Positions 1 through 58,139 of a DNA stretch of 58,139 nt are shown one piece after another (positions within the stretch are counted from its first letter, which is position 1; every line of letters begins with the position of its first letter). Made by a program: the position numbers and the translations under genes. Source of the stretch: Sistotremastrum niveocremeum HHB9708 (taxonomy: Eukaryota; Basidiomycota; Agaricomycetes; Sistotremastrales; Sistotremastraceae); contig KV419450.1 of NCBI GenBank assembly GCA_001630475.1, positions 1-58,139 of the forward strand, written 5' to 3'. The notes below the pieces were generated by a model, which worked only from the letters and a program-made list of their open reading frames with translations, did no database searches and was not told where the DNA came from.

Positions 1-2446
1 GAAAATGCATGTCTTGGGCCTGACCTCAAGGCATACACTATTATAGCTCGTGTAATTTGATTTTTGAATTTACATTAAGCTTTGAGTGTGCTATCGCTGT
101 CAAACATGAAATTTTGAGGCTCGAAAACAGCTGGCGCGGAGTTTAAAACCGGATTTCGGATGGGGCCAAAATGCAGTATATGCGGGCTCAAACAACGAGG
201 ACGCATGTAAAATCTATCGGAAAGGTGCCATCATGGAGATATTAATGATACACATGTACGGTAAAAATTTTAATTTAAAATATAATCAATTGAGCTCGCA
301 ATCACTGTCAAGGATGCAGGTCGCTCTCGCAAGAGAAGGACAAATTTTCGTATTTCATACTACAACTCGTAATGTCGTACCTGTGTCTCTTGCTTTGCTT
401 TTATTCGCTTTTTTCATAGATTTCTATTGAATGAAATGTTGAGCTTCTGGAGAGATCTGTAGATGTCGAAAAAATGGTCGATCCAACCTGAACATATGGA
501 CTTATTTGATCACGCAGATGGAAAGACACACAAATCGAATTGAAACATTTAAGGTCCAGGATAGGTGCAGGTACGGAGGTGGACATTATGAGAAGGTAAG
601 ATCGCATTTTTCAACCTCGCAGACAGCTGAGACCGCGCTTCCGCTTTGTCCTCAGGATGCGGGGGGGTCTGCAACTAGTGGATCTATGAAATATTTCGCA
701 AATTGCTGCATCATGGGGAAAAGGCCGACCCCCTTGAATTCCTTGGCGAAATAAATGAAGAATCTGACGAGAAGAGATGAGATTACCCACCTACCAGAAC
801 TCAATCGGACGTGGGTACGAATAGTCCTTCATAAAGATAGAATATTCATTCACTTCACGGCGGAAGCTGTCAAACGGGTCGTGGTGCTTGTTGTCGTGGT
901 TCCTGTAGAGTTTATGGTAAGCGGAGGTGCCCTGGAATGTTGTTGGTCGATGCGCATTGGGAGGGTGCGTCCGCCTCACCATCGCGCGCAGATACTGAGA
1001 CGCGCGTTCGCGTCCCTCATTGTCCCATCGTTCATTCAAGGTCCTAAGTTTGAGATTATGAGGGATGTTAGTAGAGACATCTAAAAGATAAATCTGGCCA
1101 TGAAAGAGCTTGCGGCCATTGCATGAGGTGACGGCACATGAGTCTGACGGCAGAGTCATTAGGCAGCTCGAGGACTTTGAGCTGGCACGACGTGATCAGT
1201 TTTTTGATTGCCTCGATCGAGTCGCCGATATCCTGGGGTTTGGCGAGGCACAAAAATATCACATGACGGGCCATCTGCAAAATGGAAGTCAGACATGCCA
1301 TACACATATGTTCTTAGACGGCCTTACCTGGAATAGGGATCGAATCTCCCCTATCTCGTCCCACGACCGGTTCCCGTAGTCGCTAGAGCGGATGTCCAGG
1401 AATTGGTCCACCACATGTGTCGTGTTCATGAATGAGCCCACATTGAGTTTTTTGGCAACTCACGCTTTGATTACGAGCCACCCAGGACACAGTACCGTGA
1501 GCATAGCTCCTCGCTGCACCGTTGACAAGAGACTCTGGAGACTGCAACACGGCACCTCACACCCCGCTGCTCTCTTGAAGGACAACATAGCGGCTATACA
1601 CAGACACACGCACACACGGCGTCCCAGGCGGCGATATCCGGAACCTCCGACAAATTCAAGATCTTCGTGGCTTCATTATTCGCTCGGAGCTGCCAGAAAT
1701 CTATCATTATGATTCCGTTTGACCTTGAGCGACTTACCGTGTGGACGATGGCACGAAGAGCTTCAAATAGGGGGCGACGGGGCTTCCGGGGACCGTCCCA
1801 TCGCTTGCCAGGAACATGACAAAGGAGGCTTCAATTTTCGAACGCAATTCTCTGAAATACACTGTCATTGGAGTTCCAATATAGAGCAGCAGTCCGACCT
1901 AGGCAGCCTTGCTATGGCATATGTATTAGCCGACAGACCCAAACGCGTCACTAGTGCGTTGAGACTGGGAGGCTCGTGGAAGTCTCTATCTGCTACTTCA
2001 GGCGCGCCATGCCCACTTCCAATGTCTTGAATCCTCCTGTTACGTTTCAGTGAATTTATTTGATGGTCGAGAACCCAAAGACGCACGGGGAGGTATATTG
2101 AGAAAATGACACGTCGAGCATGATGGTGTCGTCCTGTGAGACATGTGAAAGCCCTGCTTCTGTCGACTCATTTCCAGGCTTCTTCTCATTGCACTGTTTG
2201 AAAACAGCTCGAAGACTAATAGTGCCCTGAAGGGCACTAGTCTGAGTGATTGTTGGGTCCGAAGCCAAGCCTAGGCAATGTTCACAGGTCAGGGGAATAA
2301 TCTAATTCTTGAGTTGTGCAACAGACCCATGCTTCACGCGATTCGATTCAGAGGCTGTTGAGAGAGTAAAGCTTGCTGGCGTGGTCGTGGTCAGACGAAA
2401 GCGTGCAAAGTTTTACGCAGGCAGTCTCTAAGCGAGCCGTATGACG
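1..2446. other. Unassigned region with scattered open frames
   Basis: I found no confident gene here. The minus strand has several protein-like stretches at about 1068-1307, 1740-1870 and 1865-2268, bounded by plausible GT/AG sites (for example an acceptor just before the 1260-1280 segment). I could not join them into one phase-consistent model and do not recognise the product. It may be a decayed multi-exon gene on the minus strand, or chance frames. The stretch has normal CpG content and no obvious terminal repeats. Confidence 0.3.
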
Positions 2447-2699
2447 TTAATTCGGAAGGTTGGTGAAAGAAATGTAGCATCGCTTCGAACATCGTTTCGA
2501 GACAGCAATCGTTGTTGCTGGCCAGTCGCTGGTATTTGAGAGCGAAGGAATATGAAGCGAGAGTGAAGTTGCTTGATCAGCAGATGTCACGGATGCAAAA
2601 AACCGACGTTGAGAGAAGAGTTGAACGGCATCTATGTAGGTATGCTTGGAATAAAAGTTCATATCAAGTTATCAAGACATGGTTAGACATCAAAATTCG

Positions 2700-3062
2700 G
2701 TATCGTTCAGACCGCTTGATGGTCCCTATCTCCAACTTGAAGGAGATCTTCGGTAACGCCTGTCATCACTCCCATTTTCAACCCAGGTTTTTCAACAAGA
2801 AACCACCGGTTCGAGGCAACCCCACGTTCACTGTATTGAGTATCTGGTATCATTGCGACCACGGATTGTATTAAATCTGCTTCAATAATGCCATGGTTTC
2901 GGAGAAGAATTTTGCTGTCGTAGGTTTTCCAAGACTCAGAATACAGTCGCTCGAGCTGCGCTCGGCTCGAGGTCCGTAGGTCGAGACCATCGCGAAGACA
3001 ACCGGTGTTGGTTTTTCTGTCCAAGTTACTTCGAAGTAGTACTTGACTTCTGCCAATTTCAT
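2700..3062 (-). pseudogene. C-terminal fragment of a transposon-linked basidiomycete protein
   Basis: Two overlapping minus frames read as one protein broken by a frameshift. The first contains FAMVSTYGP (near 2975-3010). The second contains IQSVVAMIPD followed by FLVEKPGL (near 2760-2875). From memory, this order (AMVS-YGP, then SVVAMVP, then VEKPGL) is the C-terminal region of large uncharacterised proteins that accompany KDZ/Plavaka-type transposons in Agaricomycetes; that family link is inference. No upstream part with a transposase fold is visible, so it is a truncated relic. Confidence 0.4.
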
Positions 3063-3957
3063 GATATCATCCTCGATATACTGATTGCCGAGCTTAGCAA
3101 GAGTGAATATGGCACAGACAACGATTTGAAGCTATATAGATGTTGAGTTACCTCCTGCATTTAGATTAGTGATATGACGAAATCGTACTTTATCATACCT
3201 GAGAGAAGATTCACTCACACAGTTGTATTACCGAAGGAGAAGACTGATCATCGATTTGTGCACGATCCGACTTGGACTCCTACAGCGACATTAGTTATCG
3301 AAGTATAAGAGGGCGCGAGCCTGAGAAGTACGTATACATGATAAAATACATGATAAAAGCTACTTTCCGGTGTTGCGACTTCAAATTTGCTAGTTGACGA
3401 CAGCGGATCAGCTAACTATTATTAAACGAAACCTCCTGTGGGAGTTGAGGTCACTTCGTTGTCTTTGGAAGTGATATTCATCAAGGGAGCTAGACAACGG
3501 TGTGCTATAAGTGAACAAATTTCATCATCTGCGAGTCAGTGTAGAATTTGAGCTGTATAATGAGGTGCAGGACAAATGAGTTACATGTGCCGCTTGTTTA
3601 GGAAGACGGGTGAGCCATTGGTGTTCATCCCGAATTTCGGGCTCAGGTGATTTGGCATATTTTAATCACTTTTTGGGAAGGGGAAGCTTTCGAAAACATC
3701 CCTTCTTGGATTGTCTCTTGTCGTAAATTGACTTAAGCTGTAAGTTAGTGAACAAGACGTCTCAGCCAACAACGTGGTGATGAAACTTCCAGGCCGGCTT
3801 GAGTGGAGTAGACCAACATTGGGCAGATAGGTGACTCTGAATATATATGATATTTCAGGTCGACTTTATTCAAAGGCCTATGAGGCCTAGGAGGCGCTCA
3901 AGACGGATACAAATTCGAGGTTTGGAAAGGGGAGAGCAATATATTGAACTAGATCAT
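3063..3957. other. Intergenic, nothing recognised
   Basis: No open frame of convincing composition, no terminal repeats and no RNA gene that I can see. It contains the downstream flank of the WD40 gene that ends at 3958. Confidence 0.4.
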
Positions 3958-5557
3958 CTAATGCAGACTGTTGTCCTCAACTGAAGTCTTAGAGTCCTCA
4001 GGATAGGGCATAGAGAGGTAGGAGTCGAATGAATGGAATGACTCCCGATTCAACGGCTTAAAAAACGACTGCGGATTATCAGCATGATGCTGTTAGATGG
4101 GTGAAATCGGACGAGCTGCACGTACAGATTGCATGGGATGCATGCGGCTCAACTCAGCAAGCAGTATAGAGCCCAGGAAGCATGCAAGCAAGACGAAGGT
4201 CGTCGAACAAAGGACGGTAAGGACAGAATGAGGTTTCCGATAAGCCGGGGACTAGAGAGATTAAGCGGCATTCCCCTCGGAAACGAAAAGACATACAAGG
4301 GATCGAGAGTAAACACAGATGTCAGCATTCGATCCTGAGCTTCCACTAACTATCACATGCCGATTCTCATAAGAAAATGCGGCAACAGCTTGAACGGCGT
4401 CTTTGGCTACTGGAAAGTTAGAACGGTCAAAAAGTGACCAAATTCGCTCACAGCGGCCATGAGAAAGGACTTGAACTGTCCGTGAAGAAGGTAGATCGAA
4501 TACATGAACTTTGCCGTTGTCGCTACCTCCCACGACCAAAGTGTCAGACTCGGCAAAAACAACGTGCTTGATCAGGAGCCAAGGTAGTGAAGACGGGGCG
4601 GAGAAGTGGCGGACGAGCCCCATTGTTGGAAACCGGTATAGAGTGAAGCCTTTATCCAAATTATCGACCAGCACGAGACGTTTGGTAGAAGCGGAGGACA
4701 CAGAACCACTGCTAGTACGTGAGATTGAAGAACAGAGATAAAAATGGTGATCACACATGCGCGATCTTGCCTGCCAGGTTTTCCGACGCTCGCCTCCATG
4801 CTCAACGTCAAGTCCATGACTGATGAGAATTGCTCAGTAGCTATAGTCCATTTCGAAAAGGGTCGAACATACACATAGCCCGTTTCCGTACAGAAGACAT
4901 GCAGAAGAGTGTGATCTTCGCTGAATACGAGTCCACGAGTACCTTCATGTCGCTCGGAAATGCGGGTCGCCCATAGAAGATTAAAGGAGCCTACGATGCA
5001 TCTTCAACAGACTTACAAGACGAAAGAGAGGACTTTTACCTTCTTCGGTGATAGCCCAAAGACACACATCTCCATGAGCGGACGAGCTGGCCAATCGCCT
5101 TCCAGGAGCGTCAAATGTCAATGCTTCGACGCTTGTCCGAGAGTGAGCCGCAACAGATCCCCTTTCCACAAAAGATGCCTGTTTGCTCCACATGAGCATC
5201 CATGAGAGATACGAAGGAGGAAAGCTCACCCCTGCTTTGTTCTGTGAGTAAAGATGCAACATCCCACGGCCGCATCCGAAAACAATACTCTCGCGACCCT
5301 CCGCGTCGATTCCCAACCAGAGAATTGTTGTGATTTGGCCCCAAGATATGTCGTGCAGCTCTTGGACAGCGGACCATTGTTCCATGCACCAGATGATGAC
5401 TTTTTGGTCGTCTCCTAGTTGAGATGGTCAACACATAGATCAGAGACAAAAATGGTAAAGTACCTCCGCTGGCTAGACGGGAGCCGTCAAGATTGAAGGC
5501 GAATGTGTTGATGCTGTCAGCATGTCCAGAGAGCTTTCGAGTCTTTTGATAGTGCAT
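3958..5557 (-). CDS. WD40-repeat protein with C-terminal membrane segment
   Basis: Seven exons: 5557-5464, 5414-5230, 5178-5040, 4990-4821, 4770-4297, 4251-4126 and 4068-3958, giving 432 codons with every junction in phase. The protein begins with a WD-type blade (LSGHADSINTFAFNLDGSRLASGG) followed by VIIW. Further blades include LASSSAHGDVCLWAI and VVGGSDNGKVHVFD. The last 60 residues hold a hydrophobic stretch (VLTVLCSTTFVLLACFLGS, exon 6) and then a polar tail. A beta-propeller anchored by a C-terminal membrane helix fits a lineage-specific family of agaricomycete WD40 proteins of unknown function. The 4821/4770 junction was chosen because it is the only GT/AG pair that keeps both flanking frames open. 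The two terminal exons are less certain than the propeller. I infer a scaffold role but no partner. Confidence 0.75.
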
Positions 5558-6266
5558 GTGGCAATGGATCGAGTGGCCGAGAGCGAATGGAAGACGGATT
5601 ACTTGAAAAAGTGGTTCTTTAAATCACCAGAGATCATATATAGTCCGTGGAGAACAGTTGATTCAATGAGCATATATATCTATTGTCCGCATGATAAGAC
5701 GCCTGTATTGTGGTCGCGCGATTGCCGAGAACAATGGCAAGTGATCAGGCTGCTCACATCCTGAGTTCCAGAAAGACGCCTTTTGAGAGAGACAATCGCT
5801 TGGTTATGCGCACTTCATGACATGTGGGATCGTGGAATAGGGGCCATGGTGGTGGTGTATTATTCTCGTCTATTGACGTCGTACACGATGACGCGATGAC
5901 GCTCGGTGTGTGTGGCCGGTCGCCTAACGCAGCGGTCAAATGAAAATGAATTGTGCGCGTCTGTTCATGGCCGGAAGCGACGTGCTAAATCCTGGTTTTG
6001 TTTCCTGCTCGGATCTCAACGATCTTTGACTGTGTCTTTACCAAGCTCGGGCGAGCGGCCAGCTATCCTATTGTTGGGCGGCGGGTCCTAGACTGTCGAC
6101 TTCCCGCATTCCGTGATGACAATTGCAAAGTCAGATAACGGAGGGGCTCAATTATCTTTCACTTGACATATCTGAATAGCTTGCGCCGGTCTGCTCCAGT
6201 GACAGACTGATCGCACGTTCCAATCTCTTCGACTAGCCTCACATCTCCTCTTTGCTGGTTTTACTC
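5558..6266. other. Intergenic, nothing recognised
   Basis: This is the upstream region of the minus-strand WD40 gene and of the plus-strand relic at 6267. No motif stands out beyond AT-rich runs near 5640-5700. Confidence 0.4.
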
Positions 6267-7063
6267 ATGCCTCACGATCCTAGAGACAACTTCGTCCGGC
6301 TTGCTGGGCCTCACTGCTCGGTTGCTCCAGGATCTTTGATTGACTTCCACCCTCGCAGGGAAATAATTGGTGCTCAGGCTAAGCTGTTGAAGCTCATTAA
6401 CTCAATTTGTTTGCGCAACGAATATAGCGTCAAGCTCGACTTAGAAAGTTTACTCTTTGTGCGTCATTTTCTCTCACTGCAGGATGAGCCGTGCCTAATC
6501 CGGAGTAGGAAGGAGATCCTGTAGCAAAAGAAGCACATGGAGAGGCTACGCATACTTGGCTGTTCTTAAGCAAAGCCATCACAGATCCATCATTTATTTC
6601 TCCCAAACCGGTAACACTGTTGCTGTGGGACAAGCCATCACCGCAGGAACTGAAGCTTGCTCCTTTCCGCAAGTGTTCCGACGTCCTCCGCATATCGTCA
6701 TCCCTTCCACCAGTTCATTGCTACTCTCCCTCCTCCTGGATTGCCAACGTCTCCATTCAAGCGCTCTTCGATGTACGATCGTATGATCCCCATGTCAGGG
6801 TCTCCAACATTGCCTTCGCTTGTACCACCGTTCAGGTCTGCGTTTGCATGGCGATAAGGGGTGGAGATATCTTGGCGAAACACCGACAGGCATTGCTCAA
6901 TCTTACCGAGCTCGGTGATCAATCCTCGATCATGTCTTGGAAGAAGCAAGGCGATATTCTTTATCGAACCGATCAAAAGCATATAGAGCAGGTCACATCT
7001 GATCACATTGCTGAATGCATTGCTGCTACTTCAGAAAAAATTAGGCCAGGTTTTATAGCCTAA
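6267..7063 (+). pseudogene. Unrecognised two-exon gene, 3' end replaced by a MITE
   Basis: Exon 1 runs from the ATG at 6267 to about 6456 (ending LDLESLLF, donor GTGCGT). Exon 2 begins about 6509 after TAG and continues in the same phase (EGDPVAKEAHGEATHTWLF) to a stop at 7061-7063. The protein, about 248 aa, has the composition of real coding sequence, but I do not recognise a domain. Its last residues are encoded by the MITE that starts at 7027, so the original C-terminus has been cut off. I treat it as a disrupted gene; a low-expressed chimeric gene is possible. Confidence 0.4.
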
Positions 7064-7158
7064 ATAGCATAAATAGCCTATTTTTCTGCTATTTTTCTGC
7101 TAAATAGCTGAAAAATAGCAAGAAATAGCAGAAATAGCAGCTAATTTTTTCTGAAGTA
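7027..7158. mobile_element. 132-bp MITE with perfect 18-bp terminal inverted repeats
   Basis: TACTTCAGAAAAAATTAG at 7027-7044 is the exact reverse complement of 7141-7158. The interior is a run of AAATAGC-type short repeats on both strands, so almost the whole element can fold into a hairpin. If the outer TA on each side is a target duplication, the element begins with CTTCAG and resembles Tc1/mariner-type MITEs; this class call is inference. A relative with the same CTTCAG end lies at 57850-57953. The element interrupts the gene relic that starts at 6267. Confidence 0.85.
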
Positions 7159-7794
7159 CTCAGTGCGTTGTTCTATGTTTCGCCAATGATATATTCAGCT
7201 CCCCTTTCAGGCTACTCTCCCTGTCTATGCGTTCTCATGATGATCCAAAAAAACGTCGACCAGTCAGTCTAAGAGAGAAGATTTTAAGCAGGAGGAAATT
7301 GAGCAAGAGCCGTGGCAAGAAGAAGTTGTGAAAGGATTTCAGGGACGTTCGGAGTCATGCACTGCGGCCAAATGGCGAGAGTGTGAAGGCGAGGCGTCTT
7401 GAACAAAGATACCCTGGAAAGTTCCACAACGCTCGTAATCTTTTGTAATAAGATAGACGGAATCCAAGAAGTTCTGTCACACAGATTAAGCTCTCGGGAG
7501 AGATGAATCGGCCACTATCAGAGTAACCTGGTAGATTCAGATACCTAGGTGCTGACAGACTCGCATCGATTTTCCTAATCACTTTCGGTCGGGTGCATTG
7601 CCCCAGTTTGAAAGCCCTGAGTATTATTGAGAACACTGAATGAGCTTTCGTCCTCCAGGGGCTTCGCTGAATTTGAATCGAGCTTAGTATCAAGAGAGAG
7701 CTCGGTTTGTTGAGGTCCTCCGACTCTCATATCTTGCCTATCAGTAACAAGATATTAAGATCCCAGTCAAGACGCCAGCCAATAGTACTCTGGT
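7159..7794. other. No gene recognised
   Basis: It lies between the MITE and the LINE fragment. A 112-codon minus frame (7355-7693) exists but shows no recognisable motif. The right edge could be the 5'-truncation point of the LINE. Confidence 0.35.
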
Positions 7795-9189
7795 ATGCAT
7801 AGCTCATCACGTTTAATCACGATTCATTCAATAAATTCATTCCAACAATTCAACCGTCATTCTCTTGATAACTATACTCTTGTTTTCATGAGGTGGATCG
7901 CGGATTCAATTAGGCGCCGTCCCAAACCACATCCGATAACTCTACGCTTGACAGACGAACGGAGGAGACATCAAGGATGCGCAGATATGGCATTCCTTGG
8001 CCCACCAGTTAAGCCGCGACTGGCAAGGAAAACTGCAGTTGCACCATCGAAAGGACGAAAACCCGCAACCAGACTCCACGAACTCATGACTAACGTTCCA
8101 GTTAACATGGAACGGGTGTCATTTGTTGACCACCCGCCCTGGCGAAGAACTTTTAATGACGGCGACGTCAGATACAGAGTTCAATTGACCGATTTTGCAA
8201 CAGATACCAAAGACAAAGCAGCACGGGAACACATGCTGAGATACAGGGCGACAGCCTCCGACCCCAAACACCTTCACCTATACTCCGACGGCTCTATGTT
8301 ATCGCTTCCCGATGGAACGAATGCAACAGGGGCAGGAGTTGTAGGGTACCATCGAGACGAGGAGGTGTTCTCAATTAAACTGAACACCGGTACACACTCC
8401 GAAGTGTTCGATGCAGAACTATCGGGACTGGCGAGAGCCTCCGAACAAGCCCTGCGATATGCCGGATCACACCCAGAAATCCAGTATATCCATTTATACG
8501 CTGACAATATTTCCGCACTCCAGATCATACATCAAGGTCTTCCAATCGGAGGACAAACAAAGTCCATCCGATTCAGGAATAGGATTTTCGGATGGTTAGA
8601 TGAAAACCCACTAAACGAATTCGAACTCGCCTGGTGCCCAGGTCATCAGGACATACGAGGAAACGAAAGGGCCGACGAGTTGGCGAAGCAGGCCGCGAAA
8701 ATTCTCACCCCCTCGCCTCTCACCACCCTGGCTCATGCTCGACGAATCCCAAGGGCCAAACCCATAGAAGAGTGGACGGACGAATGGAGGAAGACCCCTC
8801 CTAAGGGTCTATTCGGCCCTGCCAACTGTTTCCCTCCATCATGAAAACCCCGCAATCATTTCAAACAGCTCCCTCGCAAACTTTATGGCAGAGTTACGCA
8901 GTGTAGGACAGGACATGGCTTCTTCGGCGAATATTACAGTCATATGCGAGTTCCCGAGGACGTCGGATGCTCTTGTGGCGAGGAATACCAGACACGCAGT
9001 TATATTATCCGGGACTGTGACTTGCACACAACAGCACGTCAGAAACTAACCGATTCACTCATAGATATGACAGATAAGACAATCTTCGGCACGAACGAAG
9101 GTATCATAGCCCTCTCGGAATTCATCAAGGAATCAGGAGCCTTTGAGAAAACCGAACGACTCGAACCTGAATCCCAGGAGACACTGTAG
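7795..9189 (+). pseudogene. LINE ORF2 C-terminus: RNase H plus zinc-knuckle, with one in-frame stop
   Basis: The frame from 7795 encodes a pre-RNase H linker and a complete RNase H1-type domain. Counting from the first Met, candidate catalytic acids are D165 (YSDGS), E208 (FDAELSG), D237 (YADN) and D294 (ERADELA). A TGA at 8842-8844 interrupts it. The same frame then continues without another stop through a conserved LINE tail (TQCRTGHGFFGEYY, then CSCGEEYQTRSYIIRDC, a CCHC-like knuckle) to the stop at 9187. No reverse transcriptase or endonuclease lies upstream, so the copy is 5'-truncated, as is usual for non-LTR retrotransposons. The single stop suggests a fairly recent copy. Alternatively the 349-codon RNase H part is a free-standing ORF, but the intact downstream frame argues against that. 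Confidence 0.85.
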
Positions 9190-9271
9190 AACCCTACGAG
9201 CTCGAAACTCCACCCCACTCCAAAACCAATCATCCAATTTGCATTTCATAATACTTCCTTTCTCTTCTCAT

Positions 9272-9571
9272 TAAGGTTTAACACGAGTCCAGGCAAAAAA
9301 CAGGTACCCGCAGGTATACCTGGCAAGGTACCTGCTTACTAAGCAAGGGGCAAGTACCAAGTATCAACTTTTTGGAAAAAACACTGACCAAGCAGGTACT
9401 TGGACCAGGTACCTGCTGTTTTTATTAGGGAAAACAGGCAGGTACCCAGGTATGAGTACCTGATTTTGGGGTTTTTTTGGAGGCAAGTATGAGCTCAGGC
9501 CCTAAAAAAAGCAGGGAGGTACCTGCCACAGGTACCCAGGTATGGCAAGTATGGACTCGTGTTAAACCTTA
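9272..9571 (+). mobile_element. 300-bp hAT-like MITE, copy 1
   Basis: Both ends carry the 20-bp inverted repeat TAAGGTTTAACACGAGTCCA. The element is flanked by a perfect 8-bp duplication CTTCTCAT (9264-9271 and 9572-9579). The inside is filled with GGTACCTGC/GCAGGTACC and GGTATACC motifs, many of them palindromic. An 8-bp target duplication is the hallmark of hAT transposition, so a non-autonomous hAT origin is the best reading. It is inserted in the LINE 3' tail. Confidence 0.93.
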
Positions 9572-9831
9572 CTTCTCATCAATCGCGGCGCATGTCGAAG
9601 CACCAAATCATCTCATACGGACCACCCTCAATCGACGCCGAGGCCGACCGACAAGAAACTGGAACCTACGAAGAATATCTGGAAGGGGGCTGGGAGATAT
9701 TCGCTCCGCTTAACTGGCCACTAAGTGTGCTCCTGGCTTGACGACCCAGTTGTAGCAAAGCTGTACCAGCTCCCCGAGAGAAATTCCAAGCAGGCGAAAG
9801 AAGTATTGAAGGTCTTGCCAACGCTCGTAGC

Positions 9832-10131
9832 TAAGGTTTAACACGAGTCCATACTTGCCATACCTGGGTACCTGTGGCAGGTACCTCCCTGCTTTTTTCA
9901 GGGCCTGAGCTCATACTTGCCTCCAAAAAACCCCCAAAATCAGGTACTCATACCTGGGTACCTGCCTGTTTTCCCTACTAAAAACAGCAGGTACCTGGTC
10001 CAAGTACCTGCTTGGTCAGTGTTTTTTCCAAAAAGTTGATACTTGGTACTTGCCCCTTGCTTAGTAAGCAGGTACCTTGCCAGGTATACCTGCGGGTACC
10101 TGTTTTTTGCCTGGACTCGTGTTAAACCTTA
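9832..10131 (-). mobile_element. 300-bp hAT-like MITE, copy 2 (inverted)
   Basis: It has the same 20-bp ends and length as copy 1, in the opposite orientation. A perfect 8-bp duplication CTCGTAGC flanks it (9824-9831 and 10132-10139). By eye, the reverse complement differs from copy 1 at only about three positions in 300, so both inserted recently from nearly the same source. The different duplications show two independent insertions rather than one duplication. Confidence 0.93.
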
Positions 10132-10410
10132 CTCGTAGCAGAGATCAGTCCAACAAAGCAAACAGCAAAGCCCCGTTTCATTCTTATGATATTTTTATCT
10201 TATCCCTTCTCGACCGATGATTACACCCTCTCTTAATTCTCAGACATCACTCAGTATCCCAAGCACTTGATTGATTTTTTAACCGTTTTAGTTCACACTT
10301 TACTTTAGACTCCAGTACTCTCCGAATTCAGTAGGATATTATTCGTGTACCTTGGCGCCCTAAAGGGCAGCCTGCTCGCACGTTAAATAGAAAGATTCTC
10401 TCTCTCTCAC

Positions 10411-10804
10411 ACACACAATTAGGCGCCGGCCGTGAAGCCTCGCTGCCGAGCGGAACTCTGTCTCCAACCTCCAACATCACCACTCCGTCGTTTCATCTCG
10501 TGCAGTCCGACTAAAAGACATAGGCACTCACATATCGAACACGAGGTCTACATTTGAGTATCCGGAAACAGAAATTGTAAGTCAAGAATGACCACGCAGA
10601 CCTTTTCCGAACTTCACTCACTCCGATTTTTTCCAGCTGTCTACACAGCCCACTCGCGATTCTGCATCCACGGACTACATTCCATCTCTGACGAGCCGGA
10701 CAACTGTGGGTACCGCATGAGGCACTTTTCATCAACCCAGTTCCTGAGAGAAGAACAGCACACATCATTCTTCTCGTCGCACACGTAAGACTCTCAGCGG
10801 GCCG
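10411..10804. other. No gene recognised
   Basis: It begins with a CT/CA microsatellite left by the LINE tail and runs to the oxygenase gene. Short plus-strand frames are present (for example 10588-10788) and could be an upstream exon of the oxygenase gene, but I see nothing that decides it. Confidence 0.3.
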
Positions 10805-12607
10805 ATGTGTCTACACAAACCAGTCAGTATTATATCTTCTGAACTTATAAGAACTACGTACTTAGTAGAAAATCGGACGCAGCTTGCCCCGGTAACCCAG
10901 CACATAGTCGTCACTGACGTCGATATACGACGGGTCCCAGGCTTCCTTCTGCAACTTCGAATCCCATCCGAGGATGATCGAGACGAAGAAGATGCGGAAG
11001 ATAATATTTTGGATGAATTATTAGGTGCTTGCGCTAACCTAACTATTTGACCGAAACTGACCATACGTAAATCAGCGGGTCTCACCCTCAGCCCTGCCCA
11101 CCATCTCGTCGAATCCGACCCTGCTTCTGTCGCCGGAGATTCGCAGACCGACAACTCTACCAGCTCGGGCAAACGTGCCAGAGAACACTCAGATGAAGAA
11201 GAGGGTGAAATCACATCTGGTCATTCGAAACGGCGTGCGCTGAGACCATTTATTCCCGCATGAAAGGCAACCACATCACTCATACATATAATATAGACCG
11301 TGGAAATGGTTTGGAATATACGCTGGATGCCAGTCATGCCTGGGATGCCCCCCAAGACCAAGAAAACCACAGCCGAAATATTCGCAAGCGAAACAAGAAA
11401 GATCAGCAGCAATACGTTGAACGAGAGATCCGTTTCTTAGACACCGCCGATCCAGTATCACAAAACGTGTACGATCTGGAAGACACGCGGGTAACTAGAA
11501 GCGGATACCTAGGGAAGGCTGTAATGGATCGTACTGCTGCAATCACCCTGAAGGAGTTCGAAAAGAAATATCCTCAGTACCAGATTTGTGAAGTGGGGTC
11601 GAGGTAAGCTTATTCTCTCTGACTTGCCCTTTATTCACGCACCCCTCAGCGACACCACGGTTCTCATGGACTGGGAAGACCGTCCGTTCAGCCTGCGTTT
11701 GGTCTTTGATGAAAGCGAAAAGCACCAGTCCATGGTCAGAGGGACACTAGCAGCTGTGAAAGAGCTGCAGCAAAAGCTTGGCGCTCTGACCTCCAACCAC
11801 AGCCGGGGAAAATACAGGTCAACTCTGTATGGGTTCTCTTTTGGTGGTGGTCAAAAGGTGAATTCCTACAGTCTTTCAAACAAGTCACTCATGCCCACTT
11901 GAAACGCAGGTTCCCATGAATTTCACGCAGACTGCGGAAACGAGAGAGTGTTTCAAAGATTTCTTGAGGAACCTACATGTCCGAAGGATGATCAAATATG
12001 CAATGGGTAATTCATCTTGTTTCCTTGCCAGGCTTAGGCTTATTTGTGGTTAGGACTGGTTAAAAATTGGTTTCCCCTCATTTGGTGTCATTATGTTGAG
12101 CTGCATAAGGAGATGTGCAAGAAGAATCCAGACATGGATATAATTGCACAGCACTGTCCCTTCTTTGCCATGAGCCAGAATTTTGGTCCTGAAGCAGTGT
12201 CTGTATGCCATATAGACACCAAGAATCTGGTCTCTGGTCTGTGTCTCATTTTTGTATTTGGTTCTTTTGATTTCAAAAAGGGTGGTCACCTGGTACTCCA
12301 TGAGGCAGAGATCATTTTGGAGGCCCCTCATGGATGCATTCTCATCATTCCCTCTGCTGCACTCACTCATGAGAACATTGCCATTTTGAGAGGTTCAGGT
12401 AAAGAGGAGAGATATGTTTTCACTATGTATTCTGCAGGTGGACTATTCAGATATAGGGATCATGGCTGGAGAACAGACAAAGCATGGAAGGAAGAGCATG
12501 GAGAATGGCCTGAACTGGATGAGAGGATTTGGAGAGAGGGGTGTGCACGCTTTCTTACTTTGGAACAACTCAGAGCCCACAAAATGGGCAAGCTTCAAAC
12601 CAAGTAG
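10805..12607 (+). CDS. TET/JBP-like 2OG-Fe(II) dioxygenase, transposon-associated type
   Basis: Six exons: 10805-11024, 11076-11234, 11297-11603, 11650-11857, 11910-12006 and 12054-12607, giving 514 aa with all phases consistent. The N-terminus is acidic and basic low-complexity sequence (KRAREHSDEEEGEI). Then come YDLEDTRV and DRTAAITLKEF, which I recall from a large agaricomycete family. The C-terminal half forms a double-stranded beta-helix: H383-x-D385 (CHIDTKN), GGHL at 407-410, distal H436 (ALTHENI) and R450 (a candidate 2-oxoglutarate ligand). Related TET/JBP-type enzymes oxidise methylated bases, and fungal members are expanded beside DNA transposons. Acting on 5-methylcytosine is therefore inference, not shown. 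The last exon has one CpG in 554 bp, while exon 3 has about 18 in 307 bp. The first exon and start are the least certain part. Confidence 0.72.
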
Positions 12608-12739
12608 AGTATCAATGTAAGGTCTTGACATGGAACTATCAACCTGATAACTCCGCTTGCATCTGTCATAAATTTTGTCCCCGCAGTCCCAACAGAGTAT
12701 TGCATGCCCATGCAGTGCTGGGAAATGTGAGGGTGTATT

Positions 12740-14026
12740 TCCCCGCAGCCATTTCTTGTCAGTCGTAATCTTGATACCACTGACAAAGGCAGAGATCTCT
12801 GTCGGCATATTGTCGAGTAAGAAGGGGCGTCTTGTTCCACATGGGCGTCTCATATGAGTGCTTGTAGACCGTGAGGTTGAAGTTATGGTCCATCACAGCG
12901 AGCTGTTGAGATTTCGACGTCGGATCGAGAAGGGGAGGGAATTTGGCATCGGCTCCGGAAGACAGGAGAGGCACGGCTGTGCAGACGAGTTGCCCGTCAT
13001 TCTTTCCTCTCTGGAAGGCCGAGTTATGATGTTTGGTCTCCCACCATGCAGTGAAGTTTGTTCCACTTTGAGCCACGAAGAGGTTCTCGACCTGACCGTC
13101 CAGCAGTCTGTCCGCGGAGAGCTGAGTGACAATAGTCCCGGACTTCATGGCGCCGTCCACACTGAAATGATAGAGTCCGCCTCCTGCTACGAAGACGACG
13201 TTCGAGAAGCCCTCGTCCAGTTAGCTACTCGTTCTCAATACTTGCATGCGTTTATGTACTCACAAGGAGGAAATTTGAGATAGACGATCGTCTTTGGCCC
13301 GGGTTCCGTGGTTGAGAATACCAGGGAAAGTTTTCCGGCAACGGTGTATAGGATGAACACCCCGTCACCTATCGCGAGTTTGCCAGCTGTCATGCGAATG
13401 AAGCCCTTGGCGAGCTCAGGGATACGAAGATCAGTCGTCCATGTCCAACTGGTAGCTGCAATGGCTATATGGGAGAGGTTCAGATTCTTGTTCTGATCGG
13501 GGTAGATGGCGACGAGGAGGGGATAGGTTCCATCGGTTGAAGCATTCTGAGGAGGAAAGTTAGCCGAAGATATCAGAATCGTATTCATGATGAGACGTAC
13601 CAGGTGAAGCTGAGTGATATTCGCATTCTGAGGCTGGCCGACAGAAATCAATAGCTTCTTCTTGAGCTCTGCCGCTGGGAGATCCAGGTCCTTCGGTGAT
13701 ATGGGCGACAATACATGCACATTGCTGTAATTTGTCGCACCCTTAGTCGCAAATGCTGCGAATAAGGTTCCGTTCTCAGTGGTGCTTTGAGTGACCGCGA
13801 ATGCTTACGCCACGTCGGAGATGCCGAGTACATCGCTGAGATTGACGATGAGGTGATTCCCTTGTCCGTCGGATTTGATAGCGAGAAATAGTCCAGTCGA
13901 GGAGAATGGGAATGACAGTGGACGATGTGCCTCATCGTGCACGGCGGTAGAACGCCTTGCAGGAGTGATAGCCTGCGCTGGCATCATATGGAGCATGACC
14001 TCGCTGTCGACGTGAACGTTGCTCAT
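12740..14026 (-). pseudogene. Decayed lectin/propeller-like hypothetical protein gene
   Basis: It starts at ATG 14026 (SNVHVDSEVMLHMMPAQ). The frame meets TAA at 13805-13807, but the same frame continues with good beta-strand sequence (TENGTLFAAFATKGATNYS) into 13720-13560. A clean intron follows (donor GTACGT after TQLHL, about 13602-13551), then NASTDGTYPLLVAIYP to KFPP (about 13270). The next join to GLYHFSVDGAMKSG cannot be made in phase without a stop. Near 12830 the frame slips again between WNKTPLL and LLDNMPTEISAF. Downstream the similarity stops at the edge of the CpG-poor oxygenase region. I recall similar sequences as conserved agaricomycete hypotheticals with fucose-lectin-like layout; that name is tentative. 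Three or more lesions point to a pseudogene. An 84-bp intron hiding the TAA is possible but would remove credible coding sequence. Confidence 0.55.
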
Positions 14027-14356
14027 TGTAGGCGATTGGGAAACTTTAGGACGTATGGATGGAACGAAAGTGGTCGATGGAAGTCTTTTCGGTCCATTCT
14101 GTTTCCTTAGCTATGGCATTTGAATCGTCCCTCTGGCTCTTGTGGCATAATGGGCTGCCCTGAAGTTTTCCCGGGTCGAATGGAGAGAGAACAGGACCCT
14201 AGATTGCAGATATTGAGGAACTGATCGATCCAGGACGGAGGACAGGCCGACAGCAATGGACGCGAATAAACCTGGAAATTCAATGCGGATGCAAGAAAGT
14301 GCCTCGGGTTGGGTCAGACACGCAGGAGTTTCCGAAACACCTGATCCGTTTCGGCC

Positions 14357-14473
14357 GACACAGTGTCACAACAACAACAACAACAACAACAAATTCAATT
14401 AACGTCCTCGAGGCACAGAGGTGCCTATGGTAGACGACTAACTAAGGTACAAAGCAATAGACACAGTGTCACA
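14357..14473. repeat. 14-bp direct repeat flanking an 89-bp insert with a (CAA)n end
   Basis: GACACAGTGTCACA occurs at 14357-14370 and again at 14460-14473. The 89 bp between begin with about seven CAA units. On the minus strand this is an insert ending in (TTG)n and flanked by a 14-bp duplication, as left by a short retroposed fragment. The repeat itself contains the palindrome GACACAGTGTC. A chance duplication cannot be excluded. Confidence 0.45.
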
Positions 14474-14972
14474 GTGGCAGCCTGTGGCAGCGCCTTTCTT
14501 TCCACGACCTTCCTCACTTGGGCCAAGGAACAGACAAGAAAATGCTGGATAAGGATCAAGAAGGTCTCGTACCTGAGTTCGGCCTGCCGATCAGGGCCAT
14601 CCTCTATCATTTACTCGGATTCGCCGTCCATCACGCGATCTCAGAGGATCGATACTGTACCATGCCTCGCGGAGCGGCCACAAAGGAATTGCTATTATAT
14701 CTTCGATTCATTTTTGCTACGTTCTAGGCTGTCCATCTGTATTCGCCTCATGGAAACAAAGCAGTTCGGCCAGCGTTTTTTCTAGACCGGTACTTGCAAG
14801 GCAGCTCAAGATCTTGCCGCAGCTTAGACTCGAGATCGCGAGATGCTATATGTCGCTCTCCTCAGGCACAATGCAGACGGCATTTTATTATCTTCCGGAG
14901 GATGTCAATCTTCATATTATGTAGCATGTCCTTTCGGCCGTCCCTGTTTCTCAATCCTCCCTGCCTTCTGTC

Positions 14973-16940
14973 ATGGCTGCTGAGCGCATTTCTTCGACCA
15001 AAATCTACAGCTCTGACCAAATCACTGTCATACCTCAGAAGGCTATCAATCACCAGCTTTCGCTGATGTACAAAGCCAACAAGACCTTGCAGAAGATTGC
15101 GGCGAAGCTGGAAGGAGACGATTTTGGAGGTGCAGAAGCGACGTTGGACGCACCCAAGATTGAGTCACAGGTCGGAACGCAGAGTAAGCCATATCTGGTA
15201 TCTGTTGGGATTTTATTCTGGATAAGCATATCAGATCGATCTGCGTATCACTTCATATATCTGAAGGTAAGCAGAGCCGTTTTATAGTATGGTCGAGCTA
15301 GATTATACATTGCACCCTTGAGACCGGCAAATCGAACTATTCGATGGGTCAAGGTCGAAACGCAAAGTGAGTTTGATCCGTCCCGCTGGAGTCCAATTTT
15401 CAATCTGACGTCGGTAACAGAGAGGCTAGCTGCGATATCAAAGATTGGGTGCTTCTCCTCAGTGTCAACCTTGCCCTCAAATCTGCTTCCTTCGTCCAAC
15501 TTCCCGACAACGTCGAAGCAAAACTGAAGAAGCTCGACGATTACAGTGTGCGACAACTCCTGATCGATTTTACGAGTTCGTCCCCCATCCCCCTCCTTGA
15601 TGATGGACGAAATTGACGTACTGTCAGGTGCCAACATCACAAATTACGACGCTTTACGAGCAAGATTGACATACCCAAAGACAAGAACTACAACTACGCA
15701 ATGTCGTACTGGAATCTTCTCATCTCGCAATATTTCCTCGAGCTTGCGAATAAAGATAACTCCTCTGTCATCCACTACCTTCCCAAAGTCAAGAAACACC
15801 AGGGACAATATGCTGTACCCACACTTCCTCCGACCGACCTCAAATTTCGGCCTTTACCGTATATCAATGGCCCTTCGGATCGGGGGAGTGGATGTGATAT
15901 ATGCTTGTTTATCTGCAGATGACAGGAGGCAATGCGATGCCGAGAGAATCACTCCCGATATCCGTACGTCGTCCCTTTGGAATATGACTTAAGCACGCTC
16001 ATCTATACATGAGCCAATTGGGTTGTACCAGCCGCCAATGACGACAGTGAAGGTTACGACGGGACCGTTGCGCTCTCCAAATCTATCTTTCGCGACGGAT
16101 GGCTACTCCCTTACCTAGCCGTCGGTAGCTGATTTCAATCGTAAATCTACCTGGATCGTTGATCAGGCAGTCTAGAGATCCGACCCGGACAACTTTTTGA
16201 AGATCGGACGTATCTTGAAGGCCATTCGGGATGAGACACTGCGAATGACTCCGACATCAAGTGGCGGCTTGCTCTGCTGATGAAGTTGATGGGGAGATCA
16301 AGAAGAAAGTTGGCGACGCTAAGGGACAGTGATATAAGTATGCCCAATATGATAAGAAGGACGACGATCATGGTTTGTTCAGAGTTTGGATGTCAGGTAC
16401 GGCCCCTTTTTTTTTTTCTTTTATTGATTGATGCTTATCAGGTTGCGGGCGATACGAAGAATTGGATTTTCCTGCGTGAAGGATTCAACTCTACCGGACA
16501 AAGCGATGTCCAGCTCTTCGGGAAAACTCGTGTCGACTTATATGCGTACGTCGATCTTCCTCGGTCTACGTAGAATCTATTCTTTCTCCACTTCATGGTT
16601 CATCGGTGACGATCGTTGCAGCGGATGGGTCGAAGGCACGTGGAATGTCGCTCTGGTATTCGACGGCGTACACGACGGAGAATTAATCATCAAATCAATC
16701 CCAGAGAAGATCACCCCCGTTATCAACGGCGGTTCCGACGAAGCCTGGCTTCCAGAAGGCGATGTGAAGAACTTCTTCAACAGTGTCGATGCTGGCTTGA
16801 AGAACCTTTCGATGCAAAGTTTCATCGATAAACTCACGAATGCTTTGGGAACTTCATGGGACTTCTGTTTGGCTGGAGGAGATGATTTCTTCATTGACAA
16901 GGCCGTGTTCAATGCTGAGTACGACTTCCTTTGTCAGTAG
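14973..16940 (+). pseudogene. Frameshifted relic of a conserved hypothetical gene
   Basis: The 5' half can be spliced cleanly: 14973-15183, 15235-15266, 15323-15366, 15430-15575 and from 15628, giving NQSLMYKAN-type, then CDIKDWVLLL and IDFTSANITNYDA. After NYDA the frame slips by one base to IDIPKDKNYNYAMSYW. Around 15895 an extra AT in GATATATG slips it again before YLQMTGGNAMPRE. A further break precedes DGTVALSKSIFRDGWLLPYL. The last two exons (to 16571, then 16621-16940, ending EYDFLCQ) are intact. From memory this is a family of about 600-aa agaricomycete hypotheticals of unknown function. It is divergently placed to the relic at 12740-14026. At least three frame breaks make it a pseudogene unless the sequence has errors. 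Confidence 0.55.
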
Positions 16941-18485
16941 TTCAAGGCTTAGATGACCGCATACATACTGTTATCATTATTCCAATTCTTCTTGCTTTCG
17001 ATTCATGAATCAAGGTCAATATATATCTGTGGTTTCCCAGAGATCGTCGTGGATCATCGATGAACGAAAAAGTTCATCCACCTTCCCTTCCCGCTTCCCG
17101 CAGTCAAAAACACTGCGGCTGCTCTTCGTGCCGCCGCGGCCTTTTACTCCACCCATCCCTAGGAATCCTCTTTTACACTCAAATCCAGATCTCGTCGTAC
17201 GCCGCACCCATTAGCCAACAGCGGGCTTTCAAATTCATAGTATGTCCTGGTGGATATATGACTATGGAACGGTATACTTACAATAATCCTAGGTGCCCAA
17301 GTTGATGCATCTAATGCACGTCGCGATAAATTACCGCGCCAGTCCACTCCTACTCCATCCGCTCCTGCCATCAAAACCCAGCCCAAACCAACTCAGCCTC
17401 TAGTTCGACTTCCTGCCCACTTATCTGCTCGATCTTCCCGACGCTGAAGGCCATGACTTTGAAGCGGGCAGGGACTTCGTTGGCATAGGTGATGACGACA
17501 CTTACGGTCGTCCCGCAGACAACCCATCCGAGCAGGGAGGGGAAGAGGAAGAGGACGTTGATAACGGTATTTAGGAGCTTGACGATGACACTGAGACTCC
17601 TGCGCGAGTAAAGGGCAAGGGCGGGTCGAATGAAAGGCTGGCGGGTCTACGAAAGCTGAAGTTTCTTAGCAGCCTCCATCGATGAAATGATAACAGTACG
17701 TCGTGCTCTCTTTTGTCATACCCTTATCGTTAACTTCCATGAGCTGTAGTCTACGATGATCGACCTCACGAGCCCGGCTCATCCAAAGACGATCAGGGTG
17801 TTAATCGTGCGGGCCAAGGAGCCAAGCTGCATAAGCATCCATTTATCAAGCCGATCTGCAATAAACTCTTCCTCACGCTCGTGCTATCGGTCCTGTCTTC
17901 GACGCCTTTTCAACCCCCTTCCATTGGAGGCTATGCTGCTCACCATCACCGGGGTGCGTTTTCTTTCATTTTATCATGGAAATGCTTGACACAATGCTGC
18001 AGATGCAGTGATCCTTCTGACAGCATTGTGCCGGGATACTTCCTATCGGACCTTTCCTACCAAATACCTCATATATATTCTTATACTTCAGGAACTCCAG
18101 GTGCATGCCAGGAGTCTCTCTTCGGCGAAGTACATTCAGGACATTAACAGAGGTTTGTATACCTACGGAAGGTTTCAAAGGCCTCGATTTGTATCTATAC
18201 ATGTATATATTGTTCCTGTGTCTACGACGCTGTCAGAAATCTATAGCCTGTTTACTCCAAATACTGATCTGAAACATGCCCAGCGTCTGATATCATTCAA
18301 TGCCAAAGACTAACTGAAAAACATACTATATACCTGAAGTATATGCTGGTATCGAGTGGTATTGGATGGCGTTAGAGGGGGGTACGGATACAGGGCGGGT
18401 ATACGGCGCATACCGGTATATCCCAGTTCAACAACCTTCTGAGTCCAACAACCTTCTGACCGTATAGTTGAGCGCACTTGAGAAT
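16941..18485. other. No gene recognised
   Basis: It contains fragments of protein-like composition on the plus strand near 17480-17640 (acidic, EEEDVDNG) and 17750-18130, none with a recognisable motif or a clean exon chain. Possibly a decayed element. No terminal repeats were found apart from those of the MITE that follows. Confidence 0.3.
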
Positions 18486-18785
18486 TAAGGCTTCCAACGA
18501 GTATCGGCCAAATGGGTATACCCGTGGGTGTACTCGCGCAGGTACCTGCCAAAATTAGCGTGGGTGGGTATGAGGTTGGCCATTGAACTTTTTGGTGGGT
18601 ACCTGCCTCCAACAAAGTGTTTCAATTTCACTATTTAACCACAAAACAAGACACTTTGCATGGGTATACCTGCATGGGTACCCATACTTGGCAAGTACGG
18701 GTATGAGATTTTGGCCCAAAAAAACAGGCAGGTACCCGCACGCAGGTACCTGAGTACCACAGGTACATATTCGTTGGAAGCCTTA
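18486..18785. mobile_element. 300-bp hAT-like MITE, divergent family member
   Basis: The ends are inverted repeats TAAGGCTTCCAACGA(G/A)TA. A perfect 8-bp duplication TTGAGAAT lies at 18478-18485 and 18786-18793. Length (300 bp), the TAAGG start, GGTACC/GGTATACC-rich interior and 8-bp duplication match the two copies at 9272 and 9832. The interior sequence is clearly different, so this is a sister subfamily mobilised by a similar transposase. Confidence 0.9.
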
Positions 18786-21767
18786 TTGAGAATGAACGAG
18801 CTCGCGAGCCTGATCTAGGCTGTCACGCTCTTTCCGTGGTTGAGCGTGAGCATGACTACCCCCTCCATCGAGCGTGTTCCAAGTTGGCGTTTTGCGGCTT
18901 TCCTCATGTCCAGGCCGGGCGCGTACTTCCAAACCCGCTCGAAAACCCGCCCATGCGTGATCGCGTTTCCTGATGGCCTGATGGTTCGAGCATCGCAAGT
19001 AAATTCAAATCAAGGAAGTCCTTTAAATTTTGTTCTTCGCTTTTCGTTTCAGTCACTGGCCTTTTCTAGTGCTTGATAGGTCGTGGTGTCTTGCGCATCT
19101 GACGAAGTCGTTGGTTCCTGGCTCTCAACCTTACCTCATCACATCATGTTCGGTACATCCAGCGACTGGACTTTGACTACCATGGTGGTGGTGATCCCCT
19201 CGCTGTCTCTGGTTACCAGATACACGCTGAGAGTGATGAGCGCGATAGCTGATTGATCGGGATCCTGGGATCTGTAAGAAACCACGCTGGTGGTGGTGGT
19301 GGTGGTGTATTAACGGCTGCGGGCTGCGCTCGAATAGGTATGCGTGGTCTTCAATGAACCAAGAAATGTCTCCTGACTAACTTGCCATTCGTCGTTCAAG
19401 ACATTCAGTATCGATGACTGCCATTGATTGTTCCACCCAGTCCAATCCGCCCCTGATCCTTCTCATATTGTGATCGCTCGTACGTAGCGCCTCGACCAAA
19501 TGCATACGGTGAGCTCGCTTCACGATCTCTAGTCAATGCGACACTGATTGCAGCATCTTTTCGAACGGTAGAGCCGTTCTCAGTCTCTTCGCACCTTTTC
19601 TTGTAGTTCATCATCTTCCTACTGCATCCACGAGTTCTCTGGACAATCGCTCTTCTTCATCATACACCTCCCCGTTCTTGAAACTTTCGCTCAAGCCTCC
19701 ATCGGTGAATCATTCACGTTCTCACAACTTCAGCGATAGCATTGCAGCACATACGTCACACGATCAACGATCTGCTGTCGCCTACTTCTACAGGATCACC
19801 CACGCACGACTATTAGGCTCGAGTGACGAACTTGGATTCAATAGGTTCCGAGAAGTTGAATCGCTGCAGCCTGTCTTGCTACTCGATCACAATTTCAGCC
19901 TCGTTGCATCCCGCTCGGAGCACGAGGAACAGAGGCTCGGAGTACGACTTATTTTTATTGGAACTCGCCGCTCCTTTGCGCTCAATCCGCGACGTCGAAC
20001 CCCGATCGAATTCCGTTGGTGAACTTATGTCTATTCGCTCAAATCCATCGTCATAATGACGTTCGTGACTTCCGTAGATCCCTCTACCCTATATCTTCTC
20101 CATTCCATGGTTGGTTGGAAGCAACGTCGCCAGCCCCTTGTATACTTCAAGGAGGTCTATCTGTCCAATCGCTCCGTTGCAACTTTCGGATATTCTTACG
20201 GTCCACGTCTCGTGTTCTTCGGTATGGTGACCCTGTTTTCTCCATTGCAAAGTTGGCCTTGACTGACACGTTAGCGAACTGGGCGCGCGGGAAAGTGCTC
20301 TCGTATGACCCACGTTTGTCAACTGGGTTTTCATCACTCCGAACTTGTGGTAAAGACCGGTGGACCCTTGCAATCTCCTTCAAGGCCGACCTTCGTTCCT
20401 GAAGACTGAATACACGTCTCTTCGTCTTCCACTTGTGCCGGCAGACCATCCCACCATCTCCCTGACCAGAATTCAATCCTTGTCCTCAATTCCGCCTCTA
20501 GAATGAGCGTGTCAGTGCTAGTCGACAGGGGAAGACATTGGCATTAACTCAACGTCTGACGAATCGAGATGGACGGCTTAGGTAGCTGCTCACTGTAGCA
20601 GCGGATCTGAGTTCAAATGTCAGCCTGCGTCACGCGCGTCCAGGTTTGCGTGGCTTTGCTGTAATTTGTTCGAGCCCCCCAGCTTTCCTGCAGCCTGCTT
20701 CCTGCACCTCTCCAACATTTGGATATCTCCAGCCTCTCTGATCCTGCCACTTCAACATCTTCCGCGCCCCAGAGTGCTTCGGAAGAAATGGACCTGGACG
20801 ACTTGGAAGAAGAGCCGGAAGGAGAGCGATCGCTGCCTCACCGGCTTGAAACCGGGCATTCTGGGTCTGGCAATGAAGACCCTGGAACCGGAAACTTCGC
20901 TGCAGATGAGGAAGAAGAAGCAGCGGAGGAAGAGGACGAGGACGAAGAGGAAGAAGAGGAGGACGAAGAGGAGGAGGAAGAGGAGGCAGATAGCGCGGAT
21001 GATGTAGAGGCTGGGGATTTCGAGGAAGATGAGTCCTGATCATCATCGAGTCCGCTCTTACCTTGGATTTTGGCTTGACGTGCACCTTGACAGTATCCCG
21101 AATGCATCAGAAATGGTGGGAATCAGTAGAATTTTTGTTGTAGAGCATTCATTAAGCAGACTATTTTACATGAATTTTCTATATTTTACGCAAGGCATGG
21201 TGGCCCACAGAGCCCAGATATCGAGCAGACGAGCACTTGAACGACGCACCGCGCGAAATCCCAAGTCGCTTCTCGAGGCCGCTCATCTCACGCGCGATCG
21301 GAGTTTTGCCTGATGAACGGGTGTTGCGGTGCTCCTGTCCAGCACACTTCAGCGAGGGTGCATGCATTCTAGGCCTGAGTACATTCGCAATTAGTGCGAG
21401 GACCTACTGGATCCGTGAGTGCCTACCGTATCTTGCTTCCGGTTCTGATACAGTATGATACCACCCTAGTGCCATTGCCACAGCTCGTCATTCACATCTC
21501 CACCAATCGCCTTCAGTTTCATTGTGACTGCGATCGCTGCGTCGTCGAGAAGAGCACTCCAGCTTAGCCCTTTCTTTGAACGACCTCAGAGTCTCTGCCT
21601 CGCACAAGTGTCATATCCTCAAAGGTCACCTCGAAACATCTCGCTCATACGATCTCAACCAACCGACTATCACCGACATTCCCTTCCCTCTCGTGGTTCT
21701 CGTGGCGTATTCGACTATCACCTGAACTTTCCTCTGCGACGTGACCCTCCAACCCCTTGATATCAAA
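18786..21767. other. Gene-poor stretch with simple repeats and an acidic coding-like tract
   Basis: It holds a (GGT)n microsatellite at 19288-19307. A plus frame at 20719-21039 is dominated by GAA/GAG/GAC codons (poly-Glu/Asp, for example EEEEEEADSADDVEAGD); it is low-complexity and may be part of a decayed protein, but nothing else supports a gene. The last 300 bp are the likely 5' flank of the Tnp2 transposase. No transposon ends were identified. Confidence 0.35.
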
Positions 21768-24700
21768 ATGTACAATTCGAAAAGCAAAGTTGAGACCGGG
21801 AAGAAGAGAGAAAAGCCACGGAAAGTGTGCTACTGCGTCACCGCTGGGTGCGTGAATGTTGAAACCGCCGATGGTCGCCGAGGTTGTGAGATGTCGGTCG
21901 AGCAGTGGGAGACTCATCAAGCAGCAGATGCCGTCGCCCACGACAGACTCGAGGTGATCAAACAAAAGGCGGAGGATACCTTTCAGAATGATCTCGATCG
22001 GGTCGAGCAGGATATCGCCAATCTTGTACTCATGGAGTCTTCATCTCTGCCATCCATCGATTCCTTGTGGGGTCGAGATTCCACATCCTCGGACTATCCT
22101 AGAGTAGGAGTGAAGCGACGAGAGCGTCGGGACGCACTCGATTTTCAAGCCAAAAGCTTGTGCTTGCTCCATGCTGATATCAAAAGATTCCATACATCTT
22201 CCCAATCTTCCATCAATGAATTCCTCAACAACTCCCTCCATTTCCTGTCCCCCAGCTTCCAATTCCCTCTCCTTCACATTGAGACTGAGTTCGCTCGTCT
22301 CCATTCTCTCCTCAGTGCCATAACTTTTGATGACCCATCCATCAAAGTCATGAAAGATCTGGCCACAAATGATCTGACTCCGGTAGCCAGCTTAATCGCT
22401 CACGCACGAATAAAATGGCAATCTGCCCTTGATCAAGTTGTTCGTCCTGAGCCTCCTATGCTTTCAGCTGCTCTTGGGCCCTCACCCCCTTTATTTGATT
22501 GCTGTAAGTTTGTTTAACTTACATATCATTGGATCAGACATCTAATGTCTGCCTAGCCCGTCACATGCGACCTATATACCAGAATACGGATCCAATTTTG
22601 GTTCTGACTGTCTTCATGATCATGGTGACTCATGTTGTGGCTGGTTTGGAGAGAAGATTCTGCAATTGGCTTCTCAGGATGTCCCAATACATCATCCATA
22701 CTACTCTTGCCAGGGCCTGTGGTACCTCTCCAATCCCTGCAAGGGAGAAGAATCTACTCAAAGAGATGCCTCGTGACATTCGCTCTGCTCGCAAGAAATG
22801 GGACTTGGATGGAATTACCATCCTTTATGCAGCTTGTCCTTCCTGTCACATGCTACAAAAGGTGGTCTATGAGAAAGGAAAACCAACCCTTTCTCCTTAC
22901 TGTTCAAACAGACCATTCTCTGGTGGTCGTGCATGTGATGCATTAATCTTAGCCCCTAGGCTAGTTCATGGGAAAGTCATCAGTGCACCTGTCCTCCCCT
23001 TCCTCTACCATGATTTTAAAGATTGGCTGGCCAATCTCATGTCACGTCCAGGCATGGAAGATGCCATGGATAAATCTTGGAAAGAATCTGAGGAGAGACG
23101 CAAACATGGTGTATGCACAGATATTCTGGATGGCACTGTCCTATCTACCTTCAAAGGGCCAGATGGCAAAACTTTGTTCTCTGTTGGTTCTGGAGAAGCA
23201 CGTTACGTCTTCAGTCTCTGCATTGATTCCTTCAACCCCAGGCTCAATAAGATTGCTGGTAAAAGTGTATCATGTGCCATCATCTCCATGATATGCTTGA
23301 ATCTCCCACACCAACTCCGCTATAAGAATGAAAACATGTTCTTGGCTGGAATTATCCCTGGTCCCAAAGAACCACCTATCACAGGGATTAATCATTACCT
23401 CTCTCCCCTCATTGATGATTTCCTGGTGCTTTGGGATCCAGGTTATCAGTTTTCTTGCACTGCCCAGTGTCCCAATGGAAGAGTGGTCAGGTGTGCTATT
23501 CTTCCACTTATCTGTGACATGCCTGGAGCCAGGAAAGCTGGAGGACTGGGTGCCCTCAACCATACCAAATTTTGCTATATGTGTCACTGTTCTGGTAGGG
23601 AAGACCTCCAGAGAGTTGACTATTCCAACTGGGTTCCTAGGACAGGAGATGAACTCAGGAAAGCCTCAGAGGATTGGAAAAATGCTACTAGCAAAACAGC
23701 ACAGGATAAAGTCTTTGCTGAGCATGGTGTTAGGTGGACAGAGCTACTTCGGCTGCCTTACTGGGACTCACGCCGTTTCATTGTTGTGGATGCCATGCAC
23801 AATCTCTACCTGAACCTTGTGAAGCATCATTTCCGTGTTGTCTTAGGCATGGACATACAGACAGGGACAGATGAAGAGGACCCAGATCATGCAGCAGACA
23901 TGGAAATCAGTGTGACCCCAGTGGTGCCTGATTATGTCAAAACATGTCGCTATATTGACACAATCAAAAGATGGATATTTGATCAAGACCATGTCAACAT
24001 CAAAGCTTGTACAGTGGCAGCATGGGATTGGGTTTGCAGGGATCTTGCTCTTGGGGTTGAGAAATCTTCCAAGAAAAAGCCTTATCAGGAGGCCCTTAAG
24101 ATATATGTAAGCCTTTCCCTTGTGTCTGTTGAACTTTACTTAATGATAACAGAGCCAGACTCACACAGCCTACCTCAGTGTTGCCTCTCTTGCTTTGCCT
24201 TCAGATCAAGATCCTGTCCCTGTCCCTGAGCCTACCAGATCATCTCCTTTGTCCAAAGGTGATGTAGAAGCCATCAGGAAAGACATACAAGAGTTGGTTA
24301 AACCCTCCTGGGTTGGTTCATTACCTAAGGACCTGGGAAGCAAAAGACATGGAAAATTGAAAGCTGATCAGTGGAGAAGCATTGTCACTATCTTTCTTCC
24401 TATTACTCTCATTGAGAGATGGTCCACTAAGAGCAGGTCTTCTGAGGCTTCAAGGAAACAACAGATGCTGGACAACACAATGGACCTTGTGAATGCAGTG
24501 ATTATTGCATCCAAGAAGTCTCTCACAAAGGATGACTGTCTGGCTTATCTGGATCATATGACCAGATATCTGACTGATCTCAGGAGACTCTATCCTCATC
24601 TTAAGTTGAGACCAGTTCATCATGCTGCACTCCATTTGAGTGAATTCCTGGAAATGTATGGTCCTGTTCATGGGTGGTGGACTTTTCCCTTTGAACGCCT

Positions 24701-25428
24701 CATTGGGTTGCTTCAGAAAATCAATACCAATGATAAACTTGGTTTGTCAGTATCATGATTACTTTTCATCTACTGATTTGAATTTAGGAGAAATGGAGGA
24801 AACCATGCTGCACACTTTCATTGCATCATCCAACATGAGAAATATTCTCACAAGCCCTCGCCTTCCTCCAGCTCTCCAACACTGCAAAACCATGTTTCAT
24901 GACCTTCTCCATATCACAGCAAAGAACAGTCTAGCAACAGAGATGTTATCTGAGGGTTTCACTGAAGATGAGCCTGAGATCTCTGATATGAAATTCCAGA
25001 CCATGGATAGAGCCACAATCAAGGCTTTGCAGGTTTGCAACCCTGGACTGCCCAGCCAAAGAGCTCATTTCTATGACCGCTTTGAGAAGGGGCCTCTGCA
25101 ATTTGCTACTGCTAATGCAAATTTAGGGGACAGTTTGGTGTTTCTTCAGAATTCAGAGCAGAGTCTCTCCTTTCCAGCATCCATTCAGAAACTATTTGTG
25201 GTGGAGGATGATCCAAGCCAAACAACATATGTTTCCTTTTTGCGCTTTACTCCTGTTGCAAACAACCAAGATGATCCATATAGCAGATATCCTATTTTTG
25301 GAGCTAAAATTTGGTCTAGACATTTATCTCCCTTACTTGAAGTGAAGCCCATCAGTTGTGTCTTAGGACACCTCACACTCAAGTACTATTCTCAGGATGC
25401 TGTAGTGATTACTCCTATTTCCAGGTAG
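21768..25428 (+). CDS. Tnp2-family transposase (Transposase_21 / CACTA-like)
   Basis: Four exons: 21768-22503, 22557-24106, 24153-24741 and 24788-25428, giving 1,171 aa with consistent phases and no internal stop. Features in order: a short Cys motif (CYCVTAGC), a helical spacer, a zinc-ribbon-like region (CPSCHM...YCSNRPF), and the conserved core LCIDSFNPRLNKIAGKSV, NLPHQLRYKNENMFLAGIIPGPKEP, LICDMPGARKAGG and MHNLYLNLVKHHFR. A C-terminal region follows with FLPITLIERW, HMTRYLTDLRRLYPHL and FPFERLIGLLQ. These are the hallmarks of agaricomycete Tnp2 proteins, which cut and paste CACTA-type DNA elements with an RNase H-fold DDE site. D in CIDSF and D in ICDMPG are likely catalytic acids, while the E is not assigned. 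Exon 1 is CpG-rich and later exons almost CpG-free. Terminal CACTA repeats were not found. Confidence 0.85.
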
Positions 25429-27789
25429 ATTTGGATCTATGTACTAGTGGTATGTAACTACTACTACTGTACTTACACGACCTTGACATACTGTAAGGGT
25501 GAAAAATTGTATTATTTAGGCCTAATTGCATGTCAAATTATCAAATCGTAACACTGAGATTTTTACAAATATGTCGGAATTGTGTTCCTGGGAAAGTAAC
25601 GCCAGTGGTGCTCAATTCTAGTTCACTTCGTTCACATGATATGATTTTTTCTTGCTTCCGAAAACGGAAAACCGCGAGATTCTCAAAGTGAACCGGTCAT
25701 GAAATGAACGGGGTTTGGTTCGGGAAGTTCAATAATAGACTCAAGGTTTGATTTTTTTTTCAAACCCCGTTAGGTCACATCCAGTGACATGATGTGACAG
25801 AACATGACTTGCATTAGTCGGGCATGAATATCGTGAGAATTAAGATTCCGACCATGTACCAAACCTATACACTCTATTTTCTACTCTATTTGAGCGACCA
25901 GAGAATCCCCTCCTCCCTGAATGCAATTCAGGGGGAGGGTCTGTTATGGACTGGGGGACCCTGCAAATGACATCACTGCACCACCCGTTAACTCCGGCAT
26001 GACGCCAAGTCACTTGTGCAGCACAGTCGAGGTCGACGACTTGCAGGACAATGTGTTACGGTGTTTGTCGGATGGAAAACTAACCATATAGGATTTATAC
26101 AACAACTAATACCATACCTGATTGTGCGTCTCAAGATATGGTCGCATGGTCAAATATCATTATGAAGAACTTGAAAGAAGGGATCATTGTTGCACGAGGG
26201 CCTCGAGGTGGGCTTGTGCCTAAAGAAACATAAATATACAAATCCTATTCAACTTTCAATGACTAGGAGGAGGGGATAACAAGGCGCAGAGCGCTGCTAC
26301 CATACAGGCCGAGCGCGACGCGACACGACGAATGTGATGATGTCACCACTTGGTTCTCCCTCAATTGCTAGTGGCCAAGGTTGCAATGACCAGCTTGTGC
26401 TTGTGGTTCGCACAGGTGATACCGGTGTCTATTCTTTGGTGTATCATGACTTGCACCTGTCCCGCTCGACCCACCCGTCTCATGTTCGGGCCTGAGCGCT
26501 TCCGACTACACCGACTTCCTCGCGTTGATTCCGTCGAGCGATGTGAGATCGCATCCTCCCTATCTCGTACTACTAAATTCGGATTCAGACCCTCATTCTA
26601 CAGTTCCTTTCTGTCCCGCAAAACTGAGGAGTGGAACGGAAAAGCGTAAAATCCTTTGGCCTTCATCTCCAAAACTCCTAGTACTTCGCAGGTCGTATCA
26701 TGGGTCGTGTTCGTGATATCAAGGTGCGACATTCATAGTTTATTTGGAAAGGGAAAAAAACTTCTAAGTCTCCTCGTCAGTCTTTCTCCACTATGATTGT
26801 CATGGGCAGTACGACGCCTCATGGCGAAGCCGTTGATTCTGCGGGGAATCTCCTTGATGCGTTGCAGATCGTGTGGATCAACGATACCCACAAAAACACC
26901 CCCCTTCCGAACCCCTCGAAACCAACGTTGGAGCCCAAATCTTCACTCTATCCTCGTCCTTCCACTTCCACTTCCGCTTCTATCACAAAATTCATGGCCA
27001 ATGCCAACCTCACAATAAACACTCAAAGAACCTTCAAAATCTCCAAGTCTTGGTAGCCGTCGGCGTGACTGGCTCAGTGAAACCCGTACCTGAGGCCTCA
27101 AGCACTTCACTCGTATCCAGACTTGAGTAGCAAACATCAAGTCACAGGGTGCTCTCGCGGTGTGTCGGAAGATGGCTTGATCTCTTCCGAAGAGCAAACA
27201 AAAAGCACGTCACTGAAGAGGCTGAGGCGTCCTCTGATGATTCATTGTCTTTGTCACAAGTCTTGGAAGTGTGTCTGCCTTTTCTTCTTTTCTTCTTGAT
27301 CTGACGTGTCTGTTTCTAGGACACTGGAAGTCTCGCACCCAAAGATTAATCGTTGGTTCCATTCGATTGTGGCTTTCTTTTCCTGAGATTCCCATAGCAG
27401 AGTCCAATGACCTCTTACTCAGCCACACGGATGCTGATGAGCCGAATCCAGAGCTTGATGAAGATACCAGGAGAGAGAGAGCCCGTTGATGTGCTGAAGT
27501 TTGTGAGGCTTTAGACCGTCTGATTGATGCTACAGATGGCGACTGCCATGACCACGATCACCCGGACGACGAGGAAGACGAAGCAGAAGCGGGAACTGAG
27601 GCGGACGAACACGACGTGGCTGAGGTCGAGCCTGGTGTGGCTAATTGAATCATGACTGGGATGTTGAGAGCTGATAAAGTATGTCTCGTGTTTATGTTCG
27701 CCCTCCAAAATCCCTGATTTATGCACCCAGCTCCAAGTATCGCCTGTGCGAAGCGCAGAAATCCGGGCTACTTCTACGCCAGGGATCAA
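25429..27789. other. 3' flank of the transposase and gene-poor DNA
   Basis: It contains an inverted pair GAACGGGGTTT / AAACCCCGTT (about 25709 and 25765), repeated TGTGAC/GTCACA words near 25775-25800, and a stem-loop around 25908-25938 (CCTCCCTGAAT / ATTCAGGGGGAGG). These could be subterminal sequences of the Tnp2 element, but no CACTA...TAGTG pair with a 3-bp duplication was found. Frames between 26350 and 27490 are not convincing. Confidence 0.35.
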
Positions 27790-28890
27790 ACTCGATCCTC
27801 GAAAGAATAAAATGCTTAAGGGGCATTGGTGCTTGCTATGCCAACATGTGAAAATTCTATGTGCTTCGCATTCACCGACTTACCATTGCGATGGTGCCCT
27901 TGGTCGTACGGGGCAGAAATAATGGATGACGGGCAGTATCACGTCACTGTGTAGGCATTTTAAAGGCACAGAGTGCATCCTTCATCTCAAACTGAGCGCC
28001 ACCAGGGACTATAAAACGCACAGCAACGTATGTAACAAGGCGTGTGAAGATGCTGGGACACATTCAACAGTGCTTCTTGAGGAATTGGCAGCAGAGGCTT
28101 CAGAGAAGAGTGGTGTGCAGGGATCGATCGATCATAAGCTTCATGGAAGAGAAGCCGTCCGTGCGGACAAAACAAGGCCTTCGAGATCATATAGTCGAAC
28201 TCATAGTAACTAATGCCCAAGTAAGTGAGAATCTCTTCACTAACGTAACCTGGCTAACTTACCTCATAGGCCATGGCGTTTGTTGAGCGCGCAGCGTTTC
28301 GTGAGTTGCTGCCCGTCAACGCCCTGAGACTGAAGATTGCGGAATCCCCTATTGTACGACGATAAGGGCTTGATTATGAAGAAAGCGAATAGAGTGCAGG
28401 AATTGCAGAAGGAGACATTTGATGTGGGCGTTCGTGTCTCGATGACGTCAGTCGTACTGACAATCACGTTCTAGAACGACTAGAGTGAGGTATCTGGGAC
28501 TTTCGACGGATGGACTTCGCCTCCTGGTGATCCATATATGGGTCTAACTGTTCACCGGATTGATGCACCCCCCGAACTGCCTCAAAAGTGGACGTTGAGA
28601 ATGCTTCTTCTGGCGTTCCGTGAGGTGTAACGAGATCACTCAGGTCGCAACAGGGCTTTCCTTATTCAGAAGATACTCGAAGACTGTGGGCCCATTGGTA
28701 AGGTACTTGCCCCTTTTCTTCTGTTGAATAACTTGTACTGAAGGGAATATTAAGATTTGCTGGCTCACGTCCGAAATTTTCGCCTTAATGATCAGGCTAT
28801 GAAGCCATCGAACGGACTGGAGGTGAGTGGAGGAGCAAGGTGTACAACATGCTGGTTCGAGCACTTGATCTTCCACATGTATGTCCTCTG
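27790..28890 (+). pseudogene. hAT transposase relic (N-terminal and central part)
   Basis: Pieces in order on the plus strand: GHWCLLCQ (27822), an intron-like acceptor before AMAFVERAAFRELLP (28271), then VSGTFDGWTSPPGDPYMGL (28484-28540) and APPELPQKWTLRMLLLAFREV. A TAA stop follows, then RDHSGRN (28635) and ICWLTSEIFA (28757). The order of BED-like cysteines, FVER-F-LL, TFDGWTSP-GDPY and HSG-N is that of basidiomycete hAT transposases. Several stops and frame changes show it is dead. hAT enzymes make 8-bp target duplications, which fits the MITEs in this window, though nothing ties this relic to them. Confidence 0.6.
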
Positions 28891-29879
28891 GTCGATTACA
28901 AGTTCTGAATGCACCAACAGTCCTCTATAATAGACACTCGATGAATCTGTTGGACTCGCCGACGATCATAACGACGTACCTACACCCAAATCAAGCGGTA
29001 CAATGACAAGAAGCTAAAGCCAAGTCAATGAGAGCGCCTCCAGATATTTGGCGACGTGCTAGAGGTACGTTCACTGTTTGCAACGAGAGCATGTGGCTGA
29101 CGATCACGGCAGCATCCGCATGCAGCGCAGCAAGCCTTCTTGTCAGAAAAAGAACCGACTGCATGGAAGACTATCTCTATCGTCGAGTTGCAAACATCGT
29201 GGGTGAATATGGCTCCAGATCCCAAGAACGTGCCTATGAAAACGTGCATCGAAAACCCTTGACAGAATCTACGCAATTGGTATCGGAAACTCGATAACTG
29301 GGACATGTATTATATACTTTACGGTACGTGAATCCTTTCTTTCAAGTCTATCTCAACTCAGATGCTTCAGTATCTGACCCTCGCTGCAAGACTGTGTACG
29401 TTGAGACAAGTTGGGACCAAGAATATCTCATTCAGGGCTCTTAAGGGCTGGAAAATGCGGTAAGTAGTCTGCTCTCCAGTGTGAACCAGTTTCATAAATG
29501 CTATAGACCAACTATAAGCTCGCCCCCCCTCGCATCGCGGAGACAAAGAGCCTCGTACGGTCCTTCCCTGTCACCGATATGATGCCTTAGTTCCTCTGTA
29601 GATCGTTCTGGTGGTCATGGCTACGGTGCCTCTTTCATGCTGTAGGCAAGTCAGAGTTGACTATCTCGTGAAGCATCAGTAACAGACACGCCTCAAAAAC
29701 TCAAGAGCTATCTATCAGCGCCCCTCGAACCCCACGCCGTTGCAAGTCCATTCGATTTCCTTGCTTGGTGGGGAGTAAGCCCAGCTTGTTCTCATCTCTG
29801 TTTCCTCTAGTCTCCGCTCGAGTTACATTCAAATCAGTATCCGACCATGACCCGCATCGCGCGAGACTACTTTGCCTAA
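28891..29879. other. No gene recognised
   Basis: Possible continuation of the hAT relic at its left end. Otherwise there are no convincing frames, terminal repeats or RNA genes. Confidence 0.3.
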
Positions 29880-30489
29880 TAGGGGAGGTCAGAGTAGAGC
29901 TGTTTCGCCGTTTCGCCGTCGTTTCGGAGTCGATTCAGAATTCTGATCCGCAAGCTCAAAACGGCTGAGAAACGGCGGGTCAACTTGACCACCCCCCTCA
30001 AGACCTCGATTTGGTTTTCTCCGGGCAGCATCGTAGTTTGGTTATTCTATACTTGGGATTATAGCTTCTATACACCGAGATCCCCGAGAATACAAATTTG
30101 GTTGAATGATAAGGTTTTCTTCCTATTTTCTTCCTATCTACAAAACCTCTGTGCTGTTTTGGATCTTGAAATAGTTAACTTAGGCCATTTGAAATGACTA
30201 GTGGGCCGGTACAATTGGACGACTCGAAGGTGGTTATCTGAAAATGTTGGCATTTGGTTTGTAATACTAGACTGTACAATTTAGGCACTCCGCAATAGGC
30301 GGGATGGTTGGGGTTATCTCATTTGAGAAGGGAGCAAAGGCACTACCGAGAAACGGAACGGAAACGAGTGCAGAACCAGCTCGCGAGCTGGTTCTGCATC
30401 GATCTCGTTTCAGACCCTTTCGCGCGCGAGAAACGAACTCTCCGAAACGACGTTGAAACGGCGAAACGACTCTACTCTGACCTCCCCTG
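29880..30489. mobile_element. 610-bp non-autonomous hAT-like element
   Basis: The left end (T)AGGGGAGGTCAGAGTAGAG at 29880 matches the reverse complement of the right end (C)AGGGGAGGTCAGAGTAGAG at 30489. The inverted repeat extends imperfectly for about 45 bp through GTTTCGCCGTTTC-rich sequence. YAGGGG ends are typical of hAT elements. I found no matching 8-bp flanks, so the copy may be old or rearranged. No transposase frame is inside. It contains the perfect palindrome at 30369-30398. Confidence 0.75.
30369..30398. repeat. Perfect 30-bp palindrome inside the 610-bp element
   Basis: TGCAGAACCAGCTCG is followed immediately by its reverse complement CGAGCTGGTTCTGCA. Flanking GAAACGAG (30361) and CTCGTTTC (30404) extend the stem after a 5-nt bulge. 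It could extrude as a cruciform or form an RNA hairpin. Confidence 0.9.
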
Positions 30490-30832
30490 TTCAAATATCC
30501 TCTGTTGCATATTATCCGGGGCTGGGCACACCGGCATAGCTCGTCGCAAGTACGACCGCAGACTGCATGTAGAAGTGAAAGGGGTCAAGAATAGGGGACG
30601 TATGATGGTCGTGGGTGTCAATGTGGACATGTTCTTTGGTACCTAGCTAGTTTCTGAAGTGAGCACATGGAGTTGACGGGTGACTACATGGACATACAGT
30701 CTTGGCTTTTGTGAAAGAGAAGGCAGGGGGATCGGGGGGCTTATAGTCTCGCTCCCAGATTAGACAGACTATCGATAACCACAGCAGTTATCCATTCATG
30801 AGGCCATTTTCGCTTCTCGAAATCTGTGGTCT

Positions 30833-31200
30833 TCACTTGAGGATGCCTGACTTTGAAAGTGGGACTAGTGAGATAAGCAAGGTTACTGAGATAGGCGATG
30901 TACTAATTGCGACTGGGCACGTGACAGATTGGTCAGAGCATGTGTAATGCTTGTTGAGCATGAATTTGGCAACCGCGGCGGCATATGGAATAATCGTATG
31001 AAGGGTCCCTTTAGCTCGAGCTTTGTCGAATATTTCGCAGTCGGTCAAACATAGGCATGACGTCGTAGACGACAGGCGCGTTGACATCTAGCAAGTATGT
31101 TTGATGAACTGCGGAAACCCATTCGGTCCGAGGAGTGCAGGACAGGGCCTGGAGCGTACCTTCAAAATCCGCTCCAATTGCTTGATTATTGTTCATCCGA
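30833..31200 (-). pseudogene. hAT transposase relic (C-terminal part)
   Basis: Minus-strand frames read YLLDVNAPVVYDVMPMFDRL, then, after a slip, EIFDKARAKGTLHTIIPYAAAVAKFMLNKHYT and SVTCPVAIS. This matches the order in the C-terminal half of basidiomycete hAT transposases (YDVIP-FD-LT, then R-A---A--LNKYY, then YRIAM-LHP), with the last motif corrupted. It lies in opposite orientation to the relic at 27.8-28.9 kb, so the two are either different copies or parts of one element split by an inversion. Confidence 0.55.
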
Positions 31201-33676
31201 CCTGGGTCAGCTGATATCTTGCCAATCCCAAAGCCCCGTCCACACAGATTATGCTAACAGGCTCACTGATCAGCAGGGTGTGCAGAATATTGCTCGCACC
31301 CGAGCACCATCGTCTTGTGATAGCTCAGAGTAGGGCATGCTCTGGCTCAAGAAGTACGGCAGCGGCAGCATCCTTCTCCTTGTGTTTGCCTGTGTAGACA
31401 TAGCCTGCTTTGCGGAGAGCGTGACGACGCTGAGCGGAATGTTGGAGAGCGCAAGCGAGACTAGTAGAGTGGAAGAAGGGACGATGTTGTAAGTATAGAG
31501 TTCGCAGTGTCTGCTACAATTTGATCACGTACGTTCAGTAGCTTTGCGAGGCCCACCCTACTGGACCAGGAAATCTCTCAAAGTGGATTGTGCTAGGTTC
31601 AGAGGGCGGTTGCCAAAGAGAATGTGTGTTCTCTGCGTGAGGTTGTTGAGTGGTTCCTCATCTTGGTTCTCGAGTATCTGTGGCTTTGGATCCATTTCGA
31701 TCTCGGCAGCTGCCCGTTCGCGAATTCGGTCCAAGTTGTTCTCCCACCGGACGCTACAGCTTTAGTTTCCCATGTTCTGCCAGATTTCTTCAGTCTCTGG
31801 CCTAGTGATCGTCTGATAAGAGAGGCATTGGTGGCGTTTGAGGTGCCCATACCTGACGCGGAGGAGCGGTAGCATCAAGGAGGTAAGGTTCAACGCGATG
31901 AACGGCCCCCCTGGCTGAACGAAGGCATACTCCAGAGCGCGACGTCGGATGGTTTTCGCGGCACAGGTGACAATATTGCTGGCCAAGCCGGCTGGGCCAC
32001 GAATCTCGAGTGCGAAGGTGAGGAAGTTGGGGTCTATCTGGATCTTAGGACGCCCACGTCGACTGGTGGATATTGCGTATTTCGTGGGCGATGACGGGTG
32101 GGATGATGCAGCGGTTCGAGCGACAGTGCAGCGGAGTTGTCGAGATCGGTGAGCATGACAGTGAGGGCGGTGTGGAGGTAGGAATAGTCATGGCTCTGAA
32201 GCAGATGACGATGCTGGTGAGATGAGCCAGAGCGGTGTTGAAGCAGAATCATGGAGAGACTCACCGAGAGCCTGAGAGCGGGTGCGACCAGCACGAGCGT
32301 TAGCCTCGAAGAGAGTCGGCATACGCTCGACGTCGATACCATCGCCCGAACATCGGGCTCCCAGTGGGCGACAATCACCACGATTGAATGACACCGTAAA
32401 GAAATGTAGACTTTTCATCCCATTGTTCAGGACGTGAAATGCGTGGTGTATATGTTTCTTTTATCGGGCACATTTCGGAGCCGTGGAAATCCATAAGATA
32501 ATTTTGATTTTTGCTCAGCTTTTCTCCCGGACCTAATCCGACCATTTATTGGGGTTTGGCGGTCATATTCGCTCTGGGAAAATGCGCGACAAGAGATATA
32601 TTTCTCAGTCTGGAAATGTTGTGGACAAAGTGAGATTGTCATTCTTTTTCCCAGGCCCCAAGTTGAAGAACAAAAGTAACATTATATGGCCTGGGAAATC
32701 CCGCCTAAATGATACGAAGCTATCGCATTCTCCGGCCCTGAAGAGTCAAGAAAAGTCTGTTCAGGAAATCAAGCGGAAAGAGGCCACAAATATATCAATT
32801 AAACAATGCGTTTATCCCTGCATTTTCCAAGCCGGAATTCCGCACATGGTCTCCAGTGAGAGGCTCCCGCTGCGCGGTCGCGTCTCCTTACGGTCTTAAA
32901 CTCTTATCTCCGAAACTCATTATGCGATTTGAATTACGTTACTCTCTATTCTACCGTATTGTGATTTATCGTGACCTGCGCAGCGGGAGCCTCTGGGTAG
33001 GAGAATGGCTTGACACTTGACTCAGGTTGGATTACCAGTCGAGATCCTGCAACTCGGGCGACGAACCGCAACGAGAAGATTGTGAGAAGATTGAGCCATC
33101 GTCTTCGATATCAGCCAAACGATATGCCAGTGATAACGCTGTGCGTTCAATAGTTGAAACAGCTGTCAGGGCAGTCAAATTGTCAGCTGCAGCAGCCAGG
33201 GCGTCGACGAGCGTCGCATTCGGGTGGTCCCGAAATTCAAACCTGAGCGTCATTCACGACTACGGCCGGACGATCTTCACGTCGCTTTGAAGCCTTTTGA
33301 GCGTCCGAGGGTAGTGATATATTCTGTCGAATACTGCGTTACTGACATTATGGCCTGCGACAGTGATCATTTTTGAGATTCTTTTCATGATTACGACGAG
33401 GCGAGCGAAAGCCAGCTCTCAGGTACTGGGGTCAATTCTAATTGCATTTGACTTGCCTGACAGCTTTCCTAACTTTCAGCGACAATTTTCCTAGCAATAT
33501 GTGACTCGCGCATTGAATATCGTGCCTTTGAGCTGTTCAGTCTGCTCATTCTCAAATGATCCGAGCACGAACCCTGGTCCCCAACCTACTGGCACATAAG
33601 TCGGCCAGACGACGGGAGCACTGTATACCCCCTCGTCATCCGTCGGACTGCTGAGAAGATTGAGCCGTCGGCAAGA
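31201..33676. other. No gene recognised
   Basis: Many short frames on both strands (31.5-32.4 kb) but no recognisable motif or clean exon chain. The region 32.4-33.0 kb is AT-richer. It probably contains decayed elements and, near its right end, the promoter of the CBM1 gene. Confidence 0.3.
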
Positions 33677-35480
33677 ATGATCACCTTCACCTCAATCTCT
33701 GTCGTCCTCGGCATCCTATGCGCCGTCGAAGCGACGACTCCGAGCATGTGAGAAAGAATTCGATCTCATGAGACCGTAGAAACTTACTTTTCCTGATTTC
33801 ATAGCGCGAGTGCAACTTCTTCTTCTCCGAGTTACACTACATATCCTCCGATCACCCCGCCGACCAGCACAACTTCCACGACTTCAAGGTTCGAAGCTTT
33901 CCTTTGTGATATACTCAGCAAACTTGATTTCTCTACCCAGTATATGCACAACTACTACCGCTGTAGTCTCTACTATCACCCTTTATCCCCCATGTGCCAA
34001 ACCCCCCTGTACCACGACATCATATACGACCAAATCCGTATACACCTGCTCTGCGACGAGAGTCCCCGTGTCATCCATCACTGAAACTCCTATCAAACGG
34101 TTAGTCGATCAATCTCTCTCTCTCTCGCGTGCTACCTGTACCAATATTGATGCGCATATAGTGACCTCTTCGGGAGAGTCAATCCCTCGCCCTCTTCCAG
34201 CTTGTGCACCAATACGTCCACTTATTATTCCACACTCTGTCCGACTGCATCGTGCACCCCTATCACCGAGACTGTGACCTCTACTCTTACTAGCAAGATA
34301 CCTTGTCCTTCGTACGTCGTATCCCCTCATCCATCATGCTAGCATTGACGAAGAATAGTTGTACGACGGTTCTCACGTCCACGATAACGGAATATCCACC
34401 TTGCCCAATTGCTCCCTGCACCACCATTCCCTATACGTTCGGAACGTTCGCTACGCCAGTCTCATGTGCATCACCAACGGGCTTTACATCGTAGGCGGTT
34501 TGCTCTTCTAGCGTCACTTCGTGTTAACCGTCTTATCAGGAGCCCTTGTCCCACCTCGCTGACTTCTTCGCCGTATGTCAGCTACGAGACTGTCTGCCCA
34601 TCGACGGTGCCACAATGCACCCCCCTCACCTTCACTACGAAAATCACCTCGACGGTCCCTTGTTGTACATCTCTCTTGACGTCGACTCTCACTCAATTCC
34701 CCGCCTGCACACCTAATTGCACGACGATCCCATTTACTACAAGCCCATGCTTCACGCCTATATATACAACTGTTGGATCGAGCTCGTAAGTGAATCAATG
34801 CCTCGGCTCGATGTTAGCTAACACTCTTTTAGACTTTCTATTGGCAGTAAATCATGCTCCGGGAGTCAATCGACGATATGCTCGTATACCTGTGCCCCGG
34901 TATATAACACGACTACTATCACGGCAACTGGGCCCTGTCCAAACTGCACCTACGCCGTCCCTACCTCTTCGGTGATTACCATATATTGCGATCCTGCCGG
35001 CCCTTCGACAACATGTACTGACTGGGTGACCACAATCCCGGCAACGACATATACTTCAGGTATATGTACCACGTAAGTTCCTCACTCGCTTTCTGAAGAA
35101 TCAAAGATGCTGACTCCGAGTCTTCGTCACAGTCCCTGCTACAAGACGTTGACTTCTACAATTGGGTCGACACTCAAGCCATGCAGTACAACATTAGACT
35201 GCACTCCCACGACCGTTCCCATCACCTCACTCTACAGCGTTACTACGGCCTGTCCGACGTTTACGACTGCCCCTCCATCATACACCATCACCACCATCCC
35301 TCCGACCCAGACGCCCTATGGACAATGCGGAGGAATTGGATGGACGGGATATTCGGTTTGCGCGAATCCGTATTCGTGCGTCGACATTGATCCGTATTAT
35401 TCTGAGGTATGTCAAGTGATTTGAGTCTGTGGATGGTTTGCTTATCTCTGCGTGTTTAGTGTCTGAACGAGAGCTCTTGA
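33677..35480 (+). CDS. Secreted Cys/Thr-rich repeat protein with C-terminal CBM1
   Basis: Nine exons: 33677-33747, 33805-33888, 33941-34099, 34162-34311, 34359-34490, 34540-34785, 34833-35072, 35133-35406 and 35460-35480, giving 458 aa with all junctions in phase. It starts with a signal peptide ([19 protein letters not shown]). The body is a chain of modules with the pattern C-T-T-x-x-x-S-T-(I/L)-T-x-(Y/F)-P-x-C-x-x-x-x-C-T-T, one or two per exon, in Ser/Thr/Pro-rich sequence likely to be O-glycosylated. The last 36 residues form a fungal cellulose-binding module ([15 protein letters not shown], later ending SECL). The tiny last exon supplies the CBM's final Cys-Leu. The first seven introns are all phase 2. 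No catalytic domain is present, so a cell-wall or surface adhesin that binds plant or fungal polysaccharide is the likely role (inference). Confidence 0.85.
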
Positions 35481-35739
35481 GGTCCTTTGAGGCATGATCC
35501 CCGGACATATAGCAGTGTGAATTGAAGACATCCATTGCGCCTCATTTTACAGGGTTCCAAGGCTTTGATTTTGTTAGTTATCGAGCGCCCGGCCCGGCGC
35601 TTCGGATCAATGATACAATCTCACTCTGGCTCGTGGATAGACGACATGTATATTCCGACAGATATACGTTTACTGTGTTATTGTCAACCCTTTGGTTTAT
35701 CAGACTTTGTTACTCATTGATATAAGAAGCTTGACATAT
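35481..35739. other. Short intergenic region
   Basis: 3' flank of the CBM1 gene and decayed tail of the first peptide-gene relic; nothing else seen. Confidence 0.4.
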
Positions 35740-35865
35740 GTATCTATATCCACCATTGACTACATTGGTGTCTGGAATATTGTCTTCAGCCTCCTGCTCA
35801 GGGGATGCCATCGCGGCGACAAAAGTCGCAAGGATCAGGATCGGATAGAGGATCTTGAAGGGTAT
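35740..35865 (-). pseudogene. Small secreted peptide family, copy 1 (dead)
   Basis: It reads PFKILYPILILATFVAAMAS, then PEQEAEDNIPDTNVVNGGYRY, closely matching copy 3 at 38080-38276. The initiator is ATA (35865-35863) where copy 3 has ATG. The splice donor after the final Tyr is ATATGT where copy 3 has GTATGT. No usable tail exon follows. Loss of both start and donor shows the copy is inactive, while the rest of the frame remains open, so inactivation looks recent. Confidence 0.75.
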
Positions 35866-36378
35866 AATCGCAATACGGAATTTGACTTTAGTTGATATTA
35901 AACGGGCTATCTCATATGCGCGACTGATAGCTAAGCACCATGCAAGCCATGGGAGGACGAGTGAGTTATTGCGGAAAAATACTTTGTGAGCACGCTGCGC
36001 TGATGATTCTCAGAAACTTAAGGTACTAGGCGTCATTAGAGAGGATCGAGGGATTCGAGGCCCTTGACTTTGGATCTTTGAAGTTTCGAAGACAGTTGAC
36101 CATCGCACGGATTCAGGAACGATCGTAGGACCACATCAAATCCACTTGCGTCTCAGCCAGTTCGTTCAGTCACTTCAGTGCCAAGGACGTCCGTGAGGAC
36201 GAGATACATTGTCTTCTACACACTATACACAGCATACATGACCAATGCGGTATCAAGAATCAATCTCGCTATCCTCGCCCTCAATGACTCCTCATAGGCA
36301 CTTTCTTCATATTTGCTACGTCAAGCCTGAGCACTCGTCAGCACAGATAAGACCTGACGCAATATGGACCCACGATGA

Positions 36379-36567
36379 TCAGGGCAGGTTGCCTCGCTGT
36401 GTCTTTGTCAGCTCGGACGATGTGAATGAGGATGAACGGCGTACGTAGGTGTATTCTATGTTGAAGGCTCCAGTGTCGGGAACTTCGGTGGGTTCAGCCG
36501 CAGGAGCAGCGGCAGCAGCAACCAAAGCTGCGAGGAAGAGGACGGGGTAAACAACTTTGTACAACAT
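36379..36567 (-). CDS. Small secreted peptide family, copy 2 (46 aa)
   Basis: Exons 36567-36445 and 36396-36379. Signal peptide MLYKVVYPVLFLAALVAAAAA, then a Pro/Glu/Ala spacer and IEYTY. The intron follows the last Tyr directly (donor GTACGC), and an 18-nt exon adds RGNLP and a stop. The 48-nt intron is itself open, so an unspliced form would add 16 residues before the same tail. I prefer splicing because copies 3 and 4 share the donor position and a similar tail. TATATA is about 75 bp upstream of the ATG on the coding strand. Function unknown. Confidence 0.7.
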   Translation of the reverse strand: MLYKVVYPVLFLAALVAAAAAPAAEPTEVPDTGAFNIEYTYVRRSSSFTSSELTKTQRGNLP

Positions 36568-36615
36568 GATGTGATTGCAGGTGGACTTTGCTCGAGTATT
36601 GGTCGATGCTTTCAT

Positions 36616-38079
36616 GGCTGGAACTGGACGAGATTATATATTCCGCAAAGCCAGGAACCGTCTGAGCTGCGCAAGACAGGAGTCAACGCCATTCTTCGTG
36701 ATACGATCCTAGTATTGCATTGAAGCTCCTTGGCGTTGAGATGATTGGTTGACTCATTGACTCGAGGGAAAAGAAAATCCACTAAGCAACCAGGAGACTG
36801 AATCATCAAGGCACAGTCTGGGGAGAGAAGCACTAAAGCATGCGTAGAAGCCTTATAGAAGGCCAGTAGAAGCTGAAGTCGTGTGATGCACCATGACTGA
36901 AGGGGAGGTTCGACGCTGCTTATGGTTTGAAAGTCATAACTAGGCCAGTCATGGGTTTCTCTGCGAAGTTGCATCCTGACTCTGGACACTTCGAAAATCT
37001 AGAGTGTGCGGTGTCGACTTGATACTCTGAGAGAATACTGACAGGAGAGACCGCCTAGAACGACTTGTGATGCCTCCAGAAGCCTATGGAACCTGACAGC
37101 CTGTCGATTTGATTTCGGTCGAGTCCTCATGGACGAGTAGAAATGAATATAGAACATCAATCAACAGACGGAGAGCGGCAGGGAGAAGGTTCTGTCGGTA
37201 TTACATTGATTTTTCAAAGATTGACGCTAGTTAGGAGGCTTGCACGAGTCCATGAGCGAGTCGAATGTCCGCTTGGACGAGGTGAAAATTTGCGCCCCGC
37301 CAGCGTCATCGACGGTAAGCGAACGATAGCCGTCTGTCAGTCTTCTGAGAATGTTGCGGTCCATGATTTCGAGACTACACAAGCCCATTTGAGGTTTACT
37401 TGGCTTGAAACGAACTGCCTTGACATACAGCTTGAACAGTGTTCAGATACAATGCTCTCGTTTATCCGCAGTTCTCATGAGAGGGCCAGAGAGTCAAAAG
37501 AAACGTGATGAGGGCCATAGTTTAGACTCCAGAGTTCTAGTCAAGCCGTTGTTGGGACGGAACTACACATAAGCGACCAAAATCACCAGATATTATACGC
37601 ACAGCTCCACGTGTACCGTGTAGGCAATTGAATTGTCAAGCAAGAGTATCCATAGGATTTAGATGTAACGCAATGACCACGATTAGCCGTTGGGAGCAAG
37701 ATTTGCCCCTCACTGGCAGGCGCCGGCTCATCCGTCGGAGGATTTGCCGGAGCTTGATGAGCTGCTTGAATCGACGAAGTTAATTATAAGAGCCAGGCTC
37801 GAAGTTTCCCAAGAGCCTACCAATGCCCAGAAAGGCACTCATTGATGATTGTCTCATTCCATCTCCTGAGGCTATGGAGCAGGAGAAGGACTTGCTCCCA
37901 GTCGACATTCAACTTTTGAATTTCGTATCCGCCGCAGCGAAGCCAAAAATTGTGATGGATGTCAGATAAGACTAATTAGCATTGACCTCAACCCTTCATT
38001 GCGGGCCTAATTACTGACTGTCTGGATCACTAGTAAGATCCCTAGCTCGAACAAAACCCGAAATTAACTGACTCCGTAT
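36616..38079. other. Spacer inside the peptide-gene array
   Basis: About 1.4 kb between the first and second gene pairs. The part next to each gene resembles the matching flank of the other pair; the centre (37.1-37.9 kb) appears unique. A plus frame at 37143-37508 has no recognisable motif. Confidence 0.4.
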
Positions 38080-38276
38080 TTAGGGCTGCTTCTATGACGA
38101 TCTGATAAGGCTCTACTGCTCAATCCCAGAAGACAGAAAACTCGACATACATATCTATAGCCACCGTTGACTACATTGGTTTCTGGAATGTTGGCTTCAG
38201 CTTCGGGCTCAGGGGATGCTATCGCGGTAACAAAAGCCGCGAGGATCAAGATCGGATAGATGACTTTGAAGAACAT
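38080..38276 (-). CDS. Small secreted peptide family, copy 3 (45 aa)
   Basis: Exons 38276-38151 and 38091-38080. Signal peptide MFFKVIYPILILAAFVTAIAS, then PEPEAEANIPETNVVNGGYRY, intron with donor GTATGT, and a 12-nt exon giving KQP and a stop. An earlier AG would give an immediate stop; the chosen acceptor reproduces the Lys...Gln-Pro tail of copy 4. It pairs with copy 4 in the same way as the dead copy 1 pairs with copy 2. Confidence 0.65.
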
Positions 38277-38768
38277 GACTGATAACGGGAACTTTGCTCG
38301 CGATTGAATCGGATTGACTACAGAGACGACTGCACTTATAACATGTCTGATTGATCGTCAGGCACCGGCTAGTGCGCAAGGCATTGGAGAATGAGTGGGC
38401 TAATGCGGAGGAATGTATCGCACGGGCACGCTGCAGTCATGATCATCGGAGAGAGCACTGGGTGATACGAGGATCCAGTCCCTTTGATTTGGATCGTTGA
38501 ACCTTCGAGATGAATCAACCGTCACACGAATCCAGGACCGCTTATATGACCACCTCAAGTCCACTTCACAATTCAAGAGTCTCTTCAGCGCCAACGATGT
38601 CCATGGGATGGAGTACATTGTCTTCTATTTAATACACACAGCATATGTGACCAATGCGGCGCCAAGACTCAATTTCATTACACTCTTCCTCACGGAGACT
38701 CCCTCAATTTCCCTGCACAATTGCTCGTTAGAAGGAATACAACGTGATATGAATCGGACCCACGACGA

Positions 38769-38956
38769 TCAGGGCTGGTTTCCTTTCTGTATAATGGGTG
38801 AGCTTGGGCGTAGGAAGTGAAGATGATAAAACGTACGTAGCCATAAGCGTGGTCAACAACGTCGACATCAGGAGTTTTAGCCTCGGCCTCTGGAGCCGCA
38901 GTAGCAGCAACCAAAGCAACGAGGAAAAAGAAGGGGTAGGCAATCTTGAACAACAT
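38769..38956 (-). CDS. Small secreted peptide family, copy 4 (45 aa)
   Basis: Exons 38956-38837 and 38786-38769. Signal peptide MLFKIAYPFFFLVALVAATA, then APEAEAKTPDVDVVDHAYGY, intron (donor GTACGT, 50 nt) and tail exon KGNQP with stop. Unspliced reading gives a longer, unconserved tail. Upstream sequence (GTTATATATTGC... on the plus strand near 39029) matches that of copy 2 and carries a TATA-like box. Predicted mature product is about 25 residues, acidic in its N-terminal half and with three Tyr/Gly residues before the tail. Confidence 0.72.
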
Positions 38957-40290
38957 GATTCGATAGGGCCTAGGGAGGTTGCTTTGCTTGACTTGAAGAC
39001 AATGCTTTCGACATTTGCGTTGAGTAAAGTTATATATTGCTCAAAGCCAGGAACCGTTTGCGCTGTGCGAGAAACGAGTTTGACGCGATTGCGCGTTATC
39101 TGCCCCAGAGTCGAGATCAAGCACCTCGAGATTGCGATGATTGGATAACTCGTAGACTCGAGAGAAATTTCAAGCATATCGACTGAAGAGACTGAATCAT
39201 CCAAGGCACAAGTCAGGAACACCGAGTCAACGCATGCCTTCGGGGAGGTTAATCGTGCGATCTATGGAGAAGATCCAGATATTCGAGGCTGCGGATTGTC
39301 TCAGAATCCTGCTGACCATGTGATCCTTCCATGTCGCGTCATCCATCTGAATACTTAGAAATCTGTGCCAGCGCTATCTGAGAAAGTGTTCACAGAAGAC
39401 AGTTCCCAGTTCCCAAATCGATGTAGAATGTTGCCTAGATAATACGACCTCGATTATCTCGATCTCGTGTTGACGAACGTGCGAGCGTTTATTTGATAAC
39501 CCAGGTGTGAAAGTTGAATGAAAGACATGGATCAGGAGACAGAACTGGAGATAGAAGCATTATTCGCATGAGTTCGAAGACATTTGAGCGATAATGCTGG
39601 CGGTGCAGTGCTAGATCAGCCAAGAACGCGCGAGCAACCCAGCTAAAGGAAAATCAGCATTGTCGACCTGTTATCAACCGTACAATTGAGCATGATGCTG
39701 GTCGAGGATTGAACGTTTAAAGTCGGGCTCAAAAGCAAATAGATGGGAGCTGGTGCGACTCGGAACGACAGTGATGGCAGCGGAGTTCTTAGGGTCTAGC
39801 CAGCTTACGCAAATTTCCCCGTTTTCGCACCAGTTCAGCAATATTGATGAAACAACTAAATTTCTGTTCTTGCGTATAGGACAGACAGAGGAAGTGCGAA
39901 CGACCGTAGCATGGTCACCATACTTTCATCGTTGATTCAAATTAATTCCCTGCAGGAATGTTAAAAGGATATATTTTCAGGACCAAGCCCTTCGATATGG
40001 ATCTTCGAGCCTGAGTATCGGAAAGGATCATCAATCTCACGGGTTCAGGAACACTTGCAGTCCCCGCTTCAAGCCCACTTCAGTGTCCGAAATTTTGCTC
40101 ACGGCCAAGAACATCCCGGTACGTACGTGAGGAGAGAATGTAGTGTCTTCCGTACGATCCACGAAGAAAATGTAGATATAGCGGCCTCAACAAGAGATCT
40201 CATATCCTCGTCTTCATAGGAATCCTCGATCGCATTACACGAGCACCCGCTGACGCGGATTTTACACGACGAGATTCGGACCTACGAGCG
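38957..40290. other. Spacer inside the peptide-gene array
   Basis: The sequence at about 40000-40190 aligns by eye with 36060-36260 and 38460-38660 (shared GGATC-TTCGAG, CGGGTTCAGGAAC-type words and a tail ending ATTGTCTTC...), showing that the repeat unit extends beyond the genes. No other gene was recognised; the frame at 39753-39935 is unsupported. Confidence 0.4.
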
Positions 40291-40480
40291 TTAAGGCTGT
40301 TTTCCTTCTGGCAGATCTGTTAGCTTGAGGATAGCAAACAAAGACAAAGACATACATAGCCGAAAGCCTGATTCACAGGGTCGGTATCAACGTCTTTGTT
40401 TGCGCTCTTAGTGCCTGGTATCGCAGCGACCAAAGCCGCGAGGAGTAAAAACGGGTAGGCGATCTGATATAGCAAGACAT
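40291..40480 (-). pseudogene. Small secreted peptide family, copy 5 (frameshifted)
   Basis: After the ATG at 40480 the expected reading TTG CTA TAT CAG (LLYQIAYPFLLLAALVAA) is displaced by two extra bases, so the ATG is out of frame with the signal peptide. The rest of exon 1 runs to QAFGY with donor GTATGT (exon end 40356). The tail exon (40307-40291) is 17 nt instead of 18 and also slipped. Both lesions suggest a pseudogene, unless an upstream start within the longer open frame is used. Confidence 0.6.
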
Positions 40481-42004
40481 GTTCGCAAGGCCGATCGAAA
40501 ATGCTTCTGGCGGTTACTAATAATGCATAATGCTTAGAGCCTGGCGAAGTCATCTGAAATGAGTACCAGGAGTCATTCGGATAGTGAGAAAAAGACGTCA
40601 ACAGTGCGGTCGAGCCCAGGCTCCGGAGCCCATACTCAGCGCTCCTTAACGCTATGTGATGCTTGGGTACCCAAATTTCTCATAAAGATTCGAACCGATT
40701 GGATCTTTCAACTGATGCATCGACTAGGCGCAAGTCAGGCACATAGATCTGAGCGCATGGGTCCAAGGGGGTATCGTGCGATGTTTTTGATTTGAGCGCT
40801 GTGCATCGTGTTGGAGTCAAGCTAGACAGAGGAATTCTTCGGTGTCGCGTCATCAGGTTAGGTTATTCGCGATTCAGACAGTGTTCTGGGGGTTCTCTGA
40901 GAAGAAACTAAGGGGTGATAGTCCGGTGGTGAAGGCATGAGGCACCTCTAGAATTTCGAAATAGACTCGACCACTGGCAGATGTTGACCCATTTGAAAGC
41001 GCAAGGTCAACTAGCCAGCCATGGGCAAATGTAATCGTCAGAGGTGATTTATAGTCGTTCAGAATTTTCTCCGGGAGCTACGTTGACCTAGTCAAAGGCT
41101 TCACTTGCAAAACTAGAAGGAGGCCCGCGAATGCTTGACAGTGATGATGATGGGCTGAGACTCGGAACTGGTCGGCTTCCGGAAGTGTTTTAGCAGCGCC
41201 TCTGCCAGAGTCTATCTAGCTCGCACAGGCCATGTAAAATCAGTCCACACCCGCCATAGTCCCTGCTTCTCTCAATTATGCCAAGATATACTGTCCATTG
41301 ACTTTTGATGGATGCGATCATGTCAGCGAAAACAGCGAGGTCACAGTTACTCCTCATGAACCAGAAATTGAATGCGCCATGCATCAAGCCACGGATGTCC
41401 TCGCCAGCATTCTGTGTGCCTTTGCAATAACCTTCTCTTACATCGATCCAACCAAGCTTTGCGTCGTGATATACATGCTCTGATGAAGCATCAGTTTCGT
41501 CGGAGTGCAACACGACCTCGTTTGACTGTGACTTTACTTGCGTTTCGAGGCTCATGATCAGAGGACGAAGACTTCAGGAATTCATAAACAGCGCTCTAAT
41601 AATGTGGTTGACGTGTCGTCTCGTAGCTATCTCTCTGACCGGACCCAATTTCTGGTTATCTTGCCCCTTATCTCCTGGGCCGCGAATGTCAATGGAATTA
41701 TAATCTCCCTATGCCGTGGCTCTGTCAAGTACGCTTGTCGTACAGATCATAGTAGTCTATCGAGCTTTTCCGAGACGTGAGCACGTGAGCACATCCTGGC
41801 TTCTTCTCTGCTTATCTCGACGTGGCCTTCCTTGATTTATAGGCGCAGATCGTGGGTGCAGTACATTCCATCTCTTCGGTCATTCTACATGTCTAATGCC
41901 AAGATACCAGATTGAAACGGTGATTACCGCCCTCACGTTGCTACTTCCCAAGGGGCTACAAGCAAGAACTTCCCGCCTCGCAAATGCATCCCAAATACCG
42001 GTTC
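40481..42004. other. Spacer inside the peptide-gene array
   Basis: A minus frame of 121 codons at 41190-41555 has plausible composition but no recognisable motif and no supporting exon structure. Otherwise nothing was recognised. Confidence 0.35.
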
Positions 42005-42221
42005 CTATCCCCATTTCCACCCTTCTTTGCTCAAGATCGCCTGCTCATCCCAGTCAGTCCAGTCGTAATCAATGTCGCAGCGAAGCCCTTACATATTTGT
42101 ATAGGCTATCTACGACGCCTTCGACGTCTGGAAGGCGTGCTTTCGCCGCTGGTTCTGGAAGAGCAGAAGCAGCGATCGAACCAACAAAGAGGAGTACAGG
42201 AACGAAGACTTTGAACAGCAT
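42005..42221 (-). CDS. Small secreted peptide family, copy 6 (54 aa, divergent)
   Basis: Exons 42221-42093 and 42040-42005. Signal peptide MLFKVFVPVLLFVGSIAASA, then LPEPAAKARLPDVEGVVDSLYKY, intron with donor GTAAGG exactly after the last Tyr, and a longer tail exon, AILSKEGWKWG. The signal start (MLFK), the LPE/PD-V spacer, the Y-x-Y junction and the intron position place it in the family; the tail belongs to a second subtype shared loosely with copy 7. Confidence 0.62.
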
Positions 42222-42647
42222 CTTAATTCACCTTTCAGAGGAGAAATTGCGCGATGCCACGTCTCATGTGCAAGCCAAGCCTCTTTTAAATGTCGACGTT
42301 TCCAGCCGAGGTTGTGAAAGAGTGTCCATTGCTGGTGAACTCGAGGGCGCGTCTCTCAATGACTGGATAGTCTCTGCCTGCCGAATTGTCGCTTGACTCG
42401 AGCGTGTGTAATCTTGCTGGATGCCATCTGACGATCGTGGGTACTACGCCTCGTGTTCTCGAGCTCGGCACAAGAGTCTAAACACAGCTTGATCATCCAC
42501 CAGCGCTCAGTTACAGCACGACATGCGTACACTATGAACCTGCGGAATGCTCTTGTTACGCCCAACTCGCGGAAAGTCTTGCATCGGATTGCATCATCTA
42601 CAAGTGGAGGACACAAGTGAGTGGCGTCTAAAGAAAGTCACTCTGTT

Positions 42648-42874
42648 TTATGCCCTTTCACCCTCCCTAACCTCTCCTTCACGCGCTTTGCTGATCACCT
42701 GGTCAGTAAAAATAGACATCTGTACCTCAACACTGTTCTCACATATTTATAGACGTCGTCAACTTTATCTGTATCGGGACGCCGGGCCTCGGCTTCAGCC
42801 TCAGCTTCTGGCAGGGGGTTAGCTACCGCGAAGGCTGCTAAGATGAGGAAAATGGATAGATATCTTGCGAGCAT
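42648..42874 (-). CDS. Small secreted peptide family, copy 7 (60 aa, divergent)
   Basis: Exons 42874-42743 and 42698-42648. Signal peptide MLARYLSIFLILAAFAVANP, then LPEAEAEAEARRPDTDKVDDVYKY, intron with donor GTGAGA after the last Tyr, and tail VISKAREGEVREGERA. An alternative acceptor four codons later gives QSA and a stop. An in-frame ATG 11 codons upstream exists, but the shorter start gives a proper signal peptide. Four EA dipeptides lie directly after the signal region. Confidence 0.6.
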
Positions 42875-42907
42875 GGCGAGGCGCAAGTACGTGAGATGGA
42901 ATACCAT

Positions 42908-43496
42908 GTCCGTATGCCAAAGCTGCGTTTAAATACATTTGAAATCCAAGATATGGGTCGCGCGATGGGAAAATAATGAGATTCACGCCGTTTACATCGC
43001 GGCGGTGTCGAATACTACACCAGTCCGAGAACTTGAGAAGCTGTTCCAAGCCTATGTATTCTCAGTCGAGCTAGCGTAGTGCCTTCAGCGCGTATCGGCT
43101 TCCTTCGTATGATAAGCATTGGTCGGCAGACCACCAGCCTCACTGGGAGTTTGAAGTTCGGCGACTCACACGGCGTGTGAACTTGAGACGACTCTTGAGC
43201 GAGATATTCAATACAATGCTGCTATGAGTCGGTTTAATAGCGTCAACGACACGAGCATATGGAAGCATGCGTTTTTCGTGCTGGCAAACCATGAGAGAGC
43301 TCCACATCAGTGACATCCACGAGAATGTGGCAATACGCTTGATATTCAAGAAACAATTGGAACATTGTAATGGTATTAATCGGAGTGTTATATGCTGGAG
43401 CGATTATAGACGAAGATGAATGATGGATGGGTGAATAAGATATTGCACAGATGGAGGGAGATAAACTGGATGATAGAGTATGGATTGAAGTTCAGG
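42908..43496. other. Intergenic, nothing certain
   Basis: Boundary between the accessory region and the housekeeping block. A minus frame at 43140-43349 has no recognisable motif. Confidence 0.4.
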
Positions 43497-46428
43497 TCAG
43501 TCATCGCTATCGTCGACGTCGATCTGTTGCATTGAAAATTATTTGTTGTGATTACGCCGATGACGAAACAGACTCACAGCAGCATTTTTAGCTTGAGCTT
43601 TCGTTGCAGCCGCCCTTGATGATCGCCCAGGGGTGGCTTGAGAAAAACTCAAGGTCATCTGCTTCTTCGTTGTTGTAGCAGGGGCTTTCTTCTTTGGCGG
43701 AGCTTTCTTCGTCGGTGCAGAACTTGTGGAGACATGACGTCAGCGGTCTCAGATGGTCGGGGTTTCAGACCACTGTACCTAAGGACAGATGCACGGCTTT
43801 TCTTCTTTGGAGCAGGCGTTTCTTCTTCGCTTGCTTCGGGTTCTTCTTCCACGATGTCATCATCGTCCTGGTGATTTGGTAGACTTAGCATCTCATGACG
43901 ACGTATAAGGAGAATTCGAACCTCCGACACCGCTTTCGAGGCCGCTTTGGATTTCGCCTTGGATTTCGCAGGCGCTTTGGCAGCGGCCTTTGCTTTCGGC
44001 TTGGCCTTGGCCTTCGGGGGCGGTATACTCTCTTCCTCTTCTTCCTCCTCGAAGCCTACGTCACCCATATCAATATCCTGTTCCATCGAATCAACGGATC
44101 CAGCTGCAGAAGCCGCGTCATCAACATTGTCTTGCTGCTCAATGTCAATTGGAATCTCTATTCAATCGAAATGAAGCCAGACCTTTCTTTTGGCATTCGA
44201 GCTTGCAATCTCTTCTTCGTACTGTTTGTCGTGGGTCTCTTTGGCTTTCAGTAGCTAAGAGTGGTGAGGAAGTGTAAAGCCTCGGCTTGCTAGACTCACT
44301 GCCTCGTCGATCCCCTCATCATCCATTTCGTCATTGGACTTGACTCCTTTGAACAAAGTTTTCAAGCTGCCAGACACGTATCTGCGAGGATCCAGAACCA
44401 GCAATACACGACTATGCACGAAGCGCGACTCACGATGAAATAGAATGATGATCGTCTTTCTCAACGAACATCTGGATGGCGTCGCTCAGTCCTGACTCCC
44501 CGAGCAGTTGTAGTTCCTGCGCGGATAGATAGTCCTTGACTAGATTCCCCATTCTAACTCTGCTTAATCTCTCTGCAACAGGAATCTCGGGATTATCGAT
44601 CTCAAGCTCAGGCTCTTCCACGGATACTTTGCCGCCTCGAGTGCCGACTCTCTTCGCGCGTTGGAACGAAAGAACGTCTCTGGGATTTGCTATACGACCC
44701 TGAAATTCTGTTCCGAATCGTACGGGATTCGACATCATCGCAACACCGGTGGTATCCACCTGTTGGTAATCAGTATCGTTGAATGGTAGAGGATTGTAGA
44801 AAGACCAACTCGCAGGCGAATCAAAGGCAACATTGGCTGCAGAGGGTCTTCGCCATTGGCGATGGCTTCATCGTTCTTCTCTTCCCATTCTTGCTTTGCC
44901 TTTTGAATGAGCTCGTTGACCCTGCGCTTGAGATATTTGTTGATCGCAACACCATCGGTGATATCCAGTCCCTCAGTCTCGGCGACATCACTTAAGATAA
45001 TCTCCTCTAACACGAAGGGCCGCACAGTTCTTAAAGGGATCGGGGTGAGTTTGAACGCCTTGCCTTGGATTTCGACTAAGGCTACGTGTCTGCAAAGCAA
45101 TTAGTGATGGTCTGGAAGGCAGGAGGGAGCCGCACTTTTCTATTGCTTCACCTTCTGCTAACGAGGTGGCGACCGATGAACCAGGTTGTGTGATCACGTA
45201 TTGCTTTCCGGCAACCGGTTCTGGGCTTATTCGACAGTCATGCTCGTGACCCCAGACAACCAAATTGATGCTGTCATCGAACATCCCTTCCGGAACGCTG
45301 TTTTGGGGGCCATGCGGTACACTAGAGCGTTCGGTGAGAAGACATACGACCAAATACCAATGTGCACATACCGATTTTGGTGAACGAGAAGAATGTTGAA
45401 CCAGTCGTCTTTATCCCTGGGCATGAACATCCGTACTCGATTACTCCTTAGCTCGAAATGCATCCGTTGATCTTTCACATTGCCCACACCGTAAAGCCCT
45501 AGTCTCGTGGTTCCCTTTCGCAACAAGACTGGCTTGATCGCGATTCCGGTATTCTGAGCTTCAGCATCCGAGGAAGGCAGATCAATTTTGCCCATGTAGT
45601 TGAGTAGACCGGTGACAGATATGAGGTCGAGAGCACAAAGGGCACCTTCCGGACCTGCGCCTTGCGGATCGTCGTGATTGCCATGGATCGAGAACACGGG
45701 AATACCGACATTGAAGTTCGGATCCTCATAGTTGATGGCTGGAAATCTGAGAGATGATTCAGTCTGAGGACCAGAAAGGGACAGCATAGACGAACGAGAA
45801 GCCATCTGCCTTTCCTTCATCGGGATCACTCAAAAGCTCGATCTGTACAGGCTTGTCTCCTAGACAGTATTCGCGCAGGAGAGCTGATGTTCGATATATA
45901 CAATCTCGGGATGGTCGGTTTTCATGAAATAAATCGCCTGCCAAGAGGACGAAATCGACCTATTTGGCTGATCAATATTCTTGCTTGAAAGACTTCGGCC
46001 AACGTGATGGAGAATAAGGGAAGAAGAAGCTCGCAAGGGCTACTCCCATAGCTGAAGAAAATGTATCGTAGCCACCGCTCGATTTTGCTGGGCTCGTTTG
46101 AAAGGAGACTGGCCCGCCCTTGTTCCAAGGAAAAGTGCATGGAATGGATGATTGATGCTCACATCATGCTTAACGGCAAGCTGAAGAATTTCGCGAAACG
46201 TATTGATGGCGTCTTGACCGCGCACAGGATCGCGTTCGAGGTATCCGATATGATTGTCCGTCGCGAGCATAATCTTTATTGTATTGACCGTGTCTGCAGA
46301 TTCGAATATCACAGTTTTAAGATATATGGATTGACCCAGTAAGAGATTGCCCTATGCAGACCTTCTGGATCGACTTCAGGGAGTCGATGTGTATACGAAG
46401 ACCTATCAGGCCCCTGAGATTGACTCAT
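43497..46428 (-). CDS. MRE11: Mre11 double-strand break repair nuclease
   Basis: Thirteen exons: 46428-46362, 46293-46163, 45959-45796, 45746-45372, 45321-45136, 45089-44810, 44759-44434, 44381-44300, 44254-44183, 44134-43922, 43867-43779, 43722-43578 and 43523-43497. The product is 718 aa, typical for the family. The metallophosphoesterase motifs are complete: D35-N-H37 (LATDNHIGY), D75 (AGDLFH), N144-H145-D (GNHDD), H243 (HQNR) and H271-E-H273 (GHEHDC). The capping domain follows, then Lys/Ala/Pro-rich DNA-binding and GAR-like low-complexity tracts and a C-terminal QMTLSFSQ. The protein is the nuclease of the Mre11-Rad50-Nbs1 complex, acting in the nucleus on broken ends and telomeres. All junctions are in phase. 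The intron after residue 66 (about 200 nt) is unusually long here. It lies 249 bp downstream of the lactate dehydrogenase stop, on the same strand. Confidence 0.95.
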
Positions 46429-46676
46429 GGCGAACGACGGGGGAGAAAAGAAACGCGGTGTGACAGGAATGTCACATCGCGCCGATCGAAGCAGCTCTCC
46501 GACGACGAAGCAGCTGCTGCTGTGCTATCTGATTATTCTATTTATCACGCATTGATCTGAACAACAGTGGTTGATAAGCGTTACTCTATAGCTCGAATGA
46601 ACGCAAGAGTGTCAGTGATAATTTGCAACGGCCGAAGCGAGGCCGCAAATTTGTGTCAGCCTTTCGCAATCAACAG

Positions 46677-48788
46677 TCAGAGCTTCGAATGGAAATCGAC
46701 GCGCATAACCTACATTCAGATGAGTATTATCTTAGGAAAACGAGAATATCGATATTCTTACCATCTCAGGGGTCAAATCACTGACTCGGGCTGCACCTAG
46801 AAGCCTCATGCCCGTAACAATCTCTCGCTCCATAATCCGAATCAACTTGACGACCCCGGCTTCGCCGTATGCCTAAGCCAGAGAGTCAGGAATGCATAGA
46901 GTATCCGAGATAGCGCGACGAGACGCTTACACTATTGGCATAATTGAAAGGCCTGCCCATTCCAACGGCTTTCGCTCCCAAGCAAAGGGCTTTGAGCACA
47001 TCTTGGAGTGACATGTCAAAATTTGACCTCAGATAGTACCCAAATGACTCACCGGTTCCTCTCCGAACACCTCCATCAATGAAAACTACAAGCTTAATTC
47101 AGAAAGCTCGAACGAATGAGATATGAAGAAAGTCGACCTTCTAGCTTCTCGAAGACTTCTGGGTGTTGCAGTCGTAGCTGATAGAGTGTCTCTATAGAAG
47201 GAGGTGCACTGGCAAACCCATTCAACAAATATTCTCTAGTACCGTCGACACTACGTACTAGTCAAGCTGTCGCCCTAACTTCATATAAGCATCGACAGAA
47301 TCGGACTGGCTATTGGACATACCTCCATGATTCGATAAGACTATCCCATCGACACCGGCCTCGGCCGCAAGGAGAGCATCCTAGATGATGATGAGTGCTC
47401 CGGCAAGACGAATAGATTGCCCCGGCAAACCTCAACGCACTGTATGCCTGTCAAAGACATTAAGTCAATAGGATCGCGGTCTCAAACGATTGCTTAGCCC
47501 GTACCTTTGACAACTATGGGTAATTTCGTAATGCTATGAAGCCACGGGATAGTCTGCAACGTCGTGAGTTGAAAAGAGTCTACAAAGATGATGAGATGGA
47601 CTGACCTCTTCCCACGTCTTATCGGCATCATCTTGCTTAGAGAACGCACTAGCAACGCCTCCTTCGCTCCCACCAGCTTCAATCTCCTCATCTTGCGATG
47701 GTAGGGGTTCACCTTCTCTCTCTTCATCCTCCTCTTCAAACGGCGCTTTGATGTCGGTCTCTCGATTCCCAAGTACAGGTGCATCAACAGTCAAAAATAT
47801 GGCTTTGTATCCTAATTGTTCCGCGCGATGAACAAATCTTTTAGCGATTTCGTTGTCGGGATTCTTGTAAAGCTGCAAGAAGAGTGATTGTTGGGGTGTA
47901 AGGCGGGCGGCGGCGATTTCGGCATGTGAGAACGATGGATTCGTCCCGACCATCTGGATGATTCCAGTTCGACCTGCACTACGGGTGAAGTTCAGATCGC
48001 CGTTGGGGTGGGCGAGTTTGGCTAGGCCCGCAAACGAGATGTAGACAGGGATGCTGCTCTTGTGGCCTAATATCGTGGTGGACGGATCGCATTGAGAGAC
48101 TTTGCGGAGTACCCGAGGTTTGAAGAAGAAGCGACTGAATGCCCGAGCGTTTTCTCGCAAAGCTAGATTAGCGAATGATTTCAATATTGGAGGCCCATAG
48201 GTGTAGGTTTACTCACATATTCCATCGTCTCCTCCCGACGCATAGTATGAGCGTGCTTTGCGCGGTAACACTTTCATAGCGACATCCTGCACTCGTAAGA
48301 CGCGGTCGACCGGCAAGACTGAACGAACGTACCTCGATATCTGCACTGCTCAACATCCTATTTATTGGAGGCTTCCGCTTTCTCTCGAGTTCCACTCGCT
48401 GCATATCCTTGGTTTTCTTTGCCTGCCCATCAGCCCCAGTCGGTGCCGAATCGTCCAAGTCTATGGATCCGAGGTGCTTGTCCTTGGAAAGATATTCGTC
48501 CAGGAAGCTAAGAGGATGTATCGATTCGTAGGCTGTGGTAGCATCCTTTCCAGCAAATTGCAAGATGACTTTTGTCCCGCCTGGGTGTTCCTGTATCCTT
48601 GAGTACGGCCTCGTAAAGTTCAGTGAAGTCCAACTTACGGCAAGGAACGAGGTGACATCGTAGACCCGGCGCTTCACAATCAACCAACACGAGCTGGTCT
48701 ATCCGTTGAGCGGATTATCTTCTGAAAAATAATCAACCAATCACCTCTGTGTGTTATGCTGAGCGACCTGCTCGATAGTCAACGCCAT
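46677..48788 (-). CDS. CYB2: Cytochrome b2-type L-lactate dehydrogenase (FMN)
   Basis: Fourteen exons: 48788-48745, 48693-48639, 48590-48333, 48286-48217, 48162-47606, 47553-47505, 47447-47431, 47380-47323, 47274-47259, 47208-47138, 47085-47053, 47001-46931, 46872-46762 and 46709-46677, giving 480 aa. The N-terminal cytochrome b5 domain carries heme ligands H35 (EHPGG) and H58 (SIHP). A linker leads to the FMN hydroxy-acid dehydrogenase barrel: [28 protein letters not shown], the signature SNHGGRQ with catalytic H368, VDGGVRRG, and [16 protein letters not shown]. It oxidises L-lactate to pyruvate and passes electrons to cytochrome c in yeast. No mitochondrial presequence precedes the b5 domain in this model, so either an upstream exon was missed or the enzyme is not in the intermembrane space. 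Two exons are only 16-17 nt. It is divergent from the permease at 49594. Confidence 0.93.
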
Positions 48789-49593
48789 ACAGGCGGTTTG
48801 AGACGAAAAGCAGACGGGGACCGCCGGGCCGCCAACCGTTCACCTTCACCATCTCGTACACTTTCCGAACGCTGGCAGCTGGCTCGCCGACGAAATTTTC
48901 ATCAAAAAATCTGGCGTCAGAGATCACGCAGAGCACGAATTATTCTGAACATGGTTACGGGGAGTCTATAATATCTATGGCGCCAACTGGATCTGGCATG
49001 AGATCTGAGGAATCGTCTCTTCTGAACCTGAATCACGTCTTCGTGCCATCGGCTGATCGATCAACGAGAACCTGCTTAATATTGAAAATCCTGCCGCACT
49101 TGGTCATGATGCAATATTCTGCGCTATCAATCCCATCAGGCTATCGTAGGAAGCCAACGATGGGCAAAATCGACGGTAAAATGGCGTGCTTGAGCAATGT
49201 GGCTTGAGCACATCTTTCGCCCACGGCATGCTTCTATCTCCCATTTTTGGCACCACCAAAATCACTTCTGAACTGCGATTCCAGAGAATGAATCTATATA
49301 GTATACTGTCGATAAGAATACCATCCAGGAGATCACAACAACGAACCTACATTCAGGCATACCGGAGCGCATTTGACGGTACTCAGATTCAGGACACAAA
49401 TTTGTTCATGCAGGAGTCAAACTTCGGGTGGTCGACGGGACTTAGCAGCGGCAAGATTGCGCCATTTCTTCAAGGCAAGGTTTGAACACGACGGGCCTTC
49501 CGTTCCCTCAGGGATCCACCGTGCCAGTACAAAAATGTGGAGAATGTCTCTGCACTTTGTCACCCCTTCTCAGCCCTCCATTCCTCGGTGAAC
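48789..49593. promoter_or_regulatory. Shared intergenic region between dehydrogenase and permease
   Basis: An 805-bp region between two divergent start codons with no supported gene. Small plus frames (48977-49207, 49186-49485) have no coding support. It presumably holds both promoters. I could not identify specific sites with confidence. Confidence 0.45.
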
Positions 49594-52049
49594 ATGTCCC
49601 AAACACCCCCTTCTCTCGACGAAAAATCCAGCGAGATCGATTTCAAAGAGGATCCCTTAACTTTCACCGGTAAACCATTAGCGACTGACTCTGTTGAATC
49701 GGTTCGGCTATCCCGGTTCCCTTGGCGAAACAAAAAGATCAACGTCGATCTTGATGCTATCGCCACTCAACCCTCTGTCTTTGACGACCCGGAACAAGCG
49801 AAGTTCTATGAGCCTCGTCCCGACTACGAGAACATCCACCGTTTCGACCCATCCGCTCGATGGACTTGGCGCGAGGAGAAGGCCGTCGTCCGTAAGATTG
49901 ACTGGAAGATCATGACATGGGTCGCGTTCATGTTTTTCAGTCTTAACATTGTCAGTATTCTTTGCCTTCAGCCCAGCGCTCCTTCTGACTTGTTGACCCT
50001 GTCGCAGGACCGCGGTAATCTCAGTCAGGCCAATACCGACAATTTCCTTGGGGATCTTGGCCTCAGCACGAACGACTTCAACCTCGGCAACACAGTCTTC
50101 CTCGTCAGCTTTCTATGCGCTGAAGTCCCTTCCCAACTGGTCAGTAAGAAGTTGGGACCTGATCGGTGGATTCCCTCTCAGGTTCGAGGATCTCTTTATT
50201 TTCTTAGAACAGACACTTAGGACCGTTGTTCTAGATGGTTCTCTGGAGCATAGTCGCTGGAGCACAGTTCTTCTTGACCGGCAAAAAATCATTCTTAGTC
50301 ACCCGGGCTCTTCTCGGAATGTGCGTATCTTTCTCTGCTCGTCGTCATTATTCTATTTTCTGATTCGTCACATAGTCTGCAGGGCGGATTCATTCCTGAT
50401 GTAATGCTTTTCCAACACGTTATTGTTCTACTACTGACGTCCGATGGCAGAACGTCTTATACTTATCGTATTTTTATAACAAAGCCGAGCTTCCGATGCG
50501 ATTGGCGATCTTCTGGGTCTCTGATTCTGTCTCTGGCATCGTTGCTTCATTCCTTGCCTTTGGAATCCTTCATCTTCGGGGTGTCGATGGAAAGGAAGGC
50601 TGGAGATGGTATGTCCTTGCTCTTGGTTCTACAATCGTGCCTCCTTCTGACGCTGCTTCAAGGCTCTTTTTGATTGAGGGTCTACTCACTTTCACCATTG
50701 GACTCGCGTCGTTTTTCATGATGCCTCGTCAGTCAAACATCCTCATCAAGCTTCATAATACTGACGTTCTCGCAGCTTCCCCCACTCAAACTAAAGCATG
50801 GTTCCGACCCAAAGGCTACTTCACCGAGCGCGAGGAAGTCATCATGGTCAACCGGATTTTGCGCGACGATCCATCAAAGGGTGATATGCACAACCGTCAA
50901 GCCCTTACACCAAAGATGCTGCTGCGCAGCCTTATGGACTTCGATCTCTGGCCAATATATGCCATTGTTAGAGAATTCGCTCAGCGTTCCACTTGAATTT
51001 GCTAATGTATTCTAGGGATTAACATTCCAAGTCCCTACCGAACCACCGGCCGTCTACTTCACACTTTCGCTCAAGCACCTCGGTCAGTTATATTTTTAAT
51101 GCAGCTCGTTGGCAATTCTGACGTCTAACCAAATAGGATTCAACACATTCAATATCAATCTTCTCACGATTCCGGTCACAGTCCTGGGAATCTTCACGGT
51201 ACGCTGATTCTGGCAGTCGTCGATCAACTGATCTCATGATGTTTTCATCGCGTCCTTAGCTCATCTTTGTGTCTTGGACTTCAGAAATATTCGACGAGCG
51301 GGCTATTCACGGATTACTTGGCCAGGCTTGGGCCCTTCCGTTCCTTATTATAGAGTTCTTGCGTGCGGGAACTTTGAGCCCTTGGTCGCAATACGCAGTT
51401 ATTGGTTTGATGTTGGCTCAACCGTATAGTACGTCGCACGAATCTCGTTCTGATTCTTTTGAGGTGCTCACCTGCGTTATTAGCGCATGCCATCCAGGTC
51501 GCCTGGTGCAGTCGTCTGAGTAATTCTGTGAGGACAAGAACCGTTTCTGCCGCCACGTACAACATGTTCGTCCAAATCAGTAATATCATCGCCTCCAAGT
51601 AAGCCCTACTTTCATCCATTCGTTCTGATGTATGGCTGACATGCTTTTTCAGTATTGTAAGTTGTCTGCCAGACCATGTGTGAATACGCAACTGAAGCTT
51701 TTATCAGTATCGTGCGGATGACGCTCCTCTCTGTATGTCGGCTCGTCTTTGTAAACATCTCATTTATCTGACCCCTAAAATTCTAGATCGTCGAGGAAAT
51801 GCTGTCTTGATCGGCTTCACGATAATGAATTGCTGTATCTTCGCCTTCTCCAAAGTCTACTACATTATGCGCAACCGTTGGAAGGCCAGGATATGGGATG
51901 CTATGACCAAGGAGGTAAGCAGTTGCCGTACTCGAATTATAACCTGTTCTGAATTGTGGCTGTCGAACCCGTTCCAGGAGCAAGAACATTATCTTGCTAC
52001 GACCACTGACGAAGGCAACAAGAAGTTGAACTTTAGGTTTGAACATTGA
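49594..52049 (+). CDS. MFS permease, Dal5-type anion:cation symporter family
   Basis: Fourteen exons: 49594-49950, 50008-50181, 50235-50320, 50376-50400, 50451-50608, 50663-50966, 51016-51082, 51137-51198, 51260-51428, 51484-51598, 51653-51656, 51708-51732, 51787-51914 and 51978-52049, giving 581 aa. A long cytoplasmic N-terminus leads to FRFDP-type and RKIDWKIM, then [67 protein letters not shown] and FMMPRQ. Near the end is [16 protein letters not shown]. These are the motifs of the fungal allantoate/nicotinate/vitamin (Dal5, Tna1, Vht1) group; about 12 membrane segments are expected. Substrate is not shown. Neighbouring L-lactate dehydrogenase suggests a carboxylate substrate, as inference only. 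Exon 11 is just four nucleotides (TATT) and is needed to keep SNIYRADD in frame. Confidence 0.9.
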
Positions 52050-52609
52050 TTTTTCGACTCGATTAGCTCGGCTTCAGAGTAATAGATTAGCCACATTCTC
52101 ATTTATCTTAGCGGATCATCTCATGATGTTGTACGAGTACAATGAATTTATTCACAAACAGTGCGGTTTACATAAGCGACACATCAGCTCCTCCCGGTTC
52201 TTGCAAGTCTCGGATTCGCTCTGGACTCACACCTTCACCAATCGCCAATGTTCTATACTCGTAAAGCTAAATATGTAACTGCAAGAAGCGCTTGGGGGTG
52301 TGCGCAACTCGTTGAAGAACTAGTTACGAGGAGCGTTGCAATTCTTGCCGATTCTCAGTTCGCCCTCCCGACATGATCGTCTCGAGAATTTGTCGAGAGG
52401 GTGAGCCGATAAGCCGATGACCACCAACTCCGTCACTGATGATCATGCTCAGCCAGCCGTGTATACGTATGAACTAAATTAATCGCAGTGGAGTCGACGT
52501 CCACAAAAGTCACTGCTATACCTGTCATTGACGTCATGGGCTACATCGTCATCTATGGCGGCCTATATGAGAGGACGATTCATCCGCATCCTCCACAACT
52601 ACCAACATC
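52050..52609. other. Intergenic, nothing recognised
   Basis: 3' flank of the permease and 5' flank of the 248-aa gene; no motif worth naming. Confidence 0.4.
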
Positions 52610-53502
52610 ATGTCGACCGAATACGAACGCCCAACCGTCAATAATACCGATACCCCTTCCCAGAATATCGCCAACGCTCCCATTGGCGAACAGAACGCTG
52701 GTGTCCACCCATCTGCCATTGGCTCAGGCAACCAGCCAGATACCAACACCAATCAAGCCGACAGACATACGGCCGAAGACGACGATGGTATCCAGACATC
52801 CAAAGTTGGCTTTGGCTACAAGCCTGATACTTCGTCGCAAAGCAACGATGGGACGGGAGACGCTACAAAGTATGGAGATGATCAGGGTCAGGAAGGTCAA
52901 CAGGAGGGAGGCGCACCTAGTGACCTAGGACCTGATGGATACCCCCCTCAGCTACATGCTGGTACGTTCTGCGTCAAGCTCTCCGTTGCATGTGCTAACA
53001 TTTTATCAGGTAAAGTTGGTTATGGTCCTAACTATGCGACTCAAAACGGAGGGGTAGGTCTTGCCTCGTTCACGCCAACAAAGTGTTCATCCCAGACATA
53101 GGACTTCTCCTCAAAAATTACTGGGTTGAAAGAGGAAGTGAAAGGGAAGATCCTTCGCAAGCCAGAGCTGGTCGAAGTAAGTTTCATGCTTTCTGTTTCT
53201 GGTCGAAACTAACGGTTTGTTTTGAGACTGGGCATGCTCGCCGGACTGGAGAACTTGCTAAAAAGAAGCAATCTGAGGAAGATGCCAACGATCCGTTTGC
53301 AACAGCCAAAGACGATAACTCAGAGAAACCTGCCGAGACCAACAACGACATCGCCAACGGCCCTGGTTCTACATCAGAACCTAGTAACGTCGATGACAAC
53401 GCTCAGCGTGCCCGTGCTGCCGCTTCTGCTCCCGCCGATACAACTGAAGGTCAGCAAGAGGCAGACAAGGGACAGGACCTCAATCGAGAAAGCGTACAGT
53501 AA
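52610..53502 (+). CDS. Conserved basidiomycete protein of unknown function, 248 aa
   Basis: Four exons: 52610-52961, 53010-53053, 53102-53176 and 53227-53502, all in phase. The N-terminal half is a hydrophilic Gln/Asn/Asp-rich tract with a repeated G-(F/Y)-G-Y/P motif (KVGFGYKPD, KVGYGPNY). The conserved core is ITGLKEEVKGKILRKPELVE followed by GHARRTGELAKKK, a short helical motif I recall from small fungal proteins (KEE-KGK...P-LV..G..RRTGE). The tail is acidic and disordered. No signal peptide or membrane segment is visible. Likely a small cytosolic, largely disordered stress-type protein, by analogy only. Confidence 0.82.
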
Positions 53503-53681
53503 AGGGTCACGACGGATTCGTTACCACTTGCATCGTTCGAGATAGATTCTTGTTAATTCGGTTGTAAACCAAGTATAATATAATATCAAGAAAAGCAAAG
53601 CTATATAACGCTAATATACGTGAAGAGCACAACGATGCATGAATGAGATGTGTGTTGACCGGATCATAAATTATAATGTCT

Positions 53682-55543
53682 TCACTCCTCTTCAGAGAGA
53701 TAATCGTCATCGGCATCATGGACCGTAGATGTCGACGCTGGCGCGATGTCCTCTACCACAAGCTGGACACCACCCTTCAACGCCTCGACCTCTCCTATAG
53801 TCTTTCCAGAAACCCATGGCACCTCGCTCCTAGGATATGCGACTGCCAATTTGAACCCCCACCCCTCATCCTCGATACGCCATTCACTTCTCGAAGGAGG
53901 CTCGGCGGGATCATGTTCCGGCTTATCGTGCGCAGGAATGAAGCTCGCGCCAGCCCAGGCATACAAGGCGTCCAGCCCGTCGCTCTCCTTGAACTTGCGA
54001 ATAACCCGTTCCCCGTTCGGTAACCTTACTCCAATGCGAACTGATGGTCCACCGTTGGAGGTAGGCTCGGGTACGACGAGGTTTCGTCTGGCGTATCTTC
54101 TCCACAAGGCGGCATTCTCTTTTCTCTTCTCCTGTCTCCTTCGTTCTTCCTCTTCTGCACGAGCCTGTTCCTGCGCCTGTCGTTCGGCCTCCCGTCGAGC
54201 CAATATTCGTTCTCGATCTCTACGCTCGCTTTCTTGGAATGCTCGATCCTGATCCTCTCGCATTTGTCGTTCGGCAGCTCGGCCCATTTCTTCATTCCGA
54301 ACTCTGTCGAAAACGGTTCGGACGCGAGGCAACAGTCTATTCTCGATGTGCGTCAGGAGAGCGGTGGTCGAAGTCGGTCCAGATGGAGGGGAGGCAGGGC
54401 CTGAGTGACGAGAGAGAACCGTCAGTAAGGGTTGGTTCGGGTTGGCGAGTCCAGGAACTCGGGAAGGTTGGAGTGAAATGAAGGAGATGAAAGGATACGT
54501 GGTTGCGCCAAGCTTCAAGGCGGCTAAATTTCGGATGAGTAAGGGGAAATATGACAGGACACATTTACGCACCTGAGTATGGTTCACGATCTCGAACGTC
54601 TCCACCCCATACCAGGAAGTTTTCATCATGCAGACGTTCAACGAATCGAGGGTCAACAAGAGTCGTTCTGTAAGATTTAATGAGTAAAAGTCATCGTTTG
54701 AAAGCGAAATGTAAAACCTCTTGAACTCCGGGACATCATCATGCTCTTCTGATACCAAGATGACGCACAGAACTCGGAGCTCACGCTTAGCACAGTTCAG
54801 CGCATCCTCATAACTTCCGAGATAAAAGTCAGGCAAGACAGCTTCACTGGCAGCCCCGTTCGAGCTATCCGAATGTCCCTGAGAAGTCTCATTGAGGTGT
54901 GCTCGACGCCTGGATAGCGTCAAAGCACCAAGGTCTTCCTCCAAGCCTCGCACCCATCGTTCAGCGACTGTTCCGGCATCTTCGTATGCACCTAAACGAC
55001 GCGGCCCCCAAAGTAGAGATTGAATGGAAAACGAGAACGGACGTGCACTGAACCGGGGTATTGGAATGCGTAGAAGACGGAGAATATAAATTATGAGGTT
55101 GAAGGTAACGGTGACAGGGTATGCCAGTGCGCTGACTAGTTGAAATCCAACACGAGATAAAGAGTGACCTGCGCCTGTATGACGGGTCGTCGTAGGTACC
55201 GTCTGGGACGAATCATCAACATCCAGGCGAGCGAATGGTGCATGGTCGGCGGACGTTTCGGCATTCCATGATGCTGATGCGGATGAACTCGACGGATTAT
55301 AGGAGGATGTTGGTATAGAACGACTTGGCTCGTCATCTAAAAGGGAGTCTACGGCTCTCTGAAAAAAGTGTTAGAACTTCTGGACCGAACTGTATTCGAT
55401 GTCAACCTTCTACTCACGCTCAAGTCCCAGTTGACACTCTCCAAGACAGCAATCTCTTTCTGGACGTCGCTCCCACCGCTCACAATATCTTGCAATTGGG
55501 CGAGAATTGCTCTTCGCTCATCTGACAGGCTGTCGACGTTCAT
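53682..55543 (-). CDS. UBX2: UBX-domain protein, FAF2/Ubx2-like ERAD factor
   Basis: Four exons: 55543-55418, 55358-54718, 54667-54573 and 54523-53682, giving 567 aa with all phases consistent. Domains in order: UBA-like helix bundle (1-55, SDERRAILAQLQDIV...NWDLSRAV), a hydrophobic hairpin (about 114-141, LAYPVTVTFNLIIYILRLL), UAS thioredoxin-like domain (about 190-330, LRVLCVILVSEEHDDVPEFKRTTL... ATTYPFISFISLQPSR), a long charged coiled coil (ERRDRERILARREAERQ), and a C-terminal UBX domain (about 455-545, VRIGVRLPNGERVIRKF ... VPWVSGKTIGEV). This architecture recruits Cdc48/p97 to the ER membrane and lipid droplets for ER-associated degradation. Its 3' end is 180 bp from the 248-aa gene, with which it converges. 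Confidence 0.92.
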
Positions 55544-55727
55544 GATCGCAGCATAATAGTGCACGCAACGGCGAGGTTGTCGTTTTCGGTCTTACGAGCG
55601 GAAATCGGAAAGCAAGTCCGGGCGACTTCCAAATTCCAAAGCTTGTCCCAGAACCAAGCCCAGAACTCCAAGATGTGCGCATATAAACCTTCTCCTACCC
55701 CGCAAATTTGACTCATTCGATCATTCA

Positions 55728-57010
55728 GGGCAATATCGAATATAAACTGAAACTTACGGACCCATCGCCCGAGCGTTTCCTTCGTCTCGTCACTCAACTG
55801 AAATGGCGTTTATTCGAAGGCGGTGGTCAGGCCTACTACGAACTCGGCGTAGCTGACTCTGGCCAGCTCATCGGACTGACAAGAGAAGACCTGGATCGAA
55901 GCCTTGAGACCCTGGAAATGATGGCGGGAGAGATAGCTGCCAGTGTTATCGTCGTAAAGGAAATCAAGGTGCCGAAGCGACTGGTCGAAGTTGCGCGAAG
56001 AGCTGGTGGAGTGAAGGATATGGCTCTGGCGTTCAAACGGCGAAGGCGAGGTCGGAGATTCGATGACGAGTATGAAGATGACGATACGGAAGTTGTCACG
56101 ACCACCACGGAAGCAGATACGACGACGACAGATGCGGACGACGAAGATCATCTCTTCGTTGACTCGTCCTCGTTCTCTTCCCCATATATGCGTTCTCATC
56201 CAGGCCGGCCTGGAACGCAGTCCTCTCCATTCATTCATCCTCGCTCTTCGATAGAGGTTGACTCCAACCTTTCGCATCCCGCCTCTTCCTCCCCACCGAT
56301 CGCCGACAAAGCAGTGGCTCGCTCTAATTCAGCAGACCTCGAGGACCTCCAAGACCTGCCTCGATCTCGAAATCTCGTCGGTCTATAAACCTTTACCCTC
56401 TCGTCCCCTCCGACCCTCTCTTGTTCAGTCTCCCTTTCCCGACCGTCGATACACGAAGAAGGGGACGCCTCCGAATAAGGAAAAGAAAGATAAGAAGGAG
56501 AAAGAACGAATGCATGACTTGTATTCTGATGGGAAAGGTCGTAAAGCGAGAGAGCGGAGACTGCGGAGGGATGCCAGACGAGCTCTCGATAAATCTACCA
56601 GCACTGAATTCCTGCCGTTGCTCTCGACAGATAAACTCGTAGCGGAAGATGAAGCAGCTTCCTTGTCTGGTGTAATCCCTGCCATATCAACTCTTGCTGC
56701 TCCCATCTCAGCTATATCCAAAATGCCTCTAGTACCTTCTCTTATTGCTGCCTCCTCCTCTTCATCCTCCTCAGTCTCCACCCCATCTCAGGCACCAGAT
56801 TCTGCATCTGGCTGCATCATCACCAGTCCCAGGTGTCAACTTCTCTCAGAACAATCAGCTGAGGCAGCTGTTATAGAAGCTGATGGAGAGGTAGTCAAGA
56901 TAGATGATCCTTTGGAGCCAAGATTCATTGTTGAGGCATTGGTGGTGAGGAAGCTTTCCATTGAAGAAGCTTTCCTAGATTTTGGAGGATTCTCATTAAT
57001 GGATGGTTGA
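55728..57010 (+). CDS. GTPBP1/2-like N-terminal region, GTPase domain absent
   Basis: Two coding segments: 55728-56376 and 56429-57010, joined in phase (RSRNL|SPFPDRR). The first encodes EYKLKLTDPSPERFLRLVTQLKWRLFEGGGQAYYELGVAD and the following SLETLEMMAGEIAASVIVVKE, the N-terminal domain of GTPBP1/GTPBP2 translational GTPases. Then come low-complexity acidic and Ser-rich stretches and RFIVEALVVRKLSIEEAFLDFGGF, after which the frame stops. No P-loop (GxxxxGKS/T) or other GTPase motif follows in the remaining 1.1 kb. The first exon, upstream of the acceptor at 55727, was not found; it must lie in the 180 bp shared with the divergent UBX gene or further up. CpG vanishes from about 56700 on. 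A truncated gene or pseudogene is likely; a family variant lacking the GTPase is the alternative. Confidence 0.6.
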
Positions 57011-57360
57011 CTGCACTCTTTTGTTGCCAATTCCATGCCAAGCATGATGATTTTTTGTATATATTGGCACTAATAAGTATAATAAGTATTGCTCAAAGAA
57101 GTAGACTGATGCAATCAAGGATACAGACACTCAAATAGTAAATAGTCTGGTGTATCCAAAGTTTTACAAACCAAGTTGCTGGTAACTACACTCCAAAGTA
57201 AATACAGCAGCAGTTCACTGATAAAAATGATCAGGAATTGCTTAGTAGGTTGTAGAAGCAGTAGTACAATATATGAACTTGTCTTGAAAAATAATGTATA
57301 GTGTATTGCATAATTCAGAATATGATTTCTGGGGGAATATATTCTGGTAAACAGTGAAAC
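57011..57360. other. AT-rich, CpG-free stretch without a gene
   Basis: No supported frame. It links the truncated GTPBP-like gene to the repeat block. Confidence 0.4.
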
Positions 57361-57648
57361 TATGGATAGCAACAAGTATATACTTGTGGACTCAGGTACC
57401 TGTGCACAGGTACCTGCGGGGGGTTTTTTTCAGGCTGTGTACTTGTATCTGCCTCTAATTTTGGGCCAAAATGCTAGACTTGTACTCAGGTACCTGCAGG
57501 TCCCTCTGCCAAAAAACACAGGTACCTGTTTCAATTTTTTTTATCTCAGAGCGGGCTGTATCTGGACTCGTGTTTGCTTAGTAAGACCTACCTGTACTTG
57601 AGTACCTGCAAGTACCTGTACTTTTTGCGGTATTTGTTGCTATCCCTA
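57361..57648. mobile_element. 288-bp GGTACC-rich MITE-like element
   Basis: The ends are imperfect inverted repeats: TATGGATAGCAACAAGTA on the left and the complement of TAGGGATAGCAACAAATA on the right. The interior repeats AGGTACCTG/CAGGTACC like the 300-bp elements at 9272, 9832 and 18486, and near 57564 it contains GGACTCGTGTT, the terminal motif of the first two. No 8-bp flanking duplication was found. A related, possibly composite or older element. Confidence 0.65.
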
Positions 57649-57849
57649 TCCTATTTTGACTCTTGAGTGCTCCAGAGTAGAAATAGGAGGCTTAATGTTT
57701 TTCTGAAGGGCCAGGCTGGGCTGGGCTGGGATGTGGGCAACACTTCTCCACTGCCCATGGTGGAAAACAAAGATTGGAGAAGCATAGTGACACAGTTCAC
57801 CCAAACCCCATAGATGTCCTCAAGAAAGTCAGGACAATCTATCTCAAGT

Positions 57850-57953
57850 CTTCAGAAAAAAAAAATAGACCTACTGACTTGAATCTTGAGTGCTCAGGAC
57901 TCAGGAGTACTCCAAGTCTGGAGTTGAATTAGTAGGTCTATATTTCTCTGAAG
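57850..57953. mobile_element. 104-bp MITE with CTTCAG ends
   Basis: CTTCAGA(A)n followed by ATAGACCTACT on the left mirrors AGTAGGTCTAT...TCTCTGAAG on the right. The interior shows further inverted pairs around ACTTGAATC / GAGTTGAATT. The terminal CTTCAGAAAA is shared with the 132-bp element at 7027, suggesting one family. No clear target duplication. Confidence 0.65.
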
Positions 57954-57989
57954 TGAATTGCATGGTCTCTTGCTGATCCTTGATTTCAG

Positions 57990-58139
57990 GTAAAAACTAG
58001 AGTTCCAAGGTCCAGTCCATGTGACTGGTCGTATTGGGCAACCGGACCGAAGTCGCGACTGGACTGCAGTTGCCGGTTGCCTCGGTTTCTGAAAATCAGG
58101 CAACCGGCAACCGCAGTCATGACCAGTCGTGACCACGGT
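57990..58139. repeat. Inverted-repeat element cut by the window end
   Basis: GGCAACCGG / CCGGTTGCC pairs occur at least twice, and GACTGGTCG near 58023 mirrors CGACCAGTC-like sequence (GACCAGTCGTGACC) near 58120. CpG reappears here after about 1.3 kb almost without it. Probably the start of another palindromic MITE; its end is outside the window. Confidence 0.45.

Follow-up and report, generated by a model that had tools for sequence, protein, structure and literature searches.

A tandem array of candidate single-core secreted-peptide genes in Sistotremastrum, possible kin of UstYa-associated precursors

From its sequence, a group of small genes in a 58,139-nucleotide stretch of DNA from the wood-rotting crust fungus Sistotremastrum (hereafter, the window) reads best, on balance, as a tandem family in which each gene encodes a secreted-peptide precursor with a single core and which has an ancestor in common with this fungus's UstYa-associated (KEP/dikaritin-type) precursors. 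An earlier note had described an array of seven related units, all on the minus strand between 35740 and 42874, and inspection of the window bore this out, with five intact copies (2, 3, 4, 6 and 7) and two relics (1 and 5). The genes are 45–60 codons long, with a tail exon of 3–16 residues. That they are real genes with the described plan of signal, spacer, Tyr-x-Tyr core, intron and tail, plus relics, is supported by selection on the reading frame, by a public gene model that carries the splice, and by TATA-like boxes and dipeptide tracts that every intact copy keeps and neither relic does. The features are as follows.

42743..42874, minus strand: copy 7 exon 1, predicted signal MLARYLSIFLILAAFAVA, dipeptide tract NPLPEAEAEAEA, core RRPDTDKVDDVYKY
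42648..42698, minus strand: copy 7 tail exon, VISKAREGEVREGERA then stop, via a 44-nt intron; acceptor choice ambiguous
42093..42221, minus strand: copy 6 exon 1, predicted signal MLFKVFVPVLLFVGSIAASA, dipeptide tract LPEPAAKA, core RLPDVEGVVDSLYKY
42005..42040, minus strand: copy 6 tail exon, AILSKEGWKWG then stop, after a 52-nt intron
40356..40475, minus strand: copy 5 relic, conserved frame ending VNQAFGY before GT
38837..38956, minus strand: copy 4 exon 1, predicted signal MLFKIAYPFFFLVALVAATA, dipeptide tract APEAEA, core KTPDVDVVDHAYGY
38769..38786, minus strand: copy 4 tail exon, KGNQP then stop, after a 50-nt intron; splice identical in the public model
38151..38276, minus strand: copy 3 exon 1, predicted signal MFFKVIYPILILAAFVTAIA, dipeptide tract SPEPEAEA, core NIPETNVVNGGYRY
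38080..38091, minus strand: copy 3 tail exon, KQP then stop, after a 59-nt intron; further acceptors possible
36635..36640, minus strand: TATA-like box of copy 2, position -73
36445..36567, minus strand: copy 2 exon 1, predicted signal MLYKVVYPVLFLAALVAAAA, dipeptide tract APAAEP, core TEVPDTGAFNIEYTY
36379..36396, minus strand: copy 2 tail exon, RGNLP then stop, after a 48-nt intron
35740..35859, minus strand: copy 1 relic, FKILYPILILATFVAAMASPEQEAEDNIPDTNVVNGGYRY
35727..36815, minus strand: two-gene unit of copies 1 and 2, paired with 38138–39210 (copies 3 and 4)

The two-gene units are a segmental duplication, aligning at 64.6% identity across 1137 nt. Protein queries of the 34.7 Mb Sistotremastrum suecicum genome, in which the array lies on a contig of 157,935 b (C57), returned six array places for copy 4, six for copy 3 and two for copy 7 and together covered all seven copies; among the best candidates scored, no additional array copy was found in the genome. 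The sole place outside the array was a weak match on contig C26 (E 0.21), 4.6 kb away from a UstYa match. As regards a transposon origin for the array, Pfam was given 20 of the window's 592 frames of at least 50 codons. It assigned tnp2 to a frame at 22.5–24.2 kb and RNase H to one at 7.8–8.8 kb, both outside the array, and gave no match for the one tested frame inside it (41193–41573). Scanning the window for Rfam families and tRNAs gave no match.

An intron donor had been proposed directly after the last Tyr codon of each copy, which holds for six of the seven (copies 2–7, all with GT) and fails for copy 1. Predicted introns of copies 2 to 6 are 48, 59, 50, 48 and 52 nt long, respectively, with a branch-like CTNAY 33–42 nt into the predicted introns. 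Predicted splicing reproduced the tails RGNLP, KQP and KGNQP suggested for copies 2, 3 and 4; of the longer tails suggested for copies 6 and 7, that of copy 6 was recovered and that of copy 7 is ambiguous, since an alternative acceptor 8 nt further on would give a 52-nt intron and the tail QSA. The database protein SISSUDRAFT_1062522 (P0001) includes copy 4 with KGNQP spliced on directly after Tyr-x-Tyr, the splice being an annotation in a gene model. The DNA pattern of YxY plus donor is uninformative when taken alone (215 matches versus 255 in a reversed control).

Lesions reported in copies 1 and 5 were confirmed when start, donor and tail frame were checked. Copy 1 is without a start codon, no in-frame ATG being found back to the preceding stop, and without a GT past the last Tyr. 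The ATG of copy 5 is out of frame, as is the tail from its usual acceptor; its frame holds an ATG farther upstream, from which an N-extended product is possible. Silent changes per site outnumber amino-acid changes in all 21 copy pairs (e.g., dS 0.44 and dN 0.10 for copies 1 and 3; dS 1.22 and dN 0.33 for copies 2 and 4). Identity of copies 2 and 4 is lower in the spacer and core (31 of 60 sites) than in the intron (32 of 48), and the only core residues invariant across the five intact copies are two tyrosines and one proline. A promoter scan found a TATA-like box between -61 and -80 in every intact copy (copy 4, -80; copy 6, -70; copy 3, -64; copy 7, -61; copy 2 as listed) and none within 160 nt of either relic; the motif set was picked after looking at the data, and among the window's 2149 ATGs, 44 have such a box at -55 to -85.

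Signal peptides had also been claimed, and all five intact copies have a hydrophobic stretch and an AxA-type site, so that for secretion itself the indication is a signal-like N-terminus. What the earlier note called a Pro/Glu/Ala spacer is present and can be refined to a strict X-Pro/X-Ala dipeptide run, which in all five intact copies begins at the predicted signal cleavage site. Ala or Pro fills 20 of 20 even positions across these copies and 2 of the 4 in copy 1 (permutations give a product of 6e-8, the copies not being independent), and the run is broken in copy 1 and lost in copy 5. A scanner for a signal followed by at least three such dipeptides picked out the five intact copies and nothing else in the window, and gave one match in 20 shuffled windows. 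The array also offers a natural series of intact versus broken copies, with dipeptide run and TATA-like box in 5/5 of the former and 0/2 of the latter. An AxA-xPEAEA DNA pattern had three matches in the genome and none in the reversed control; one is copy 4, and the other two were rejected as unrelated (one in a Lys-rich frame, one in a frame with stops).

As judged from its sequence, the tract is the signature of processing by a Ste13-type dipeptidyl aminopeptidase. The parts of PMC6339444 drawn on here describe X-Ala/X-Pro as characterising alpha-pheromone precursors, and those of PMC9769878 describe Pleurotus peptides as likely produced by Ste13 trimming. A domain search of the genome found one DPPIV_N locus for the Ste13/DPP-IV-type family and four Peptidase_S8 matches at E ≤ 1e-10, among which a Kex2 may lie. 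Copy 7 has a dibasic RR ahead of its core; no dibasic pair was found there or later in the other four intact copies.

UstYa (DUF3328) gave 63 exon matches genome-wide at E ≤ 1, a lower bound, and none of these at least 63 matches lies on the array's contig. Elsewhere in the genome, precursor-like repeat or single-core genes about 0.5–2.1 kb from UstYa carry cores resembling the array pattern P-D/E-T/V...Y-x-Y. Parts of the plan are shared by genes at C33:241,435, C33:237,854, C37, C19, C52, C26 and C6. Among UstYa-side genes, an M-F/L-x-K start, post-signal X-Pro/X-Ala, introns in phase 0, a core of the P-D-x-D/E kind and Tyr-x-Tyr turn up in differing combinations. Three of the genes are located as follows.

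C37 103,504-103,776, minus strand: UstYa-side precursor-like gene
C33 237,854-238,397, plus strand: UstYa-side precursor-like gene
C33 from 241,435, plus strand: UstYa-side precursor-like gene

Like the array genes, the C37 gene has a predicted single core (PDVETGDTYRY), a run of NPVPVP and, as its short tail, CKGCSIP. Exon 1 of the gene at C33:241,435 consists of signal plus KPQPDIDYVYIYD, and its GT donor comes one codon past the last Tyr. The gene at C33:237,854 has array-like cores, TPDVDDSDAYHYPNE for example, that lie between KR sites; unlike the array, it is a five-core Kex2-repeat gene. The C37 and C33 genes differ from the array in having UstYa at 0.45–2 kb, and their PD-to-YxY spacing is one or two residues shorter.

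Kinship of the cores has moderate support, with rank tests favouring it and profile and genome searches below significance. When the five intact mature peptides were scored against 10,068 six-frame segments, ranks 1 and 3 went to two exons of a C33 precursor that has UstYa 0.45 kb away. Across 30 sets of scrambled peptides the rank-3 exon came no higher than 27th, in a control that left out the rank-1 exon. The C33 exons were within the top six for copy 4 only, and the majority of the top 25 were unrelated segments. Copy 4's best match (L030, score 46) was judged to be chance. The C6 repeat frames, at ranks 7 and 11, did not stand out from shuffled versions of themselves (z 0.7 and 0.6) and took ranks 2–6 with scrambled peptides. 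A profile of the array cores placed no repeat-precursor core above noise, a genome search with the C33 repeat core failed to recover the array at E ≤ 10, and a strict array-derived motif matched no UstYa-side core. A motif common to both sets needs looser spacing, picked after seeing both, and for control the scan had little DNA remote from UstYa genes (the remainder of the window plus 39 kb).

If the genes work as their plan suggests, signal peptidase would remove about 20 residues at the AxA-type site and a Ste13/DPP-IV-type enzyme would trim away the X-Pro/X-Ala tract dipeptide by dipeptide, freeing one acidic peptide of about 17–30 residues made up of the P-D/E-T/V...Y-x-Y core and the second-exon tail. 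Mature peptides would start after the tract (KTPDVD..., NIPETN...), with KTPDVDVVDHAYGYKGNQP, NIPETNVVNGGYRYKQP and TEVPDTGAFNIEYTYRGNLP expected, and would act outside the cell, we infer in defence or communication. They may stay linear, or their tyrosines may be oxidatively cross-linked in trans by one of the genome's many UstYa enzymes. Encoding by paralogous genes in place of in-protein repeats would let each core and tail diverge independently.

A reading that overlaps ours, which allows for both linear and modified peptides, is that these are alpha-pheromone-like linear signals, i.e., Ste13-processed single-copy peptides acting unmodified outside the cell with no UstYa chemistry. We regard this as plausible, if short of an even chance: the tract is that of alpha-pheromone precursors (relevant parts of PMC6339444), agaricomycete KEP peptides are reported as linear or minimally modified in the portion of PMC9769878 used here, and none of the UstYa matches lies on the array's contig, whereas the restriction of invariant core residues to two tyrosines and one proline, and the location of the best-ranking similar cores beside UstYa, point the other way. 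Somewhat unlikely is an orphan, lineage-specific family of effector- or defence-like secreted peptides whose likeness to UstYa-side genes arose convergently in short acidic sequence bearing Tyr. The sub-significant profile and genome searches agree with it, as does Pfam, which found no match above cut-off for the five predicted products. An alignment of these products retrieved from the protein database only P0001, this genome's own gene model, among 230 candidates; the rank tests favouring the C33 gene and the recurrence of start motif, tract, phase-0 introns, core and Tyr-x-Tyr beside UstYa argue against convergence. That the entire array is a tandem-duplication relic of decaying or non-coding repeats with no current product is very improbable: two of seven copies are broken and the spacer and core of copies 2 and 4 fall below their intron in identity, but the silent excess extends to every pair, all five intact copies keep an open frame, TATA-like box and splice signals, and a public gene model exists. 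We think it unlikely, and offer only tentatively, that the array is the chromosomally separate half of a split RiPP system. Its single-core precursors, which each have a core of their own and a tail from a separate exon, would be matured by signal peptidase and Ste13, mostly without Kex2, and cross-linked at Tyr-x-Tyr by UstYa encoded elsewhere.

The earlier note knew of no described family with this plan, which stands narrowly, in that two database searches returned no annotated relative outside this genome, and falls in that the tract is a known Ste13 signature and the cores resemble UstYa-side precursor-like genes. Copy 7 alone found no relatives among one candidate, and the C33 repeat precursor none among ten. 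Only copy 4 of the seven was recovered from the protein database, in a search that admits proteins of 0.55–1.75 times the query length and misses oddly long models; absence of database relatives outside this genome does not equal absence in nature.

Among known systems, ascomycete alpha-pheromone precursors share the Ste13-type dipeptide tract, and the array differs from them in its basidiomycete host, in lacking Kex2 repeats and in that no core like a pheromone's was noted. A basidiomycete a-type mating pheromone, which would end in CaaX and carry no secretion signal, was rejected because the five predicted products have no Cys; their N-terminus is signal-like. Dikaritin-type RiPPs (ustiloxin, phomopsin, asperipin) have precursors accompanied by UstYa/DUF3328. 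Like them, the array would encode a secreted precursor with a tyrosine-bearing core, and the genes in this genome that look nearest to it adjoin UstYa genes; unlike them, it has neither repeats nor a UstYa match on its contig, and its core has Y-x-Y versus the YxIx given for ustiloxin and phomopsin in the relevant part of PMC7329392. With KEPs, as described in parts of PMC6339444, PMC7329392 and PMC9769878, it shares X-Ala/X-Pro dipeptides (the signature of a subset of KEPs) and short cores, and its signal-like N-terminus would match their secretion signal. KEPs as surveyed need at least three repeats between Kex2 sites, whereas the array has one core per gene, a tract that directly follows the signal and not a Kex2 site, and no dibasic site in four of five intact copies. 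Single-core array genes would therefore escape both published surveys, which, in the parts consulted, required at least three Kex2-separated repeats in annotated proteins. A passage of a lichen RiPP paper (PMC12048977) lists a single core peptide among possible reasons for the absence of repeats. Should such precursors prove common, the secreted-peptide repertoires of fungi are undercounted, and an explanation could be offered for UstYa clusters seemingly without a precursor. Given the known Ste13 signature and the cores resembling UstYa-side precursors, the array probably branched off the UstYa/KEP precursor class as a tandem set of single-core, mostly Kex2-less genes and does not stand as a family on its own.

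The seven units of the array (35740-42874) all lie on the minus strand in the window sequence, as the earlier note claimed, within the first 58,139 b of a 157,935 b contig (C57) from a genome of 34.7 Mb. Protein searches of this genome with copies 4, 3 and 7 returned 6, 6 and 2 places in the array, respectively, and beyond it nothing except one weak match on contig C26 with the copy 3 query. A two-gene unit is duplicated, with copies 1+2 and copies 3+4 sharing 64.6% identity over 1137 nt, including a conserved TATA region and 3′ block; copies 5, 6 and 7 are outside this unit. A 79-nt block 3′ of copies 2 and 4 (36205-36283 and 38614-38692) is 77% identical, above its surroundings, and may represent a 3′ end or regulatory element common to both. 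Other features of the window are as follows.

7786-8841 (+), RNase H frame, likely a mobile element
22508-24226 (+), tnp2-type transposase frame, likely a mobile element
from 33780 (+), further frames accompanying the CBM_1 frame, the two immediately before it without a Pfam match
35077-35421 (+), CBM_1 (fungal cellulose-binding domain), E 6e-11, adjoining the array on the opposite strand
41193-41573 (-), 127-codon open frame between copies 5 and 6, no Pfam match
47537-48698 (-), adjacent cytochrome b5 and FMN-dependent dehydrogenase frames, which we take to be a flavocytochrome b2-like gene

Searching a protein database with the predicted products of the five intact copies (2, 3, 4, 6 and 7) gave a single hit, SISSUDRAFT_1062522 of Sistotremastrum suecicum, a protein that includes copy 4 with KGNQP spliced on. 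The intron donor that had been proposed straight after Tyr-x-Tyr is already used in this public gene model. The protein has 17 additional N-terminal residues relative to copy 4 (window 38956-39006), and these are encoded in the genome sequence only by skipping a few bases that hold a stop, so we placed the start of copy 4 at the internal ATG, position 38956.

Per site, silent differences exceeded amino-acid differences in all 21 exon 1 comparisons (38-42 codons each, from pairs that are not independent). Exon 1 dS and dN were 0.44 and 0.10 for copies 1 and 3, and 1.22 and 0.33 for copies 2 and 4; dS of the remaining pairs was >1.2 or saturated. Copies 2 and 4 are closer in the signal (47/60) and tail exon (14/18) than in the 150 nt upstream (95/149), intron (32/48) and spacer plus core (31/60), and therefore the ends were kept while the core was free to diverge. 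Unlike this pair, copies 1 and 3 kept the spacer and core (dN 0.07). All 5 intact copies have a TATA-like box at -61 to -80, and the two relics (copies 1 and 5) have none within 160 nt. Of the 2149 ATGs in the window, 44 carry such a box at -55 to -85; the motif set was picked after looking, and the copies are related to one another.

The intact spacers, from the AxA-type site to the core, read:

copy 2, AP-AA-EP
copy 3, SP-EP-EA-EA
copy 4, AP-EA-EA
copy 6, LP-EP-AA-KA
copy 7, NP-LP-EA-EA-EA-EA

The earlier description of a Pro/Glu/Ala spacer holds for the stretch before the core, but the intact copies carry strict X-Ala/X-Pro dipeptides, with Ala or Pro at 20/20 second positions versus 2/4 in copy 1; copy 5 has a single such pair left (IP). 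Judged by sequence, the intact spacer is the Ste13 recognition signature, which PMC6339444, PMC7329392 and PMC9769878 describe from alpha-pheromones and some basidiomycete KEPs (Kex2-processed repeat proteins); PMC9769878 also reports Pleurotus peptides as likely products of Ste13-type trimming. Spacer length alone is no proof, because a slippage-prone GAR-GCN repeat could also yield even-numbered length changes. DPPIV_N has one locus in the genome, on contig C10. Signal peptidase would cleave first, and Ste13-type trimming of the tract would then free from each gene product a single acidic Tyr-x-Tyr peptide whose tail comes from its own exon; in copy 7, Kex2 might also cut at RR. This overall route to a single peptide is the most likely one: the gene structure, selection, the dipeptide tract and the promoters are shown by the sequence, and secretion, trimming, product and function are inferred.

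UstYa (DUF3328, PF11807) has at least 63 exon matches spread over many contigs. C57, which extends 35.7 kb from the array in one direction and 115 kb in the other, has none of them, so any cross-linking would need to be in trans. For Pleurotus, PMC8893723 mentions 16 UstYa-like genes. In 20 regions surrounding UstYa matches (a subset of all such places, 200 kb in sum with three overlapping pairs counted), a strict scanner requiring a signal and three or more X-Ala/X-Pro dipeptides found two genes, C52:122,755 and C19:288,248. A relaxed form returned 15 rows (13 of them distinct, and seven of those beginning M-F-x-K), versus 7 rows in 1.16 Mb of shuffled windows; it gave none in the window minus the array and one in 39 kb of other loci (present twice via overlapping loci). 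Precursor-like genes on the UstYa side were:

C52:122,755, predicted core QIGSAYKATNW preceded by KERDADA
C19:288,248, predicted single core VTSPSSNPDRMFLFW
C33:241,435, exon 1 with signal and KPQPDIDYVYIYD, GTGAGT donor one codon past the last Tyr
C33:237,854-238,397, 0.45 kb from a UstYa match, five cores (PDIDDVDVYTGY, PDVEDSDAYHY, PDVDDSDAYHY, PDVEDSDVYHY, PDVEPVEVYHY)
C33 ~230.3 kb (-), Kex2-repeat precursor (L026), five cores ending PDIEPLVVY, ~3 kb from a UstYa match
C37:103,504-103,776, 1.6 kb from UstYa, predicted single core PDVETGDTYRY, tail CKGCSIP, NPVPVP run
C6, a pair of long Kex2-repeat precursors, each ~2 kb from a UstYa match: L036 (~788-790 kb, -) and L037 (C6:847,582, +), with PDTEESLGVYSGY-, YSSY- and YSGY-type cores; further such matches at 748-756 kb and 785 kb
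C26, two small genes resembling precursors, at 1.9 and 4.6 kb from UstYa

Searched against the whole genome, the C37 core hit nothing beyond its own locus and the C33 gene (E 0.13).

Mature peptides of the five intact copies were scored against 10,068 six-frame segments, drawn from the 200 kb of UstYa-side stretches, a further 20 kb of C57 and the window minus the array. The five-core C33 gene supplied the exons at ranks 1 and 3 (each twice via overlapping loci) and another at rank 14, with C37 8th and C33:241,435 21st; the other segments of the top 25 were mostly unrelated. When the array peptides were scrambled 30 times, the exon ranked 3rd fell to a median of ~298 (best 27), the exon ranked 1st being left out of this control. 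The C6 repeat frames (ranks 7 and 11) are uninformative on kinship, because they failed to outscore their own shuffled versions (z 0.7 and 0.6) and reach ranks 2-6 with scrambled peptides. A small profile built from the array cores picked up no precursor core above noise, and a genome search with the C33 core missed the array. A shared motif that allows variable spacing, widened after both sides were seen, had 39 matches in the 200 kb (34 without overlap duplicates) versus one in 2 Mb of shuffled sequence; the strict array motif matched none of these UstYa-side places.

A full-text literature search found no such array described. The array genes could not appear in KEP surveys PMC7329392 and PMC6339444, since these demanded three or more repeats separated by Kex2 sites. 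PMC7329392 lists a Sistotremastrum KEP type of 12 members from 2 strains, with 8 of the 12 next to DUF3328 genes. Resemblance at the sequence level suggests that the array cores are likely related to the UstYa-side precursor cores, and exon 1 at C33:241,435 has a plan almost identical to that of the array genes.
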